A DNA stretch of 64,000 nt from Thermococcus sp. 21S9 (GTDB lineage Archaea; Methanobacteriota_B; Thermococci; Thermococcales; Thermococcaceae): positions 1,240,001 through 1,304,000 of the forward strand of contig NZ_SNUS01000001.1 of assembly GCF_012027635.1 (NCBI RefSeq). The letters are read 5' to 3'. Each line of letters begins with the position of its first letter. Position 1 is the first letter of the stretch. The notes below the pieces were generated by a model. That model was given only the letters and a program-made list of their open reading frames with translations. It was not told where the DNA came from and did no database searches. The translations under genes were made by a program, and so were the position numbers. This document shows positions 1-64,000 of this stretch, piece after piece.

Positions 1-687
1 CGCCTCCGCCGTTCCGGAGATTTTTCTCTCCATCTGTAGATAATCCCTGAGAAAAAGGGCGCTCAGGAGAAGGGTAATTAAGAAGACCGCAAGGAGAGCT
101 TTGCTTCTCCTGTGGCTCACTATAATCCCTGCAACGCTCACGATAAGAATCCCAAGCCAAATGGCTACGAACGGTAGCTTCACGGGTTCCATCATCCCTG
201 TGAAAAAGACCGTAACCTTAACCCACGTCACGTTGACAGGGGTTTCCGGAGAACCCGCAAAGTCAAAGAACGGCTCAAGCTTTTCGTAGTCTGGCGTGCC
301 TGCGGTTAAGTTCTTAAGCCTCTCCGACGCCCTGTAAAGCTTGTCATCGTAACTGAGTGAGTCCCGTCCGAGGACGTAGCACCCCGAGGGTATCTCCTCA
401 AAAAATCTGCTCCAGTTCCTCACGAGAACCGTTGTTTTGAACATCCCAGGTTTGGAGACGCCGTAGTCGTGTGGATAGCTCAGTGTCCAGTTCACTACGT
501 AGCTGTAGTAGGAACTCGTGTCCGCGGTGCACTCAACGTAGCCAACCCACCTCGGTGGTCCATCATAAGTTTCAATGGTGCCCTTAAAGAAGCCCGCGTA
601 AGGTGGGGAGTACGTGTAAGAGGGAATCGTGAGGGAAACCGTGAGAAGCGCTGTGATTACAAGGAGTAGCCAATCGGCCTTTCTCAC
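1..687 (-). CDS. Membrane-anchored extracellular protein, C-terminus cut off by window edge
   Basis: Reading the minus strand from a GTG at 687 gives an uninterrupted frame to base 1 (229 codons), so the gene continues beyond the window. An N-terminal hydrophobic stretch (about residues 5-20) looks like a signal or anchor. It is followed by a hydrophilic domain of about 145 residues with Asn-X-Ser/Thr sites, then two further hydrophobic segments near residues 178-197 and 205-220. This suggests an extracellular domain held by a C-terminal membrane part. A GTG at 696 is an alternative start. I do not recognise the family. It lies downstream of the glycerophosphodiesterase genes on the same strand. 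Confidence 0.7.
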   Translation of the reverse strand, partial: MRKADWLLLVITALLTVSLTIPSYTYSPPYAGFFKGTIETYDGPPRWVGYVECTADTSSYYSYVVNWTLSYPHDYGVSKPGMFKTTVLVRNWSRFFEEIPSGCYVLGRDSLSYDDKLYRASERLKNLTAGTPDYEKLEPFFDFAGSPETPVNVTWVKVTVFFTGMMEPVKLPFVAIWLGILIVSVAGIIVSHRRSKALLAVFLITLLLSALFLRDYLQMERKISGTAEA

Positions 688-728
688 GTACCCCACCAGG
701 AGAAGTAAAATAAAAAACCTTAAAAAGT

Positions 729-1475
729 TTACCTGAGTCCAGCGTCCTGGAGGTAGGAGAGCATCCTCTCGACGTCGTTCGCTATCACGACCTCGAAGAG
801 CCCCTTGAGCTTCAGCAGGTTGTCGTCCTTGTAGAACAGCTCGTCGTTTTCTGTCCAGAGGACGACCTTGAGCCCGAGGGAGCGGGCCCAGCCGATGGCC
901 TGAACCGTTTTCTCGAAGCCAAGCAGGGGTATCGCTTCCATCGGGATGTTAATTGACCAGAGGTTAAGCTCCTCCTTGAGCTTGGGTATGAGTGCGACGG
1001 CTTCCTCCCTGTTGATTAAAAGTCCCATTCTCGTGTCCTTATCGTATTTTCTGTACTCTTTCAGGGCCTCGACATCAAAGGACGAGATAAGAACCCTATC
1101 GGGATTGTTCCCCTTGACGATTTTAGCCACTTCTTCAACGGCGTCCCTGTCCTTGAGCTCGACGTTGATAAGCGCATTCTCAGGGAGGGCCTCGAACACT
1201 TCCTCAAGGGTGGGTATCCTTTCGCCCATGCCTATGTCTGCCTTCTTCAGCTCCTCAAGGGTCATGTCCTTCTGCCTTCCGCTCATGTCGCTCGTCCTGT
1301 CGATGGTCTCGTCGTGTATAACGACGACCTTTCCATCCTTGGTCAGCCATACGTCGAGTTCGACGCCATCTGCTCCGGCTTCAACTGCCTTCTTAAAGGC
1401 CAGTATGCTGTTCTCTGGGAACTTTCCCATGCAACCCCTATGGCCGAGAACTATAACTCCGTCCTTTTCCCACAT
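729..1475 (-). CDS. Glycerophosphodiester phosphodiesterase (GDPD family)
   Basis: This cytoplasmic enzyme of about 248 residues should hydrolyse glycerophosphodiesters to glycerol-phosphate and an alcohol. The GDPD signature is complete near the N-terminus: HRG, then PENS, then ELD, then a VIHDE segment (catalytic His residues and metal-binding acidic residues). The frame is open to a TTG at 1490, but the ATG at 1475 is preferred because GAGGCGA precedes it. The start overlaps the 3' end of the upstream GDPD gene by 38 bases, so the two are probably co-transcribed. The natural substrate cannot be read from sequence; archaeal lipid breakdown products are an inference. Confidence 0.88.
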
Positions 1476-2214
1476 GGCAGGTCGCCTCAACTTTGATGCT
1501 CCCGAAGGATATAAACCTTTTCAGCCTCGCAGGGTCGTCCGAGATTACAGCGTCCACCAGAGACGTGAGTTTTGGCACAAATGACAGCTCGTTCATTCTG
1601 TAATTCCACAGCCACGTTCGAACTCTTTTCCTGCGGTAAAACCTCAGGAGGGAAATTAACCCGTTAAACCCGATGTAACCGGCGAGGTCAAGGGGGACGT
1701 GGATTGAATAGACTCCCTCTGGTGGTTTCAGGCTCATCACCGCGTTTCTGGCGCAGGTTATCGAGAACCCCACACGGCAGTTCGGGCATTCCTTGACAAT
1801 GGTTCTTACCCATTCCGGGTCGTCCGCGGAAATCACGGCGCGCTCAAGGTATCCTGTACGCTCAAGAACACCGATTATTGACTCGAGTGTCTCCATCTCC
1901 TTGATGTCCACGTTCAGAACTCCGGGAGAGAGCTTCAGAACGCGGTTGAACGTTGGAACGAGCCGTCCAAGCGGATGGAGTTTTACCAGCTCCCCGTAGG
2001 TTAGCTCACGAACCAGGTACTTTTCCCTGCCCGCTCTGAACTCTCCGTCGTGGAGCACCACCAACCTTCCGTCCGCGGTTATCCTAACGTCGAGTTCTAT
2101 TCCGTCAGCGTGCCTTAGAGCTCGCCTGAATGCAGGGATGGTGTTCTCCAGCGGGCCCCTAACCCCACGGTGTCCCAGTAAGATGAAACTGGCATCATTG
2201 TTCGAAATTGGCAT
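1438..2214 (-). CDS. Second glycerophosphodiester phosphodiesterase
   Basis: A paralog of the downstream gene (about 258 residues) with the same GDPD layout: LLGHRG, then LENT in place of PENT, IELDV, and VLHDGE. It diverges in the C-terminal half. The frame is open to a GTG at 2238, but the TATA-like element at 2246-2254 would place the transcript start near 2223, so ATG 2214 is the better start and the leader would be under 10 bases. It is first in a two-gene unit with the GDPD at 729-1475 and is divergent from the MFS transporter at 2305. Confidence 0.85.
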
Positions 2215-2245
2215 CTCCACTACCGACCAAAGATGCACTCACAAG

Positions 2246-2254
2246 CCTTAAAAG
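2246..2254. promoter_or_regulatory. TATA element between divergent GDPD and MFS genes
   Basis: CCTTAAAAG reads as an archaeal TATA box in both directions. It predicts a start near 2277 for the MFS gene (leader of about 28 bases carrying a GGGGGGAGGGAG ribosome binding site) and near 2223 for the GDPD pair. A similar block precedes the second MFS gene (4284-4292). Confidence 0.5.
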
Positions 2255-2304
2255 TCTCCCTCCCAACACTATAAGCCTATATTGATGCATACGGGGGGAG
2301 GGAG

Positions 2305-3627
2305 ATGGAGTTTAAATACAGCAGGATATTCATCCTCGGCTTTGGCTTCTTCGGCATCAGCATTATCTGGGCCCTCTACAACGCCTACATTCCGATTTTC
2401 CTTCAGGACACTTTCCACCTCAGCAAGACGGTTACGGGCTTCATTATGACCATTGACAACCTCTTCGCGGTTCTACTGCTCCCGTTCCTCGGCGCGCTCA
2501 GCGACATGACCCGGACGAGGCTCGGCAGGAGAAAACCCTATATACTCCTCGGTGCACCTTCAGCCGCCCTGATGTTCGCCCTGATTCCCGTTGCAAGGGA
2601 GCACGAGAACCTTGCCCTCTTCATGGGAACGATAATCCTCATGAACTTCTTCATGGCACTCTTCCGCTCGCCGGTCGTTGCCTTCATGCCGGACATAACC
2701 CCGAGCGAGAAGAGGAGCCAGGCCAACGGTATAATCAACTTCATGGGCGGTCTCGGGGCGCTTCTTGCTTACTTCGGCGGAAAGGTACTCTACGACATGA
2801 ACTATGCCTACCCCTTCTACTTCGGCGCGGTCATAATGCTCCTCGCAAACCTGCTCGTCGTTCTCGCGGTTCCCGAGCCTGAGGAATACCGGAAGCCTGG
2901 AAAGAAGCTCAGCCTGAAGAAACTGCTGGCTGAAACCTCTCACAAGAGCTTCGGAGAACTCAAGGAGAACCTCAAGGACGTCTTTGCCAGCCACGAGAGG
3001 AGCCTTTTAGCGATACTCCTCGCGGTGTTCTTCTGGTTCGTGGCCTTCAACTCCCTCGAAACCTTCTTCACGAGCTACGCCAAGTACTACCTCGGCATCG
3101 AGGAGAGCACAGGTGCCTTCATGCTCGGCCTGTTCTCGCTCAGCTTCATGCTCTTCGCAATTCCAGCTGGCTTCCTAGGGGCGAGGATTGGCAGGAAGAG
3201 AACGATAACGATTGGCCTCATACTCGTTATTGCGATACTCCTCGGAGCTTACATCGTCGGCGAGGGCTCCCGCCCGCAGTCAAGTTCGCTGAGCGACCCG
3301 GTTGTGATGACCTTCATGGGGCTGTTCTTCCTCGGTGGAATCGGCTGGGCGATGGTCAACGTGAACTCCCTGCCGATGGTAGTCGACATGACGACCGAGG
3401 AGAAGCTCGGTGGCTACACAGGTCTCTATTACTTCTTTAGCCAGGCCGCGAACCTGCTCGCACCTCCTTTGGCGGGAGTCTTCCTCGACCTCATCGGCTA
3501 CAAAACGTTGCTCCCCTTTGCGGTGGCATTCTTCGCCCTCGCGGTGCTGGCGATGCAGTTCGTCAGGAGGGGCGACGTCGTCCGCTCGAAGGGGGATGCC
3601 TTGGACTACGTTCCGGACATGGACTGA
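2305..3627 (+). CDS. MFS transporter, SLC45/GPH-like sugar transporter type
   Basis: A 440-residue integral membrane protein with about 12 hydrophobic segments. After the second segment comes the sequence DMTRTRLGRRKPYI, the cytoplasmic loop signature shared by SLC45 and GPH-type sugar cation symporters; a second GRKR-type loop occurs in the C-terminal half (near residue 300). The substrate is not determined; sugars or glycosides are the usual cargo of the family. The start follows a strong purine-rich ribosome binding site. It resembles the transporter at 4420-5745, which has a related promoter block. Confidence 0.85.
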   Translation: MEFKYSRIFILGFGFFGISIIWALYNAYIPIFLQDTFHLSKTVTGFIMTIDNLFAVLLLPFLGALSDMTRTRLGRRKPYILLGAPSAALMFALIPVAREHENLALFMGTIILMNFFMALFRSPVVAFMPDITPSEKRSQANGIINFMGGLGALLAYFGGKVLYDMNYAYPFYFGAVIMLLANLLVVLAVPEPEEYRKPGKKLSLKKLLAETSHKSFGELKENLKDVFASHERSLLAILLAVFFWFVAFNSLETFFTSYAKYYLGIEESTGAFMLGLFSLSFMLFAIPAGFLGARIGRKRTITIGLILVIAILLGAYIVGEGSRPQSSSLSDPVVMTFMGLFFLGGIGWAMVNVNSLPMVVDMTTEEKLGGYTGLYYFFSQAANLLAPPLAGVFLDLIGYKTLLPFAVAFFALAVLAMQFVRRGDVVRSKGDALDYVPDMD

Positions 3628-3630
3628 TTT

Positions 3631-4161
3631 TTACCCTTTTATTTCAAACGTTTCGCTGATAGAGGCGTTGTTGTCAAAGATGACCGTTATCAGGTGCGTT
3701 CCCCGCCTCAACTCCCCGCAGATGGCCTCTCTTAGGTAGTCGTGCCCGAAGTAGTACACCTCGAAGTTATCGTTTAAGGTCATGGTGATGGTGGTGTCCT
3801 CATAAACGTTCGTTGGTTTGAGCTTTATAACAGGAGTGACGACGTAAGGGTTTGTACTGGCCTTCCGCCCATCGATATTACATGGCCAAACTGGCCGTCC
3901 ATCAAGGAGAACTTCTGTAACCTTTATCGTTTTCGTCACGTTGGGCGTTGTCAGCTTGACCGTTGCGACGCACATCAACGTATTCCCGAACTTTACTCTG
4001 GGGTTGACACACCTGAGTTTGATTTTAATCCCATCCCCGCTCCACGTTGGGTTTCCCTAGGGTTTCCAGCCGGTTTGTATTTCCGACACTTCATAACAGG
4101 CCAGCCCCGTGATTAATATCGCAAGGACTACCGCCACTGTTGCAATGGTCCACCTGTCCAT
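3631..4161 (-). pseudogene. Membrane-anchored beta-sandwich protein interrupted by an in-frame TAG
   Basis: From ATG 4161 (preceded by GGAGATGG) the frame runs 34 codons: a signal/anchor segment (about residues 4-22) ending in LACYE. It then meets TAG at 4059-4057 and continues open in the same frame for another 142 codons to the stop at 3631. The downstream part alone (a 115-residue piece from about 3978) has no ribosome binding site and no signal peptide, but is rich in beta-strand-like sequence with paired Cys. The stop lies in GGAAACCCTAGGGAAACCC, a short repeated segment. Either the gene is recently inactivated, or there is a base error. It ends 3 bases from the convergent MFS gene. Confidence 0.7.
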
Positions 4162-4283
4162 GGTTTTCCCATCTCCTAAGGGGCTTAAAGAACGTTTTGA
4201 AGTTCAAAGTGCTGTATAATATGAGAGTAATCTCATTGTCCGAATATGTCATCTTTACTACCGCTCATACATGAACTCAAAAT

Positions 4284-4292
4284 CCTTAAAAG
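4284..4292 (+). promoter_or_regulatory. TATA box of second MFS gene
   Basis: CCTTAAAAG, with flanking sequence (ATG-A-ACTCA-AAA-) resembling that around 2231-2254. The predicted transcript start near 4315 leaves a leader of about 105 bases before the MFS start at 4420, long for this genome. Confidence 0.5.
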
Positions 4293-4333
4293 CCCCTCCG
4301 AGCAAACTTCCTACCACTATTTGAGTGGGGAGA

Positions 4334-4480
4334 ATGGAGTTCACGCCAGGGGACGTTGGTAATGCTGTCTTCGGAACCCCGGATGTACCTTGTGACCCCA
4401 TCGACAGAGGTGGTGTAATATGGAGAAAAAGTTTAACTGGGGAACGGTTCTTGGTTTGGCGTTACTTGGCTTCAGCATGA
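4334..4480 (+). CDS. Possible 48-codon upstream ORF overlapping the MFS start
   Basis: An ATG at 4334 with GTGGGGAG just upstream opens a 48-codon frame that ends with TGA at 4478-4480, 60 bases inside the MFS gene in another frame. Its first bases (ATGGAGTT) match the first bases of the MFS gene at 2305, so it may be a relic of a duplicated promoter and start region, or a true leader peptide. The encoded peptide has no recognisable motif. Confidence 0.25.
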   Translation: MEFTPGDVGNAVFGTPDVPCDPIDRGGVIWRKSLTGERFLVWRYLASA

Positions 4481-5745
4481 GCACCGGGTGGGCCTTGAAC
4501 AAGGGTCTGTCCTTTAAACTGCTTCAGAACGGCTACACAAACTCAGCGTTTATAATCGGCGCCGTGCTCTCGCTCCAGGGCCTTATGGGAATCTTCGTGC
4601 CCATCGTTATGGGCTATTACAGCGATACCAGTCGCTTTGGAAGGGGCAGGAGGACCCCGTTCATACTCGCCGGTGGCATCTTCGCCGGTCTCGTCGTTCT
4701 CGGGGTCTACTTCAGCTACATCGCACGGGTTCCACTGCTCGCCTTTGCAACGATGCTGGCGCTGTTCTACTTCGCTATGTACTTCTACGTCGCCCAGTAC
4801 CGCTCTCTCATGCCCGACGTGATTCCGAGCGGTGAGCGCGGAAGGGCCAGCGGTATAATAACGCTCTTCGAGTGGGCGGGCAACCTCTTCCTCTTCGGAA
4901 GCCTCGCATTCCTCATAATCAAGGCCACCAAGGTTACTGGCATCGACAACGAGATTGAGGCCCTCATAAAGGCCGGCTATATGTGGATTCCCTTCGCCGT
5001 CGTTGCCGGATTTCTGATGCTGTCTGCCTTCATAGTATACGCCAAGGTCAAGGAACCGGCTTTCCCCGAGGAGATGCCCGAGGAGGGCCTCACCGACTAC
5101 CTGCGCTCGATAGTCGCCGACAGGGACTTCCTCAAGTTCTACTCGGCCCAGATACTGTGGTGGATGAGCTTTGAGTTCGTGGCGGTTTTCATGTTCGGAA
5201 TCCTCGAGTCCGTTCTTGGAACCAAGGACGTTACCGCCCTCGGAAACGCCATAATGGCCCTGTTCAACGTTCTCGTGCTCGTCGGTGCGGTTGTAGGTGG
5301 AGTGCTCTACGACAGGATGGGCAGGAGGAAGTCAATAATCCTCGGTGGCCTCATATTCCTGATGCCCTTCCTTGCCGGCTGGTTTGTCCACACCAAGCTT
5401 CAGATAACCGCGCTGATAGGCTTCGCAGGAATCGGCTGGGGAATGCTCATGTCGACCTCGTGGCCCGTCATCGGCGACCTGCTCACCAAGTACGAGCGCG
5501 AGGCCTTCAACGGCCGTTACTACGGCTTCTTCGAGGCCACCAAGTCCTTCCCGATACTCATCGCGGGCCTCGTTGGTGGAGCGATAGTCCAGCTCGCCGG
5601 TGGCAACTACAAGGTCCTGTTCCCGGTCGGCGCAATCTTCGTCATAATCGCCCTGCCCCTCATCTGGGGCATGAAGAACCTCGACGAGATATCCAAGGAG
5701 AAGCCAAAAGTCGAGGCCATAGAAGAGACCGAGATGGGGGTATGA
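4420..5745 (+). CDS. MFS transporter, SLC45/GPH-like, second copy
   Basis: A 441-residue integral membrane protein with about 12 hydrophobic segments. The loop after the second segment reads SDTSRFGRGRRTPFI, again the SLC45/GPH signature, and the C-terminal half has DRMGRRKS. It is a diverged paralog of the transporter at 2305-3627. ATG 4420 follows GAGGTGGTG. The gene ends 3 bases before the hydrolase, so the two are probably translated from one transcript. The substrate is unknown. Confidence 0.85.
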   Translation: MEKKFNWGTVLGLALLGFSMSTGWALNKGLSFKLLQNGYTNSAFIIGAVLSLQGLMGIFVPIVMGYYSDTSRFGRGRRTPFILAGGIFAGLVVLGVYFSYIARVPLLAFATMLALFYFAMYFYVAQYRSLMPDVIPSGERGRASGIITLFEWAGNLFLFGSLAFLIIKATKVTGIDNEIEALIKAGYMWIPFAVVAGFLMLSAFIVYAKVKEPAFPEEMPEEGLTDYLRSIVADRDFLKFYSAQILWWMSFEFVAVFMFGILESVLGTKDVTALGNAIMALFNVLVLVGAVVGGVLYDRMGRRKSIILGGLIFLMPFLAGWFVHTKLQITALIGFAGIGWGMLMSTSWPVIGDLLTKYEREAFNGRYYGFFEATKSFPILIAGLVGGAIVQLAGGNYKVLFPVGAIFVIIALPLIWGMKNLDEISKEKPKVEAIEETEMGV

Positions 5746-5748
5746 GAC

Positions 5749-6609
5749 GTGCTCTGGGGCGTTTTGATTTTTCTCCTCCTTCTGTTCCTGGCCTTTTCGG
5801 CCTTCGTCGGCTACAAGATGGTGAAGCCCCCGCGCTTCGTCGGTGAATGGACGCCGAAGGACTTGGGCTACGACTACGAGGACGTGACAATTGAGACGAG
5901 AGATGGGCTGAAGCTCAGCGCCTGGTGGGTTCCCAACGAGGGCCCCGTCGTGATGCCCCTCCACGGCTACACGAGGAGCAGGTGGGACGAGGTTTACATG
6001 AAGCAGACCACCGAGTTCCTTCTCAACGAGGGCTACAGCGTTCTCGTCTTCGACTTCCGCGCCCACGGGAAGAGCGAGGGGAAGTTCACCACCGTCGGCG
6101 ACAGGGAGCTGATTGATGTTCTCTCTGCAGTTGACTGGCTGAAGAAGAACCACCCCGAGAAGGCCGAGAAGATAGGTCTCATCGGCTTCTCAATGGGTGC
6201 GGTCGTCACCATAAGGGCCCTCGCCGAAGATGACAGAATAACCTGTGGTGTCGCGGATTCGCCCCCGATTTACCTTGACAAAACCGGCGCGAGGGGCCTG
6301 AAGTACTTCGCGAACCTCCCGGAGTGGCTCTACACCTTCGTCAAGCCGTTCACGGTCCTCTTCAGCGGGGCCAAGGACATCGACGTTCTGGGATACGCTG
6401 ATAGGGTTAGAAAGCCCCTCCTTCTCATAGCCGGAGAGAAGGACCCCCTTGTGAGGCCCGAAGAAGTGAGGGAGTTCTACGAGCGGAACAAAAAGGTGAA
6501 CCCGGACGTCGAGCTTTGGGTCAGCGACGCGCCCCACGTCAGAACGCTGAAGTTCCACCCGGAGGAGTGGAAGGCCCGGGTTAGGGACTTTCTCAGGAAA
6601 CACCTTTAG
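5749..6609 (+). CDS. Membrane-anchored alpha/beta hydrolase
   Basis: A 286-residue protein with an N-terminal hydrophobic anchor (residues 1-20) followed by an alpha/beta hydrolase domain. Visible parts are the oxyanion region PLHGYTRS, FDFRAHGKSEG, the nucleophile elbow GFSMGA (Ser near residue 147), the acid in AGEKDPLV and the catalytic His in APHVR near the C-terminus. The family covers esterases and peptidases such as the BEM46-like proteins; the substrate cannot be predicted. Translation probably starts at GTG 5749, preceded by GGGGGTATGAG, immediately after the MFS stop. Confidence 0.82.
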   Translation: MLWGVLIFLLLLFLAFSAFVGYKMVKPPRFVGEWTPKDLGYDYEDVTIETRDGLKLSAWWVPNEGPVVMPLHGYTRSRWDEVYMKQTTEFLLNEGYSVLVFDFRAHGKSEGKFTTVGDRELIDVLSAVDWLKKNHPEKAEKIGLIGFSMGAVVTIRALAEDDRITCGVADSPPIYLDKTGARGLKYFANLPEWLYTFVKPFTVLFSGAKDIDVLGYADRVRKPLLLIAGEKDPLVRPEEVREFYERNKKVNPDVELWVSDAPHVRTLKFHPEEWKARVRDFLRKHL

Positions 6610-6643
6610 AAAGGTTTTTACGCATTCTTTCCCCCTTTCTTCG

Positions 6644-7360
6644 ATGAAGAGGCCACTCACCTTCGCCGTGCTCTTTCTCGTACTGCTCTCCTCGAGCTCC
6701 ATCTCCAGTCCGGCTTACGTTCCAGCCTTCGGGCGCTTTGCGATACTCGTCCACGACGTCAGCCCCGGTTACCTTCCACAGCTACGGCAGATAACGGCCG
6801 TTATCGATGAGTACGGCCTCCAGAACGAGACCTATCTCTTCGTGATTCCGGACCACGGGGGTGAGATGCCCGTCTGGAAGTACAGGGACTTCATGGAGTT
6901 CCTTGCGAAGCTCGAGCGCGAGGGCTACCACATCGAGCTTCACGGCTACACCCACATCGGCGATGAGTTCGACTGCAACGCGACTGTCGCCGAGAAAAAG
7001 CTTGAGCTCGGGCTCAGGGCCCTGTCGTATCTCAATGTCACCCCCGAATACTTCATCGCCCCGCGCTACGCCCTTTCCAACGGGGCGCTCGAGGTTCTGC
7101 TCGACCACAACATCACCGTCATTGGAAGGAATTTCATCTACTTCCCGAACGGAACCGTTGAGCCGATTTACAACAGGGAATACACGTGGTACGTGCCCTC
7201 TTTCCTTCTCCCGTACCAGCTAACCAGTGCCGAGAGCGCCTACGTTAACACAAACGGGACGTTCTTCCTCTCAATCCACCCGAAGGCGGTGAACAACAGA
7301 CCGGGAATTGAGTTCCTGAGGGAGTTTTTGGAGTTCGTTTCAAAAAGTGGCCTCGGCTAA
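6644..7360 (+). CDS. Secreted DUF2334-type polysaccharide deacetylase-like protein
   Basis: A 238-residue protein with a clear signal peptide (residues 1-25) and then a domain of the DUF2334 group of the polysaccharide deacetylase superfamily: ILVHDVSP near the start (the metal-binding Asp), then ELHGYTHIG (His residues of the HxxxH-like metal site) and a late SIHPK. Function is probably deacetylation of an extracellular glycan, by family inference. A TATA box at 6614-6622 places the transcript start at about the ATG, and no ribosome binding site is visible, so the mRNA is likely leaderless. Confidence 0.78.
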   Translation: MKRPLTFAVLFLVLLSSSSISSPAYVPAFGRFAILVHDVSPGYLPQLRQITAVIDEYGLQNETYLFVIPDHGGEMPVWKYRDFMEFLAKLEREGYHIELHGYTHIGDEFDCNATVAEKKLELGLRALSYLNVTPEYFIAPRYALSNGALEVLLDHNITVIGRNFIYFPNGTVEPIYNREYTWYVPSFLLPYQLTSAESAYVNTNGTFFLSIHPKAVNNRPGIEFLREFLEFVSKSGLG

Positions 7361-7409
7361 CCCTCTTCTCATCACCGTCAGCGTGGCTAACGCTCGTCAT
7401 CGGCCGAGG
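7351..7409. repeat. Inverted repeat spanning the end of the DUF2334 gene
   Basis: CCTCGGC (7351-7357, which includes the last codons) is complementary to GCCGAGG (7403-7409). Inside it is a smaller hairpin, AGCGT-GGCTA-ACGCT (7380-7394). This could fold at the 3' end of the mRNA. It has no T-run, so it is not a typical archaeal terminator. Confidence 0.3.
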
Positions 7410-7424
7410 CTTGTTCGCCACAGG

Positions 7425-7569
7425 GTTTAAAAAGGCACTGGAGAATTGAGCCCGGGGGATGAGGAGCGTTTACCGGTCGGATTGCTACCGGATGAAGAGA
7501 CTGGCACTGGCCGACCCCAACCGAAAAGCGTAAAAGTTGTTCTTCTCAAAATTTAATCAGGTGATGGGC
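7425..7569 (+). promoter_or_regulatory. TATA box plus structured leader or small RNA
   Basis: GTTTAAAAAG at 7425-7434 is a good TATA box and predicts a transcript start near 7456, over 110 bases before the next gene. The transcribed stretch can form GGTCGG (7475-7480) with CCGACC (7511-7516) enclosing CCGG (7488-7491) with CTGG (7501-7504) and an ATGAAGAGA loop that resembles an L7Ae-binding kink loop. It may be a structured 5' leader or a small RNA. A proper ACA box or C/D boxes are not seen. Confidence 0.35.
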
Positions 7570-7893
7570 ATGGACTTTGCCCTCTTCATGGAGCGTTATG
7601 GATATAAGATTTTACTCGTGGTGTGGATTATAGGAACCTTTGCCTTTATTTTGGGTGCCCTCGGTTACAGTCTCCACACACTGGGCAGGTATACATGGGA
7701 TGAGGCGGGCTTTTTCATTGCACTCCTTGTGGGTGCCTCGATAATCGGAGCCTACGCTGGGAAGTTCATGAACACGAGCCTTCAGCTTTCGAGCAGGCTT
7801 TCCTTCATAAACCGCTCCAAGCTCTTGGAGGATGACAAGAAGCTCGAAAAGGAGAAAGAGAAGCTGAGGGAAGAGGGAGGGAAGCTTTACTGA
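7570..7893 (+). CDS. Small two-segment membrane protein with charged C-terminus
   Basis: A protein of about 107 residues: two hydrophobic segments (about residues 11-35 and 52-68), then a highly charged Lys/Glu-rich tail likely to form a coiled coil. The frame is open from TTG 7537; ATG 7570 is preferred because GGTGAT lies 4-5 bases before it (ATG 7564 is an alternative). It is not recognised. The 3' end overlaps the convergent upp gene by 7 bases. Confidence 0.7.
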
Positions 7894-8555
7894 AGCTTTA
7901 TGGGCGCGCCAAAGGCCCTGTCGCCGGCATCTCCGAGGCCCGGCAGAATGTAGCCCTTGTCGTTCAGCTCCCTGTCGACCTTGGCAACGAATATCTCGAC
8001 CTCGGGGTGCTTACCCTTTATTCTCTCTATTCCCTCGGGAGCCGCGAGGACTCCAACGACAATCAGGCGCTTTGGCTTCCCGTAGCGCTTGACCTCGTCG
8101 AGAACCTTAATCAGCGTCGAGCCGGTAGCTATCATCGGGTCGGCAACGATGACAGTATCTTCTGGCCTTATCTCCGGAATCTTGACGTAATTCATCTCAA
8201 TCTCGAACTTTGGAGCTTTTCCGCGCGATGCCGAGACGATGCCGACGCGCGCATGGTCGAGCACCTTGATGAGGCCCTCCATCAGCGGAATCGCCGCGCG
8301 GAGAACGGTTATTATGACCACGTTTCGTCTGTCCCTGACGATTACGCCCTCGGTTTCTTCAAGTGGGGTCTTAACGGGAACCCTTTCGGTTTCCATCGTC
8401 TTCGTCAGCTCGTAGGCCATGTAACGGCCGAGCTTGACGAGGCCCTTCCTGAAGGCTATCGGTCCGGTTCTCTCATCGCGAAGCTCCGTCAGAATCTCCA
8501 TCAAAAACGGGCTGTCTTCAAAGGAATAAACACCTTCCCACCTTTCGGCCTTCAT
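7887..8555 (-). CDS. upp: Uracil phosphoribosyltransferase
   Basis: This cytoplasmic pyrimidine salvage enzyme of about 222 residues makes UMP from uracil and PRPP. The PRPP-binding loop DPMIATGST and the C-terminal uracil-binding region [13 protein letters not shown] are both present, and the length fits the family. The frame extends upstream to 8627, but ATG 8555 with GGTGAGAGC directly before it is the clear start. It lies 34 bases downstream of a MATE gene on the same strand; an element GCTAATAAAGGC inside the 3' end of that gene may be its own promoter. Confidence 0.95.
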
Positions 8556-8589
8556 GCTCTCACCGCCCGCCACTCGGGGCGAGCCTTTA

Positions 8590-10050
8590 TTAGCCTTCCG
8601 GATGTCTAACCTGGCCCGACTTTCCACTCTCTTTGGGCGTTTTTTCGATTATCGCCTTCATCCAGCTACCGCGGAGGAACCAGGCGAGGGCTATCAGCGC
8701 GCCAATGAAGTTGCTCAGTCCCATGCCGAAGAAAACTCCCCTGCTCGTGAAGTCGAACAGCTGGGCGAGGGGAATCGTGAGGCTGAGGAGCGTTATCGCA
8801 CCGACGTAGCCGAAGGCATAGCTCAGCGGAATCCTGAGGCCCCACAGGCGGATTATGCCGAGTAGCATCGTCTTCTTCGTGTGTCCGGCCGAGCTGAATG
8901 TTCTGTTGACGACTATGAAGATTCCGTTGAAGAAGGGCACCGAGATTAGGAAGTACTCGAGGACGATTTTGCTCTCGGCTATGACCTTCGGGTCGTCAAG
9001 GAAGACGCGGAAAATGGGAACGCGGAAGATTCCGATGATTAGAACGGCTAAACTCGCTATCGTGAAGTTGACGAGCATCGTTCTCTCGGCTATCCTCTTG
9101 GCCCTCTCGAACTTGCCAGCTCCAACGTTCTGAGCTATCATCGTGCCCATCGCCATGCTTATACCGCGCGAGATGCTCGTCAGAAAGTTGACGAGGCGGG
9201 TTGTTATGACGTAGGCCGCGTAGGTGACGTCGCCGAAGCCCATTATAATCCTCGTGAGCACTATGAAGCCGAAGCTGTTCGCCGACTGGCCGATGCTCGA
9301 CGGCAATCCAACGCGGAAGAGCCTCTTGTAGAACTCAAAGTCCGGTTTGAGGCTTGAGAGGCCAAGCTTTAACGCCACCTTTCCAGAGAACATCAGGTAG
9401 AACCCGATTACTGCCCCCGTGGCGTTCGCAATGACCGTTGCCAGAGCCGCGCCCGCAACGCCGAGCCTTGGGAAGGGTCCGAGCCCGAAGATTAGAATCG
9501 GGTCGAGGACTATGTTGAGGGATACCGTGAGCAGGGTTATCTTCATCGGCGTTTTGGTGTCACCACTTGCTCTCATCAGGGCGGAAAAGGCCATGTAGGT
9601 GAACGCGAAGGGGACGCCGAGGAACACTATGGTCGCGTAGGTCTTCGCGTAGGGATAGAGAGTCGGCGTGACCTTCATGAAGCGGAGCGCATAGGGGAGG
9701 ATTAGAACGCTCACGATGGCCGTAATTGCGGAGAAGAACAGCATGAGGGAGTAGAGCGCCCCCGCCGAGCGGTTGGCCTTCTCAAAGTTTCCTGCGCCGA
9801 TGTACTGGCCGACGTAGGCGAAACCCGCGGTTGCAAAACCCATGCCGAGGGCCATGAGGGTTCCGATGATGGGCCACACCACTCCCGGAGCTGAGAGGGC
9901 TTCCCTCCCGAGTTTTCCAAGCCAGAACGTGTCGGTTATGTTGTAAACGACCTGGACGAGGTTGTTCACCACGAGAGGCCCCGCTAACTTGAGTAAGGTT
10001 CTCTCTATCGGCCCGTTGATGATTTCTTCCCTCATCTCCGAGAGCTTCAT
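8590..10050 (-). CDS. MATE family multidrug/sodium exporter, copy 1
   Basis: A 486-residue polytopic protein of the MATE family (two six-helix halves). The N-terminal motif [21 protein letters not shown] is typical, and [10 protein letters not shown] and [10 protein letters not shown] mark the equivalent loops of the two halves. It would export cationic compounds in exchange for Na+ or H+; the substrate is unknown. It is a tandem paralog of the gene at 10089-11450. A TATA box (CTTTATATA, 10080-10088) sits in the 39-base gap, giving a leader of only a few bases. Confidence 0.88.
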
Positions 10051-10079
10051 TGCCTATCAGACCGCCGTCGAAAGGTTCC

Positions 10080-10088
10080 TATATAAAG
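10080..10088 (-). promoter_or_regulatory. TATA box of MATE copy 1
   Basis: CTTTATATA on the minus strand, ending about 30 bases before ATG 10050. The bases between box and start (CGACGG, then TCTGAT, then GGCAATG) resemble those before MATE copy 2. Confidence 0.55.
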
Positions 10089-11450
10089 CTACTCCTCTAT
10101 GAGCTTCTCCATCCAGCCTCCCCTGAGGAACCACGCCAGCGCCACAATGGCCGACAGGACGTTGCTCAATCCCATGCCGAGATAGACACCCCAGCTCGCC
10201 CCGACAATGAGGCCGAGTGCGTAGCTCAGAGGAATCCTGAGGCCCCAGAGCCTTATCAGTCCGAGGGTCATGCTGACCTTGGTCTTCCCAGCGGTCTGGA
10301 AGACGCCGGTGACGACGGAGAATATCCCGAAGAAGGGCAGGGACGTGAGGAAGTACTTCGCCACGAGCGAGGCCTCGTGAAGGACCGCGGGGTCGTCTAT
10401 GAACGCCCTGAACACGGGCTGGTTGAAGACTACTATGAAGGCGGTTCCCGCGGTCAGGACGGCGAGGTTTATGAGCATCGTCCTCTCCGCTATTTTCTTC
10501 GCCCTCTCGAAGTTTCCCGCCCCAATGTTCTGCCCGACCATCGTGCCCATCGCCTGAGCTATGCCGTTGGCTATCGCGAACATGAAGTTGGTCAGCCTGT
10601 TGGCTATCGCATAAGCGGCGAACGCCACGGTTCCGAACTGGAAGATTATCCTTGTCAGAACCATGAAGCCGAAGGCGTTGAGGGACTGGCCGAGCGCTGA
10701 GGGCAGGCCAACGCGGAAGATTTTCCTGTAGAACTCAAGGTCGGGCCTGAGGTCCTCCCGGGTGAACTTTATCCCCTTCTTGCCCGTGATGAGGTAATAT
10801 GCCCCGATGACCGAACCCACGCTGTTCGAGAACATCGTCGCTATCGCCGCTCCAACAACTCCAAGCTCTGGAAACGGCCCGAGTCCGAAGATTAGAACCG
10901 GGTCGAGGAGGGTGTTGAGGCCGACGGTGAAGAAGCTTATCACCATGGGCGTCTTCGTGTCGCCAACGGCCCTCAGGAGGAACGTGAAGGCGTAGTAGGT
11001 GAAGGCGAAGGGTATTCCGATGAATATGACGAGGGTGTAGTTGAGCGCGTAGGGGTAGACATCGGGTGAGACGTCCATGAGCTTCAGAACGTAAGGGGCC
11101 GAGAGCGAACCTATAACCGCCACAGCCACGGAGAAGAGCAGGCTCAGCGAGTAGAGCGCCCCGGCCGAGCGGTTCGCCATCTTGAAGTCCTTCGCGCCTA
11201 TGTACTGCGTCACGAAGGCGAAGCCGGCTATGGCGAACCCCATTCCGAGGCTCATGAGGGTGGCTATGAAGGGCCAGCTGGCTCCGGGTGCCGAGAGCTC
11301 CTCCCTGCCGAGCTTCCCGAGCCAGAACGTGTCTATGAGGTTGTAGAGGACCTGAACCATGTTGCTGACTATAAGCGGGCCCGCTAACCTGAGAAGTGTT
11401 CTCTCAATCGGCCCGTGCAGAATTTCCTCCCTGGCCCGCTCGATGGACAT
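10089..11450 (-). CDS. MATE family multidrug/sodium exporter, copy 2
   Basis: A 453-residue MATE protein, strongly similar along its whole length to the gene downstream (same N-terminal block [13 protein letters not shown], same [11 protein letters not shown] segment, same repeat loops GAKDFKMANR and GAGNFERAKK). About 12 membrane segments are expected. It has its own TATA box (TTTTTATAC, 11478-11486). The pair is a tandem duplication in which the promoter region was copied as well. The substrate is unknown. Confidence 0.88.
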   Translation of the reverse strand: MSIERAREEILHGPIERTLLRLAGPLIVSNMVQVLYNLIDTFWLGKLGREELSAPGASWPFIATLMSLGMGFAIAGFAFVTQYIGAKDFKMANRSAGALYSLSLLFSVAVAVIGSLSAPYVLKLMDVSPDVYPYALNYTLVIFIGIPFAFTYYAFTFLLRAVGDTKTPMVISFFTVGLNTLLDPVLIFGLGPFPELGVVGAAIATMFSNSVGSVIGAYYLITGKKGIKFTREDLRPDLEFYRKIFRVGLPSALGQSLNAFGFMVLTRIIFQFGTVAFAAYAIANRLTNFMFAIANGIAQAMGTMVGQNIGAGNFERAKKIAERTMLINLAVLTAGTAFIVVFNQPVFRAFIDDPAVLHEASLVAKYFLTSLPFFGIFSVVTGVFQTAGKTKVSMTLGLIRLWGLRIPLSYALGLIVGASWGVYLGMGLSNVLSAIVALAWFLRGGWMEKLIEE

Positions 11451-11477
11451 AGCAATCAGATTACCATCGAAGCGTTA

Positions 11478-11486
11478 GTATAAAAA
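11478..11486 (-). promoter_or_regulatory. TATA box of MATE copy 2
   Basis: TTTTTATAC on the minus strand, about 28 bases before ATG 11450. The predicted leader is very short and has no ribosome binding site. Confidence 0.55.
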
Positions 11487-11579
11487 CTTTGAGATGGATA
11501 AAAGGGCCAGTCTGCTGGGCTCTCTGGGTTAGTGGTAGAAGGCCTTATCGCAAAACTAAGTAGAAAAGGGGAAGAGAAC

Positions 11580-13934
11580 TCACTCAAGGAGCTTCTTCCT
11601 GGCCGCCTCGAGGAGTATCTTCTGCTCCTCCTGGGCAACGGTCTTCCTGATGAGCTCGACGGCATCGGGGTTGGCGCTGATGCTGTCGATGCCGAGCCTG
11701 ACGAGAATCCTGGCCATCTTCGGGTCGCTTCCGGCCTGTCCGCAGATGCTGGTCTCGACGCCGTACTTCTTGGCGACCTTGATGACGTTCTCGATGAGCT
11801 TGAGAACGGCCGGGTGCTTCTCGTCGTAGAGGTAGGCAATCCTGTCGTTGTCCCTGTCGATGGCGAGGGTGTACTGGGTGAGGTCGTTGGTACCGAAGCT
11901 GACGAAGTCAAGGCCCTCCTTGATGAGGTCCTCGATGATGAGCGCGGCCGCGGGAACCTCGACCATGATTCCCCACTCGACGTCCTTGTGTGGCTCGAGG
12001 CCAACTGAGCGGGCTATCTCCTTGGCCTTCCTTATCTGCTCGGGGTTGGCGACGAGCGGGAGCATGACGCCGATGTTGTCGTAGCCCTCCTCGACGACCT
12101 TCTTGATGGCCTTGAACTCGGCCTTGAGGAGCTCGACCTGGTCAAGGCTCCTCCTGATTCCGCGCCAGCCGAGCATCGGGTTCCTCTCGTCCGGCTCGTC
12201 CTCTCCACCGGGCATCTCCTTGAACTCGTTGGTCGGGGCGTCAAGGGTCCTGTACCAGACCGGCCTCGGGTAGAAGGCAGCTGCGACGGTCCTTATTCCG
12301 TCGGCGAGCTTCTCGACGAGCTCCTCCTCCTTGCCCTCCTTGATGAACTTGACCGGGTGCTGGCCGATGCTGAGTATCATGTGCTCAGCGCGGAGGAGGC
12401 CGACACCGTCGGCGCCGGTGGCAGCGGCCCTCTCGGCGACCTCGGGCATGGAGACGTTGACCTTGACCTTGGTGGCGGTGACGAGCGGGGCACCGGCAAC
12501 GACGACCTGCCCTCCGGCGGTCTTCTCTTCCTCCTTCTTCTCGACGAGGCTCTTAACTATACCCTTGTAGACGACACCGCGGGTACCGTCAACGGTGACG
12601 TAGTCGCCGGTCTTGAGCTTCTTGGTGGCCTCCTTGGTACCGACGACGGCCGGGATACCGAGCTCCCTACTAACGATGGCGGCGTGGCTGGTCCTTCCAC
12701 CCTCATCGGTGATGATGGCGCTGGCCCTCTTCATGGCCGGGACCATGTCCGGGTTGGTCATGGTGGTGACGAGAACGTCGCCCTCCTTGACCTTGTCAAT
12801 CTCGCTGGCGTCGAAGATGACGACGACCCTACCGGCACCGATGCCCGGTGAGGCACCGAGACCCTTGAGGATGACCTCGGCCTCTTCAGTAACCTCGGCG
12901 CCCTCCTCGCTCTTGGCCTCCTTGAGGGTGGTAATCGGCCTGCTCTGGACGATGTAGAGCTTGCCGTCGTCCTTGTCGTAGGCCCACTCGATGTCCTGTG
13001 GCCAGCCGTAGTGCTCCTCAATCTTGGCACCGAGCTTCGCAACTTCAACAATCTGGTCGTCGGTGAGAACCTGCTTCTCAACCCACTCGGGGCCGAGGTA
13101 CTCGGCGACCTTGACGTAGACGGTGCCCTTGCCGGTCTCGGGGTTCCTGACGACCATAACTTCCTTCTTGGCGATGAACTTCTCCTTTATCTTCCAGGTG
13201 CCCTTCTCGACGATGTACTCGTCAGGGGTGACGCTTCCGCTGACGACGGCCTCACCGAGGCCCCAGCTGGCGTTAATCATTATCTCGTTCCTGTCGTTGG
13301 TGACCGGGTTGGCGGTGAACATGACACCGCTCTTCTCGCTGTTGACCATCTTCTGAACGACGGCGCTGAGGTAAACCTTGCTGTGGTCGAAGCCCTGCTT
13401 GGCCCTGTAGAAGGTAGCCCTCGCGGTCCAGAGTGAGGCCCAGCACTTCTTGACCTTGTCTATGACGTCCTCAACACCGTAGACGTCGAGGTAGGTCTCC
13501 TGCTGGCCGGCGAAGGAAGCCTCCGGAAGGTCCTCGGCGGTGGCAGAAGAGCGAACGGCGACGTAAACGGCATCCTTGTTGAACCTCTGGCTGAGCTTCT
13601 TGTAGGCGTCCTCAATCTCCTTGGCAATCTCCTCGGGCATCTCCATGGACATTATCTTCTCTCTAATCTTGGCGGTGTTCTCCTGGAGCTGCTTGGAGTC
13701 ATCAACGTTGGTCTTGCTTATGATGTCCATAATCCACTCCTGAAGGGTCCTACCGTCCTCAACCTTAACGTTCTCAACAAAGTACTTGTAGGCCTCAGCG
13801 GTGACACAGAATCCGGGCGGAACCGGTATTCCGGCGTTGGTAAGCTCACCAAGGTTGGCGCCCTTGCCTCCGACAAGGGGGACATCCTTCTTGCTGAGCT
13901 CCTCGAACCACCTTATAAACCTGTATTCGCTCAT
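11580..13934 (-). CDS. ppsA: Phosphoenolpyruvate synthase
   Basis: A 784-residue cytoplasmic enzyme interconverting pyruvate + ATP and phosphoenolpyruvate + AMP + Pi. Domain order fits the family: N-terminal nucleotide-binding domain (GGKGANLGEL, VRSSATAEDLP), central phosphohistidine domain with GGRTSHAAI (His417 carries the phosphate) and a C-terminal PEP/pyruvate barrel with GTNDLTQ and CGQAGSDP (Cys731). It has no intein. In Thermococcales the enzyme also works in the glycolytic direction (published for T. kodakarensis). The ATG follows GGAGGGAATTGCC; the promoter carries a probable glycolytic-motif operator. Codon choice looks like that of a highly expressed gene. Confidence 0.96.
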   Translation of the reverse strand: MSEYRFIRWFEELSKKDVPLVGGKGANLGELTNAGIPVPPGFCVTAEAYKYFVENVKVEDGRTLQEWIMDIISKTNVDDSKQLQENTAKIREKIMSMEMPEEIAKEIEDAYKKLSQRFNKDAVYVAVRSSATAEDLPEASFAGQQETYLDVYGVEDVIDKVKKCWASLWTARATFYRAKQGFDHSKVYLSAVVQKMVNSEKSGVMFTANPVTNDRNEIMINASWGLGEAVVSGSVTPDEYIVEKGTWKIKEKFIAKKEVMVVRNPETGKGTVYVKVAEYLGPEWVEKQVLTDDQIVEVAKLGAKIEEHYGWPQDIEWAYDKDDGKLYIVQSRPITTLKEAKSEEGAEVTEEAEVILKGLGASPGIGAGRVVVIFDASEIDKVKEGDVLVTTMTNPDMVPAMKRASAIITDEGGRTSHAAIVSRELGIPAVVGTKEATKKLKTGDYVTVDGTRGVVYKGIVKSLVEKKEEEKTAGGQVVVAGAPLVTATKVKVNVSMPEVAERAAATGADGVGLLRAEHMILSIGQHPVKFIKEGKEEELVEKLADGIRTVAAAFYPRPVWYRTLDAPTNEFKEMPGGEDEPDERNPMLGWRGIRRSLDQVELLKAEFKAIKKVVEEGYDNIGVMLPLVANPEQIRKAKEIARSVGLEPHKDVEWGIMVEVPAAALIIEDLIKEGLDFVSFGTNDLTQYTLAIDRDNDRIAYLYDEKHPAVLKLIENVIKVAKKYGVETSICGQAGSDPKMARILVRLGIDSISANPDAVELIRKTVAQEEQKILLEAARKKLLE

Positions 13935-13951
13935 GGCAATTCCCTCCGTTT

Positions 13952-13968
13952 AATTACTGCGGGTGATA
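13952..13968. promoter_or_regulatory. Probable Thermococcales glycolytic motif (TrmBL1/Tgr site) upstream of ppsA
   Basis: The sequence AATTAC-TGCGG-GTGATA matches TATCAC-N5-GTGATA at 10 of 12 positions (right half perfect on the plus strand). It lies just downstream of the ppsA TATA box (13982-13990) and covers the inferred transcript start near 13959. That position is the arrangement reported for sugar-inducible glycolytic genes rather than for gluconeogenic ones. Confidence 0.5.
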
Positions 13969-13981
13969 TATCGAAAGGTCG

Positions 13982-13990
13982 CTTTTAAAA
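13982..13990 (-). promoter_or_regulatory. ppsA TATA box
   Basis: TTTTAAAAG on the minus strand, giving a transcript start near 13959 and a leader of about 25 bases. Confidence 0.6.
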
Positions 13991-14066
13991 TTAACTATCC
14001 AGGCCTGTTCCTCAGTGTATAAGGTTGAAAAAGAGAGGGGATGTGTTCATTTGGAAATAGGGCGCC

Positions 14067-15491
14067 CTAATTCGCCCCGAAACCTTCCTTTATAAAGATT
14101 TTGAACCTTCCGCAGAACTCCCCCACCTGACGGTACCCTCCGCTCTCCTCAACAAGGTGCTCCTCTGACTCTGTCTTTGTTATGACCATGTCGTAGTACC
14201 CATGTTTGAGCCTATCCTCGACGTTTATCCTGCTGGTTATGGCGTCCACTCTGGCTCTGGGGTAGTAAAAGCCAGCTATCGTGTAGAGCGTCGGAGAGAC
14301 GAGCAGAGTTCTGGCACTGTACCTCTCGCTTGCGTAGCGGAGGGTGTGTGATTCGCATTTTCCAGTCGTGTTCCACCGTTCCTTCAGATGGAACGCACTT
14401 CCCCCCACCGGGATGAGGAGGAGAAGTGCGAGGCCTATTGTGATGGCCTTCTTCCACGGCTTTATTGGCCGTCCAGCGAGTTCAAGGGCTTTTTCAATCC
14501 CGTCCACGATTAGGGAAACCCCCTCAACGGCGAGTATTCCCATCACCGGGGCGAGGAACGTTATGAAGCGCGTCTCCTTGTGGGTGACCGTCATTATCAT
14601 GGCAAACCCGATGAGGGCCCAGCTTATCAGGAGCCATCCTTTTTCGTCCTGCTTCTGCCTAACGAACCCGAGGAGTGCAAGGGCAGGGAGTACAGCTCCG
14701 ATGTCATCAACAAGCCATTTGAGAAACGTTGAAACCGAGACCGGCCTGTCTGCCGTTACCGTCCTGCTCGCTATTTCAAACGGCTTCAGCACCCCCCCGT
14801 AGTGAAGGTGGCCTAGGTAGAGCCAGGGACTAACGGTGAGGAGGAGCAGGGCGAAGCCAATCCAATATTCCCTCTTTTTGACCCAGTTCCAGTACTCGGT
14901 GAGCCAGAGGTAAGCGACGAAAACCGCTATTATTGAGAGCCCGGTATAGCGCGTCAGTATCGCGAGGCCGGCCGAAACGAAGGCGAGATAAATCCTCGTG
15001 GGGCTTCCGCGTTTTCTTCCGGTGTAGAGGAGGTAGATGGCCAGGGTGTAGAAGAACGTAAACTCGCTGTGGACGAGCTCCCTGGTCCCCATTGTGAAGG
15101 CAAGGGCGTTGAAGATGAAGAAGGCCGAGGCAAGGATCCCCTTGACGAACCTTTCAAAGAGCTCCAGGGTTAACAGGTAAACTAGAACCGCCGTCAGGGC
15201 GAAGAAAACGACCGACACGAGCCTTGCAACCCTTAGCTGGCTAAGGGGTTCGTGAACGAAGTGGTAGAAGAGGGAGAGCGTGTACGGATAAAGCGGGGGG
15301 CGATACATAACGTAGACGCCCTGGTATGTGAAGTTGGTTGGGCTGACAGCGAGGTTCCTCGCGATGTCAATGTAAAGCGCTCCGTCGTAGCTCAGGGTGT
15401 CCCAGGGTGGAAAAGTGGCGAGTTCAACGCCCAGTGCGAAAAGGAAGAGTATTCCTGGCAGGACTTTCCGGGTTAGGGTTCTCTTATCCAT
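14067..15491 (-). CDS. GT-C (PMT/GT39-like) dolichyl-phosphate sugar glycosyltransferase
   Basis: A 474-residue membrane protein. After the first membrane segment comes an acidic loop (PPWDTLSYDGALYIDIARN, about residues 28-46) typical of the PMT/ArnT/GT39 glycosyltransferases, which use lipid-linked sugars on the outer membrane face. About ten more hydrophobic segments follow, then a soluble tail of about 90 residues. It is last in a four-gene minus-strand operon with two Wzy-like proteins, overlapping the upstream gene by 8 bases. Role in surface polysaccharide or protein glycosylation is an inference from family and context. Confidence 0.78.
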   Translation of the reverse strand: MDKRTLTRKVLPGILFLFALGVELATFPPWDTLSYDGALYIDIARNLAVSPTNFTYQGVYVMYRPPLYPYTLSLFYHFVHEPLSQLRVARLVSVVFFALTAVLVYLLTLELFERFVKGILASAFFIFNALAFTMGTRELVHSEFTFFYTLAIYLLYTGRKRGSPTRIYLAFVSAGLAILTRYTGLSIIAVFVAYLWLTEYWNWVKKREYWIGFALLLLTVSPWLYLGHLHYGGVLKPFEIASRTVTADRPVSVSTFLKWLVDDIGAVLPALALLGFVRQKQDEKGWLLISWALIGFAMIMTVTHKETRFITFLAPVMGILAVEGVSLIVDGIEKALELAGRPIKPWKKAITIGLALLLLIPVGGSAFHLKERWNTTGKCESHTLRYASERYSARTLLVSPTLYTIAGFYYPRARVDAITSRINVEDRLKHGYYDMVITKTESEEHLVEESGGYRQVGEFCGRFKIFIKEGFGAN

Positions 15492-16536
15492 TTCTCTTCA
15501 CCCCTGCAAGGTACGCCATCAGGAGGATTGCAACGAGGAACTGTCCCTCAATTCCAATGTCGAGGGCAATGATTGCAACGGTGAGCGCGAAGGTTCCCGT
15601 GAATGGGTTCTTCGAAGCCCTTCCCAGGGCGAGCCCAAGGATTAAGGCCTCAATTAGCCCGAGAATCCCAAAGTCGTAGACCGGCTGTCCAAAGAGAGTG
15701 TACGTGTATCCGATTTCCTTCCCAAAAAGCCTCCCAACGTAGCCGGTGGGGTCCGGGTTGAAGAGAAGCGCCCGGTTCCCGAGTGGCATTCCCAAGTGGA
15801 AGAGCCTCTCGTAGACGGTGTACGATGAGGCGGGCCTGTAAAGAAGGCTTCCGAAAAAGCCGAGTTTCCAGGTGGGATACTCGCTTACCGTAACGTAGTA
15901 CCTCGCCAGGAACACCGCCAGGAGAAGGACTGCACCGAGTACGAGTTGAGTTCGGTGTTTCTTGATTTCTCCCGTGTTTATCCTCCCGTCGTATGCCAAT
16001 CTCAGGATGTACGCCACGGCTATGCCGAGCCCAACCGTCCTCGAAGCTCCGATGAGTGCAATCATCTCGCCAAGGAGCAGAAGCCTGAAGTCCGGAAAAA
16101 CAGCGATGGCTCCAATGAGCAGGTCTCCAGCTACGAGAAAAGGCACACTTGCAGTAGTGTACCTTAGCTCCGGCTTCAGCAGGGGAATCCCCCACATGGC
16201 ACAGGCGATGGTCGTTAGAACAACCGCCAGAAGGACTGCGAAGGGAACGGCCTTCTCAAGGAGGTCTTTTCTCATCGCTATGAACAGGAACGCAAAGCTG
16301 AGGAGTCCGCCGATTAGATACCCCGGCCCGAGTGGAATGAGCAGGAGAAACGCCAGGAGAAATGTCCAATCGGGCACTTTTACATCAAGGCTCCAACCCG
16401 TGAATAGAAGGGCAAGGAAGGTCAGGGCGTAAAGGGCAGGAAGCGCCTCTATCCCGTTGAAGTAGAGGAGCTTTCCGAGCCACGCCATTGAGAGATATGC
16501 CCCTGCAGTTAGGGCGAAGATTTCACGGGGTTTCAC
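15484..16536 (-). CDS. Polytopic membrane protein, Wzy/O-antigen-polymerase-like
   Basis: A 350-residue protein that is almost entirely hydrophobic (about ten segments), with a long periplasm-side type loop near residues 215-275 containing several Tyr and Arg. This topology, an Arg-rich outer loop between late helices, is that of oligosaccharide repeat unit polymerases. Sequence signatures in that family are weak, so the call rests on topology and operon context. It overlaps the upstream gene by 14 bases and the downstream glycosyltransferase by 8. Confidence 0.6.
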   Translation of the reverse strand: MKPREIFALTAGAYLSMAWLGKLLYFNGIEALPALYALTFLALLFTGWSLDVKVPDWTFLLAFLLLIPLGPGYLIGGLLSFAFLFIAMRKDLLEKAVPFAVLLAVVLTTIACAMWGIPLLKPELRYTTASVPFLVAGDLLIGAIAVFPDFRLLLLGEMIALIGASRTVGLGIAVAYILRLAYDGRINTGEIKKHRTQLVLGAVLLLAVFLARYYVTVSEYPTWKLGFFGSLLYRPASSYTVYERLFHLGMPLGNRALLFNPDPTGYVGRLFGKEIGYTYTLFGQPVYDFGILGLIEALILGLALGRASKNPFTGTFALTVAIIALDIGIEGQFLVAILLMAYLAGVKRNG

Positions 16537-17515
16537 CCTTCCTCATCACCTTCCACCCTCTGTAAACAGCGTACGCCCCGAGGAGAAACAGGACGTAGAC
16601 GGGCAGGTCGAGAATTCCGGTCTCAACGCCGACTATCCCGTATGCGAGGGTTGAGTAATAGAGTGCCTTCGTCGTCGGGTGAGTTGCGTTCGAAATGGCC
16701 CCGTAGTAAAGCCCGAGGAGAAAGCCCTCGACTATTGCAAAGACTCCAAAGTCCAGGTACATCCCCCCGAGCAGGGTTGCAGTTATCGTTGAGCCTGTGT
16801 GGACGTAGAGGAACTTTGCGATGAGGCCCCTCGGCGAGTATCCGCCCCATAGATACGAGGCAATTCCCGCCCACTGGAGTGCTCCCCTGTATGTCCCGCT
16901 CCAGTCCCCGCGCCAGACTATCACGTCGAGCGCCGACACCGTACTCTGAAAGCGAACCCAGAGGCTTGAGAGCGCGTTTCCTCTGAGGAAGGTTATGAGC
17001 AGGAAAAGTGCAATACCTCCCGCAAGGATTCCCGCGAGCCTTTTGAGGTCGAGTTCGCCCCGCTCCCTTGCGCTCTCGTAGTAGGCGGAGCCGATGGCTA
17101 TGACCGAAACGAGGACGGGGGTTCTGTAGGCGTAGAGAGAAACTGCAACTGGATAGAGGAGGGCGTACTTCTTTCCCCTGCTGAAGAGGTAGACACTTGA
17201 GGGGACTCCAAGGAAGTACGTGAGGGCTGTCAGCCTCGGGTTGAGCTGGGTTCGTATTGCGGGGTAAATAAGCGGAACGTCACCAAGTTTGATGACCTGG
17301 ATTCCTATTATAATTATCGCAGTCCAGAAGGCGTACCGTATGTACTTTTCATCGATTTTAAAACCCTCATCCTTCCACCTGACCCGCTCTCCCTTTTTGA
17401 TTCCCCAGAGTATCGCGAGGGCGAAGGCGAGGCTCACCGCAAGGGTCTTTGGTTCGGCGAGACCTATTGCAACGTAGGCCATAAACAGAACCGGCACGAG
17501 AGCCGGGAGCTTCAT
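16523..17515 (-). CDS. Polytopic membrane protein, oligosaccharide repeat unit polymerase-like
   Basis: A 330-residue protein with about ten hydrophobic segments and an extended hydrophilic loop around residues 185-235. It shows features often seen in archaeal EpsG/Wzy-like polymerases: an early Arg/Asn-rich loop (TQLNPRLTALTYF) and the sequence YRTPVLV in a mid helix. Similar organisation to its downstream neighbour suggests the two are distant paralogs or two steps of one assembly pathway. It overlaps the upstream gene by 4 bases, a translational coupling arrangement. Confidence 0.6.
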   Translation of the reverse strand: MKLPALVPVLFMAYVAIGLAEPKTLAVSLAFALAILWGIKKGERVRWKDEGFKIDEKYIRYAFWTAIIIIGIQVIKLGDVPLIYPAIRTQLNPRLTALTYFLGVPSSVYLFSRGKKYALLYPVAVSLYAYRTPVLVSVIAIGSAYYESARERGELDLKRLAGILAGGIALFLLITFLRGNALSSLWVRFQSTVSALDVIVWRGDWSGTYRGALQWAGIASYLWGGYSPRGLIAKFLYVHTGSTITATLLGGMYLDFGVFAIVEGFLLGLYYGAISNATHPTTKALYYSTLAYGIVGVETGILDLPVYVLFLLGAYAVYRGWKVMRKGETP

Positions 17516-18186
17516 GGACTTCTCACCTCAACGAGCCTCAGGGGAAGGTTCCTCTCGTCGGAGTTAACGTATAGCAGTCCGTATGTGTAAACGGTGTAGT
17601 TGCCGAGGTACTTGGCAAGGTACTGGACGGGAACCATATTGGCGGTTATGATGGCCCCGTTCGAGCTGAGGTGGTTTATGGTTATCGAACCGTAGGTCTT
17701 GTAATCGGCGAGGTACTTCAGCTTTCCTATCTCGATGGGGGTTATGTTTCCGTCTATGTATATCCTCCCGGAGTAGCGGACGGAATAGTACTGGGGCGGG
17801 AGGAGCTTAGAAAACACTTCCGAGCCGGTCCCCTCAAGGGGAGTGACCTCGTAGAGGTAGACCTTGCCGTGGTAGATTACCCGGATGAGCTTGGCCTTTA
17901 TGTCTTCTTTCGTCGCTTCAGGTCCTCCAACGGTGTAAGTGGTTCCGTTAACGACGATGGATATCGTTGAGCCCCTCACGCTGAGGAGGTTCCCTTTTAT
18001 GGTCTTTCCGTCGACGGTTTCAACCACAACGGTAACGTTGAACCCTTTAACGAGAAGACCGTACGCGTGGTTCGCTGACTCGTAGATTTCTCCGCCCTGG
18101 TAGTGCTGAACCTGGGAGTTCAGGATGAACCCGATAATCGCGAGTCCAATCAGGATTACAGCAACGTGTCGGCCCCTTATTTCCAT
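17512..18186 (-). CDS. Membrane-anchored extracellular protein of a glycan operon
   Basis: A 224-residue protein with one N-terminal membrane segment (residues 7-23); the rest is outside, rich in beta-type sequence and with several Asn-X-Ser/Thr sites. It is not recognised. It is first in the operon 18186 to 14067 with two Wzy-like membrane proteins and a GT-C enzyme. The start has GGTGAGTTAAC before ATG, and GATTTTTAACC (near 18240-18250) is a suitable TATA box. The position suggests a secreted accessory factor in surface-glycan assembly. Confidence 0.72.
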   Translation of the reverse strand: MEIRGRHVAVILIGLAIIGFILNSQVQHYQGGEIYESANHAYGLLVKGFNVTVVVETVDGKTIKGNLLSVRGSTISIVVNGTTYTVGGPEATKEDIKAKLIRVIYHGKVYLYEVTPLEGTGSEVFSKLLPPQYYSVRYSGRIYIDGNITPIEIGKLKYLADYKTYGSITINHLSSNGAIITANMVPVQYLAKYLGNYTVYTYGLLYVNSDERNLPLRLVEVRSP

Positions 18187-18340
18187 GTTAACTCACCGGC
18201 TTTCATCATAATGCATTAGTTTGCCTTTTGATTCGCCGTTAGGTTAAAAATCTTTTCTGTAGTTGGAACACGGTGTCAATTTGATACTTCGGTACACAAC
18301 GTTGTTCTTTTCGGCGTTTTCGAGCGCACCCCAGTCGAAA

Positions 18341-18350
18341 TATTTATATC
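18341..18350 (+). promoter_or_regulatory. TATA box of the subtilase gene
   Basis: TATTTATATC with a purine-rich BRE-like CGAAA before it. The predicted start is near 18373, giving a leader of about 41 bases with GGGGTGAG 6-13 bases before the GTG. The 227-base gap 18187-18413 holds this promoter and that of the divergent glycan operon. Confidence 0.65.
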
Positions 18351-18413
18351 AGAGTCAGTGAAGGAGTTATTGGTCAGTGACCGTTCCAATCAAGTAGACA
18401 GGGGTGAGTAATA

Positions 18414-21400
18414 GTGAATAGGAAAGTCCTGAGCCTGTTGGTGGCGGCTCTTATGGTAGTCTCCCTGGTGCCACTCGCGGTCCCCGCGATGGCAGTTTCA
18501 AGCCAGGGGACGCCTACCGTAAACAAGGTATCCAGCGCCACCGAGCAGACGGGAATGTCAGAAGCAGTAAAGATGTACCTTCACAGCCTGTACAACAAGT
18601 ACAAAGAGGAAGGTAAATCCACGGTCCGCGTCATAATAGCACCCGACCACGGAAAGGGCAACCTCGTCGTTTCTGAGCTGAAGAACCTTGGTGCAAAGAT
18701 TGACCCGATAAGTATGCCTCAGTACGACTTCATCGTTGCGGAGGTTCCCGTTTCAAAGCTTCTGGACCTTGAAAACGTTAAGGCCATTAAGTACGTCTGG
18801 GAGGACAGAACCGTTAAGCTTCCGGAGCCCACCCTTCCGGAGAAGGCTCCCAAGGCTCCGATTAAGGTTCTCCAGTCCAGCTCTGGTGGATTCGACCCGT
18901 TCATGTGGGACATGTACGCCATTAACGCTCCCCTCGCCAGGGAGGAGTACAACACCACCGGCGAGGGCGTTATCATCGCCATAGTCGATACCGGCGCCGA
19001 CGTTGCCCAGCCGTACCTTCAGGTTACCCCCGATGGAAAGAGGAAGATAATCGCCTGGCGTGACGACACAGGAGAGGGAGCAGTTTCACTTGACTACAAC
19101 TTCACCTCCGCCGACGTCGTTAACGGAACCGTTGTTCTCCACCTCACCAACGTCACCATTGACTGGGGCAGGTACTACTTCTACGTTGACAGGGCGAGCA
19201 GGTACACCACCATACCCCAGCTTAACCTCACGGTTGACTTTGGCAACGTCACCGTTGAGAACGGAACCTACAAGGTCGGCTTCCTCCCCGAGAGGTACTT
19301 TGACATAAACTTCGACCACAACTTCGACGAGCTCTACGCGATAATCGTTGCTCCTGACAACATAACCTACTTCTACCCGGTTCCGCTTCAGCTCAACATC
19401 ACCGACGCTAACACCCTCCACGCCATCGTTAACGGCACCCTCAACACGACCATCCTTGAGAACATGATGGTCATACCCGAGGGAGTCAACTACACCTTCA
19501 CCGTCAACCTCAGCAACGCCCACCCGATGACGCTCTTTGACCAGACCGGGGACTACATCCTCCTCGGTCCGGGCGTCGTTGACAACACCACCTACGTGAC
19601 CTTCGAGCTTGGAAGGCCCGGCACCATGGAGGTCGCCAACGGCACCGCCTACATGAGCGTCGTCCTCGCGACCCTCGACAAGGATGAGGCGGTCTTCGGC
19701 TGGGACGGTGGCCAGCACGGAACCCACGTTTCCGGAACCGCCGCCGGTTACGGTCTCCCGAACACCTACTTCGAGGGACTTGAGGGCGTTGCTCCTGGTG
19801 CCCAGCTCATCGAGATAAAGTCCCTCTCCAGCCTTGGATACGGTTCAGACTCATGGATTATCAGCGGAATGATACACGCCACCCTCATGGGTGCCGACGT
19901 GATAAGCATGTCCCTTGGTGGACTCTACACCGGCTACAACGACGGTCTTGAGAGCCCCGAGAACTACTTCGCCAACCTGCTCACCGACTGGTTCGGCGTC
20001 GTCTTCGCCATCGCTGCCGGTAACGATGGCCCGACTACCAACACCGTGGGTTCTCCGGGTGACTCCGACTTCGTCATAACCGTTGGAAACTACTGGAGCG
20101 GTGCTGCCTGGGAGTTCTGGTACGGAAACTACGGCGTCACCGGCGTTGCTGACGGTCCCGCCATGAGCTCCTCCCGCGGTCCGAGGCTTGATGGTGCCGT
20201 CAAGCCCGACGTCATGGCACCTGGAAGCTTCATATTCTCAAGCCTGCCGATATGGAGCGTCGGCTACTACGGAACCTGGGCGTCGGACTTCTGGGACGGA
20301 ACCTCAATGGCCACCCCGCACGTCAGCGGTGCCGTTGCCCTCATGATAAGCTACGCCAAGGCCCACGGCATCAACTACAACCCGTTCCTCATCAAGAGGG
20401 CTATAATGCTCTCGGCCAAGCCTGTTGAGGGAGCAACTCCGATTGACCAGGGTGCTGGACTCCTCCAGGTTGACAAGGCCATAGCCGAGATGATAAACCT
20501 CAGCAAGGAGAAGACCACCTTCATCTACGCGGGAACCACCTTCGGTCCCTACACCAACGCCCTCGGTGAGAAGGAGCTTCCGCTCAGGGCCAACGTTCTC
20601 TTCAACGGATGGTTCCTCGACTACGGTCTGCCGTACCTCTACCAGGGTATATACCTCAGGAACGAGAGGCCCGCCACCGTGCCGGTTTACGTCTACGGCA
20701 TGGTCTACGACCACGGCCTGCACCTCGTTAACGGCACCTACGACATCTCGACCAGCGTCCCGTGGCTCCACGTTAGCACCACCAAGATTACCGCTGACGT
20801 CACCAACGGCACCAGCTTCAGGCTCGGCCCGTTCATGTATGGCCCGAGCTTCTACCAGACCACCGGCATGTTCTACGTTACCATCGACTACTCACAGCTC
20901 CAGGCACCGGGCACCTACGTTGGATACATCTACATCGATGACCCGACCACCGGCTACATCGACGGAATGGTTCCCGTCATAGTTACCGTTCCGATAAACA
21001 AGGGCCCGACCGGCGAGCTCAGCGACTGGGAGTACCCCGGCCAGGCCAAGCACTACTACATCGACGTCCCGGTTGGAACCCACGAGCTCGTTGTCACCAT
21101 GAGCATACCGAAGGACGCCAACGGAAACTACATGGGTAGGGCCAGGCCGTACATAGTCGACCCGCGCGGACACGTCGTTGCGGCCACCGGACCGAGCGTT
21201 GGATTCTACTACCTCGGCCCAGGAGGACCCGGAAGCTACACCTGGGTCATCAAGAACCCGACTCCGGGAACCTGGGAGCTCACCGTCTACAGCAGTACCT
21301 TCACCGCGGCCTACACCGGCTACACTGAGTCCCACTACGACATCCAGGTGCAGGTCCTTGGAGTTGCCCCCGGAAAGAACAAGTACTACTTCGACTACGA

Positions 21401-22961
21401 GACCCCAGGAAACTACACCTTCGGAGTTGACTACACCAACACCTACGGAACCCTCAACGTTACCCCGTTTGCCTACGGACTTGGCAACCTTGAGAACGCT
21501 GACGTTTACATCCTCAACATAACCCAGGACGAGTGGCAGGTCGTTGACCTCGTGAACGCCACTCCTGGACAGAAGCTCTACTACTTCAGGATGGGCATAA
21601 CCTCACCCTTCAACCAGAGCGCTGACCTTGACCTCTACGTTGTGTACTTCGTCAACAGCACCGTCCTTGAGAAGTACCTGCCGGTGCTCTACAACCAGAG
21701 CCTCGCCCAGACCTTCATACTCTACGCCTACTACGGCCTCATACCGGGAGTCAAGGTCTACCTTGACCAGGTTGGTCCGACCGCCGACGAGAGCTTCGAC
21801 CTCTTCATGCCGTCCTACGGCTACTACGTTGCCGTCGTCAACGGATACGATGTTCCTGGCGGAAAGCTTCCGTATGTCTACTACAGGCAGGTGCTCAAGG
21901 ACAACGGCCAGATGGGTAGCGTCACCGAGCCCTTCACCTTCGAGGCCAACACCAAGACCAAGGTTGACTACAGCGTCGACCTCAGCGCCAGCGGAACCTA
22001 CCTCGGTGTCGTCGGCCTGCTCGACAGCAACACCGGAGTTCCGGTCACCTACGCCCCGGTGTTCTTCCAGGTCGGCATGCCCACAATGTTCGCAGTGCTC
22101 TACGGCAAGGCAGAGCTTGGAAAGCCCTCGAACCTCAAGCTCGTCCTGCTCGACGCCAAGACCCTCAAGCCGATATCCGGAACCGCCACCGTCTACATAA
22201 ACAGCAAGGAGTACCTCGCGGTCGACGGTGTTGTCGACTTCACAATGATTCCGACCTCCTCAGAGGAGGAGCTCAACGTTAAGGTTGTCTCCCCGAACTA
22301 CCAGGACCTCCAGACGACCCTGACCCTCCACGTCTCAGAGCCGGTCACCAAGCCGGTTTACAGCTACGACGAGGTCAACGCCACCGTTGCCCTTGGACAG
22401 GCTGTCATAGTCAACATCACCAGGAAGCCTGGCGAGGTTGACGTGGTCGCCGATGGACCGCACGGCACCAACGCCACCATTACCGTCATCCTTCCGGAGG
22501 ACGCCTACAACGTCCAGGTCACCGGCGCCGATGTCCTTGGCTGGCACGTCGTTAAGGGCAAGAACGCCGTCTACGCAGTGGTCACCGTCGTCTTCAACTC
22601 CCCGGCGGAGTTCACCGTCAAGTACCTCGAGACCACCCCGACCTCAACGGGCGCGACCATAATATCCTTCATGCCACTGAACTACCTCTACTACCACTAC
22701 ATAACGACCAAGAACGCTACCTTCCACGAGCTCTACCAGAAGGCCCTCCAGGCGGGAGTCAACGAGAGCATCCTCCAGCAGGCTATGGCCTACTACAACG
22801 AGTCAATGGCAGAGTTCCAGACCGCCAAGGACTTCGCGGGTGGCTTCATCCTCGGAAACCTCGGTGACTTCAGGCTCTTCATCCACCTCAGGAAGTCCTA
22901 CGCCGACCTCAAGAAGGCCATCAGACTGCTTCAGGAAGCTCTGGAAGCTCAGGGTAGCTAA
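18414..22961 (+). CDS. Secreted pyrolysin-like subtilisin family (S8) protease
   Basis: A 1515-residue extracellular serine protease. A signal peptide (residues 1-27) is followed by an inhibitor-type propeptide (about 50-135) and a subtilase catalytic domain: Asp192 in VDTGAD, His435 in QHGTHVSG, oxyanion Asn537 in AAGNDG and Ser631 in GTSMATPHVSG. About 240 residues separate Asp and His, far more than in small subtilisins, as in pyrolysin and stetterlysin. The C-terminal part of nearly 850 residues is beta-rich with many Asn-X-Ser/Thr sites and ends in a helical segment without a membrane anchor. GTG is the start, supported by GGGGTGAG. It probably feeds peptide fermentation. Confidence 0.93.
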   Translation: MNRKVLSLLVAALMVVSLVPLAVPAMAVSSQGTPTVNKVSSATEQTGMSEAVKMYLHSLYNKYKEEGKSTVRVIIAPDHGKGNLVVSELKNLGAKIDPISMPQYDFIVAEVPVSKLLDLENVKAIKYVWEDRTVKLPEPTLPEKAPKAPIKVLQSSSGGFDPFMWDMYAINAPLAREEYNTTGEGVIIAIVDTGADVAQPYLQVTPDGKRKIIAWRDDTGEGAVSLDYNFTSADVVNGTVVLHLTNVTIDWGRYYFYVDRASRYTTIPQLNLTVDFGNVTVENGTYKVGFLPERYFDINFDHNFDELYAIIVAPDNITYFYPVPLQLNITDANTLHAIVNGTLNTTILENMMVIPEGVNYTFTVNLSNAHPMTLFDQTGDYILLGPGVVDNTTYVTFELGRPGTMEVANGTAYMSVVLATLDKDEAVFGWDGGQHGTHVSGTAAGYGLPNTYFEGLEGVAPGAQLIEIKSLSSLGYGSDSWIISGMIHATLMGADVISMSLGGLYTGYNDGLESPENYFANLLTDWFGVVFAIAAGNDGPTTNTVGSPGDSDFVITVGNYWSGAAWEFWYGNYGVTGVADGPAMSSSRGPRLDGAVKPDVMAPGSFIFSSLPIWSVGYYGTWASDFWDGTSMATPHVSGAVALMISYAKAHGINYNPFLIKRAIMLSAKPVEGATPIDQGAGLLQVDKAIAEMINLSKEKTTFIYAGTTFGPYTNALGEKELPLRANVLFNGWFLDYGLPYLYQGIYLRNERPATVPVYVYGMVYDHGLHLVNGTYDISTSVPWLHVSTTKITADVTNGTSFRLGPFMYGPSFYQTTGMFYVTIDYSQLQAPGTYVGYIYIDDPTTGYIDGMVPVIVTVPINKGPTGELSDWEYPGQAKHYYIDVPVGTHELVVTMSIPKDANGNYMGRARPYIVDPRGHVVAATGPSVGFYYLGPGGPGSYTWVIKNPTPGTWELTVYSSTFTAAYTGYTESHYDIQVQVLGVAPGKNKYYFDYETPGNYTFGVDYTNTYGTLNVTPFAYGLGNLENADVYILNITQDEWQVVDLVNATPGQKLYYFRMGITSPFNQSADLDLYVVYFVNSTVLEKYLPVLYNQSLAQTFILYAYYGLIPGVKVYLDQVGPTADESFDLFMPSYGYYVAVVNGYDVPGGKLPYVYYRQVLKDNGQMGSVTEPFTFEANTKTKVDYSVDLSASGTYLGVVGLLDSNTGVPVTYAPVFFQVGMPTMFAVLYGKAELGKPSNLKLVLLDAKTLKPISGTATVYINSKEYLAVDGVVDFTMIPTSSEEELNVKVVSPNYQDLQTTLTLHVSEPVTKPVYSYDEVNATVALGQAVIVNITRKPGEVDVVADGPHGTNATITVILPEDAYNVQVTGADVLGWHVVKGKNAVYAVVTVVFNSPAEFTVKYLETTPTSTGATIISFMPLNYLYYHYITTKNATFHELYQKALQAGVNESILQQAMAYYNESMAEFQTAKDFAGGFILGNLGDFRLFIHLRKSYADLKKAIRLLQEALEAQGS

Positions 22962-23002
22962 ACCCTTTTAACCTCTTTTCTCCCTTTTCTCCCGGTGGTG
23001 AA

Positions 23003-23302
23003 ATGATATACGTCAAGGTTTACCGCGTTCAGGGAGAGGTTCTCCTCGCGGCGTGCGACGAGGAACTAATCGGAAAGACCTTCCGCGAGGGTGAGCTCAA
23101 GCTCGAGGTCAAGGAGCGCTTTTACAGGGGCGAACTCGTTGAGGAGGAAAAGCTTGAGGAACTCCTCGACGAGGCAACGATAGCGAACTTAACCGGGGAG
23201 CGCTGTGTCGCCAAGGCAATCGAGCTCGGCTACGTCGACCCAGAGAGGGTTCTCAGGATTGAAGGCGTTCCCCACGCCCAGATGGCGAAGCTCCTCTTCT
23301 GA
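23003..23302 (+). CDS. DUF424 family protein
   Basis: A 99-residue cytoplasmic protein matching the archaeal DUF424 family in length and motifs: MIYVKVYR at the start, DEELIGKTFREG and a C-terminal GVPHAQ. No activity is established for the family. It lies directly before NMD3, which suggests a link to translation or ribosome work, but that is only context. ATG 23003 is preceded by GGTGGTGAA. A CTTTTAAC element near 22965 may be its promoter, and the T-rich tract after the protease stop probably terminates that gene. Confidence 0.75.
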   Translation: MIYVKVYRVQGEVLLAACDEELIGKTFREGELKLEVKERFYRGELVEEEKLEELLDEATIANLTGERCVAKAIELGYVDPERVLRIEGVPHAQMAKLLF

Positions 23303-23344
23303 GACTTTTTAAACCCTCAACCCAACTCGAAACGGGTGAGAGGG

Positions 23345-24502
23345 ATGAGGTTCTGCTACCGCTGTGGGATAAGCGAGGAGGAAGGCGGTCCGCTCATCGA
23401 GGGCCTCTGTCAGGTCTGCTACCGCAAAGAGAACCCGGTCCTGCTCATAGGAGAAGAGGTGAACACGGAGCTATGCCAGAACTGCGGGAGCTACAAGAAG
23501 AGAGGGGTTTGGGTTGACCCGAGGAGCTACGAGCTTGAGGAGCTCATCTTCGAGGTCGCCGAAAATGCCCTCCTCGAGGAGCTTGAGGATTCCTTCAGCG
23601 AGAAAATCAGGGAGTACGAGGTCGTTTCGCCCGAGGAGCTGGAGGAGATAGAGAATTTGCCCGTCGGCAGGGCCGTGGTTTCCTTCGAGCCCCTGGACTT
23701 CCACATCGAGCACTTTCCGGCGATAATCGTCTACGAGGTTCGCGTTAAGGCCAGAACCCACGAACTCCAGCGTGAGTTACACGACGAGAGGAAAAAGGTC
23801 ACCGTCTACGTCCGCCAGACCGTCTGTCCCCGCTGTCAGAAGTTCCTCGGCGGTTACTTCGAGGCGATTCTACAGGTCCGCGCCGAAGGGAGGCCCCTGA
23901 GCGAGGAGGAGCGGAAGGCCATAGGAAAGCTCGTCGAGGAGAAAGTGGACGAGATAATGCGAAAGGACAGGATGGGCTTCATCCAGGACACCATAGAGAA
24001 GGAGGAAGGCCTCGACTTCTACATGGGCTCCACCAGTTCTGCCAGGAAGATAGCGCAGGCAATCCGCGAGAGGTTTGGGGGAACGATAAGCGAGGCCTAT
24101 GAACTGGTGGGCCTCGACAGGCAGACGAGCAGGGAAGTTTACAGGACGAGCGTAAGCGTGAGGATTCCGAAGTTCAGGAAGGGGGACATCGTGGCCGACA
24201 GGAGGGGCAACGTCTACGAGGTCGAGCGCGTTGACGGCAAGGGCTTAACGCTCAAGAACCTGGAGAACTGGGAGAGCGAGCACCTCGACTGGAAGACTGC
24301 CAAGAGGGAGAGAGTTGATACCGTCGAGCACGAGGAGAGCGAAGCGATGGTTACGAGCGTTACCCACGGTGAGGTTCAGCTGATGGACATGGAGAGCTAC
24401 GAAACTTATGAACTCAACAGACCTCCCTTCGAGGTTGACGAGGGAGAGGTCTACAGGATGGTGCGCGTTGGAAAGAGGAAGTACTTCAGGGGCAAGAAGT
24501 GA
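23345..24502 (+). CDS. NMD3-related ribosome-associated protein
   Basis: A protein of about 385 residues with the zinc-finger N-terminus of archaeal NMD3 proteins (CYRCG, CQVCYR, CQNCG and, later, CPRCQKFLGGYFE). Eukaryotic NMD3 is the adaptor for export of the 60S subunit; the archaeal protein is thought to act in late large-subunit maturation. ATG 23345, preceded by GGTGAGAGGG, is chosen over the upstream GTG 23336. TATA at 23306-23314 gives a very short leader. It follows the DUF424 gene. Confidence 0.87.
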   Translation: MRFCYRCGISEEEGGPLIEGLCQVCYRKENPVLLIGEEVNTELCQNCGSYKKRGVWVDPRSYELEELIFEVAENALLEELEDSFSEKIREYEVVSPEELEEIENLPVGRAVVSFEPLDFHIEHFPAIIVYEVRVKARTHELQRELHDERKKVTVYVRQTVCPRCQKFLGGYFEAILQVRAEGRPLSEEERKAIGKLVEEKVDEIMRKDRMGFIQDTIEKEEGLDFYMGSTSSARKIAQAIRERFGGTISEAYELVGLDRQTSREVYRTSVSVRIPKFRKGDIVADRRGNVYEVERVDGKGLTLKNLENWESEHLDWKTAKRERVDTVEHEESEAMVTSVTHGEVQLMDMESYETYELNRPPFEVDEGEVYRMVRVGKRKYFRGKK

Positions 24503-24559
24503 CGATTCTGCCCACCAACCTTTTTAACCGAAGGTTTTGAACCCTTCTCGGTGATGTGG

Positions 24560-25882
24560 ATGAAGAGGGTCGTTATCATCGGTGGCGGAGCGGCCGGAAT
24601 GAGCACCGCCTCGCGCGTCAAGAGGCTCAAGCCCGAATGGGACGTCAAGGTCTTTGAAGCGACCGAGTGGGTCAGCCACGCCCCCTGCGGGATTCCGTAC
24701 GTCGTCGAGGGAATCTCACCTACGGAAAAGCTCATGCACTATCCGCCGGAGGTCTTCATCAAGAAGCGTGGCATAGACCTCCACCTCAAGGCAGAGGTCA
24801 TCGAGGTCGGCCAGGGCTACGTTCGCGTTAGGGAAGAGGACGGCGAGCACACCTACGAGTGGGACTATTTGGTTTTCGCCAACGGCGCATCGCCCAGGGT
24901 TCCCGCCGTTGAGGGGATAGACCTCCCCGGCGTCTTCAAGGCCGACCTCCCGCCCGATGCCGTCGCCATTAGGGAGTACATGGAGAAGAACCGCGTTGAG
25001 GACGTCGTAATCATCGGCGGTGGCTACATAGGCGTTGAGATGGCCGAGGCCTTCTCCGCCCAGGGCAAGAAGGTCACCCTCATCGAGCGCGGGGAGAGGG
25101 TTATGAAGAAGGCCTTCGACAAGGAAATTACCGATATACTTGAGGAGGAGATGAGGAAGCGGATAAACCTCCGCACCGAGGAAATCCTCATGCGCATTGA
25201 GGGTAGGGAGAAAGTTGAGAAGGTAATCACAGACGCCGGCGAGTATAAAGCCGACCTCGTGATTCTCGCCACTGGAATAAAACCCAACGTTGAGCTGGCT
25301 AAACAGATAGGCGTCAGGATAGGCGAGACCGGGGCGATATGGACAAACGAGAAGATGCAGACGAGCGTTGAGAACGTCTACGCGGCGGGAGACGTCGCCG
25401 AGACGAAGCACCTCATAACCGGAAGGCGCGTCTGGATTCCGCTCGCTCCCGCTGGAAACAAGATGGGCTACGTCGCGGGAAGCAACATCGCCGGTAAAGA
25501 GCTCCACTTCCCCGGCGTGCTGGGAACGAGCGTCACCAAGTTCTTCGATGTCGAGATAGGCAAGACCGGCCTAACCGAGGCTGAGGCGATAAAGGAAGGC
25601 TACGACGTCAGGACGGCCTTCATAAAAGCCACCACGAGGCCCCACTACTATCCGGGGGCGAGGCCGATATGGCTGAAGGGCGTTGTTGACAACGAGACCA
25701 ACAAACTCCTTGGCGTTCAGGCGGTAGGTGCTGAAATCCTCCCGAGGATTGACACCGCCGCCGCGATGCTAACGGCGGGCTTCACGACGAAGGACGCCTT
25801 CTTCACTGACCTTGCTTACGCACCGCCCTTCGCGCCGGTATGGGACCCGCTGATAGTCCTCGCGAGGGTTCTCAAGTTCTGA
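24560..25882 (+). CDS. CoA-disulfide reductase / NAD(P)H oxidase
   Basis: A flavoprotein of about 440 residues in the pyridine nucleotide-disulfide oxidoreductase family. An FAD-binding GGGAAG near the N-terminus, the single active-site cysteine Cys43 in HAPCGIPY, the NAD(P)H-binding [11 protein letters not shown] and a C-terminal FAD site (YAAGDVAE) are visible. The Cys43 context is that of the CoA-disulfide reductases described from Pyrococcus, which reduce CoA-CoA disulfide or polysulfide-CoA with NAD(P)H. The ATG follows GGTGATGTGG; TATA CTTTTTAACC at 24520-24529. Confidence 0.9.
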
Positions 25883-25884
25883 CC

Positions 25885-27129
25885 TTAGCTCATTCTTTTT
25901 ATCACCGCGAGGCTACCGCCGACGAGCAGGACTGCCAGTCCAAGCGTTGGCCCGAAGCCCACCTCCGAGACCAGGGAACCGCCGAGGGCGCTTCCTGCAA
26001 CGTAGCCCGCGGAGCTCAGGACGTTGTAGGTTCCCATCGCGCTTCCCTTCTCGCGCTCTCCGGCTTTTTCTCCCACTATTCCCGTTGACGAGAGGCTTAT
26101 GAAGGCCCACGAGTAGCCGGTGAGGACGTAGGAGGCCATGACGAGGGGCAACGCCCCATCTGCCAATACCGCGAGCAGTGCAACGGAGAACGCCCCCATT
26201 CTGATGAGCAGGCCCTTCGTAAGCGTTGCCCTCTTGTCCCTCATACCCTGACCGACCCGCGTGTAGTTGAGGGCCGAGACGACTGAGTTAACGATGAGGG
26301 CCAAGTAGACAACGTCGGCTCCGTAGCCGGAGTCCCTTATCAGCACGGGCATCTGGGGGAAGTAGAGCCCTATGGCGACCCAGAGGAGGACGAGGGAGAT
26401 ATAGAGCTCCCGCAGGCTCGGGGGGAGGCTTAGGTTGGTGTGCAGGACGAAGCTTGGGAAGTAGCGGGTCTTCTCGACGACGTAGTTCCCGAAGGCCCTT
26501 ATTGCCCTCCTGTTGATATAAACTGGTGCCTCCCTTATGGTTCTGTGGGCCAGAGGGAGGGCGGGGAGGCCGAGGAGCGCGAAGGTCGCGAAGAGCTCCG
26601 GCACGCTGAGATAGCGTGAAAGGCCGAAGCCGATTAGTAGACCGAACGCCCAGCCCCATCCGCTTATCTCGTTGAACTTGCCTATCCCGTGGTCCCAGCG
26701 GTGCTTCCTAACGCTCCTCAGGACGAGGGCTATCGGAACGGGGAGCGTTGAGGCGAGGAAGAAGGAGTAGAGTGTGTTGACGGCAATCAGCTGGAGCGGT
26801 GTCCTTGAGAGCGCCATTAGGGGCAGGAACAGGGGGACGCTCGCGAAGCCGAGCAGTATGAAGGGCTTTCTCCTCAGGGTCCTGTCGCTCAGCCTGCCCC
26901 AGAACAGTGCACCGAGCATCGAAGCTAAACTCGCCAGCGCGAAGGCTATTCCGACGGTTGATGCGCTTCCGCCGAGTTCGAGGATGTACAGGCTGACCAG
27001 TGCGGAACTTCCACCCGTGGCTATCTTAAAGGGCACGAAGGAGTAGAACCATCTCGGCACTTCCGGAATCCTGCTGTACCTGCCCGACACCGATGCGTTT
27101 CTGACCGCAACCGCTACCCTCTGGCTCAT
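25885..27129 (-). CDS. MFS transporter
   Basis: A 414-residue polytopic protein with about 12 hydrophobic segments and the MFS loop motif GRLSDRTLRRKPFI after the second segment. It is not closely similar to the two SLC45-like proteins at 2.3-5.7 kb. The substrate is unknown; drug or metabolite export is common for this shape. ATG 27129 follows GGTGGTCAG, and a TATA box (CTTTTTAAATC) lies near 27166-27176. Its end is 2 bases from the convergent reductase gene. Confidence 0.82.
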   Translation of the reverse strand: MSQRVAVAVRNASVSGRYSRIPEVPRWFYSFVPFKIATGGSSALVSLYILELGGSASTVGIAFALASLASMLGALFWGRLSDRTLRRKPFILLGFASVPLFLPLMALSRTPLQLIAVNTLYSFFLASTLPVPIALVLRSVRKHRWDHGIGKFNEISGWGWAFGLLIGFGLSRYLSVPELFATFALLGLPALPLAHRTIREAPVYINRRAIRAFGNYVVEKTRYFPSFVLHTNLSLPPSLRELYISLVLLWVAIGLYFPQMPVLIRDSGYGADVVYLALIVNSVVSALNYTRVGQGMRDKRATLTKGLLIRMGAFSVALLAVLADGALPLVMASYVLTGYSWAFISLSSTGIVGEKAGEREKGSAMGTYNVLSSAGYVAGSALGGSLVSEVGFGPTLGLAVLLVGGSLAVIKRMS

Positions 27130-27227
27130 CTGACCACCTTGAGGGTGCGCCGGGAGCGTTTTGATTTAAAAAGGTTCCTGAGCTGGGTTTGACTTCGATG
27201 TATTCATGTGTTCTTTTGTGCAAAAAT

Positions 27228-27236
27228 GTTTAAATC
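27228..27236 (+). promoter_or_regulatory. TATA box giving a leaderless transcript
   Basis: GTTTAAATC ends 23 bases before ATG 27260, so the transcript should begin at the start codon. There is no ribosome binding site before that ATG. Confidence 0.55.
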
Positions 27237-27259
27237 GTATCCCGCCGTTATTTCTGCCC

Positions 27260-28051
27260 ATGGAGAGGAAAATTGTAATCTCATTCATACTTTGCTTTCT
27301 CTTCACGGCACTCCCGTTTGCGGTGAACTACGCCAACGAGAGAATTGGCACGAGCCCCACACCGCTTCCGTCACCTTCCTCCGGGCCAGTCAACGGTGTT
27401 TACTACATTGGTTCTCTTACCTCCCACCAAGGAGACGACATACTCTGCGTTATCCCCGGTCAGGCCTACGTCGAGAAGCCCGGAACGCTCGTAACGCTCA
27501 ACGTCACCGTCAAGTTCAAGCACGCTCAGCCCTGCCAGTACTCCGACTGGAAGATAACGACCGAGAACCCGGTTAACGTCGAGGTCGTGAACGAGACCAA
27601 GACCGAGCTGAAGGACGCATACACTGCCTTCAAGCAGTACACTGTGAAGGTCCTCGGCAACGGGAGCATAGACGTGGTCTTCCACTACGGCACCGGCTGT
27701 CCCTACGGAACCGAGGAGAGGGTCACGGTGAAGTTCTACATAGGAACCCCCAACGGCACCGAGCTCAACCAGAGCGCCCCCTCGCCGGAGGAGGTTCTGA
27801 ACACGACTTCCGTGAACGTCACCGGCGTGATAAAGGCCGTTGACACCGCCCTCAGGGCCGTCGTCGTGGAGAACTACACGATAGAGATACGCGGGCGCTG
27901 GACCGGGCCGAACAACGAGAGCCTCACCTGGCGTGACATGCTCGCCCTGCTGAAGCCCGGTGAGAGGGTAACGATACTCGCCAGCGAGGAGGACGGGTCG
28001 CTCAAGGCCGACGTCATAGTCATAGACGGAAAAACTTACAGGAAGGGGTGA
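27260..28051 (+). CDS. Secreted or membrane-anchored glycoprotein-like protein
   Basis: A protein of about 263 residues with an N-terminal signal/anchor (residues 4-22), a linker rich in Pro and Ser, and a beta-rich extracellular domain with several Asn-X-Ser/Thr sites and three separated Cys. The last 80 residues form a small OB-like or beta domain. It is not recognised. The open frame extends to 27206, but TATA spacing supports ATG 27260 as a leaderless start. It is 3 bases from the small membrane protein that follows, so the two form a unit. Confidence 0.7.
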   Translation: MERKIVISFILCFLFTALPFAVNYANERIGTSPTPLPSPSSGPVNGVYYIGSLTSHQGDDILCVIPGQAYVEKPGTLVTLNVTVKFKHAQPCQYSDWKITTENPVNVEVVNETKTELKDAYTAFKQYTVKVLGNGSIDVVFHYGTGCPYGTEERVTVKFYIGTPNGTELNQSAPSPEEVLNTTSVNVTGVIKAVDTALRAVVVENYTIEIRGRWTGPNNESLTWRDMLALLKPGERVTILASEEDGSLKADVIVIDGKTYRKG

Positions 28052-28054
28052 GCC

Positions 28055-28297
28055 ATGAAGTGCAACCTTAGAATGTGCGTCTCGCTGTTGCTCTTCGCCC
28101 TCTGGCTAATCACGGGAATAACGGGCACGATACTCCTCATCGGCCCGCTGACGGCAAAGCTCGGCCACCCACTGCCGGTCTCGACCGCCGATACACTGCA
28201 CATCTACTTCGGCTTCGCCTTCTTCGGCCTCTCGATAGTCCACATAGCCCTCAACTGGAGCGCCCTCAAGAGCTACTTCAGAAGGCTGAGGTCGTGA
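28055..28297 (+). CDS. Small membrane protein with paired helices and His (DUF4405-like)
   Basis: An 80-residue protein with two hydrophobic segments (about 9-31 and 47-67). The second contains two His residues (LHIYFG and IVHIALNW) spaced as in the heme- or quinone-linked DUF4405 and cytochrome b-like proteins. Whether it binds heme is unproven. ATG follows GGGGTGAGCC. It probably works with the upstream secreted protein, from which it is separated by only 3 bases. Confidence 0.6.
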   Translation: MKCNLRMCVSLLLFALWLITGITGTILLIGPLTAKLGHPLPVSTADTLHIYFGFAFFGLSIVHIALNWSALKSYFRRLRS

Positions 28298-28312
28298 AGA
28301 AAAGGAAAAGGG

Positions 28313-29956
28313 TCACTCCCCTTTCGATTCTTTGAACTTCTCGTAGTACTCGTCTATGAGCCTTCTTATCGTCTGGCCTATCTTTATGTAGTCTATCTCC
28401 CTGAGGTTCGCCAGCGAGACCCTCGCCGACGGGTGGAGCACCTCGAAGCCCTTGCCCGGCAGTAAAACAACGCCTGCATCGAGGGCGAGGCGGACGATGA
28501 ACTCCTCTATCGGAAGGGCCTTGATGAACCACTCCGCGAACTCTTTGCCGTAGAGCCTCTCCGCGAGTTTTTCAGTGTCGAGGAGGGTGTAGTAGTACGT
28601 GAGGTTCGGGTTCTCCTCGGGTTCGAGGCCGAGACCCCGGTAGAGCGCCCGATAGCGCCTCCTGAGCACGTGCTTCACCGCGTTCTTATACTTCTCCTGC
28701 TCGTCCATGAGGGCGTAGAGCGCAAACAGGACCATCTGGACCTGCTGGGGCGTTGAGAGGCCCGCCGTATGCCTCAGAGCGACGTTCCTGCTGTCGGCTA
28801 CAAGGCGGTCTATGAACTTCAGCTCCCGCGCGTTCGGCGTTATCGGGGCGTAGCGTCTCTCAAGCTCCTCCTGGATTTCCTCCGGCAGTTCACTTATGAG
28901 ACGGTCAACGACGTTGTCCTCATGGAGCGCTATGACACCGAGGCGCCAGCCGGTTGCGCCGAAGTACTTGGAGAACGAGTAGACGAGTATCGTGTTGTGA
29001 GGCAGAACTGTGTAGACAGATTTGAAGTCGTCCGCGAAGGTCGCGTAGACGTCGTCGGTGATGATTATGAGGTCGTTTCTGTCCTCCTCAACTATCTCCC
29101 TCAGCTTTTCGAGAACCTTATCCTCGAGCTTCACCGAGGTTGGATTGCCGGGGTTCACGAGGAAGAAGGCCTTTATCTCCGGGTCGCGGAGCTTCTCGAG
29201 TTCCTCGTCAGGTATCTGGTAGCCGAGCTCCTCCTTCGCCCTGACCTCGATTATCTCCAGCCTGTAGGTGTCAAGCTTTGGAATCTCAAGGTAGGGACTG
29301 AATATTGGAACCGCTATCGCTATCTTGTCGCCCGGGTTGAGGAGGTGGTTGGCCTTGAGGGACTCGAAGAGATACGCCATCGCTCCGGTTCCGCCCTCGA
29401 CAGCAAAAAGTTGGGTCTCGTCAACGAGCGAGTAGCCGAGGTCGTAGCCTGCGCCCATCTCTTTCATGAGGTACCTCGCGACTATCTTTTCCGCCAGCGG
29501 GAGCATCCTCGGCGGTGACGGGTAGTCGCAACCGAGGTAACCCTGGACCATCTCGTGCAGGAAGTCCCCGGCGGAGAAGCCGAGATAATCCCTAACGTAG
29601 CTGACGGCCGAGTTCAGGAAGGCCGTTCCCCTCTCGTTCCAGTGGTTCCTGACGAATATCTCAAAGCGCGCTTCGATTCCTTCCCTGTCGCTGTGGCCAC
29701 CTATGAGGTCGCCCATGTAGCCGAAGTGTCGCTCGGCCTCGCTCAGCGCGAACTTTCCGAGCTGTAAATATGCGTAGCGCGGAACAAGGGCGAGGAAGTT
29801 AGGGTTTCCCCTGCCCGCGTTGAGCATCATCCTCTCGGATTTTCTCTTGGCGAGCCTTATCAGGAGTTCCTTGAACTCGAAGGGGCTGAGCTCCTCGAGC
29901 TTCTTCAGGTTCTTTAGAACCGATTCGAGGTCGTCTTTTTCCTTCACGGGGTTCAT
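28313..29956 (-). CDS. PLP-dependent aspartate 4-decarboxylase/aminotransferase (AsdA-like)
   Basis: A fold-type I PLP enzyme of about 547 residues, longer than ordinary aspartate aminotransferases and the length of bacterial aspartate 4-decarboxylases. Visible are FLVNPGNPTSVK, ITDDVYATF, the Schiff-base Lys in YSFSKYFGATGWRLG and the C-terminal Arg segment HPSARVSLAN. The likely reactions are L-aspartate to L-alanine plus CO2, with a side transaminase activity. ATG 29956 has GAGGTGT before it and TATA CTTTTATATT (29991-30000), so it is chosen over the longer frame from 30010. Divergent from the radical SAM gene. Confidence 0.82.
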   Translation of the reverse strand: MNPVKEKDDLESVLKNLKKLEELSPFEFKELLIRLAKRKSERMMLNAGRGNPNFLALVPRYAYLQLGKFALSEAERHFGYMGDLIGGHSDREGIEARFEIFVRNHWNERGTAFLNSAVSYVRDYLGFSAGDFLHEMVQGYLGCDYPSPPRMLPLAEKIVARYLMKEMGAGYDLGYSLVDETQLFAVEGGTGAMAYLFESLKANHLLNPGDKIAIAVPIFSPYLEIPKLDTYRLEIIEVRAKEELGYQIPDEELEKLRDPEIKAFFLVNPGNPTSVKLEDKVLEKLREIVEEDRNDLIIITDDVYATFADDFKSVYTVLPHNTILVYSFSKYFGATGWRLGVIALHEDNVVDRLISELPEEIQEELERRYAPITPNARELKFIDRLVADSRNVALRHTAGLSTPQQVQMVLFALYALMDEQEKYKNAVKHVLRRRYRALYRGLGLEPEENPNLTYYYTLLDTEKLAERLYGKEFAEWFIKALPIEEFIVRLALDAGVVLLPGKGFEVLHPSARVSLANLREIDYIKIGQTIRRLIDEYYEKFKESKGE

Positions 29957-30050
29957 TTTTGACACCTCATCCGTTGTAATTCTCCGCGGGAATATAAAAG
30001 GGTTGGGCAAAACCTTATACGCCCTTAGGTCAACCTAATTCGGTGGTGTT

Positions 30051-30995
30051 ATGCTCGCCTTCGGTCCAGTCCCATCGAGGAGGCTCGGTAGAAGCCTTGG
30101 AGTCAACAACATACCCGACAAGGTCTGCTCCTACGCCTGCGTCTACTGCCAGATAGGAAGAACCCTGAGGATGGAAATCGAGAGGAAGCCCTTCTACGAG
30201 CCCGAATTTCTATTTGAGGAGGTTTCGAAGAAGGTTGAGGAAGCGAGAGAAAGGGGCGAGAGGATTGACTACATCACTTTCGTCCCGGACGGCGAGCCGA
30301 CGCTCGACGTAAACCTCGGCCTCGAGGTCGAGCTTCTGAGGGAACTCGAGGTCCCGCTCGCGATACTGACGAATTCTTCCCTCATCTGGCGCGACGACGT
30401 GAGGGAGGACCTCTCGGCCTTCGACTTCGTCTCGCTCAAGCTCGATGCAGTGAGCGAACACCTCTGGAGGAAGATAGACAGGCCCCACAAGAGCCTCTCG
30501 CTCGAGAGAATCCTCGACGGTATGCTGGCCTTTAGGGACGACTTCGATGGAACGCTTGTAACCGAGACGATGCTTGTCAACATAGAGTACGGCGACGAGC
30601 TCGAGCGGATAGCCGACTTCCTCGCGGAGCTTAAACCGGATAAGGCCTACATAGCCGTCCCCACGAGGCCACCGGCGGAGAAGTGGGTTGAGCCCGCCAA
30701 GGAGGAAACTATAAACCTCGCCTATCAGCTCTTCAGCGAGCGCCTCGGCGAGAGGGTTGAGTACCTCATCGGCTACGAGGGCAACGCCTTCGCGAGCACC
30801 GGAAACGTCGTCGAGGACATTCTATCAATCACCGCCGTTCACCCGATGCGCGAGGAAGCGCTGAGGGAGCTTTTAAGGAAAAACAACACCGACTGGGGCG
30901 TGGTCGAGAGGCTTCTGGAGGAAGGAAAGCTGATACGGCTGAACTACCGGGGCGAGGCTTTCTACATGAGGGCTTTGAAGAGCAGAAAACCTTAA
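30051..30995 (+). CDS. Radical SAM protein (COG0731-like)
   Basis: A 314-residue protein with the radical SAM cluster motif CSYACVYC near residue 26 (CX3CX2C) and GEPTLD downstream (SAM binding). The N-terminal FGPVPSRRLG is characteristic of the COG0731-type Fe-S oxidoreductases. A C-terminal helical region (about 260-310) resembles a winged helix. The substrate is unknown. TATA CCTTATAC at 30013-30020 and GGTGGTG before the ATG support the start. Confidence 0.82.
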   Translation: MLAFGPVPSRRLGRSLGVNNIPDKVCSYACVYCQIGRTLRMEIERKPFYEPEFLFEEVSKKVEEARERGERIDYITFVPDGEPTLDVNLGLEVELLRELEVPLAILTNSSLIWRDDVREDLSAFDFVSLKLDAVSEHLWRKIDRPHKSLSLERILDGMLAFRDDFDGTLVTETMLVNIEYGDELERIADFLAELKPDKAYIAVPTRPPAEKWVEPAKEETINLAYQLFSERLGERVEYLIGYEGNAFASTGNVVEDILSITAVHPMREEALRELLRKNNTDWGVVERLLEEGKLIRLNYRGEAFYMRALKSRKP

Positions 30996-31019
30996 TAGTC
31001 CCCCTCAGAACTCGAAACG

Positions 31020-32456
31020 ATGTGCGAGTACGTCTACGAAAACGGCAAAAAATGTCGCCTGAAGCCCGTTGAGGGGTCGAAGTACTGTCCCCTCCACATC
31101 CCCTACGACGAGGGCGAGTCCCTACTGGGTGAGGGCATAAAAGAGCTCAAGGCCGAGACGTTCAAGCGGAGGCTCAAGGTCGGTCAGAGCTACTTTGAGG
31201 GCGTCTACCTCTACGACGTTTCAATCAAGGATTACCGGAGCGAGAGGATTCTCGTTTTCAAGAACTCCCAAATCAAGAGCCTTATCATAGAGGATTCGAA
31301 CATCAAGGGTCTCGTTCTACTTAACTCGACCGTGGACAGGGTCATTCTCTTCCAGTCAACGGTGGAGGTAATCCTCATCAAGGGCTCAACCGTTTTTGGC
31401 CTCAACATCCTGCGCGTCGACTTCTCAAGCAACATCTCCGTCAAGGATTCGAGCGTCAAGTACCTCATGGTGAACTCGACCCAGTACGTTGGCGAGGGTG
31501 AGGAGGAAACCTACGGCGGACGGAGCGCCAAGGGCCTAATCGAGCTCTCGAACCTCCGTGACGTGAGGAGGATTGGAGTAAACGCCCGGTATCCGTTGCT
31601 CAGAAAAATCCTGGAGGAGCACGGGGTCAACGTTTCCGAGGCCGGCAGGAGGATGGTGAAGGTTCGCTCGCTCATTATAAGGGACGTTTCCTTCGACACC
31701 GCGCCGAGGTTTAAGAGACAGGTCAGGCTTTCAATCGCGGGATTCTCCGGAAACCTCGTTCTGGAGAACCTTGACGTCTTCGGCCACGTCGAGGTCAAGT
31801 GGAGTCACCTAAAGAGCCCCGAGTTCGTTCACGTCTTCGTCCACAGCAACCTGATAATCCGGAAGAGCCAGGTCAACGTGGATTCAACGTGGATTATGAC
31901 GGTCCTCCCGAGCCTTCCCCTTGAGCTAACGATAGAGGGGTTCATGATAATCGAGGACTGTCGCTTCAACAACCCCTACGCGGAGGAGGTCTTCTACCGT
32001 CTCGCGAGAACGAGCTGGGAGCGTAGCGGGGACTTCGAGAGAGCTGACCAGTACTACTACCTTGAGATGGTCGCCAGGCGAAAGGCGCGCCTGAGGGCGA
32101 GGAGGAAGGGCATCAAAAAGCTCGTGGACCGCTTTGAGGTGGGCTTCGAGTGGCTCTTCGCGGACTTGACCTGCAAGTACGGGACCGACTGGAAGAGGCC
32201 GATAATGATATGGCTCTTCGCCGTCAACGTCCTGTTTCCGGTCCTGTTCTTCATCACGAGGAGCGTTCAGGGGCTTTCCAACAGTCTGAGCTTCCTTGAC
32301 TACGAGTACTTCAGCATAGTGACCGCGACGACCCTCGGCTACGGCGACTACCACCCGATAGGTGTCGGCAGGGTCATAGCGTCGGTCGAGGCGCTCTTCG
32401 GAATGTTCATGTGGGCGGTCTTCCTCACGGTGTTCGCGAGGAAGTACATGAGGTGA
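31020..32456 (+). CDS. Zinc-knuckle, beta-helix repeat and two-helix potassium channel fusion
   Basis: A 478-residue protein with three parts. Residues 1-28 have Cys/His spacing (CEYVYENGKKC, YCPLH) like a zinc knuckle. Residues of about 60-310 contain roughly ten-residue repeats of the type NSTVxxLxL, suggestive of a right-handed beta-helix as in pentapeptide-repeat proteins. The C-terminus has a membrane helix, the potassium selectivity filter TTLGYGD (residues 437-443) and a final membrane helix. It should form a tetrameric two-helix K+ channel gated or scaffolded by the cytoplasmic part. The TATA box at 30990-30998 makes the transcript leaderless. Confidence 0.78.
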   Translation: MCEYVYENGKKCRLKPVEGSKYCPLHIPYDEGESLLGEGIKELKAETFKRRLKVGQSYFEGVYLYDVSIKDYRSERILVFKNSQIKSLIIEDSNIKGLVLLNSTVDRVILFQSTVEVILIKGSTVFGLNILRVDFSSNISVKDSSVKYLMVNSTQYVGEGEEETYGGRSAKGLIELSNLRDVRRIGVNARYPLLRKILEEHGVNVSEAGRRMVKVRSLIIRDVSFDTAPRFKRQVRLSIAGFSGNLVLENLDVFGHVEVKWSHLKSPEFVHVFVHSNLIIRKSQVNVDSTWIMTVLPSLPLELTIEGFMIIEDCRFNNPYAEEVFYRLARTSWERSGDFERADQYYYLEMVARRKARLRARRKGIKKLVDRFEVGFEWLFADLTCKYGTDWKRPIMIWLFAVNVLFPVLFFITRSVQGLSNSLSFLDYEYFSIVTATTLGYGDYHPIGVGRVIASVEALFGMFMWAVFLTVFARKYMR

Positions 32457-32460
32457 GAGC

Positions 32461-33588
32461 GTGATAGGCCTCATAGTGAACCCGATAGCGGGAATGGGCG
32501 GTAAGGTGGCCCTCAAGGGCACCGACGGAGTGGTCGAGGAGGCCATCAGGCGGGGGGCCAGGCCGGTTTCTCCGGACCTCGTCCGGCTCTTCCTGCGCGA
32601 GCTTTCCCACTACCCAGAGGCCCGCTCGATAACCTTCCTCACGGGCCCCGGCCCGCTCGGTGAGGACTACCTTCGGGAGTTCGGCTTCCGCTTTGAGGTC
32701 ATCCCCATCGAGTTCCGCTACCGCGAGGTTAACGGCGTTAGAATCCCCGACACGAGCTCAGAGCACACCAAAAGGCTCGCCCGCGAGATGCTCGGGAAAG
32801 TTAAGCTCATAGTCTTCGCCGGCGGTGATGGAACGGCGAGGGACATCGTTAGTGTGGTTGATAAAAAGGTTCCAATCCTCGGGATTCCAACGGGGGTTAA
32901 GATGTACTCCGGCGTTTTTGCGGTTTCACCGGAGAAGGCATCGGAGGTCCTCGTTAGGTTCCTGCGCGGGGAAGCTAAACTTGAGGAGAGGGAAGTGAGG
33001 GATATTGACGAAGAGGCCTTCAGGCGGGACGAGGTCAGGGCGAAGACCTTCGGAAAGGCCCTCGTTCCCGTCGTTGAGAACCTCGTGCAGGGGAGCAAGG
33101 AAGCTATCAAGGCCGACGAGGCCGAGGAGCTTGAAGCTTTAGCTGAGGCCGTCGCGGAGGAAATCCTTGAGAGCGATGGGATTTATTTCCTCGGCTCGGG
33201 CTCGACGGTGAAGAGGATAAAGGAGGAGCTCGGGGTAGACGGGACGCTCCTCGGCGTTGACGTCGTGGAGGTAAGGGACGGAGAAGCCAAGCTCCTCGTC
33301 AAGGACGCCACAGAGAAGGAACTTCTCCGGTTCGTTGATAGGAATCCCAAGGTCGTCGTCACGGTAATCGGCGGGGCAAACTTCCTCTTCGGCAGGGGCA
33401 ACCAGCAGTTCTCGGCCGAGGTTCTCAGGAGAATCCCGAAGGAGAACGTAATCGTTGTGGCGACGCCGGACAAGCTGACCGGCCCGATTCGCGTTTACAC
33501 CGGCGACCGCGAAGTTGACGGGAAGTTCAGGGGTTACATTAGGGTGCGCGTGAGTCCCTGGATGGAGAAGCTCGTCAAAGTCGTTTAG
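32461..33588 (+). CDS. ATP-NAD kinase family protein (COG3199-like)
   Basis: A 375-residue cytoplasmic protein. Residues near 120 contain GGDGTARD, the NAD kinase/diacylglycerol kinase nucleotide motif, followed by LGIPTGVKMYSG, and there is a second Gly-rich region YFLGSGSTVK. The family is described as predicted polyphosphate/ATP-dependent NAD kinase, but activity in this subgroup is not firmly established. GTG 32461 is preceded by GAGGTGAGAGC; it starts 4 bases after the channel gene. Confidence 0.8.
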   Translation: MIGLIVNPIAGMGGKVALKGTDGVVEEAIRRGARPVSPDLVRLFLRELSHYPEARSITFLTGPGPLGEDYLREFGFRFEVIPIEFRYREVNGVRIPDTSSEHTKRLAREMLGKVKLIVFAGGDGTARDIVSVVDKKVPILGIPTGVKMYSGVFAVSPEKASEVLVRFLRGEAKLEEREVRDIDEEAFRRDEVRAKTFGKALVPVVENLVQGSKEAIKADEAEELEALAEAVAEEILESDGIYFLGSGSTVKRIKEELGVDGTLLGVDVVEVRDGEAKLLVKDATEKELLRFVDRNPKVVVTVIGGANFLFGRGNQQFSAEVLRRIPKENVIVVATPDKLTGPIRVYTGDREVDGKFRGYIRVRVSPWMEKLVKVV

Positions 33589-33644
33589 GCGTTTAAACCG
33601 GAAGCCGTTTATAGAACCTCTTCCTATTTTCTCCGGTGGTTCTC

Positions 33645-34550
33645 ATGAGGCACAGCAGGATAGCGGTTAAGGTTCTCGAAGGTGAGGAACCCGTCTTCTA
33701 CGACCCCGTTTACCACGGCAGGACGCTGAAGGTTTTTGGAATGGACGATTACCCCGTCAGGTTCCTTTCCTACGTGATTGGTGAGTACCGGAAGCTCAAC
33801 TATTCCGCGGTCGTCTTCGACACCACTGGAGAGGTTGAGGGCGACTTCGACGAGGTAATCGAGGTTCGCGACGGTGCCAGCCTCGGCCTCGACCCGATAA
33901 AGCTCTACAAGGCCGGCTACTTCGACCCGTACACGGCAGTCACAATCGTCCAAACGCTGTACGGCCTCGACAGGGCTTTAACGGACAGGCTCTACGTTGA
34001 CGTGCTCCTCGGCAAGGTTTCAAGCGTTCCAGAAGCGGTCAAGAGGAAAGAGAAGTACTCGGAGGTCATCCTCGAGAGCTACACTCCCCTCGACGAGGTC
34101 TTTTACTCGGGGGAGGTTCCAAAGCTCGAGGGAAGCGTTAGGGTGAACCTCGGTGAGACCAGGAGCATAACCCTCGTCGGCATAGCGTTCCTCATCCTTG
34201 CCGCTGCCTTCGAGAAGAGGCGCGAGACGGTTGTTGGCCTCGTTGACGGCGCCGTCCTCGGTTACACGACGGCTGGAAGCGCCGGGATTCCTCTCCTCAC
34301 AAAACCGCTGAAACACAGGGTTACGGTCATCGCGAGCCAGTACGCCCTTGACTCGCTCCTGAACATAGCCGGCCCGACGCTCCTCCTCTACCACGACCCC
34401 GACGTTCAGTCGCTCGTTTACGAGACGAGCGGTGTTCCGCCGGGCCCGACGAGGAAGTTCGTGGGCAAGAGGGCCGGAACGCTGATAACGAGGAGCCCGG
34501 AGAGCGTTGACGTCCTCCACGGTGGATTGCCCGAGGGTGTTCTTCGGTGA
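33645..34550 (+). CDS. HerA/VirB4-like protein with degraded Walker A
   Basis: About 301 residues. The order of elements mimics a HerA or VirB4 ATPase: a segment beginning LKVFGMDDYPVR (residues 28-39) stands where the P-loop would be, followed by a helix and then VVFDTTGE (residues 57-63), which parallels the DxxGE strand of these ATPases. The GxxGxGKS lysine and Thr/Ser are absent, so nucleotide hydrolysis is unlikely. The remainder is not recognised. ATG 33645 follows GGTGGTTCTC. It is co-oriented with the COG3199 gene upstream. Confidence 0.6.
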   Translation: MRHSRIAVKVLEGEEPVFYDPVYHGRTLKVFGMDDYPVRFLSYVIGEYRKLNYSAVVFDTTGEVEGDFDEVIEVRDGASLGLDPIKLYKAGYFDPYTAVTIVQTLYGLDRALTDRLYVDVLLGKVSSVPEAVKRKEKYSEVILESYTPLDEVFYSGEVPKLEGSVRVNLGETRSITLVGIAFLILAAAFEKRRETVVGLVDGAVLGYTTAGSAGIPLLTKPLKHRVTVIASQYALDSLLNIAGPTLLLYHDPDVQSLVYETSGVPPGPTRKFVGKRAGTLITRSPESVDVLHGGLPEGVLR

Positions 34551-34609
34551 ACATCTTAGCCCTTCAATAACTTTTTTAAATGTCTCGCGTACTTTTACTG
34601 GTGAGTAAA

Positions 34610-35218
34610 ATGGTGTACTACGAGCACGCGACAACCCCCATCGTGTTCGGGGCACTCCTCTCGGTTTACTACTTCTCCATAGTGGTCGCACTCATCGCGT
34701 GGTTCTGGAGTTCCTACCAGTACATCAGAAAAGGGAATTACCGGTTGAAGAGACTGGCGGGTTTTCTGCTGATAGCGATTTTTATCACGTCGCTTTCAGG
34801 CGCCAGGCTACTCGATAAGTACCTGTACCTTCACTCGCCGGTTAACAGCGATTTCTGCATGACCTCATCGTGTGTTCTGTCCTCCACGGGTATTAAAACG
34901 TATAACCTGAACACCACAGAACTTGAAAAGCTCGGCGTTCCCAGCGTTGGCCCCATGTGGGTTTACACAATCTACGACGTTGGTTACAGTGCCCGTCTCG
35001 GGATTAAAAAGCTCTTCGCCGGGCTCGTGATTGTCCGTCCTCTGCTTGTGGTTCCAGCCGTCGAGGTTTACGTCTACACCTTCCACAACGGTCACTTCGT
35101 TGAGAAGCAGAAGTTCTACGTTTTCTGGCCACAGTCTCCGGGAGACGTTCTCACGAAGAAACTGGACTTTGAATTCACCGTCCTCGTCTTAACAGGAGGA
35201 CGTGGGCCGGGGGCTTAG
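34610..35218 (+). CDS. Two-helix membrane protein with extracellular domain
   Basis: A protein of about 202 residues: hydrophobic segments near 10-33 and 47-65, then an extracellular-looking beta-rich domain of 130 residues with two close Cys (CMTSSC) and an Asn-X-Thr site. It is not recognised. ATG 34610 is preceded by GGTGAG and a TTTTTTAAATG element about 40 bases upstream. It ends overlapping the convergent cysteine desulfurase by 4 bases. Confidence 0.65.
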   Translation: MVYYEHATTPIVFGALLSVYYFSIVVALIAWFWSSYQYIRKGNYRLKRLAGFLLIAIFITSLSGARLLDKYLYLHSPVNSDFCMTSSCVLSSTGIKTYNLNTTELEKLGVPSVGPMWVYTIYDVGYSARLGIKKLFAGLVIVRPLLVVPAVEVYVYTFHNGHFVEKQKFYVFWPQSPGDVLTKKLDFEFTVLVLTGGRGPGA

Positions 35219-36414
35219 CCCCTCAGCCCCTTAACCAGCTCCTCAAGAACGCCGAGGAACGTCTCAACCTCCTCAAGGCTGTTGTAGACGTGGAAGGAAG
35301 CCCTCACCGTCCCATTTATTTCCAGCTTCTTCATCACCGGCAGGGCGCAGTGGTGACCGCTTCTCACCATTATATTGTTCTCGTCGAGTATCGCCGCGAC
35401 GTCGTGCGGGTGGAGGGGCGGGACGTTGAAGCTAACGACTCCAGCGTGCTTGTCGATGTTCCTCGGCCCGTACCAGGGAATCTCAAGCTCATCAAGGCCT
35501 TCCGTAGTGCGCTTAACGAGCTTCCTCTCCTGCCTCTCGATTCTGTTGAGACCAATCCTCTCGATGTACCTTATTCCTGCAGCCAATCCTATCGCACCGC
35601 CTATGTTCGGCGTTCCGGCCTCGAACCGCTCCGGCGGCTCGGTCAGCTTGTAGGAATCCAAATCAACGTCCTCAATCGTTCCGCCTCCGATTAACGGTGG
35701 CTCGAAGACGTCAAAGAACTCCTCGTTGATGTAGAGAACTCCTATCCCCGTCGGTCCCATCGGCCCCTTGTGGCCTGAAAAAGCTAAGAAGTCCGCGTGT
35801 AGTTTCTTAACGTCAACCTCCATGTGCCCAGCGCTCTGTGCCGCATCGACGACGAATATTGCGCCTTCCTCCTTAGCGAGTCTTCCGAGCTCCTCGACCT
35901 CGTGGATAACGCCGAGCGCATTTGAAACGTGCTGAACCGCGACGAGCTTGGCTCCCTTAATCTTCTTTTCCGCATCGCTCAAATCGAGGTTGCCCTCGTC
36001 GTCCCCGTCAATGAACTCGAGCCTAAGGTTGAGCTTTTTAGCCAACCTCTGCCAGGGGAGTAAATCCGAGTGGTGCTCGTACGGGGTCGTGACTATTTTG
36101 TCCCCGGGCTTGAAGATGCCCTCAAGGCCGAGGGCAACGAGGTTGAGGCTCTCGCTCGTGTTCTTGGTGAACGCTATCTCCTCAAACTTCGCGTTGATGA
36201 AGTCCGCGACCACCTTCCTGCTCTCCTCGTACTTGTGCGTCGCCATCTGGGAGAGCCTGTGCACACCGCGATGGACGTTGGCCCTGTACTTAAGGTAGTA
36301 CTCGTCCATGGCCTCCACAACCGGCTTCGGCGTGAGCGAGGTTGCCGTGTTGTCGAAGTAGATGACCTCGCTCGTCAGCGGTATATCCTTCCTAACATCT
36401 TCCGGAATCCTCAC
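35215..36414 (-). CDS. Cysteine desulfurase (SufS/CsdA type)
   Basis: A 399-residue PLP enzyme that takes sulfur from cysteine for Fe-S cluster and other sulfur biosynthesis. YFDNTATS at the N-terminus, HVSNALG, DAAQSAGH, the PLP Lys in SGHKGPMGPTG and the sulfur-accepting Cys in RSGHHCALP are all present; this is the group II (SufS) arrangement. It overlaps the 97-residue gene upstream by 4 bases and should be translated with it. Confidence 0.9.
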   Translation of the reverse strand: MRIPEDVRKDIPLTSEVIYFDNTATSLTPKPVVEAMDEYYLKYRANVHRGVHRLSQMATHKYEESRKVVADFINAKFEEIAFTKNTSESLNLVALGLEGIFKPGDKIVTTPYEHHSDLLPWQRLAKKLNLRLEFIDGDDEGNLDLSDAEKKIKGAKLVAVQHVSNALGVIHEVEELGRLAKEEGAIFVVDAAQSAGHMEVDVKKLHADFLAFSGHKGPMGPTGIGVLYINEEFFDVFEPPLIGGGTIEDVDLDSYKLTEPPERFEAGTPNIGGAIGLAAGIRYIERIGLNRIERQERKLVKRTTEGLDELEIPWYGPRNIDKHAGVVSFNVPPLHPHDVAAILDENNIMVRSGHHCALPVMKKLEINGTVRASFHVYNSLEEVETFLGVLEELVKGLRG

Positions 36415-36704
36415 GCTACCACCTCCAGAACCCCGGCGCAGTCGTAAACAATCCTCGCAATTTCCTCACCTTTCTTCGCATCTTCTAAGAGTTTGACGAT
36501 TATCTTCCCGCTCGGGTAAACGCTAACCTCGTAGCCCTCCATCTCCAGGATTAGCATCATTCCGGGCAGGAGCTTTTTTACCGTGTAGCCCCTCTCCTTC
36601 AAACACTGGGCCGTTTTAGTAAGGTCGAGCTTTATCCTCTTCTCCCACGAGTAGGCCCCTATAACGACGCCCTTCATCGTGACGCAGGGTTTCGAGATAA
36701 TCAC
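36411..36704 (-). CDS. Small TBP-like half-domain protein
   Basis: A 97-residue protein. It follows the element order of one TBP repeat: LDL (26-28), a helix, Tyr40, a PG turn (47-48), two strands and then SGKIIVK (65-71) and a C-terminal helix (EEIARIVYD). TBP itself has two such repeats. DNA binding is not shown. GTG 36704 has GGTGGTGAA just before it, and TATA GTATAAAGG (36737-36746) is well placed. It overlaps the cysteine desulfurase start by 4 bases, so a role connected to sulfur transfer is possible. Confidence 0.6.
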   Translation of the reverse strand: MIISKPCVTMKGVVIGAYSWEKRIKLDLTKTAQCLKERGYTVKKLLPGMMLILEMEGYEVSVYPSGKIIVKLLEDAKKGEEIARIVYDCAGVLEVVA

Positions 36705-36827
36705 CCTTCACCACCGCTCTTATCTTTGCGGAAGCCTTTATACCACTTTCCTGAACCTGAAGTTGGAAACAAGAATGAACCAAAGCCCTTATAAATCGTG
36801 CTACTTTTTTGCCCGATGGTGATACGA

Positions 36828-37556
36828 ATGAAGGTTCTGGTGAGCGGTAAAGGTGGCTGTGGAAAGAGCACGATAAGCGCGATGCTCGGCAAGTATCTGG
36901 CCGGAAAAGGCTACCGCGTGCTAATAATAGATGCCGACGAGTCCAACCCCGGCCTCTACAGGATGCTCGGCCTCCCGAAGGTGAAAACCCTCGCCGAGCA
37001 CCTCGGCGGGAAGAAGAGGGCCAAAATCCTCATGGCGGCCGAGGGACAGGGGGAACTCGACGAGGAGCTCTTCGATTGGACGCTCGATGAGATTCCTGAG
37101 GAGATTCTGGCCAGAAAGGGTAACCTCGCCGTTCTGACAATCGGAAAGATTGAGGAGGCGGAGGAAGGCTGTGCCTGTCCCTACGGGTTCCTTGCCAGAA
37201 AGCTTCTCGAGGGAATAAAGCTGAAGGAGGACGAGGTCATCATCGTCGACACCGAGGCGGGCATAGAGCACTTCGGAAGGGGAGTTGACAAGTACGTTGA
37301 CGTTGTCATCGACGTCGCAGAGCCATCGGCCGAGTCCATAGAGCTTTCGAAGAAGATAAAAGCGCTGAGCGAGAGCCTCGGCCTGAAGCACGTCCTCGTT
37401 CTTAACAAGGCTCTGCCCGGCGTCGAGGAGGAACTGCCGGTTAAGCCCGACGTGGTTATTCCCTTCGACCAGAACTTCATACTCGACAGCCTTAAGGGCA
37501 AGGAAGTTGAGCCGATAGAGCAGATAGAAGAACTGTGGAGGATAATCAACGGATGA
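36828..37556 (+). CDS. CooC-like MinD/ParA family ATPase
   Basis: A protein of about 242 residues with the deviant P-loop GKGGCGKST at residues 7-15 and DADESNPG (switch region) of the MinD/ParA class. A CAC motif at Cys115-Cys117 corresponds to the metal-binding CXC of CooC, which inserts nickel into CO dehydrogenase. No CO dehydrogenase gene is in this window, so its client is unknown. ATG 36828 follows GGTGATACGA; TATA CTTATAAATC at 36788-36797. Confidence 0.78.
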   Translation: MKVLVSGKGGCGKSTISAMLGKYLAGKGYRVLIIDADESNPGLYRMLGLPKVKTLAEHLGGKKRAKILMAAEGQGELDEELFDWTLDEIPEEILARKGNLAVLTIGKIEEAEEGCACPYGFLARKLLEGIKLKEDEVIIVDTEAGIEHFGRGVDKYVDVVIDVAEPSAESIELSKKIKALSESLGLKHVLVLNKALPGVEEELPVKPDVVIPFDQNFILDSLKGKEVEPIEQIEELWRIING

Positions 37557-37831
37557 ACACATTCGAAAAACCTTTGGCAGTCTGACGTTGCTTTCTCATG
37601 TTTTTACACATTTTTGTAAACATTTGCGGGATTTTTTCGGAATCTTTCGGCGGTTCTTTGTCAATTGGGACTCCTCACGCCCCTGTTTCGACGAACGGCT
37701 ATTCTGATTTCGGCGTTTGGCTAATTAGCTTCCCCTAACTCTTTTTCGACTTTTGTCGTTTATCACTTTGACAATCAACGAAAGAATTTTAAGGTTTCCT
37801 AATGCCCACTTCTGAGAAGCGAGGTGGTAGC
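37557..37831. promoter_or_regulatory. AT-rich intergenic region with the acs promoter
   Basis: 275 bases between the CooC-like gene and acs. There is no convincing ORF or RNA gene. It contains several T-runs downstream of the ATPase stop (probable terminator) and a TATA box ATTTTAAGG (37786-37794) that gives a leader of about 15 bases ending in GAGGTGGTAGC before ATG 37832. The single TATCAC at 37770-37775 lacks a matching second half. Confidence 0.5.
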
Positions 37832-39772
37832 ATGCAGATAGGCGAAGGATTTCTCAAGGAAAGGTACCTGCCGATGGAGGCCTTCAGAGAGGAGCACCGG
37901 AAGTCCATCGAGAACATCGAGGATTTCTGGGCTGAGCAGGCGAAGGTTTTAGACTGGTTCAGGACCTGGGAGAAGGTCCTCGACGACTCAAGGGCACCTT
38001 TCTTCCGCTGGTTCGTCGGAGGCCAGCTCAACGCGAGCTACAACGCCCTCGACAGGCACGTTAAGGCGGGAAAGAGAAACCGCGCCGCGATAATCTGGGA
38101 GAGCGAGCGCGGTGAGACGAGAACGCTCACCTACTACGAGCTCTACCGCGAGGTTAACCGCTTTGCCTCGGCTCTGAAAAACCTCGGCGTCGAGAAGGGC
38201 GACAGGGTCGTCATCTACATGCCCCTCGTTCCAGAAGTGGTCATAGCAATGCTCGCCAGCGCGAGGATTGGAGCGATTCACAGCGTTGTATTCTCGGGCT
38301 TCTCGGCGGAAGCCTTGGCAACGAGAATCAACGACGCAAGGGCGAAGGTCGTCATCACCGCCGACTACCTTTACAGACGCGGTAAGAGGCTCAACCTCAA
38401 GGAGATAGTTGACAAGGCCCTCCTCGAAACGCCGAGCGTTGAAAGCGTCGTCGTCCTCAGGAGGGAAGAGAACGGCGTCAACATGGTCGAGGGCAGGGAC
38501 TACGACTGGAACGAACTCCTCGACGGGGCCGAGCGCTACGTTGAGCCCGCTCCGGTTGAGAGCAATCATCCGCTGTTCATCCTCTACACGAGCGGAACCA
38601 CCGGAAGGCCCAAGGGAATCGTCCACTCCACCGGAGGTTACCTCGTCTATGTGGCCAAGACGATGGAGTGGGCGTGGGGAATAACCGAGAGCGACCTATT
38701 CTGGAACACCGCAGATGTTGGCTGGATAACGGGCCACAGCTACCTCGTCTACGGGCCCCTAACGCTTGGCCTTACGGTGATGATGTACGAGGGTGCGCTC
38801 AACTACCCGAAGCCCGACAGGCCCTGGGAGCTTGTGGAGAAGCACGGGGTGACGATATTCTACACCGCCCCAACGGCAATCAGAATGCTCATGCGCTACG
38901 GCGACGAGTGGGTGAAGAAGCACGACCTTTCGAGTTTGAGGCTCCTCGGTTCGGTCGGCGAGCCGATAAACCCGAGGGCCTGGAAGTGGTACTACGAGGT
39001 CGTTGGCGGTGGAAGGTGCCCGATAATCGATACCTGGTGGCAGACAGAGACTGGTGGCTACATGATTTATCCCTCGGCCGGAATACAGTTGCCTCCGCTG
39101 AAGCCTGGCTCAGCTACTTTTCCGGGCCTCGGCGTCGATGCTGATGTTCTCAGGGCCGACGGAAGCCCGGCTGAGCCGAACGAGCGTGGCTATCTCGTGA
39201 TAAAGAAGCCCTGGCCCGGAATGCTCCTTGGAATCTGGGGCGACGACGAGCGCTACATCAGAACCTACTGGAAGCGCTTCAGCAGGCCCGACGAGGGAAT
39301 CTGGATTTACTACCCCGCTGACTACGCTATGAAGGACGATGAAGGCTACTTCTGGATATTCGGCAGGGCCGACGAGGTGCTGAACGTCTCTGGGCACAGG
39401 ATTGGGACGGCCGAGATAGAGCATGCTTTGGTCCTCCACCCGGCAGTTGCCGAGGCAGCAGTAATCGGAAGGCCCGACGAGATTAAGGGCGAAGTGCCAG
39501 TTGCCGTTGTAATCCTCAAGGAGAACTGCGTCCCGAGGGAGGGCCTGAAGAAGGAACTCATAGACTACGTCAGGGAAACCCTCGGACCGATAGCGGCTCC
39601 TGCAGAGGTTTTCTTCGTCAACAAACTGCCGAAGACGAGGAGCGGGAAGATAATGCGTCGCGTTCTAAAGGCTCTCGCCAGCGGAAAGGGCCTCGGCGAC
39701 CTCTCAACGCTCGAGGACGAGGCGAGCGTGGAAGAAGTGAAAAAAGCTTTGGAAGGTTTCGAGATGCGTTAG
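37832..39772 (+). CDS. acs: Acetyl-CoA synthetase (AMP-forming)
   Basis: A 646-residue adenylate-forming enzyme making acetyl-CoA from acetate, ATP and CoA. It has the phosphate-binding loop [12 protein letters not shown], the A5 segment [10 protein letters not shown], the hinge [18 protein letters not shown] and the C-terminal acetylation-site motif [11 protein letters not shown]. The start is ATG 37832 (GAGGTGG upstream) rather than 37802. It ends overlapping hypE by 4 bases. Thermococcales more often make acetate by ADP-forming enzymes, so the AMP-forming enzyme may serve acetate uptake or another acid. Confidence 0.92.
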
Positions 39773-40785
39773 CATATCCTCGGCACGGGGTCTCCGGCCG
39801 GAGGCTCCATGAAGCGCTTTCCGCCGATTCCGGTTTCGAGGAGGACCTTCCCTCTGTATTCTTCTATTACCTCGCCGATTATCGCCGCGTCCTTCCCCCT
39901 CTTCGTCTTCCTCATCACCTCAAGGGCTTCCTCTGCGTACTCCTTTGCAACGACCATAACCACTTTTCCCTCGTTGGCAACATCGTAGGGACTGATTCCC
40001 AGCATCTCGCTCGCGGCCCTCACCTCGGGCTTCACGGGTATCGCATCCTCCCTGACGAGGATTCCGACGTTGCTCTTTCTCGCTATCTCGTTGAGGGCGT
40101 TGCTCAGCCCGGCCCTCGTGGGGTCCTTCATCGCGTGAATGTTCTCCCAGCCTATCGCTTTTGCAACCGCTTCAACGACCTCCCACACCGGCGCGACGTC
40201 GCTCTTCAGCTCGGTTTCGAAGGCTATGCCCTCCCTGTGGCTCATCAGTGCTATTCCGTGGTCCCCTATCGTCCCGCTGACGAGGACTGTGTCTCCTACC
40301 TTCGCCCCGGCGTCGCTTACCGGCTTTTCCGCGATTCCAACTCCCGCTGTAATCACGAACATCTCTATGGGCTCTTCAACGACCTTCGTGTCGCCGGTGA
40401 CGATTGGAACGGGAACTTCCTTAGACGTCTCGTCCATCGAGCGGAGAACCCTCTCAAGGACATCCATGTCGAGGCCTTCCCCGATAATCATCGAGTTTGC
40501 TAAGGCTAAAGGCTTCGCACCCATCACCGCCAAATCGTTGACCGTTCCGCTTATCGCGAGCCTGCCTATGTCACCGCCGGGGAAGAAGAGAGGCTTGACC
40601 GTGTGCCCATCGATGGTGAAGACTATGTGCTTATCGCCGAAAGGTATCGTCGCCCCGTCGTCCAAAGCGTCAAGTCCTATCCCCCCGGCGCTCTTGAGGG
40701 TCAGGGTCTTCAGTATAACGTCCCTCAGGAGCTCCTCCATTATTTCTCCGCCCGCACCGTGTTCGAGCTTTATCTTTTCACCCAT
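39769..40785 (-). CDS. hypE: Hydrogenase maturation protein HypE
   Basis: About 338 residues. HypE converts the carbamoyl group delivered by HypF to a thiocyanate on its C-terminal cysteine, the source of the CN ligands of the [NiFe] site. Visible are LEHGAGGE near the N-terminus, DDGATIP, the ATP-binding GDTKVVE region and the required C-terminal PRIC. ATG 40785 is preceded by GGAGGGTTG. It follows the HEPN gene by 2 bases, so it belongs to the operon beginning with the nucleotidyltransferase. Confidence 0.94.
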
Positions 40786-40787
40786 CT

Positions 40788-41180
40788 TCAACCCTCCAGA
40801 AAGCCTTTCGAAATTAGATAGCGCCTCGTAAATTCGAGGAACTCTTCGGCGCGCCGTATGTTTTCGCGCGCCTCTTCCTCTGTTATATCAACCACGAAGG
40901 AGTAATCCGCGGTCTGCCTGAGATTAAACGCAGTTCGAAGGTGTGTGAAAAACCTGTGTGGGACTTCTCCAGTCTTGACGAACTCCCTGCCAAGGAGCGC
41001 TATGACTGCGGAATGCTTCGAAACCCGTATTCCCTTCGTCAGCAAAATGGCCTCTGCGCAGTAGAACATTGTGTAGTACGCCCTTGAGAGCGCGAAGGCA
41101 TAAAACCCCTTCTCCAGCAATGTCTTTGAGGCTTCAAGGCTCCTCTCGGCTTTTTCCAGTATTTCCCTGTACCCACTCAT
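40788..41180 (-). CDS. HEPN domain protein (toxin-type partner)
   Basis: A 130-residue all-helical protein of the HEPN class, with RAYYTMFYCAEA, a KHSAV segment and RQTADYSF. Proteins of this kind pair with MNT nucleotidyltransferases and act as RNases in toxin-antitoxin systems in some cases. The canonical RX4-6H motif is not obvious (RVSKH and RFFTH have three spacers), so RNase activity is uncertain. It overlaps the nucleotidyltransferase by 4 bases and is followed directly by hypE. Confidence 0.8.
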   Translation of the reverse strand: MSGYREILEKAERSLEASKTLLEKGFYAFALSRAYYTMFYCAEAILLTKGIRVSKHSAVIALLGREFVKTGEVPHRFFTHLRTAFNLRQTADYSFVVDITEEEARENIRRAEEFLEFTRRYLISKGFLEG

Positions 41181-41503
41181 ACTTTGACACCTTCCGTGTA
41201 AACGTTCTGAATCAGCGGGTCGTGTTCCATTCTCGGATTAACGGGGTAAACGATGAGCGAGACAACTAACCCTTTCTCCAGAACGTATTTCTCCGTGATT
41301 TCACTGAGCCGGTCATGCTCTTCGAGCGTTAGCCTTCTCTTGACCATGACAATCACGTCAACGTCGCTGTCCTCTTTAGCTTCGCCCCTCGCGTACGAGC
41401 CGAAGAGGATAACATCGACTAAGTCGTCGCCGAGGATTTCGATGAGCTTTTCCTTCACCTCGCGCAGGATTTCGAGGAGCTCTTCCCTCGGGATTACGGG
41501 CAT
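41177..41503 (-). CDS. MNT-type nucleotidyltransferase (antitoxin-type partner)
   Basis: A 108-residue minimal nucleotidyltransferase with GSYARGEAKEDSDVDV, containing the GSX10DXD metal site. In HEPN/MNT pairs this protein neutralises the HEPN partner, for MntA by AMPylation. It is first in the unit MNT-HEPN-hypE. The likely promoter is GGTTTAAGTG at 41538-41547, just downstream of the hypF stop. Confidence 0.82.
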   Translation of the reverse strand: MPVIPREELLEILREVKEKLIEILGDDLVDVILFGSYARGEAKEDSDVDVIVMVKRRLTLEEHDRLSEITEKYVLEKGLVVSLIVYPVNPRMEHDPLIQNVYTEGVKV

Positions 41504-41537
41504 CGTCTTTTCCCTCAGTTTAAATTCCTGCTTTCTC

Positions 41538-41547
41538 CACTTAAACC
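41538..41547 (-). promoter_or_regulatory. TATA box of the MNT-HEPN-hypE unit
   Basis: GGTTTAAGTG on the minus strand predicts a transcript start near 41516, 13 bases before ATG 41503. The nearer AATTTAAAC (41518-41526) would place the start inside the gene and is less likely. Confidence 0.45.
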
Positions 41548-41548
41548 T

Positions 41549-43867
41549 TCACAGCATCAAATCCTCCTTCGTCAGGTAGCCCTCAAGGTACAGCCCGCCG
41601 AGGAAGGCCTGGCCAACGTTTATCCCGTTGTCCCCGCGCGGGACCTCCGTTGTAACGTGGAACTTAAGGCCCGACGCCTCAACAGCCTTCCTCACGGTCT
41701 TGACTATGAGCTCGTTGTAGGCGACACCACCGCTCATCACGACGTCCTTAACGCCGAACTCTTTAGCTTTCTCGATGGCAACCCCTGCAAAGGCCCTCGC
41801 GAGTGCTAAATGAACCGAGTAAGCGATGTCCGCTGGAGAGGCCTTTTCGAGGACGTCCAGCGCCTGCACGAACAGCTCCTCGACCTTGAGGAGTTCTCCC
41901 TCTACAGGCACTTCGAACTTGAGGTCGTTCTTGCCCTTCATCGCGAAGCTCTCGAGCTTCATCGCCGGTTCGCCCTCGTAGTGCCTCCTGTAGGCCACGT
42001 TGAGCAGAACGGACAGGGCGTCAAGGACCCTTCCGGTTGACGAAGCGTAGGCGAGGTTTATTCCCTTGGCGAGCTGGTTCAAAGCCACCGAGAACTCAAC
42101 CTCGCCGTACTTCAAGCTCCCTATCGCCTTCGGACAGCACTTCCTTATGACCCCTTCAAGCTCCTCGACGCTGTAAACCTTGCTCAGGATTCCCATCAAA
42201 GCTCTCAGCGGGTAGTAGCTCGCCAAATCACCACCGGGAAGCGGGTAGTAGTCTATATGAGCCAACCTCTCCACGTCCTCGTAGCCGAGGTAGAGCACCT
42301 CACCGCCCCACGTGTTGCCATCGGTTCCGTAGCCCACTCCATCAACGGCTATTCCCACCGCCGATTCAAGGTTCTTCTCGGCTAAGACACTCGCTATGTG
42401 GGCGTAGTGGTGCTGAACCTGGAGTAGCTCGACGTTCAGTTCGTTCGCAAGCTCCATGGCAAGCTTCGTCGTGTTGTAGCTCGGATGCAAGTCGGCGACG
42501 ATTAAATCGAACTCCTTAACCCTCAGGATTCTCTTGAAGTGCTCTATCGCCTCCCTCATGAACTCGAGAACCTCGACCTTTCCGGTGTTGCCGATGTACT
42601 GGCTCGGGTAAACCTTTCCGTTTTTAGCAACTCCAAAGGCGTTCATCAGCTCCGCACCGACCGCCAGGCCACGGTAGTTGAAGGGAATCTCTATCGGGAG
42701 GGGCACGAAACCGCGGGAGCGCCTAATAACGGCCCTCCTCCCGTCAACGAAGCGAATCACGCTGTCGTCAGCTCTGTTGAGTATCTTCCTGTTGTGGAGC
42801 AGGAAGTAGTCGGCTACATCCTTCAGCTCCTCGAAGGCCCTGTCGTTGTCCTTGACCATCGGCATTCCCGGGTAGTTGGCTGAGGTCATCACGTAGACCT
42901 TCGTCTTGCTCCAGTGGAAGAGTATGTAGTGTGTTCCCGCGTAGGGGAGCATGACGCCGATTGTGTGAAGCCCCGGCGCGAGGTTCTCGGGCAGGGGGAA
43001 GGGTTCTCTCTTGCGGAGCGTCACGATGGGCCTCCTGTAGGATGTCAGCTCCTCCTCTTCTTCGTTGCTCACGTAGGCGAAGCTCTTGACCGTCTCAAGT
43101 GAGTCAGCCATTATCGCGAAGGGCTTCTGGGGCCTGAAGGTTCTCCTCCTCAGCTCGGCAACGACGTCTTCCCTTGTCGCGTCGCACGCCAGATGGATTC
43201 CGCCGATTCCCTTGATGGCCACTATGTAGCCCTTGTCTATCAGCTCCGCCGCTTTCCTCAGCGGGTCTCCGGTGATTTCCTCCCCGTCGCTCGTGTAGAG
43301 ACGGTAGCTCGGCCCGCAGACGGGACAGCAGACCGGCTCGGCGTGGTAGCGCCTGTTCAGGGGGTCTTTGTACTCGCTCTCGCAGAAGTCGCACATCGGA
43401 AATTCCTTCATCGTCGTGTTCTCGCGGTCGTAGGGTAAATCCTCGATGATTGTGAACCTCGGCCCGCAGTTGGTGCAGACGATGAAGGGGTACATGTAGC
43501 GCTTGTTCGTCGGGTCGAAAAGTTCTCTCAGGCAGTCCTCGCAGATGGCTATGTCGGGCGGGATTATCGAGTCCCCACCGCTTCCGCCCTTCGAGCTCTT
43601 CTCGATGTAGAAGCGGTCGAAGCCCTGGGGCGGGATTTCCTTCTTCTCGAGCCTGTCAACCCTCGCGAGGGGAGGTTTTTTCCGGTAGATGTCCTCTATG
43701 AAGGCCTCTATGTCCTCTTCCCTTCCCTCGACGACTATCTCGACTCCGGCATCGCCGAGGTTCTTGACGTAGCCCCTCAGGTTGTGCTCGTGCGCTATGC
43801 GGTAAATGAACGGCCTGAATCCAACGGCCTGAACGATGCCCTGAACGTGAATACGGTAAGCCTTCAT
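41549..43867 (-). CDS. hypF: Carbamoyltransferase HypF
   Basis: A 772-residue maturation enzyme that activates carbamoyl phosphate and passes the carbamoyl group to HypE. Domain order is canonical: N-terminal acylphosphatase domain (VQGIVQAVGFRP), two zinc fingers (CEDC...CTNC and CDFC...CPVC), a YrdC-like domain and a Kae1-like domain with VQHHYAHIASVLAE and an ASKHA-type GVAYN segment. ATG 43867 with GGTGGGTGGGC is the start, not the far-upstream frame end. TATA CCTATAAAG at 43901-43909. Confidence 0.95.
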   Translation of the reverse strand: MKAYRIHVQGIVQAVGFRPFIYRIAHEHNLRGYVKNLGDAGVEIVVEGREEDIEAFIEDIYRKKPPLARVDRLEKKEIPPQGFDRFYIEKSSKGGSGGDSIIPPDIAICEDCLRELFDPTNKRYMYPFIVCTNCGPRFTIIEDLPYDRENTTMKEFPMCDFCESEYKDPLNRRYHAEPVCCPVCGPSYRLYTSDGEEITGDPLRKAAELIDKGYIVAIKGIGGIHLACDATREDVVAELRRRTFRPQKPFAIMADSLETVKSFAYVSNEEEEELTSYRRPIVTLRKREPFPLPENLAPGLHTIGVMLPYAGTHYILFHWSKTKVYVMTSANYPGMPMVKDNDRAFEELKDVADYFLLHNRKILNRADDSVIRFVDGRRAVIRRSRGFVPLPIEIPFNYRGLAVGAELMNAFGVAKNGKVYPSQYIGNTGKVEVLEFMREAIEHFKRILRVKEFDLIVADLHPSYNTTKLAMELANELNVELLQVQHHYAHIASVLAEKNLESAVGIAVDGVGYGTDGNTWGGEVLYLGYEDVERLAHIDYYPLPGGDLASYYPLRALMGILSKVYSVEELEGVIRKCCPKAIGSLKYGEVEFSVALNQLAKGINLAYASSTGRVLDALSVLLNVAYRRHYEGEPAMKLESFAMKGKNDLKFEVPVEGELLKVEELFVQALDVLEKASPADIAYSVHLALARAFAGVAIEKAKEFGVKDVVMSGGVAYNELIVKTVRKAVEASGLKFHVTTEVPRGDNGINVGQAFLGGLYLEGYLTKEDLML

Positions 43868-43900
43868 GCCCACCCACCGGTTTTTCTCGGTATTTGGAGC

Positions 43901-43909
43901 CTTTATAGG
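43901..43909 (-). promoter_or_regulatory. hypF TATA box
   Basis: CCTATAAAG on the minus strand, giving a leader of about 11 bases that is nearly all ribosome binding site. It shows that hypF can be transcribed separately from the upstream hypD-hypC genes. Confidence 0.5.
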
Positions 43910-43959
43910 TTTCCAAAACCAAAAGTTGAAAACGAGAGTGGAGTTTTGAACCTTTGGTG

Positions 43960-45069
43960 TTAGAACAACGCCCCGTACTTGTAGAATATCGAGCATGTTC
44001 CCTCGTAGGACACCATGCACGGTCCTATCGGGTGCCTCGGCGTGCAGGTCTTTCCGAAGTGCGGGCACTGCGGTGGCAGGGCCAGTCCCCTGAGGATTGC
44101 CCCGCAGAGACAGCCCTTCTCAAGGTCGGGGAGCTTCGGGACTTCGGGGTCGTAGTAGGTCCTTATCTCAAGCTCCTTCCACTCCTTCCTCAGCTCGAGA
44201 CCGCTCTTGGGCATGACCCCGAGGGCGCGCCACCTCGCGTCCTTGACCTCAAAGAACTTGTCTATGAGCTTCTGGGCAACGACGTTGCCCTCGTATTTAA
44301 CGGAGCGGGTGTATTCGTTGATTATCTTAGCCTCTCCGGCCTTCACCATCCTGACGAGGTAGAGTATCGCGAGGAGCATGTCAACCGGCTCAAAACCGGC
44401 TATAACCTGCGGGACGCCGTACTTCTCGGTTATCGGCTCCCAGCCCTTGACGCCTATTATGACCGAGACGTGGCCGGGGTCGATGAGCCCGTGGAAGCGC
44501 GTCCCCTGCTTTATGAGAACCTCAACCGCCGGTGGCGTGAGCCTGTGAACCGAGTAAATCTTGAAGTTCTCAAGCTCCTCCTGAGCAACGACGTTGAGCA
44601 TTCCCGCGGCCGGGGCTGTGGTCGTCTCGAAGCCTGGGCTGAAGTGAACCACCGTTCTGTCGGGGTTCTCCTTGGCTATGCGGTAGGTGTCGTAGATTGA
44701 GTAAACGACCCTGATGTCGTAGCCCTCGCTCTTCAAATCGGCGAAGCTTCCCCTTGGCGTCGGAATCTTGTACATGTCGCCGAAGGTCGTCATGATTATT
44801 CTGTCGCCCTCCTCGTATGCCTGGCGCATTATCTCCATCATCTTGACGATGTCCTCGACCGGCGTAATGCAGACCGGACAGCCCGGCCCGCTGAGTATCT
44901 TGACATTCTCTGGCAGGAGCGAGCGGATTCCGGTTCTCGTCACGGTGTCCTCGTGGGTTCCGCAGACGTGCATGAAGCGGACCTCGTCGAGGCCCTTCGC
45001 CTCCTCATGGATTTTCTTCACTATCTTCTGAGCGAGCTCCCTGTCCCTGAACTTGTCCAGCGTCCCCAT
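43960..45069 (-). CDS. hypD: Hydrogenase maturation protein HypD
   Basis: About 369 residues. HypD is the Fe-S scaffold on which Fe(CN)2CO is assembled together with HypC and HypE. The active-site Cys motif VCGTHEDT, GPGCPVC, and the C-terminal 4Fe-4S set (CLCG, PPQCPHFGKTCTPRHPIGPC, and Cys in EGTCSIF) are all present. ATG 45069 is preceded by GGTGATTGAA, and its start overlaps the hypC stop. Confidence 0.95.
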   Translation of the reverse strand: MGTLDKFRDRELAQKIVKKIHEEAKGLDEVRFMHVCGTHEDTVTRTGIRSLLPENVKILSGPGCPVCITPVEDIVKMMEIMRQAYEEGDRIIMTTFGDMYKIPTPRGSFADLKSEGYDIRVVYSIYDTYRIAKENPDRTVVHFSPGFETTTAPAAGMLNVVAQEELENFKIYSVHRLTPPAVEVLIKQGTRFHGLIDPGHVSVIIGVKGWEPITEKYGVPQVIAGFEPVDMLLAILYLVRMVKAGEAKIINEYTRSVKYEGNVVAQKLIDKFFEVKDARWRALGVMPKSGLELRKEWKELEIRTYYDPEVPKLPDLEKGCLCGAILRGLALPPQCPHFGKTCTPRHPIGPCMVSYEGTCSIFYKYGALF

Positions 45070-45070
45070 T

Positions 45071-45331
45071 TCAATCACCCGGGTAGTAGTAGCCACCTAT
45101 CGCGTCCTTTTCAAGCTTGAAGACCTCGTCCCAGGCCGAAAGGATTTCCTTCGCGGTCTCTTCATCGACCTTCTCGATTATGAAGCCGGTGTGAATCAGC
45201 ACGTATTCACCGGGCTTGACGTCGGGCATCAAATCAATTCTGGCCTCTCTCTTGACGCCTCCGAAGTCCACCCACGCGGTTCCCTTCTCCCTGTCAACCT
45301 CCAAAACCTTCGCAACGGTCGCCAGACACAT
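45071..45331 (-). CDS. hypC: Hydrogenase maturation chaperone HypC
   Basis: An 86-residue OB-fold chaperone that carries the Fe(CN)2CO unit from HypD to the hydrogenase large subunit. ATG 45331 gives the required N-terminal Met-Cys (Cys2), then LATVAKVLEV and DVKPGEYVLIHTGFI. GTAGGTGAAG precedes it. It is followed directly by hypD. Confidence 0.94.
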   Translation of the reverse strand: MCLATVAKVLEVDREKGTAWVDFGGVKREARIDLMPDVKPGEYVLIHTGFIIEKVDEETAKEILSAWDEVFKLEKDAIGGYYYPGD

Positions 45332-45375
45332 GAGCTTCACCTACCTCGGGTTGTCCTGCCCGTTATTTAGCCTTT

Positions 45376-45630
45376 CTAAAACCTCCGGTTTGAAACTGTG
45401 AAGGTCAGCTCGAGCTTCCTTGAGCGGTGATAGGAGCACCTCGCGAGGGTCTCCTCGGCTTCGCTCCTGCTGACCTTCTCAAGAACTATGCCGTAGTAAA
45501 TCTTCACGTAGTCCCCGGGTTTCACGTCCTTTACGAAGTCCAGCCTCGCCTCCTTGAGCTGGCCGTCAACGTCGACTATTGCCCTCCCGTTCCTTACCTC
45601 GAGGACCCTCCCCGCGAGCATCAGGGCCAT
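45376..45630 (-). CDS. HypC paralog lacking the N-terminal cysteine
   Basis: An 84-residue HypC/HupF-type protein aligned without gaps to the neighbouring HypC over its N-terminus: MCLATVAKVLEV there, MALMLAGRVLEV here. So Ala stands at the place of the essential Cys2. The rest of the OB fold (DVKPGDYVKIYYGIVLEKV) is kept; the C-terminus has a different tail with one Cys. Translation from ATG 45630 has an almost absent leader (TATA TCTATAAATCG, 45657-45667). It is first in the hypC-hypD minus-strand cluster and divergent from the DUF302 gene. Confidence 0.82.
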   Translation of the reverse strand: MALMLAGRVLEVRNGRAIVDVDGQLKEARLDFVKDVKPGDYVKIYYGIVLEKVSRSEAEETLARCSYHRSRKLELTFTVSNRRF

Positions 45631-45656
45631 GGTTATCAACCAAAGGTGATAGAAAA

Positions 45657-45667
45657 CGATTTATAGA
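45657..45667. promoter_or_regulatory. Shared AT element for hypC-paralog and DUF302
   Basis: CGATTTATAGA can serve as TATA box in both directions: to the left it would start the hypC paralog near 45634; to the right it would start DUF302 near 45689. The TetR-type operator lies immediately on its right side. Confidence 0.5.
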
Positions 45668-45675
45668 CCTTTTCC

Positions 45676-45689
45676 TGACCAGTCAGTCA
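45676..45689. promoter_or_regulatory. TetR operator A (DUF302 promoter)
   Basis: TGACCAGTCAGTCA, of the form TGAC-N6-GTCA, within the longer inverted repeat CCTGAC-N6-GTCAGG. It covers about -13 to +1 of the inferred DUF302 transcript. The same form occurs at 46156 and 46861. Confidence 0.75.
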
Positions 45690-45699
45690 GGTGGTTCCG

Positions 45700-46083
45700 A
45701 TGGAGGACATGATGGCCCAGATGATTAAGGTTGTGAAGAGCAAGTACCCCTACGAGGAAACCATAGAGAAGATTAAGGCCAAGGTCGAGGAGATTGGATG
45801 GAGCGTTGTTGCCGAGCACGATATGGAGAAGAAAGTCGGTGTTAGGGTTTACATCATCGAGCTCTGCAACAAGGAGTTCGCAAAGAAGGCCCTTGAAAAG
45901 CCTGAGAACCGCTGGATTTCTGCATTTATGCCGTGCCGTCTGGCGGTTGCAGACAACCCCGATGGGGTTTACGTTTACGGTATGAACATGGGTGCCTTTG
46001 CAGGGATGGCTCCCGGTGAGCTTGCCGAGATTCTCAAGAAAGTTTCGGAGGTTGACGAGGCCATTCTCAGTTCGGTTCTTTGA
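45700..46083 (+). CDS. DUF302 family protein
   Basis: A protein of about 127 residues of the DUF302 fold, with the amphipathic repeat structure and YPYEETIEKIKAKVEEIGW at the start and ending in VDEAILSSVL. No activity is assigned to the family with certainty; such proteins often sit beside sulfur, redox or heavy-metal genes. ATG 45700 follows GGTGGTTCCG. It is under the first TGAC-N6-GTCA operator, so it is expressed with the oxidoreductase-hydrogenase operon. Next gene: tetR. Confidence 0.75.
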   Translation: MEDMMAQMIKVVKSKYPYEETIEKIKAKVEEIGWSVVAEHDMEKKVGVRVYIIELCNKEFAKKALEKPENRWISAFMPCRLAVADNPDGVYVYGMNMGAFAGMAPGELAEILKKVSEVDEAILSSVL

Positions 46084-46155
46084 ACGCCTCTTTTCCATCC
46101 TTTCCGGCGGAAAGTTTAAATTCTCCTCCTGCACATAATTGTCCATAACGTTAAA

Positions 46156-46169
46156 TGACCGAATGGTCA
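46156..46169. promoter_or_regulatory. TetR operator B (tetR promoter)
   Basis: TGACCGAATGGTCA, a perfect inverted repeat TGACC-N4-GGTCA, in the tetR leader at about +11 to +24. TATA GTTTAAATT lies at 46114-46122. This suggests the regulator represses its own gene. Confidence 0.75.
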
Positions 46170-46181
46170 GAAGTGGTGGGC

Positions 46182-46775
46182 ATGGCTACGAAGTCCCCGG
46201 GTAAAACCCGTGAGAAACTCGTGTCGTCTGCAATGGAACTCTTTGCAAAAAAGGGTTTCGATAAGACCACGGTAGACGAGATAGTGGCTAAAGCGGGAGT
46301 TGCCAAGGGCACCTTCTACCTCTACTTCAAGAGCAAAGACGACCTCATAAAGGAGCTCGCCTTTGAGGTAATGCCCATAATGGCCATGCCCTCGCTAAAC
46401 GACCCGTACATAACGGTTTCCTTCCCCACCTTAGAGAGCTACCTCCTTCAGCTTGGGAAGGAGTTCCTTGAGTTCTACTCTGAGAGCTATCGGGCTCAGA
46501 TTTTCTTCCACATGCTCTCCGTTCGCGAGAGGATGAAGAGCATCGATGACATTTACCACCAGGCCTGCTCCGAGCTCCTGAGGGAAGGGGCGAGGAGGAT
46601 TACGGCGTACGTCAAGGTTGGCTTTGAGGACGCGCTTATAGCGTTCCAGATTTTTATAGCATCACTTATGCACTACCTCCACGCCAAGGACTGCATAGGG
46701 CTTCCGGGTGAGCACTACCTCCGGCGGGTCGTGAAGGTTGTGCTGAACCACCTCCGTCTCTCCGCAAGTGTATGA
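46182..46775 (+). CDS. TetR family transcriptional regulator
   Basis: A 197-residue regulator. The N-terminal helix-turn-helix is clear (TREKLVSSAMELFAKKGFD, then TTVDEIVAKAGVAKGTFYLYF), and the C-terminal helical part would bind an unidentified ligand. ATG 46182 is preceded by GGTGGGC; a longer frame begins at 46155 inside the operator and is rejected. Three TGAC-N6-GTCA sites upstream of DUF302, of this gene and of the oxidoreductase operon are its probable targets. Confidence 0.88.
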   Translation: MATKSPGKTREKLVSSAMELFAKKGFDKTTVDEIVAKAGVAKGTFYLYFKSKDDLIKELAFEVMPIMAMPSLNDPYITVSFPTLESYLLQLGKEFLEFYSESYRAQIFFHMLSVRERMKSIDDIYHQACSELLREGARRITAYVKVGFEDALIAFQIFIASLMHYLHAKDCIGLPGEHYLRRVVKVVLNHLRLSASV

Positions 46776-46787
46776 CTCTGTTTAACA

Positions 46788-46802
46788 TTACTCGATGAGT
46801 AA
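46788..46802. promoter_or_regulatory. Inverted repeat TTACTC-GAT-GAGTAA downstream of tetR
   Basis: A perfect 6-base inverted repeat with 3-base loop, 13 bases after the tetR stop and about 30 bases before the oxidoreductase TATA box. It could be a terminator for tetR or a binding site for another regulator of the operon. Confidence 0.35.
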
Positions 46803-46860
46803 AAATCTTTTGTTTCCACTCTCTCAGAAAACTATTTAAGGTTTTGACAATGAGCCTAAA

Positions 46861-46874
46861 TGACTGGTCAGTCA
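46861..46874. promoter_or_regulatory. TetR operator C (oxidoreductase-hydrogenase operon)
   Basis: TGACTGGTCAGTCA, the third TGAC-N6-GTCA. It follows the TATA box TATTTAAGG (46833-46841) and covers about -3 to +11 of the transcript, so bound regulator should block the operon. Confidence 0.78.
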
Positions 46875-46890
46875 TTAAAAGGTGATAGCC

Positions 46891-48948
46891 ATGGCCGAGA
46901 AACTCGTGCCCGTAGTGTGCCCCTGGTGTTCAGTCGGCTGTCGCTTTTACGCGGTCAGCGTGAACGGCTACATCAGGAAGATTGAATTCGACTACGACCA
47001 CCCCACCGTCAACCGCGGAAAGCTCTGCCCGAAGGGTGTTGCCTCCTACCAGTTCATTAACAGCCCCAGAAGACTCAAGAAGCCCCTCAAGCGCGTTGGT
47101 GAGAAGGGAGAAGGAAAGTTCGAGGAGATAAGCTGGAGCGAAGCCTACAGGATAATCGCCGAGAAGATTAAGGAAATCAAGGAAACCTACGGTCCCGAGG
47201 CAATAGCCTTCCTCGGAAGCGAGAAGATAACCTTCGAGGAGAACTACCTCATCCACAAGCTGTCCAAGGCGATAGGAACCAACCATCTTGACTTCCCTGG
47301 AAGGTACTGCCAGTACTCCAACAGTCCCGCGAGAACGGCCGTCTTCGGTAGCTCGGCCGCGACCAACCCCTTCGAGGACGTTGCCAAGGCCGAGTTCATT
47401 CTGATTTGGGGCCACAATCCAGCGGAGACGGCGCCTATCTTCTTCGGCCAGTACATTGAGAAGGCCGTTCTCGACAACGGCGCCGAGATGGTCGTTATAG
47501 ACCCGCGCGCGACGAGGGGCCACAAGTACGCGAGCATGCACCTCAAGCCCTACCCGGGAACCGACCTCGCGATAGCTCTGGCCATGCTCAACGTCGTTAT
47601 AAGCGAGGAGCTCTACGACAAGGAGTTCGTCAACGAGAGGACGACCGGCTTCGAGGAGCTCAAGGAAGCCGTTAAGGACTACACCCCCGAGTGGGCCGAG
47701 AAGATAAGTGGCGTTCCCGCCGAGGACATAAGGAAGGTCGCGAGGCTCTTCGCCACCAAGAGGACGGCACTCCTCGTCAACGAGGGCCTCAACCAGCACG
47801 TCAACGGTTTCGAGTTCGCCCTTGCCCTCGCGAACCTCATCGCGATTACCGGCAACATCGGCAAGGAAGGCGTCTGGAGCGGTGTCTTCCCAGGAGCGCA
47901 GTGCGGTCTCTGTGCTGCGATGAGCGCGATAATGCCCAACAAGCTCCCGACCGGAAAGCTCGTCACCGACGAGGCCGCGAGGGCCGAGCTTGAGAGGCTC
48001 TGGGGCTTCAAGATACCGGACTGGGTTGGCCTTGACCTGACAACTATGATACGCGAGATGGGCAACAAGATTAGGATGATGTACATAGTCGGTGGCAACA
48101 TCGCCAAGTCGGCCCCGAACAGCAAGTGGGTTAGGGAACAGCTCAAGAAGCTTGACTTCCTGGTCGTGCAGGACATATTCCTCACCGAGACGGCTAAATA
48201 TGCCGATATAGTTCTCCCGGCCGCGGCCTGGTTCGAAAAGACCGGAACGGCAATAAGCGCCGAGAGAAGGGTCCAGAGGAGCTACAAGGCCGCGAACCCG
48301 CCCGGAGAAGCCAAGCCCGACTGGCTCATCATCGTTGAGCTGGCAAAGGAGCTCGGCCTTGGCGAATACTTCAAGTACGAGCACCCGGACGAGATTCTCA
48401 GGGAGATAAACAGCGTCATTCCGCTCTTCAAGGGTGCAACGCCTGAGTATCTCGCGGAGCACCCGGAGGGATGCTTCTTCCCGTGTACCGAGCCCGGCGA
48501 GGGAACGAAGGTTCTCTTCAAGAAGGGCTTCAAGACGGCCGATGGAAAGGCCCATCTCCAGCTCGTTGGCTGGCGCGAGCCACCGGAGAAGCCCGACGAG
48601 GAGTACCCGCTCTGGCTCACCAACTTCAGGCTCGTTGGCCACTGGCACACGGGAACCATGTCCTTCGAGAGCCCGAGCCTCCAGAAGCGCTGGCCCGAGG
48701 AGTACGTCATGATTAACCCGAAGGACGCCGAGAAGTACGGTATAAAGGACGGCGACCTCGTCAAGGTCGAGACCAGGCGCGGAAGCGTTCTCGTCAGGGC
48801 AGAGGTTACCGACCACGTCAGGGAAGGCGTTATCGCGATGCCGAACCACTGGAACATCAACGTCCTGACCCTCGAGACCATCCACGAGAAGACCAAGATG
48901 GCCGAGCTCAAGGCCGTCGCGGCCAGGGTTAGTAAGGTGGAGGAGTGA
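46891..48948 (+). CDS. fdhF: Formate dehydrogenase-like molybdopterin oxidoreductase, catalytic subunit
   Basis: A 685-residue bis-pyranopterin Mo/W enzyme. N-terminal Cys10, Cys13, Cys17 and Cys46 bind a 4Fe-4S cluster; Cys140 in GRYCQYS is the expected metal ligand, so selenocysteine is not used. Formate dehydrogenases have His141 and Arg333 next to the metal; here these positions read Gln141 and Phe333 (SGVFPGAQC). The overall architecture and the downstream partners are those of formate hydrogenlyase systems of Thermococcus, but the substrate may differ. ATG 46891 follows GGTGAT; it is first in a nine-gene operon. Confidence 0.82.
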   Translation: MAEKLVPVVCPWCSVGCRFYAVSVNGYIRKIEFDYDHPTVNRGKLCPKGVASYQFINSPRRLKKPLKRVGEKGEGKFEEISWSEAYRIIAEKIKEIKETYGPEAIAFLGSEKITFEENYLIHKLSKAIGTNHLDFPGRYCQYSNSPARTAVFGSSAATNPFEDVAKAEFILIWGHNPAETAPIFFGQYIEKAVLDNGAEMVVIDPRATRGHKYASMHLKPYPGTDLAIALAMLNVVISEELYDKEFVNERTTGFEELKEAVKDYTPEWAEKISGVPAEDIRKVARLFATKRTALLVNEGLNQHVNGFEFALALANLIAITGNIGKEGVWSGVFPGAQCGLCAAMSAIMPNKLPTGKLVTDEAARAELERLWGFKIPDWVGLDLTTMIREMGNKIRMMYIVGGNIAKSAPNSKWVREQLKKLDFLVVQDIFLTETAKYADIVLPAAAWFEKTGTAISAERRVQRSYKAANPPGEAKPDWLIIVELAKELGLGEYFKYEHPDEILREINSVIPLFKGATPEYLAEHPEGCFFPCTEPGEGTKVLFKKGFKTADGKAHLQLVGWREPPEKPDEEYPLWLTNFRLVGHWHTGTMSFESPSLQKRWPEEYVMINPKDAEKYGIKDGDLVKVETRRGSVLVRAEVTDHVREGVIAMPNHWNINVLTLETIHEKTKMAELKAVAARVSKVEE

Positions 48949-48958
48949 GGTGGTTGGA

Positions 48959-49456
48959 ATGAGCAAGAAGATTTTCCTCGACTATAAGCGCTGTATCGGC
49001 TGTAAGGCCTGTGAAGTGGCCTGTGAAATGACGCACGGCGAGGCAAGGATTAAGGTCTTTGAGTTCCCCGACCTCTTCACCGTCCCCTTCAACTGCCGTC
49101 ACTGTGAGAAGGCACCGTGTATGAACGTCTGTCCGACCGGGGCGCTCTTCAGGGACGAGGACGGCGCGGTGGCCTTCGACCCGCTCAAGTGTATTGGCTG
49201 TCTCATGTGTGCCGTCGCCTGTCCCTTCGGAGTTCCGAAGCTCGACGAGGAGAACAAGATTATGGACAAGTGCGACCTCTGTTCCGACAGAAGGGCGGAA
49301 GGAAAGCTTCCAGCGTGTGTCTCTGCCTGTCCAACTGAGGCCCTGCTCTACGGCGATATAAACGAGGTGCTCTGGAACAGGGAAGGAAAGATAGTGGCCA
49401 ACCTGAAGAGCTCCGCCGAGAAGGGGGAGGGCGAGAAGGCCTACATCGTCCTCTGA
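48959..49456 (+). CDS. Four-cluster ferredoxin-type electron transfer subunit (HycB/FdhB-like)
   Basis: A 165-residue protein with four Cys clusters in the HycB/HydN pattern: CIGCKACEVAC, CRHCEKAPCMNVCP, CIGCLMCAVACP and a final CDLCSD...CVSACP. It would carry electrons from the molybdopterin subunit to the hydrogenase. ATG 48959, chosen over the upstream GTG 48950, follows GAGGTGGTTGG. It starts 10 bases after the catalytic subunit ends. Confidence 0.9.
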   Translation: MSKKIFLDYKRCIGCKACEVACEMTHGEARIKVFEFPDLFTVPFNCRHCEKAPCMNVCPTGALFRDEDGAVAFDPLKCIGCLMCAVACPFGVPKLDEENKIMDKCDLCSDRRAEGKLPACVSACPTEALLYGDINEVLWNREGKIVANLKSSAEKGEGEKAYIVL

Positions 49457-49508
49457 CCTTATTTTTTTGCGAGGGAAACCAAGGGTTAAAAACCAAGAGG
49501 TGATGGTG

Positions 49509-50888
49509 ATGATTGAACTGGTGCTAATCTCAGCGCTCATCCCCTTCGTGCTCCTGATACTCTGGAAGCTCGACGGAAGAACAGCCGACCTGATAGCGGG
49601 CTCGGTTCTCGGCGTTTCCCTGCTCCTCAACGGGGTTGCCGTTTACGATTTCTTCTCAAAGGGCTCTGACAAGGTTTACCACACCGCCTACGTTACCACC
49701 GGCAACCTCGGCGAGGTCTTTGGAATAACCGCCGATACCGCCTCAATGCTTATGGGTCTCGTCTCGATACTAATCGCGTTTCTTATGGCAGTCTATGCGA
49801 GCAAGTTCCTTGACTCCGGGAAAGGGAAGTTCTACGCGCTCTTCGGCCTGCTCACCGGTGCGAGCATGGTCTTCATATACTCGACCAACCTCGTCCAGTT
49901 CGCCGTTGCGCTTGAGCTCATGGCGATAGCGATGCTCTGCCTCGTGGAGCTCGGTAATGCCAAGACTGATGCCCTCAAGGCCTTTCTCGTCCTCAACGTC
50001 GGCGTGCTCCTCATTCTCGGTGCGGTTGCCGTTCTTGGCACCGGGCAGGACCTTACCAAGGCCACTTATGACGGCACGGCGTTCCTCCTGCTAATCTTCG
50101 CGGCCTTCATGATGAGCTCACAGTTCCCGTTCTACTCTTGGCTTCCGGACTCAACGGCTTCCCCGCTCCCCGCGAGTGCTTATGTGCACTCCGCTTCGAT
50201 AGCGCCTCTCGGTGCCTACATGCTCTTCAGGGTTATCCAGTACATGAAGCCGAACGACGACTACTTCTGGCTCCTTGGAGGTCTGACCGTTGCCCTCATA
50301 ATCCTGATGATGATTTACTATCCGCTCCAGCGCGATGCAAAGAGGCTCATAGCCTACTCCACCATAGCCCAGACCGGCGTTGCCTACATAACCCTCGCCT
50401 ACGCCCTGCTCGGCCACGTCGCGGGAATCCAGATAGCCCTCTACCAGGTCGTCAACCACGCGGTCGTTAAGGCCCTCGCCTTCGCCTCCGTCGGAGGACT
50501 CGCCTTAGCTTATGGAACCACCGACCTCAAGCTCATCAAGGGCATGAGGAGAACCGTCCCCTGGACGAGCATAGCCTGGTTCATGAGCTTCCTTGGACTG
50601 GCAGGTGTCCTTCCGCTCGGCCTGTTCTTCAGCAAGGCCTTCACGATAATGAGCACCAGGCACGCCAAGGGCGTCGCTTCGTGGCTCTTCCCGGCGGTGG
50701 TTCTCATAGACGCGGCGATATTCCTCATCGTGGTTCTCCTCTGGTTCAGGGAGATATTCTTCGGCGAAGGCGAGGCAAAGAAAGAGCCGAAGGTCATCGT
50801 TGCAGTGCTCATCATCCTCATAATCGTCGGAATAATAATGCCATGGGTCAGCCTCGACGTTGTGATGAAGATAGGCTTTGCGGGGTGA
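49509..50888 (+). CDS. Membrane hydrogenase subunit, NuoN/MrpD-like ion pump (HyfF/HyfD type)
   Basis: A 459-residue antiporter-like protein with about 13 membrane segments. The pump helices contain a Glu in FAVALELMAIA, Lys/His positions (LPDSTASPLPASAYVHSASI, HAVVKALAF) and Lys in FFSKAF, as in NuoL/M/N and Mrp subunits. It should move H+ or Na+ when the hydrogenase evolves H2. ATG 49509 follows GAGGTGATGGTG. It begins the hydrogenase membrane module. Confidence 0.85.
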   Translation: MIELVLISALIPFVLLILWKLDGRTADLIAGSVLGVSLLLNGVAVYDFFSKGSDKVYHTAYVTTGNLGEVFGITADTASMLMGLVSILIAFLMAVYASKFLDSGKGKFYALFGLLTGASMVFIYSTNLVQFAVALELMAIAMLCLVELGNAKTDALKAFLVLNVGVLLILGAVAVLGTGQDLTKATYDGTAFLLLIFAAFMMSSQFPFYSWLPDSTASPLPASAYVHSASIAPLGAYMLFRVIQYMKPNDDYFWLLGGLTVALIILMMIYYPLQRDAKRLIAYSTIAQTGVAYITLAYALLGHVAGIQIALYQVVNHAVVKALAFASVGGLALAYGTTDLKLIKGMRRTVPWTSIAWFMSFLGLAGVLPLGLFFSKAFTIMSTRHAKGVASWLFPAVVLIDAAIFLIVVLLWFREIFFGEGEAKKEPKVIVAVLIILIIVGIIMPWVSLDVVMKIGFAG

Positions 50889-50894
50889 TGTGAG

Positions 50895-52886
50895 ATGATA
50901 CTCGAATACGCAATTGGAGCGTTCATCCTCGGTGGTCTCGTCGGCCTGATTAGGGACTACAAGGCCACGGTTAAGGCGTCAAGCTTCATGGCGTTCCTCG
51001 GTTCACTCGCCCTCCTCTGGCAGGTTTACGCCGTCTACACCAACGGTCCGGTTTCGGGGAACCTCTTTGGAATCCCCGTCAAGGTGGATGACCTCTCCAT
51101 AATCTTCCTCCTCATAATCGGTCTCGTCGGAGCCGCGGCTTCCCTCTTCGCGATAAACTACATGGAACTCTTCGAGAAGGTCGGCAAGGGCTGGGTCTAC
51201 GCGATAGCCTACAACACCTTCCTTGCGAGCATGGCCCTCGTCGTTACCGCGGACAGCATGGAGTATTTCGTCATGGGCTGGGAGCTCATGACCCTCAGCT
51301 CGTTCATACTGGTGTTCTTCAGCGAGAGGCCGAGGGATACCGACGCGAGCGTCAAGTACTACATCACCATGCACTTCCTCGACACGATTCCGCTCTTCCT
51401 TGCCCTGGGAACCGCCTACTCCCTTGTCGGTGGTTTCGACAAGCTTACCTTTGAGAACATAGCGAGCGCTATGGCAACAGCCTCCACGAGCACCAAGCTG
51501 GTCTTCACGGCGCTCCTCATGATAGCCTTCATGACCAAGTCGGGAATGATACCCTTCCAGTTCTGGGTTGCCGAGACCTACCGCGCGGCGCCGACCAGCG
51601 TTTCGGCCGTCATGGCCGGTGCGATGGAGAAGGTTGCTCTCTACGGTCTCATCGCCCTCATCTGGAGAACCGTCGGAACGAGCTACGGCCTCGGCCTCTT
51701 CGTTGCCGTGATAGGTGCAATAACCCTCACCGTTGGAACCCTCTACGCACTCAGAGAGACCAACGCCAAGAGGCTTTTGGCTTATCACTCGATAGGCCAG
51801 ATGGGCTACATATGGCTCGGCCTCGGAATAGGAATGGCCCTCATTCCAAAGGGTGGCTTCCTTGGAGCGGTAGGAGCGCTTGGAGCCTTCGCGGGACTCT
51901 TCCACGCCCTTAACCACGCGATATTCAAAGCCTCGCTCTTCCTCTCCGCCGGAGCCGTTGAGTACAGAACCGGAACCGTTGACCTCAATGAGCTCGGCGG
52001 TCTCGGCAAGACCATGAAGGTAACCGCCTTGGCGGCGCTCTTCGCCTCGCTCGCCATCAGCGGTGTCCCACCCTTCAACGGCTTCATCAGCAAGTGGCTC
52101 ATCTACGTTTCCGGTTATTACTCGAACAGCTACGTTTTGGCCCTCGGTGCAGTCCTCGCGGCCTTCATCAGCGCCGCTACGCTCGCATCGTTCATCAAGT
52201 TCTACGGAACCCAGTTCGGCGGTGAGATGAAGCGCTACGAGAACGTCCAAGAGGTCCCGGCCGGAATGCTTGCCGGCCAGTGGATTCTGGCAGGTTTAAC
52301 GCTCCTTATCGGCGTCTTCCCGGGAACAGTCACCGGAATCCTCAACGTCTTCAACGCCCCGATAAGCGATGGCGTTTACAAGATAGGCTTCCAGTCCGTG
52401 GTGTTCTCGCCCGTGCTCTTCGTGATAGTCCTCGGAATACTGACCTTCGGGCTCTACCTCGTCTTCAAGCCCGAGTACAAGGAGGCCAAGCCCTGGGACT
52501 GCGGTTCAACCGAGATAGACGAGGACGAGTACAGGATAAACGCGGAGGGCTACTACATCAAGTACGAGGAGAAGATAGGCTCGTTCTACCACCTCGGTGA
52601 CTGGTTCTACCGCGTTGGAGCCGGGATAATCCGCTACATCGTCAGGGCCTACCTCTGGATGGCGAGCTACTTCACCAAGATAGTCGACACCCCGTACACC
52701 AGGATAGAGACCCTCGACGACCTCCGCGAGAGGGAAATCATGCACATAGACGAGGAGGTCTTCAAGCCACTCATCAGGTTCCTCAACATAGCCAGGGACG
52801 TCATCCCGGGAATAAGGCTCGGCACCTTCATCGTCATAGCCCTCGTTGTCGTTGGGGCTATCGTGGGACTGCTAATAGTCATGTGA
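50895..52886 (+). CDS. Membrane hydrogenase subunit, NuoL-like ion pump (HyfB type)
   Basis: A 663-residue antiporter-like subunit. The N-terminal 500 residues are polytopic with MGWELMTLSSF (Glu), TKSGMIPFQFWV (Lys), FHALNHAIFKASLF and FNGFISKWLIY; the C-terminal about 140 residues form a long hydrophilic stretch and a last membrane helix, which matches the HyfB/NuoL class with its lateral extension. It starts 6 bases after the previous gene with GGTGATGTGAG upstream. Confidence 0.85.
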   Translation: MILEYAIGAFILGGLVGLIRDYKATVKASSFMAFLGSLALLWQVYAVYTNGPVSGNLFGIPVKVDDLSIIFLLIIGLVGAAASLFAINYMELFEKVGKGWVYAIAYNTFLASMALVVTADSMEYFVMGWELMTLSSFILVFFSERPRDTDASVKYYITMHFLDTIPLFLALGTAYSLVGGFDKLTFENIASAMATASTSTKLVFTALLMIAFMTKSGMIPFQFWVAETYRAAPTSVSAVMAGAMEKVALYGLIALIWRTVGTSYGLGLFVAVIGAITLTVGTLYALRETNAKRLLAYHSIGQMGYIWLGLGIGMALIPKGGFLGAVGALGAFAGLFHALNHAIFKASLFLSAGAVEYRTGTVDLNELGGLGKTMKVTALAALFASLAISGVPPFNGFISKWLIYVSGYYSNSYVLALGAVLAAFISAATLASFIKFYGTQFGGEMKRYENVQEVPAGMLAGQWILAGLTLLIGVFPGTVTGILNVFNAPISDGVYKIGFQSVVFSPVLFVIVLGILTFGLYLVFKPEYKEAKPWDCGSTEIDEDEYRINAEGYYIKYEEKIGSFYHLGDWFYRVGAGIIRYIVRAYLWMASYFTKIVDTPYTRIETLDDLREREIMHIDEEVFKPLIRFLNIARDVIPGIRLGTFIVIALVVVGAIVGLLIVM

Positions 52887-52896
52887 GGTGATGAAA

Positions 52897-53814
52897 ATGG
52901 AGACGACGGCCAAGCTCGCCTTCAGCTTTATCGGTGTGCTCCTGACCTTCCTCCTGCCCCCTTACCTCGACGGAATAGCGAGAAGGGTTAAGGCCAGACT
53001 TCAGTACAGGCGCGGGCCACCGCTCATGCAGACCTGGTACGACCTCAACAAGCTCTTCAGCCTTCCGTCGGTTAAGCCGACCAAGAGCGCGCTCTTCACC
53101 TGGGCACCGTTTTTAGCACTCGCCTCAGCCGTAATCGGCGCTCTCCTCCTCCCCTACGGAAACGTGGTGCCGATTGACATAGGCTTCAACCTGGTGGTGT
53201 TCTTCTACGTGATACTGATGGTCAGCGTCTTCCTCATGCTCGCTGGTCTAAGCGTCCAGAACGCCTTCAGCCACCTCGGTTCGGCCAGGGAGATGCAGAT
53301 AATCCTCACCGTCGAGCCCCTCATAGCCGTCCTCTACGGAGTCCTCGCTTACAACGCGGGCTCGCTCAACATAGCCGACATCATCTCGAACCTTCACCTA
53401 ACGCCCTCGCTCGTCATGACCTACGTCCTGCTCGCCTACGCGCTCTACGTCGAGAGTGGATTCGTGCCCTTCGACATAGCCGAGGCCGAGCAGGAAGTCA
53501 TAGGCGGTCCGCTCAGCGAGTACAGCGGAAGGCTCCTCGGAGTCTTCTACTACGCCATCTACATCAAGCGCTTCGCCCTGCTGTGGTTCTTCGTCAGCCT
53601 GCTCGTCCTCCCGTGGGTCGGGCCGATAGACACTGCCCTGAAGGCGGCAGAGGTGCTTGCGGTTCAGTTCCTCCTGACGGTGGCTTTATATCCGGTCATA
53701 GCATCACTTGAAGCAACGAACGCGAGGCTTCGCATAGACCACGTTGTTAAGATGAACACGAGGGCGTTCTTCGCCGGAATAATTATCCTTGCCATAGCGT
53801 TCATGGGGTGGTGA
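52897..53814 (+). CDS. Membrane hydrogenase subunit, NuoH-like (HyfC/HycD type)
   Basis: A 305-residue polytopic protein with eight or nine segments. The NuoH family landmarks are visible: ARLQYRRGPPLMQTWYDLNKL, and VPFDIAEAEQEVIGGPLSEYSG. It links the soluble hydrogenase arm to the ion pumps. ATG 52897 follows GAGGTGATGAAA. Its stop is separated by 2 bases from the large-subunit ATG. Confidence 0.88.
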   Translation: METTAKLAFSFIGVLLTFLLPPYLDGIARRVKARLQYRRGPPLMQTWYDLNKLFSLPSVKPTKSALFTWAPFLALASAVIGALLLPYGNVVPIDIGFNLVVFFYVILMVSVFLMLAGLSVQNAFSHLGSAREMQIILTVEPLIAVLYGVLAYNAGSLNIADIISNLHLTPSLVMTYVLLAYALYVESGFVPFDIAEAEQEVIGGPLSEYSGRLLGVFYYAIYIKRFALLWFFVSLLVLPWVGPIDTALKAAEVLAVQFLLTVALYPVIASLEATNARLRIDHVVKMNTRAFFAGIIILAIAFMGW

Positions 53815-53816
53815 AT

Positions 53817-55616
53817 ATGGTAACGACGAGGGATTTGGAGGCTCACTTTGAGTTTGAGTGCAGGGCCTGTGAAAAGGGCCAGTGCAGAAAGGCGGACGTT
53901 AACACAATCCTTGCCGAGAGAAAGGGCCTCAAGGAGTTTTACGAGGCCTTCAAGGAGCACATTAAAGAGTGCAAGAGGATGAGCTACGGCCAGTACCAGT
54001 TCGTGATTGACAGGGAGGTCCTTCCGGAGGCGGTCCTCTGGTGGCACAACCACCCGGAGTTCAAGGAGACCCACCTCTCAACCGCCGTTGGAACCGACGA
54101 GAGGCCCCTCAACGGTCACTTCGTCTACATGCCCTTCCTCAACGTCCAGGTCGAGCCCTTCAACATGGACGAGAACTACTACGTCTTCCTCAGGGCGTAC
54201 CTCCCGGCCGACGACCCGAGCTTCCCGAGCGTGGCCGAGAAGCTCCCAGCCGCGCTCTGGATAGAGAGGGAGGTTAAGGACCTGCTCGGCTTCAACCCCG
54301 TTGGCCACCCGGACCCGAGGAGGCTCATCCTTCCTGAGGACTGGCCGGAGGGAGTTTACCCGCTCAGAAAGGACATGGACTACAGGCACTCACCGATGGC
54401 CGAGACCAAGACCGAGTTCAGGGAGAAGCCGGAAGGAACGACGCTCGTCCCGATGGGTCCGGTTCACATGGGTATCGAGGAGCCGGCCCACTTCAGGCTC
54501 TTCGTTAAGGGAGAGACGATAGTCGACGTTGACTACCGCGGTTTCTACTCCCACCGCGGTATTGAGAAGACCGGTGAGGGCAGGCTTACCTACAACCAGG
54601 TCCTCTTCCTCGCCGAGAGAATCTGTGGAATCTGTGGCTACCAGCACTCCGTCAGCTACGCGATGGCGATTGAGCGCTTGGCCGACGTGGAAATCCCGGA
54701 CAGGGCGCGCTACATAAGGACTCTGATGCTCGAGCTGGAGAGGATTCACAACCACCTGCTCTGGGTCGGCATTGCCGCTCACCTCGTCGGCTACGACACC
54801 GGCTTCATGCACGCGTGGAGAATCCGCGAGCCGGTAATGTGGCTGGTGGAGAGGCTCACTGGAAACAGGAAGCAGTACGGAATGAACATCGTCGGTGGCG
54901 TCAGGAGGGACATCCTCGACTACCGCAAGGAAGAGATACTCAAGGTCGTCAAGCAGATACGCGAGGAAACCAAGAAGTTCCTTGACATCGCCCTGAACAC
55001 CAACACCTTCATCAAGCGCGCCGAGGGGGTCGGAATCCTGCCCTACAAGGTGGCTAAAGCTTACTCCGTCCTCGGACCGACCGCTCGCGCGAGCGGAAGG
55101 AGGATTGACACGAGGAAGGACCAGGCGACCAAAACGGCGATGGCCTACAACGAGCTCGACTTCAAGGTTCCGGTCTACAAGGAGGGCGACGTTCTGGCCA
55201 GGGTCCTCGTCAGGATGGACGAGCTCTTCGAGAGCCTCTGGATGGTCGAGCAGATAATCGACCAGATGCCCGGCGGGGACATAATGGTTCCAATCGGCGA
55301 CCTGCCCGAGTACGAGGAGGCGTTGGGCTTTACGGAGGCCCACCGCGGTGAAGTGGTTCACTACGTCATGACCGGCGAGAAGAACAAGGTTTACCGCTGG
55401 AAAGTCCGTGCTCCTACGTACAACAACCTGCCCGCCGTTCCGGAGATGCTCAAGGGCTACCACGTTGCCGATGCACCGCTCATCATAGCGAGCATTGACC
55501 CGTGCTACTCCTGTACCGAGAGGGTTCAGTTCGTCGACGTCCAGACCGGCAAGGTGAAGGTTCTCACCGAGGCCGAGTTCAACGAGCTCTCAATCAAGTA
55601 CAGGGGGGTGTTCTGA
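53817..55616 (+). CDS. [NiFe] hydrogenase large subunit, NuoC-NuoD fusion (HycE/HyfG type)
   Basis: A 599-residue protein. The N-terminal third is NuoC-like; the remainder is the group 4 large subunit. All Ni-Fe cysteine ligands are present: Cys270 and Cys273 in ICGICGYQH, and Cys563 and Cys566 in DPCYSC. So it should be a true hydrogenase, not a catalytically dead relative. The 33-residue tail after Cys566 is expected to be removed by the protease encoded at 59894. An unusual CRACEKGQC motif (Cys15, 18, 23) occurs at the N-terminus. The start has GGGGTGGTGAAT. Confidence 0.92.
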   Translation: MVTTRDLEAHFEFECRACEKGQCRKADVNTILAERKGLKEFYEAFKEHIKECKRMSYGQYQFVIDREVLPEAVLWWHNHPEFKETHLSTAVGTDERPLNGHFVYMPFLNVQVEPFNMDENYYVFLRAYLPADDPSFPSVAEKLPAALWIEREVKDLLGFNPVGHPDPRRLILPEDWPEGVYPLRKDMDYRHSPMAETKTEFREKPEGTTLVPMGPVHMGIEEPAHFRLFVKGETIVDVDYRGFYSHRGIEKTGEGRLTYNQVLFLAERICGICGYQHSVSYAMAIERLADVEIPDRARYIRTLMLELERIHNHLLWVGIAAHLVGYDTGFMHAWRIREPVMWLVERLTGNRKQYGMNIVGGVRRDILDYRKEEILKVVKQIREETKKFLDIALNTNTFIKRAEGVGILPYKVAKAYSVLGPTARASGRRIDTRKDQATKTAMAYNELDFKVPVYKEGDVLARVLVRMDELFESLWMVEQIIDQMPGGDIMVPIGDLPEYEEALGFTEAHRGEVVHYVMTGEKNKVYRWKVRAPTYNNLPAVPEMLKGYHVADAPLIIASIDPCYSCTERVQFVDVQTGKVKVLTEAEFNELSIKYRGVF

Positions 55617-56221
55617 TGGCCGAGAGCCTCTCCTACACCGAGAAGCTCAAGAGGTGGGACCGCTTCGAGGTCGAGAAGTTCAGCAAGAAGGCCCCGGTCA
55701 CCACTCCCTATCCTTTTATTGACATCGAGAAGCCACCCGAGTACCGCGGAATTCCACACATCAACCCCGAGAAGTGCATAGGCTGTGGCGCCTGCGTCAA
55801 CGCCTGCCCGCCCGATGCGCTAATCCTCGAGTGGGACAAGGAGCACGGCGTTAAGAGGCTCACCTTCAACGCGGCGCGCTGTATAAGGTGCCACCGCTGT
55901 GTGGAGGTCTGCCCGACCGGCGCGATGGAACCAACAACCCGCTTTGAGATAGCGACCGACAACAAGGAAGACCTCGTCGAGGTCGTCGAGCACAAGCTCG
56001 CTTACTGCGAGGAGTGTGGCGAGTACCTCGACTTCACCGAGAGACAGATTGAGTACGTGAGGAACATCCTGCCGAAGGAAATCTTTGAGATGTATGCCCT
56101 TGAAGACAGAATCGGCCTGACCCAGGAGGCAAAGATGCGCAAGACCGTCGAGAAGCTCAGGGAGACCGAGGGAATTCCAGTCTCGGCCTTCATGCTCGTG
56201 AAGAAGGGGGGTGAGGAGTGA
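55616..56221 (+). CDS. Hydrogenase ferredoxin-type subunit, NuoI-like (HycF/HyfH type)
   Basis: A 201-residue protein with two classic 4Fe-4S motifs (CIGCGACVNACPPDA and CIRCHRCVEVCPTGA), which connect the electron-input side with the small subunit. A further CEECG near residue 125 is an extra metal-site candidate. ATG 55616 shares its first base with the stop of the large subunit and is preceded by GGGGGGTG; the longer frame to 55502 is inside the previous gene. Confidence 0.9.
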   Translation: MAESLSYTEKLKRWDRFEVEKFSKKAPVTTPYPFIDIEKPPEYRGIPHINPEKCIGCGACVNACPPDALILEWDKEHGVKRLTFNAARCIRCHRCVEVCPTGAMEPTTRFEIATDNKEDLVEVVEHKLAYCEECGEYLDFTERQIEYVRNILPKEIFEMYALEDRIGLTQEAKMRKTVEKLRETEGIPVSAFMLVKKGGEE

Positions 56222-57051
56222 TGGGAAGAAGACTCAAGTCCGTCTGGGTCTATCACGTTGATGCCGGTTCATGTAACGGCTGTGACATTGAAGTCCTCGA
56301 TGTCCTCAGCCCGTACTACGACCTCGAGAGGCTCGGTATCAAGGTCGTTCCCAACCCGAGGCACGCCGATGCCCTCTTCATCACCGGCCCGCTCACGAGG
56401 CAGACGAGGATAATGCTCAAGAAGGCCTACGAGGCCATGCCACCGAAGCCGAGGATAGTGGTCGCGATAGGAACCTGCGCCTCAAGCGGTGGAATCTTCT
56501 ACAACAGCTACGCCCTCTACAACACCTCCCCCCAGCGCGGAAGGGACAGGCTCAGGAGCGGTGGACCTGAGATGATAGTGCCGATAGACATGTACATCCC
56601 CGGCTGTCCGCCGAGCCCGGAGGAGATACTCTACGGCGTCGCCCAGCTCCTCGGCATCAAGGAGAAGAAGATGAAGGGCGAATACTGGGTCGCGCTCCCG
56701 CCGAAGGAGACGCCCAAGGCCGAGAACGAGGTCGAGTTCAGAATCCCCGACAGGCCGATACCGCTCCGCTACTGGCTCACCCTCCGTGAGGAGCTCAGGC
56801 GCGTCGTTGGCTACTACGACAGGGAGGCCGTCCTTGAGGACTTCATGGCCCTCGTCGAGAAGGCCTTTGAGAGCGACAACCCGAGGGAGAAGCTCCACGA
56901 CCTCGTCACCGGCTACTTCCTCAAGGAGAAGGACTCCAGGATAAAGGTCGCCATGCGCTTCCTCGAAAACGAGTTCTGGAAGCTGTACGACGAGTACCAC
57001 TCCCTCGGCGAGGCCCTCAAGAAGAAGTATCCCGTGACGGCGGGTGTCTGA
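56221..57051 (+). CDS. [NiFe] hydrogenase small subunit, NuoB-like (HycG/HyfI type)
   Basis: A 276-residue protein with the proximal cluster ligands in DAGSCNGCDIEVLD, GTCASSGGIF and PGCPPSPEEIL. After about residue 155 comes an extension of some 120 residues without Cys, predicted helical, which is longer than ordinary NuoB-type subunits. ATG 56221 overlaps the previous stop and follows GGGGTGAGG. Confidence 0.9.
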   Translation: MGRRLKSVWVYHVDAGSCNGCDIEVLDVLSPYYDLERLGIKVVPNPRHADALFITGPLTRQTRIMLKKAYEAMPPKPRIVVAIGTCASSGGIFYNSYALYNTSPQRGRDRLRSGGPEMIVPIDMYIPGCPPSPEEILYGVAQLLGIKEKKMKGEYWVALPPKETPKAENEVEFRIPDRPIPLRYWLTLREELRRVVGYYDREAVLEDFMALVEKAFESDNPREKLHDLVTGYFLKEKDSRIKVAMRFLENEFWKLYDEYHSLGEALKKKYPVTAGV

Positions 57052-57052
57052 G

Positions 57053-57370
57053 GTGCCCTGGAAGCTCTACCGCTTCAAATACGAGGACTACCCCGAGTAT
57101 TCGGCGAGGATTACCGGCCACTACGCCGGCGACCTGCTAATCATCGAGGAGGAGGGCGAGCTGAGCGAGGAGGCAGTGAGGCTCATAAAGTCCGCTCTCG
57201 GAATAGACGAGAACGTGAGGGCCTTCGACATCGAGGTCAGGGATGTGCTGAGGCTCCCGATTAAGGAGTTGCCGGAGAAGGACAGGAAGGTCCTGCTGGA
57301 GGCTTCCGAGAAGCTCGACTCCGAGAGCAAGCTTCACATAGAGTACCGCTACCAGCCGAGCTTCGATTAA
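57053..57370 (+). CDS. Small unknown protein of the hydrogenase operon
   Basis: About 105 residues, acidic, mixed alpha/beta, without Cys clusters or membrane segments. Start is probably GTG 57053 with GGCGGGTG before it (GTG 57044 is an alternative). It is not recognised. The position, 2 bases after the small subunit, suggests an assembly or peripheral subunit of the complex. Confidence 0.65.
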   Translation: MPWKLYRFKYEDYPEYSARITGHYAGDLLIIEEEGELSEEAVRLIKSALGIDENVRAFDIEVRDVLRLPIKELPEKDRKVLLEASEKLDSESKLHIEYRYQPSFD

Positions 57371-57409
57371 ACTTTTATTTTCCCACAACTTTTCTCAGGA
57401 GGTGGTGAG

Positions 57410-57856
57410 ATGAACGAGGAGACGCTGAAGAAGGCCAAGGAGGAGTTGATTCAAAGGGTAAAAGACTTCTACGGTGACAACCTTCTCTCGATAATCTTCT
57501 ACGGGAGGCATCTCCGCGACCCGAGCTTTCCGGAGATAGACGTCGTTGTAATTATCGACAAGCCCTACGACCCGGTGAAGATGAACCGCATGGCCGACTT
57601 CGTGGAGAAGGTTCGCGACCCGATAGAGGAGAAGTACGGCTACCACGTCTCCTTCGAGCTCTACACGCGCGAGGAAGCGGAGAACTTCCACTCCGGCTAC
57701 CTTGACGTTGTGGTTAACTACGAGGTCGCCTACGATAAGGATAACTACTTCCAGAACCTCATGAACGACATGCTGAACCCCAAGAAGGCGATGGACTACG
57801 TGAAGTACATCAGCACCATTGAGTACATCCAGCTGGACGAGGAGAGGGAGGAATGA
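57410..57856 (+). CDS. Degenerate nucleotidyltransferase-fold protein
   Basis: A 148-residue protein with the nucleotidyltransferase strand order ([22 protein letters not shown]), but the family motif GSX10DXD is changed: GR replaces GS and only one Asp of the DXD remains, so activity is doubtful. Strong ribosome binding site GGAGGTGGTGAG before ATG. It is translationally coupled to mobA (4-base overlap) and lies 39 bases after the hydrogenase genes, probably on the same transcript. Confidence 0.6.
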
Positions 57857-58428
57857 TTGGGGCAGTTCTGGCCGGCGGAAGGGGCAGGCGCTTCGGGGGC
57901 GACAAGCTACTCTACAGAATCAACGGCAGGCCTTTGATTCTTTACACCATCGAGAGGCTTGAAACCGCCAAGAGAATCGACGAGATAATCTTGGTTGCCT
58001 CAAAGGACAACGCAGAGAAGCTCAAAGCACTCGGCTACCGCGTGGTCGTTGATGAGCTCCTGATAGGCCCGATGGGGGGCGTTTACACTGCCTTGAGCCT
58101 TGGCGATGCCTTCGTCGTTGCCGGCGACATGCCCCTCCTCGTTCCGGAGTTCATTGATTACATAATCAAAGAATTCGAGAAAAGCGGGAAAATCGCCTGC
58201 GTGCCGAGGTGGGAGAACGGCTACCTTGAGCCCCTCCACTCCGCTTATTCCAAAGCCTTCCGCGAAATCCTTGAGGAGAAGATAAAAACCGGAAACTACG
58301 CCCTCAACAGGGCAATCCGTGAAGCTAATCCCTGCTACCTTCCGATAGAGTCCCTCCCAGAGGAGTGGCGCGAGAGCTTCTTCAACGTGAACACGAGGGA
58401 GGATTTGGGGAGGATTGACGGAATTTGA
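57853..58428 (+). CDS. mobA: Molybdenum cofactor guanylyltransferase MobA
   Basis: A 191-residue enzyme attaching GMP to molybdopterin to make the bis-MGD cofactor. Signature [13 protein letters not shown] at residues 6-18 and GDMPLL (metal site) are present, and PMGGVYTAL is typical. Its place at the end of the operon fits supply of the cofactor for the molybdopterin subunit at 46891. It overlaps the degenerate nucleotidyltransferase by 4 bases. Confidence 0.88.
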
Positions 58429-58452
58429 ATGTTGGAAATCAAATAGTTCACG

Positions 58453-59811
58453 TTAAATTCCCTCGAAGTCCTTCAAATCCCAGACGAACCAGTCCTCTTT
58501 TCTAAACTCCTCTTTCTCCTCAACGTCCTTTGCCACCAGTCCGTAGCTCTTTTCCCAGCCCTCAAGCCCCACCAACTTTGCTTTCCTCTCCAGGTCCTTC
58601 AGAATTCCCCGCGCTTCCCTTTCGCTCAGTTTCTTCCACTTAACCTCAACGAAGAGCGCCTTCTTCTCACGCTCGTTCAAAGCAACCAAATCAATCTCCT
58701 CACCCTTGCGCCACCATCTACCGATTTTTGTGAAGCGGAACGGAAGCTTCCCTGCTCTGTTCAACTCGATTAGGAACTCCCTCGCAATTTGCTCGAAAAC
58801 GAAGCCGAGGTATTCGTTGAAGTTCCGCTTAATGTCGTCAACAACGTCAATCCCCATCTCGATTTCGCTTCTCCGCGGATAGACGAAGCGGAACCAGAAG
58901 TTGAAGAGGTTGTCCGCTATGCGGTAGAGTCCCCGTTTTCCTCCAGTTACGGGCAGTTCCTCGGTAACGTAGCCCATCTCCTGAAGGACGAGCAGGTACT
59001 TGCCGAGTGAGTTTTTCTCTATTTTCGCTTTGTCCGCTATCTCCCCAAACCGGGTGTAGCCGAGCGCTATCGCCCTGAGGATTGAGAAGTAGCGCGAAAC
59101 ATCCCTAAGCTCCTCCTTGAGGAGGTACTTCGGTTCGTCGTAGTACTTGGCGCCCTTCGAGAGGAGCAAAACTCTGAGGTTGCCCCAGAAGTCAAGCTCG
59201 GGGTTGTAGTCGGCCCAGTACTGGGGGACGCCACCGAAGACGGAATAGACGTAAACCGCCTCCTCCGTGCTCAGCGGGTGGAACTTCCTGACCTTAAAAA
59301 AGCTCATCTCCTCAACCTTCCACGCCCCGGTTCTCCGCCCGTATATCGGCGATTTGGCTGAAAGAACGCCCTCCATGAAGGAGACCAGCGAGCCACAGAG
59401 AACGAGCATTATCTTCGTCTTCGAAAGGTGCAAATCCCAGTACTTCTGGAGGACGCTGAGGAATTCCCTGTGGGCCTTGGCCACGTACTGGACCTCGTCT
59501 ATCACCACGACGAGCCTTTCCCGGCTTTTTCCCGCGAGGTAAGTGAAAAACGCTTTCCAGCTCTGTAGCGGATTCTCCCGCAGGAACGGGTCGTTGAAGT
59601 ATTCCGCCAGTCTCTCTGAGAAATCCTCTAAGATAGTCTCGCTCTCCTCCGCGAGGAGATAAATTCCCCCGACCTCCGAGAGGAACCTCTGAATAAGGTA
59701 CGTCTTGCCTATCCTTCTCCGACCGTAGAGGATTATTAGCTCGGGCTTCCCCGAGGAGTACCTCGACCTCAGGAACTCAAGCTCGCTTTCGCGGTCAATA
59801 AACTTACTCAT
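58453..59811 (-). CDS. Archaeal AAA-type ATPase with DUF234 domain
   Basis: About 452 residues. Walker A is GRRRIGKT (about residues 30-37), Walker B lies in LVVVIDEVQYV, and sensor region LVLCGSLVSFM follows. A winged helix of the MarR/DUF234 type lies near residues 250-300; a restriction endonuclease-like fold with EIDLVALN and FVEVKWK (D, ExK) is near the C-terminus. This is the layout of the archaeal ATPases often found beside accessory or mobile DNA. ATG 59811 is embedded in a palindrome repeated twice. Confidence 0.82.
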   Translation of the reverse strand: MSKFIDRESELEFLRSRYSSGKPELIILYGRRRIGKTYLIQRFLSEVGGIYLLAEESETILEDFSERLAEYFNDPFLRENPLQSWKAFFTYLAGKSRERLVVVIDEVQYVAKAHREFLSVLQKYWDLHLSKTKIMLVLCGSLVSFMEGVLSAKSPIYGRRTGAWKVEEMSFFKVRKFHPLSTEEAVYVYSVFGGVPQYWADYNPELDFWGNLRVLLLSKGAKYYDEPKYLLKEELRDVSRYFSILRAIALGYTRFGEIADKAKIEKNSLGKYLLVLQEMGYVTEELPVTGGKRGLYRIADNLFNFWFRFVYPRRSEIEMGIDVVDDIKRNFNEYLGFVFEQIAREFLIELNRAGKLPFRFTKIGRWWRKGEEIDLVALNEREKKALFVEVKWKKLSEREARGILKDLERKAKLVGLEGWEKSYGLVAKDVEEKEEFRKEDWFVWDLKDFEGI

Positions 59812-59831
59812 GAGTATCATACTCGTGAGTA
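59805..59831. promoter_or_regulatory. Tandem palindromes at the start of the AAA ATPase gene
   Basis: TACTCATGAGTA (59805-59816, a perfect palindrome containing the start codon) and TACTCGTGAGTA (59820-59831, one mismatch) are spaced 15 bases centre to centre. They follow the TATA box CTTATAAG (59842-59849) and cover the inferred transcript start and the first codons, as an operator for cooperative dimers would. Confidence 0.5.
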
Positions 59832-59893
59832 CGTTTTATGGCTTATAAGCTTTGGGGCTTGGAGTTGATGTGGTATCGTGGGTCCCGCTGGGG

Positions 59894-60367
59894 CTACTCC
59901 TTGTTGAGAATCCCCGCCAACAGCTCCGCCAGCCTCTCGGCGCGCTTCCTTATCAGCTCGCTCGGTTCCTGAAAGAGGCCTGTCGAGCCTGGCTGACAGC
60001 CTATGAGCACAAACTCCGCCTTGACCAGCGTCTTCATGAACTGTGTAACGAACTTCAGCGGAAGTCCGTGCGTCGATATCGCCTCTCCGAGCGTTCCCTC
60101 CGGGTCGGCTATGATGTACTCGCCGACTTCACCGCCAAAATCAACGGCATCGACGAGGACGACGAGGTCTGGCTTAAAGCTCGCTATTTTTCCAGTGTAG
60201 TTCTCAGGAACCTCCCCGCAGTTCAGCACGAGGACGTCGGGGTTGTCGAGCAACTCCTTCAGCCTCTCCGCGACCAGAACGCCAAAGGCGTCGTCCCCCC
60301 TGATGTCGTTTCCAATTCCGCAGACCACGACCCTTTTCTTTCCTTGGAAGAGTTCTTCGAGGTTCAT
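59894..60367 (-). CDS. [NiFe] hydrogenase maturation protease
   Basis: A protein of about 157 residues with GIGNDIRGDDAFG, the N-terminal Ni-binding motif of the HycI/HyaD proteases; the second acidic residue and His (LVDAVDFGGEVGEY and ISTHGLPL) are also visible. It trims the C-terminus of the large subunit after Ni insertion; the client is probably the large subunit at 53817. ATG 60367 with GGTGACTCAG is chosen over the longer frame to 60412. It is the last gene of hypA-hypB-protease. Confidence 0.88.
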   Translation of the reverse strand: MNLEELFQGKKRVVVCGIGNDIRGDDAFGVLVAERLKELLDNPDVLVLNCGEVPENYTGKIASFKPDLVVLVDAVDFGGEVGEYIIADPEGTLGEAISTHGLPLKFVTQFMKTLVKAEFVLIGCQPGSTGLFQEPSELIRKRAERLAELLAGILNKE

Positions 60368-60395
60368 CTGAGTCACCAAAAGAAAAATTGTGAAG

Positions 60396-61121
60396 TTAGA
60401 GCTTCTCCACAAGCTCCCTAACCTTCTCCGCGAACTCCGTCTTCATGAGCTCCTCGACGTTTCCAATCTTTGCGTCGAGGTCCGGATAGAAGGGTATGCC
60501 GATGAGGTACGGGACGTTGTAGCGCTCGGCGAGCTTCCTGACGTCTTCCTCGTCGTTCAGTTTCATGTTCTCGACGACGCCAAGGACTTTGTGCTTCTCC
60601 TCGAGGAGCAACTGTATGAGCTTCTCGACAACGTTGAGGGCGAGCTTCGACGGAGTTGCAACGACGAGGAACTCTCCCCTCTTGAGGAAGCGGAGAACAT
60701 CGAGAAGCTGGTCGCCGAGTCCAGGTGGCATGTCGATGACGAGGTAGTCAAGCTCGTCCCAGCGGGTTATCGTGAGGAGCTCGATGAGGGCGTCGCTGAT
60801 TTCCTTACCGCGGAGCGGTGTTGGCCTGTTCTCGGTGTAGTAGGCGATGCTCATGAACTTTATCCCGTGGACAGTCGGTGGGACAACGCCTTTGTCCTCC
60901 TCCGGAAACTCCTTCGGCTCGAAGCCGAGAATCACGTGGTCACTTGCCCCGTGGAAGTCGAGGTCGAGCAGGCCGACCTTGTGGCCCTTCTCCGCCAAAG
61001 CCAAAGCGAGGGTCGTTGAGATGAGCGATTTTCCAACACCGCCTTTTCCGCTGACGACTGGGATTATTCTCCTGACCTTCTCAAGCCTCGCGTTTATCGC
61101 TATCTCGCGCGGGTCAATCAT
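60396..61121 (-). CDS. hypB: MinD-type HypB nickel-insertion ATPase
   Basis: A 241-residue Mrp/MinD-family ATPase: P-loop VSGKGGVGKS near residue 23, DLDFHGASDH (the metal/nucleotide switch) and DMPPGLGD. Mrp/NBP35 proteins carry a CXXC in the VVENM segment; here it reads VVENMKLNDEED without Cys, which suits the MinD-type HypB used in Thermococcales instead of the GTPase HypB of bacteria. It overlaps hypA by 4 bases. ATG follows GGAGGGAGAGGC. Confidence 0.88.
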   Translation of the reverse strand: MIDPREIAINARLEKVRRIIPVVSGKGGVGKSLISTTLALALAEKGHKVGLLDLDFHGASDHVILGFEPKEFPEEDKGVVPPTVHGIKFMSIAYYTENRPTPLRGKEISDALIELLTITRWDELDYLVIDMPPGLGDQLLDVLRFLKRGEFLVVATPSKLALNVVEKLIQLLLEEKHKVLGVVENMKLNDEEDVRKLAERYNVPYLIGIPFYPDLDAKIGNVEELMKTEFAEKVRELVEKL

Positions 61122-61537
61122 GCCTCTCCCTCCTTCTCAATCATTATCCCGGCAACGTAAACTCCCCTTCCCTGGACGACCTCAAAGTCGTGGCTTCCGC
61201 ACTTCGGACAGGCAAGAAACGCGTGGACGACCTCGGGAATGAAGTGGATGTCCTCCTTTATGCGCTCGTCGAACTGGTCCTTGACTTCCTTAAGCTTCCA
61301 GGTGTGCCCGCAGTTACGGCACTTGAAGATCGCCTCTTCCTCCTCGAAGATTATCTCGGCCCCCTCTGCAATCGTTCCCGCGAACATCTGCTCCATCGCG
61401 AACTTCACTATGTCCTCCGCGACATCCTGTAGTTCGCCGAGAACGACCTTGACGGCCTTTACCTTCTTTGCCCCCTCCCTCTGGGCGTAGTCGAGGACGG
61501 TTCTAACTATGGCATCCGCCAGCGCCCACTCGTGCAT
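61118..61537 (-). CDS. hypA: Hydrogenase nickel incorporation protein HypA
   Basis: A 139-residue protein that hands nickel to the hydrogenase. N-terminal MHEW supplies the Ni ligand His2; the zinc site is CRNCGHTW and, after an insertion of about 30 residues typical of Thermococcales, CPKCGSHD. ATG is preceded by GGTGATACC. It is first in hypA-hypB-protease, which together serve the hydrogenase at 49-57 kb. Confidence 0.94.
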   Translation of the reverse strand: MHEWALADAIVRTVLDYAQREGAKKVKAVKVVLGELQDVAEDIVKFAMEQMFAGTIAEGAEIIFEEEEAIFKCRNCGHTWKLKEVKDQFDERIKEDIHFIPEVVHAFLACPKCGSHDFEVVQGRGVYVAGIMIEKEGEA

Positions 61538-61646
61538 GGTATCACCGATGGAAATTGGCGTGCCACCTTAAAAATGGTTGGGTTTGAAACCGGTGGTGTG
61601 CAGACAAATTTATTAACGGTTCGATGGAACTCTCCCCGGTGGTGGG

Positions 61647-62522
61647 ATGGGACACGGGCACAGACTCAGGAGGAACCTGGCCATCTCAATCGTCCTGAAC
61701 CTCACGATAACCATCGCAGAGGTAATCGGCGGGTTCATCTCGGGCAGTTTGGCTCTCCTGAGCGATTCGCTTCACAACTTCAGCGACAGCATGAGCCTGC
61801 TCGCGAGCTACTTCGCCCTAAAAATCGCCGAGCGAAGGCCCAACGAGAAGTACACCTTCGGCTACAAACGAGCCGAAATTCTCGTGGCATTTATCAACTC
61901 CGCCGTTCTCATTGGCGTTTCGCTCTTCCTCGTCGTCGAGGCATACCGACGCTTCAGGAATCCCCAGCCGATTGACATAGCCATAATGCTCCCGGTGGCC
62001 CTTATCGGCCTAATCGCGAACCTGCTCTCGGTTTTCCTCCTCCACGGGCACGCCCACGGCCTTAACGTCCGCTCTGCCTACCTCCACCTTCTGAGCGACA
62101 CCCTCTCGTCGGTGGCCGTCGTGATTGGTGGTTTACTGATTCGCTTCTACGGAGTCGAGTGGGTTGACCCGCTCGTTACGGTTTTGATAGCGCTCTACAT
62201 CCTCCGCGAGGCCTACGAGGTGCTTAGGGAGAGCGTTGACGTCCTGATGGAGGCGTCGCCGGAGCTCGACCTTGAGGCGATAAAGGCTGAACTGGAATCA
62301 ATCCCCGGCGTTAAGAACGCCCACCACTTCCACGCCTGGCGGGTCGGTGAGGATGAGCTTCACTTCGAGTGCCATCTATCTGTTGAGGACATGCCCCTGA
62401 GCGAGGCGCAGAGGATTATAGACGAGGCCGAGGAGAGGCTGAGGAAGTTCGGGGTAACCCACGTTACGGTTCAGCTCGAGGTTGACCGGTGCAGGCCCGG
62501 TCTGCTGTGCCCAGACGCCTGA
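61647..62522 (+). CDS. Cation diffusion facilitator (zinc/heavy-metal exporter)
   Basis: A 291-residue CDF protein with six membrane segments. Helix 2 has SDSLHNFSD and helix 5 has SAYLHLLSDTLSS, the two halves of the metal site (HXXXD). A His-rich loop (LLHGHAHGL) and a cytoplasmic ferredoxin-like domain (NAHHFHAW) are also present. It exports Zn2+ or related divalent ions in exchange for H+. ATG follows GGTGGTGGG. Its last 59 bases overlap the convergent membrane protein gene. Confidence 0.9.
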   Translation: MGHGHRLRRNLAISIVLNLTITIAEVIGGFISGSLALLSDSLHNFSDSMSLLASYFALKIAERRPNEKYTFGYKRAEILVAFINSAVLIGVSLFLVVEAYRRFRNPQPIDIAIMLPVALIGLIANLLSVFLLHGHAHGLNVRSAYLHLLSDTLSSVAVVIGGLLIRFYGVEWVDPLVTVLIALYILREAYEVLRESVDVLMEASPELDLEAIKAELESIPGVKNAHHFHAWRVGEDELHFECHLSVEDMPLSEAQRIIDEAEERLRKFGVTHVTVQLEVDRCRPGLLCPDA

Positions 62523-63384
62523 AGAGGAGCGCGTAGCTCAGCGGGCCGAGTATGGCCTCGCCTATGACGCCGGTGAGCTCAAGCAGGACGTCGTAGACTA
62601 CCAGCCAGAACGCCAGAAAGCCGAGCACGGCCCTTCTCTCGTCACCGTTGAGGGAGGCGAAGAAGAGGACGAGCGCAAGCGTTCCAACTGCATCGGTGGC
62701 GAGCGGTGGAAGGTCCTTGGGAAGAAAGGCGAGGGCCGTGAAAATCGTAGCTCCCGAGATGAAGCCGGCCGTGAAGGGACGGGATGGCGTGAAGGGAACG
62801 TCCCTGCCCCCGAACTTCCTGGCGAGGAGGAAGAGCGCGAGGGCCGATAGAATGGCGACCGAGTACTGACCCGGGGAAGGGACGTAGCCGGTGAGGTGCG
62901 CGAATGCAAAGGCAGAGGTGCAGAAGGCGATTGTGGCCAGAAAGGCCCCGCGTTTTCCGATGAGAGACCTTCCGCGCAGTTCGGGGTAGAGCAGTTCCAC
63001 TATCAGAATCGGGAGGGCTATGCTCATCGTGGCGTGGTAAGCCGTCAGGAGAACGGCCCAGCTCGTGTTCACGCCGAAGACCCTGCCGTAGTCCTTGAGC
63101 GCCCCAAGGTCGGGCCAGTTCGGGTCGAACCACGAGCGGATTACGAGCCCTTCCTCAACGACGCCGTAGAGGGCGCCGAGGAGCATGAGGCCGACCTTTC
63201 CCCGGCCGAACCGTATCCACGCCTCTCGCATCAACAAAACGCCGGAGCCGTAGAAGAGCCAGAGAAGGGGAAAGGAGAGGGGTTGAACTACAAGCTGGAG
63301 CGGGTGCGTTGAGCCACCGAGGACCTCGGCCAGGAAGGGCGAGAGGAAGGTGAGGAGTAACACCGCTCTGGTCTCTTGTCTCAT
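62464..63384 (-). CDS. Polytopic membrane protein, possibly CPBP-protease-like
   Basis: A 306-residue protein with about eight hydrophobic segments. GVVEEGLVIR (Glu-Glu followed by Arg), a later YHATMS and FAFAHLTG resemble the EE...R, H, H pattern of CPBP intramembrane proteases, but the spacing (EEX4R rather than EEX3R) is off, so this is uncertain. A CTTTAACC element at 63405-63412 makes the transcript leaderless. It overlaps the CDF gene by 59 bases at the 3' ends. Confidence 0.62.
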   Translation of the reverse strand: MRQETRAVLLLTFLSPFLAEVLGGSTHPLQLVVQPLSFPLLWLFYGSGVLLMREAWIRFGRGKVGLMLLGALYGVVEEGLVIRSWFDPNWPDLGALKDYGRVFGVNTSWAVLLTAYHATMSIALPILIVELLYPELRGRSLIGKRGAFLATIAFCTSAFAFAHLTGYVPSPGQYSVAILSALALFLLARKFGGRDVPFTPSRPFTAGFISGATIFTALAFLPKDLPPLATDAVGTLALVLFFASLNGDERRAVLGFLAFWLVVYDVLLELTGVIGEAILGPLSYALLFRRLGTADRACTGQPRAEP

Positions 63385-63414
63385 GCGTTAAACTTTGCCC
63401 TTCCGGTTAAAGCT

Positions 63415-64000
63415 TTATGCATGAACCTCTTGGTACCCATAGACCTCCACGAGACCCTTCTCAATCGCCACCTCGACGGCCCGGTAGTAGCTCGGCACGT
63501 AGAGGCTCGGCCCGCGGAGAACGACCGTTTCGTCCACCCAGTTGAGCTCGGTGAGGGCCTTCGGCTTTCCGTGCTTGACTATCTCCTCCCAGAGGCGTTT
63601 GTTGATAACGCACCCGGGGTCGTCTCCAGCAAGGTCCAGCGTGTAGTGGTAGGCCCTCGCGCGACAGCCCCCGCAGATGTACTTGTAGGGGCACCGCCCG
63701 CACTGGCCCTCCCAGCTATCCCTGTCGCGGAGGAGGTTGAATATCCTGCTGTTCTCCCATATCTCCCTGAACGGCATGTGCCTGACGTTTCCAACGGGGA
63801 GCGGGAGGAAGACGCATGGAACTACCGTTCCGTCGGGCTCGATTCCAGCATAAATCCTCCCCGCACCGCAACCGCCTATGAACTCGGCGAGCGTCTTCAC
63901 GGAGTTGTCCTCGCCTATGTAGAAGTGCGCCGGCGTGACGCTCCTTCCCTGGCTCATGAGCAGGGTGACGCGCGCGTACTGTGGCGCGGTCGTCAGTATC
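63415..64000 (-). CDS. Radical SAM/SPASM protein, 5' part beyond the window
   Basis: Open to the window edge; the visible C-terminal part is about 194 residues. It contains TTAPQYARV just before the internal Met at 63957, then a SPASM-type Cys set: GGCGAGRIY, PDGTVVPCVFLPLPVGN, CGRCPYKYICGGCRA and DPGC, which bind auxiliary 4Fe-4S clusters. Such proteins modify peptides or tetrapyrroles (AhbC/AhbD, tungsten-cofactor associated proteins); which applies cannot be read without the N-terminus. Confidence 0.82.
   Translation of the reverse strand, partial: ILTTAPQYARVTLLMSQGRSVTPAHFYIGEDNSVKTLAEFIGGCGAGRIYAGIEPDGTVVPCVFLPLPVGNVRHMPFREIWENSRIFNLLRDRDSWEGQCGRCPYKYICGGCRARAYHYTLDLAGDDPGCVINKRLWEEIVKHGKPKALTELNWVDETVVLRGPSLYVPSYYRAVEVAIEKGLVEVYGYQEVHA

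What the first reader, a model, noticed from the sequence alone, without database searches (positions are those of the whole stretch)
46891..48948. Formate-dehydrogenase-like subunit lacks the His and Arg used for formate
The metal ligand is Cys140, but the next residue is Gln, not the His141 of E. coli FdhF, and the position of Arg333 (number 333 here too) is Phe. Both residues are conserved in characterised formate dehydrogenases. No formate transporter gene lies in the operon. The complex might oxidise another substrate coupled to H2 evolution.
Basis: partly seen in the sequence, partly recalled or inferred. Interest (0 to 1): 0.75.

Follow-up and report, generated by a model that had tools for sequence, protein, structure and literature searches.

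The report
Formate-dehydrogenase look-alike feeding a hydrogenase
Many heat-loving Thermococcus and Pyrococcus species carry a hydrogen-making membrane complex, annotated as formate hydrogenlyase, whose formate-oxidising subunit has lost both amino acids known to handle formate, so it probably works on some other, still unknown compound.

Summary
The subunit keeps metal-ligand Cys140, but FdhF His141 is Gln141. Arg333 aligns with Pro334, not Phe333. No other basic residue obviously replaces them.

It is not one odd gene. All 37 near-full-length relatives in Thermococcaceae share Gln and Pro; all 50 comparison FDHs have His and Arg, including T. onnurineus Fdh2 (formate growth) and Fdh3 (purified FDH). 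The Gln/Pro proteins form one clade nested among His/Arg FDHs. It matches the published "Group 4 fhl" operons (T. onnurineus fdh1, P. abyssi, T. gammatolerans Mhy1).

No formate transporter lies near these operons. They have a TetR gene and a palindromic operator found only in genomes with this operon (39 of 94). Published expression falls on formate, or is seen only in peptone-plus-sulfur cells. The window's genome has a separate His/Arg FDH with a transporter.

Purifying selection is strong and hydrogenase motifs are intact, so it is not a relic.

Best reading: an FdhA-derived Mo/W enzyme retuned to a non-formate, probably uncharged substrate, coupled to an energy-converting hydrogenase. The substrate is unknown; aldehydes are my leading guess (about 25%). 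Residual formate activity is not excluded. New variant of a known kind.

The parts
45676..45689 (+). second copy of the operator 14-mer (TGACCAGTCAGTCA), just before the DUF302-tetR genes
45691..46083 (+). DUF302 protein, function unknown (ATG at 45700 is the likelier start); only in the window clade
46155..46775 (+). TetR-family regulator, presumed repressor of the operon
   Evidence: Pfam PF00440; conserved upstream of most clade operons
46832..46840 (+). TATA-like box CTATTTAAG
   Evidence: read from sequence; inferred
46859..46876 (.). palindromic operator AATGACTGGTCAGTCATT, presumed TetR site
46891..48948 (+). FdhA-like catalytic subunit with Cys140-Gln141 and Pro334
47308..47313 (+). 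codons of Cys140 (metal ligand) and Gln141 (His in FDHs)
47890..47892 (+). codon of Pro334, in the column of FdhF Arg333
48962..49456 (+). FdhB, polyferredoxin-like electron carrier with 16 Cys
49467..50888 (+). MhyC, HyfD/NuoL-like membrane subunit (start uncertain)
50895..52886 (+). MhyD, HyfB-like membrane subunit
52891..53814 (+). MhyE, NuoH-like membrane subunit
53820..55616 (+). MhyF, [NiFe] hydrogenase large subunit with fused NuoC-like domain; RICGIC and DPCYSC motifs present
55613..56221 (+). MhyG, HycF/NuoI-like 4Fe-4S subunit
56218..57051 (+). MhyH, hydrogenase small subunit (NuoB-like)
57044..57370 (+). MhyI-like small subunit, no family match
   Evidence: MhyI named in PMC2718504
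57410..57856 (+). orf148, conserved partner gene of the clade, looks like a small nucleotidyltransferase by eye
   Evidence: no Pfam, PDB or NCBIfam match
57853..58428 (+). mobA, molybdenum cofactor guanylyltransferase
   Evidence: NCBIfam NF001457 over cut-off

Best explanation
A working Mo/W-bis-MGD oxidoreductase that arose from an archaeal formate dehydrogenase and was retuned to a substrate other than formate, most likely an uncharged one (aldehyde-type donors are my leading guess, about 25%). Steps: (a) the metal site is kept: Cys140, the 4Fe-4S cysteines and Lys48 (shown by sequence). (b) The pocket lost the formate-binding Arg and the neighbouring His, now Pro and Gln (shown). (c) Electrons pass through FdhB to the MhyF/G/H [NiFe] hydrogenase, which makes H2 and moves ions through MhyC/D/E (inferred from homology to formate hydrogenlyase). 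(d) A dedicated TetR repressor sits on a palindrome between TATA box and start codon and lets go when its ligand, presumably the substrate or a relative of it, appears (the site and its exclusivity are shown; binding and ligand are inferred). The reverse direction, H2-driven reduction, is possible.
For: Gln141/Pro334/Ala336 37/37 against His/Arg/Gln 50/50; one clade at 100/100, nested among His/Arg FDHs; formate-linked Fdh2 and Fdh3 keep His and Arg; no other basic residue gained in the clade that FdhF lacks; 24 of 25 formate transporter genes lie within 10 kb of a His/Arg fdhA, none near this clade; the own genome has a separate His/Arg FDH with a transporter; exclusive operator and TetR instead of SurR control; expression falls on formate in T. 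paralvinellae and Fdh1 subunits were seen only in sulfur/peptone cells of T. onnurineus; dN/dS 0.068.
Against: No activity data. RcFDH variants H387M and R587K are still active though weakened, so loss of the residues need not abolish formate use. The protein passes the NCBIfam formate dehydrogenase cut-off, narrowly. The hydrogenase half is a formate-hydrogenlyase type. The aldehyde guess rests on weak hints only, and sulfur and peptone are confounded in the expression data. No DMSO-reductase-family enzyme with a Cys ligand is known to me to oxidise aldehydes.
Confidence: 0.62

Rival explanations
1. It is still a formate dehydrogenase/CO2 reductase with an altered active site that handles internal formate (from peptide catabolism, or as a sink for H2), so it needs no transporter.
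For: Annotation model TIGR01591 passes; best sequence and fold matches are FDHs; partner subunits match formate hydrogenlyase; weakened RcFDH variants keep activity; authors of PMC4463584 propose formate removal.
Against: Both catalytic residues and Gln335 replaced in all 37 members; expression lower on formate; strains without a transporter do not convert formate, although that also fits lack of uptake; a His/Arg FDH is already present in the own genome.
Confidence: 0.2
2. It runs in reverse as an H2-driven reductase, most likely of a sulfur compound, and is used when sulfur is present.
For: T. onnurineus Fdh1A and Fdh1B detected only in sulfur-grown cells; polysulfide and thiosulfate reductases belong to the same superfamily.
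Against: The sulfur medium also held peptone; polysulfide/thiosulfate reductases are much more distant than FDHs (223 against 474 bits); the partner hydrogenase is of the H2-evolving type; hydrogenase maturation proteins fall on sulfur.
Confidence: 0.11
3. The subunit is catalytically dead and only passes electrons or serves as scaffold, as the NuoG relative does in complex I.
For: Catalytic residues lost; another archaeal FdhA-like protein (L128) lacks even the Cys.
Against: Cys140, cluster cysteines and Lys48 invariant; the new pocket residues are themselves invariant between proteins only about 60% identical; dN/dS 0.068, as low as the hydrogenase large subunit; mobA follows the operon.
Confidence: 0.07

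Closest known systems
T. onnurineus Fdh1-Mfh1-Mnh1 (TON_0281 cluster) / T. gammatolerans Mhy1 / P. abyssi fdh-hydrogenase operon = Group 4 fhl of Holden and Sistu (PMC10025317)
   Same: Same clade, same Gln/Pro residues, same operon core, TetR and operator
   Different: Window clade lacks the Mrp antiporter module after MhyI and has an added DUF302 gene. Members are annotated as formate hydrogenlyase without activity data that I found
T. onnurineus Fdh2-Mfh2-Mnh2 formate hydrogenlyase (TON_1563-1580; Group 1A)
   Same: FdhA-FdhB plus Mhy-type energy-converting [NiFe] hydrogenase; FdhA 44-46% identical
   Different: Has His and Arg, a formate transporter and a SurR site; no such operator
T. litoralis Fdh-Mhy (PMC2432063; Group 3 by its place next to a hydrogenase operon)
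   Same: No formate transporter; also lacks the Arg (Ala)
   Different: Keeps His; separate long-branch clade, 35% identical; no TetR or operator
E. coli FdhF (formate dehydrogenase H of FHL-1)
   Same: Fold, 4Fe-4S site, Lys44, metal-ligand position
   Different: Sec in place of Cys; His141-Gln, Arg333-Pro, Gln335-Ala

Membership tests
Metal-dependent formate dehydrogenase (FdhA/FdhF) | Domain architecture Fe4S4, Molybdopterin, dinucleotide-binding | tested here: met
Metal-dependent formate dehydrogenase (FdhA/FdhF) | Cys/Sec metal ligand | tested here: met
   Cys140 invariant
Metal-dependent formate dehydrogenase (FdhA/FdhF) | His next to the ligand (His141 in FdhF) | tested here: not met
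   Gln in 37/37; His in 50/50 FDHs
Metal-dependent formate dehydrogenase (FdhA/FdhF) | Formate-binding Arg (Arg333 in FdhF) | tested here: not met
   Pro in 37/37; Arg in 50/50 FDHs
Metal-dependent formate dehydrogenase (FdhA/FdhF) | Formate oxidation or CO2 reduction | not testable with these tools
   needs assay
Formate hydrogenlyase complex (FHL/Mhy) | FdhA-FdhB genes joined to an energy-converting [NiFe] hydrogenase operon | tested here: met
Formate hydrogenlyase complex (FHL/Mhy) | Intact [NiFe] ligand motifs in the large subunit | tested here: met
   RICGIC, DPCYSC
Formate hydrogenlyase complex (FHL/Mhy) | Formate-dependent H2 evolution | not testable with these tools
   needs assay
Group 4 fhl of Holden and Sistu | No formate transporter; TetR gene just upstream in the same direction | tested here: met
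   definition
Group 4 fhl of Holden and Sistu | No SurR site in the promoter | not tested
   stated for the group; not searched here

The most novel reading that the evidence does not exclude
The Group 4 'formate hydrogenlyases' of Thermococcaceae are a misnamed energy-conserving complex in which an FdhA-derived Mo/W enzyme couples a non-formate donor (possibly aldehydes from peptide catabolism) directly to H2 evolution and ion pumping, under its own TetR sensor; the transporter-less T. litoralis type would be a second, separate departure from formate.
Probability: 0.4. Interest if true: 0.82.

Novelty: new variant of a known kind. Interest (0 to 1): 0.64.

Why it matters
Formate-driven H2 production in Thermococcus is a model for life near the thermodynamic limit, and these operons are counted as formate hydrogenlyases in genome surveys and physiology papers. 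If the subunit does not use formate, a common archaeal energy-conserving complex has an unknown substrate. A simple two-residue check (His and Arg) would separate likely formate enzymes from look-alikes, and the dedicated operator gives a direct route to the inducer, hence to the substrate.

Tried and rejected
Reverse-strand ORF over the gene (46930-48966): no support. Chance or sequencing error: excluded by the homologues. Learning the substrate from a wider TetR regulon: the operator occurs only at this operon and the DUF302-tetR promoter. TetR ligand by homology: matches are almost all confined to the DNA-binding domain. orf148 in Pfam, PDB and NCBIfam: nothing. AMP-acetyl-CoA synthetase as a pathway clue: present in 23 of 39 clade genomes against 3 of 55 others but linked mainly in the close clade, only suggestive. 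AlphaFold model: mean pLDDT 72.5, poor at the pocket (136-141, 324-346), so no geometry was read from it. Cys-Gln FdhA outside Thermococcaceae: none among the top hits checked from 396 archaeal genomes; bacteria were not surveyed. One family search failed on wrong coordinates and one paper look-up on a bad term; both were redone in another form.

Full report
1. Observation. ORF 46891-48948 (+) encodes a 685-aa FdhA-like protein. It has the Fe4S4, Molybdopterin and dinucleotide-binding domains, scores 671.5 bits on NCBIfam TIGR01591 against a cut-off of 666.25, and its best PDB sequence match is M. hungatei FdhA 7bkb_D; the best fold matches are also FDHs. I aligned it with E. coli FdhF read from NC_000913. 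Sec140 falls on Cys140, His141 on Gln141, Lys44 on Lys48. Gln335 falls on Ala336.

2. Not one odd gene. A search of 94 Thermococcaceae genomes gave orthologues at 80-96% identity and a second set at about 60-63%. All 37 near-full-length members aligned have Gln and Pro. The 50 comparison FDHs (39 Thermococcaceae, 10 other archaeal, E. coli) all have His and Arg. Over the whole protein, only three basic positions invariant in FDHs are lost in the clade (141, 181, 334). The one newly invariant basic residue (Arg463) is also Arg in E. coli FdhF, so nothing obvious replaces them. A maximum-likelihood tree puts the Gln/Pro proteins in one clade at 100/100, nested among His/Arg proteins when rooted on FdhF (LG+G4, no mixture model). 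In 396 genomes sampled across the archaeal domain, profile scores drop from 1069 bits or more for intact or nearly intact clade members to 839 or less for everything else, apart from split fragments of clade genes. The top hits outside that I fetched are His/Arg, except one that lacks even the Cys.

3. Identity of strains. I identify G026, G019, G004, G087 and G077 as T. onnurineus NA1, T. gammatolerans EJ3, P. abyssi GE5, T. paralvinellae ES1 and T. litoralis from exact contig lengths known to me. Gene order supports this: G026 has three fdhA genes at places that fit TON_0281, TON_0539 and TON_1563, and the T. litoralis FdhA has a computed mass of 71.606 kDa against the published 71.6. On this reading Fdh2 (needed for growth on formate) and Fdh3 (purified and active, PMC8965080) have His and Arg, and Fdh1 is in the Gln/Pro clade.

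4. Genomic setting. The operon holds FdhA, FdhB and MhyC-I, followed by orf148 and mobA. The [NiFe] ligand motifs RICGIC and DPCYSC are present. In the T. onnurineus, P. abyssi and T. paralvinellae types a set of further genes that I take for an Mrp antiporter module follows MhyI; the window clade lacks it. Formate transporters (PF01226) occur in 22 of 94 genomes. 24 of the 25 genes lie within 10 kb of a His/Arg fdhA and none near this clade (positions, compared by hand). 25 of the 40 clade genomes have no transporter at all. The own genome has a His/Arg fdhA at G000:C1:618908-620944, next to a formate transporter and a pyridine-nucleotide oxidoreductase-type subunit, so formate is already served there.

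5. Regulation. Between tetR and fdhA lies a palindrome, AATGACTGGTCAGTCATT (46859-46876), between a TATA-like box and the start codon. It is unique in the genome at up to 3 mismatches. Its core is within one mismatch in 36 of 37 clade promoters, at -30 to -36, and in none of 42 other fdhA promoters, where the best match has 4 or more mismatches. The exact 14-mer TGACYRGTCAGTCA occurs in 39 of 94 genomes, all of which carry a clade fdhA (G051 confirmed on a contig fragment), and in no other genome. In G061, the one clade genome without it, the contig starts inside fdhA. A second copy stands before DUF302-tetR at 45676-45689. The only clade promoter without the site, L051, also lacks an adjacent tetR. 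That TetR binds it is inferred. These counts, and the co-occurrence of orf148 (35 of 39 clade genomes against 1 of 55), are not corrected for shared ancestry.

6. Function retained. dN/dS against the T. gammatolerans orthologue is 0.068 for FdhA and 0.066 for the hydrogenase large subunit.

7. Literature. Holden and Sistu (PMC10025317) describe Group 4 fhl: no transporter, TetR about 350 nt upstream, no SurR site. Expression of this group falls on formate in T. paralvinellae, and strains without a transporter do not convert formate. In T. onnurineus, Fdh1A and Fdh1B were detected only in sulfur-grown cells, and a subunit of their hydrogenase was raised (PMC4463584), but that medium also held peptone. 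The FDH His and Arg are called present in all metal-containing FDHs, yet RcFDH H387M and R587K keep lowered activity (PMC9804402). Exchanges at these two positions, with an extra Arg, gave nitrate reductase activity (PMC10385643). I found no paper in the library that reports the missing residues; subscription journals are poorly covered.

8. A second case. The T. litoralis-type FdhA, the basis of the T. litoralis formate hydrogenlyase report, keeps His but has Ala for Arg in 5 of 5 genomes. Its formate-driven H2 activity was described as not fully reproducible (PMC2432063). So both transporter-less operon types lack the Arg.

9. Judgement. That it lacks the formate residues is shown. That it is a functional, separately regulated enzyme clade is well supported. 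That formate is not its substrate is likely (about 0.6) but unproven. The substrate itself is a guess: loss of the anion-binding Arg and the Pro/Ala replacements favour an uncharged donor, and published expression is compatible with growth on peptides, which makes aldehydes the leading candidate at about 25%. Sulfur-linked reverse action is the next.

Noticed in passing
window 57410-57856: orf148, with no family match but a small-nucleotidyltransferase look, is present in 35 of 39 genomes with the Cys-Gln operon and 1 of 55 without; the exception (G090, L137) is a copy with an internal stop beside hypD where the operon is gone.
   Followed up: partly
L111 3984-5897 (also L113-L116): The T. litoralis-type FdhA, basis of the T. 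litoralis formate hydrogenlyase report, keeps His but has Ala in place of the formate Arg in 5 of 5 genomes.
   Followed up: partly
[quoted passage not shown] its relatives are found in 23 of 39 clade genomes and 3 of 55 others, mostly linked in the close clade.
   Followed up: partly
window 45676-46083: A DUF302 gene carries its own copy of the operator and shares a transcription unit with tetR in the window clade, so it probably belongs to this system.
   Followed up: partly
L128 (G306:C1:1231963-1233969): FdhA-like protein of another archaeal family that lacks the Cys, the His and the Arg at the three active-site positions.
   Followed up: no
L051 3967-6539 (reverse-complemented coordinates): A second Cys-Gln FdhA-FdhB pair in G089 without tetR or operator, facing MhyC/MhyD-like and further small genes on the other strand.
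   Followed up: no
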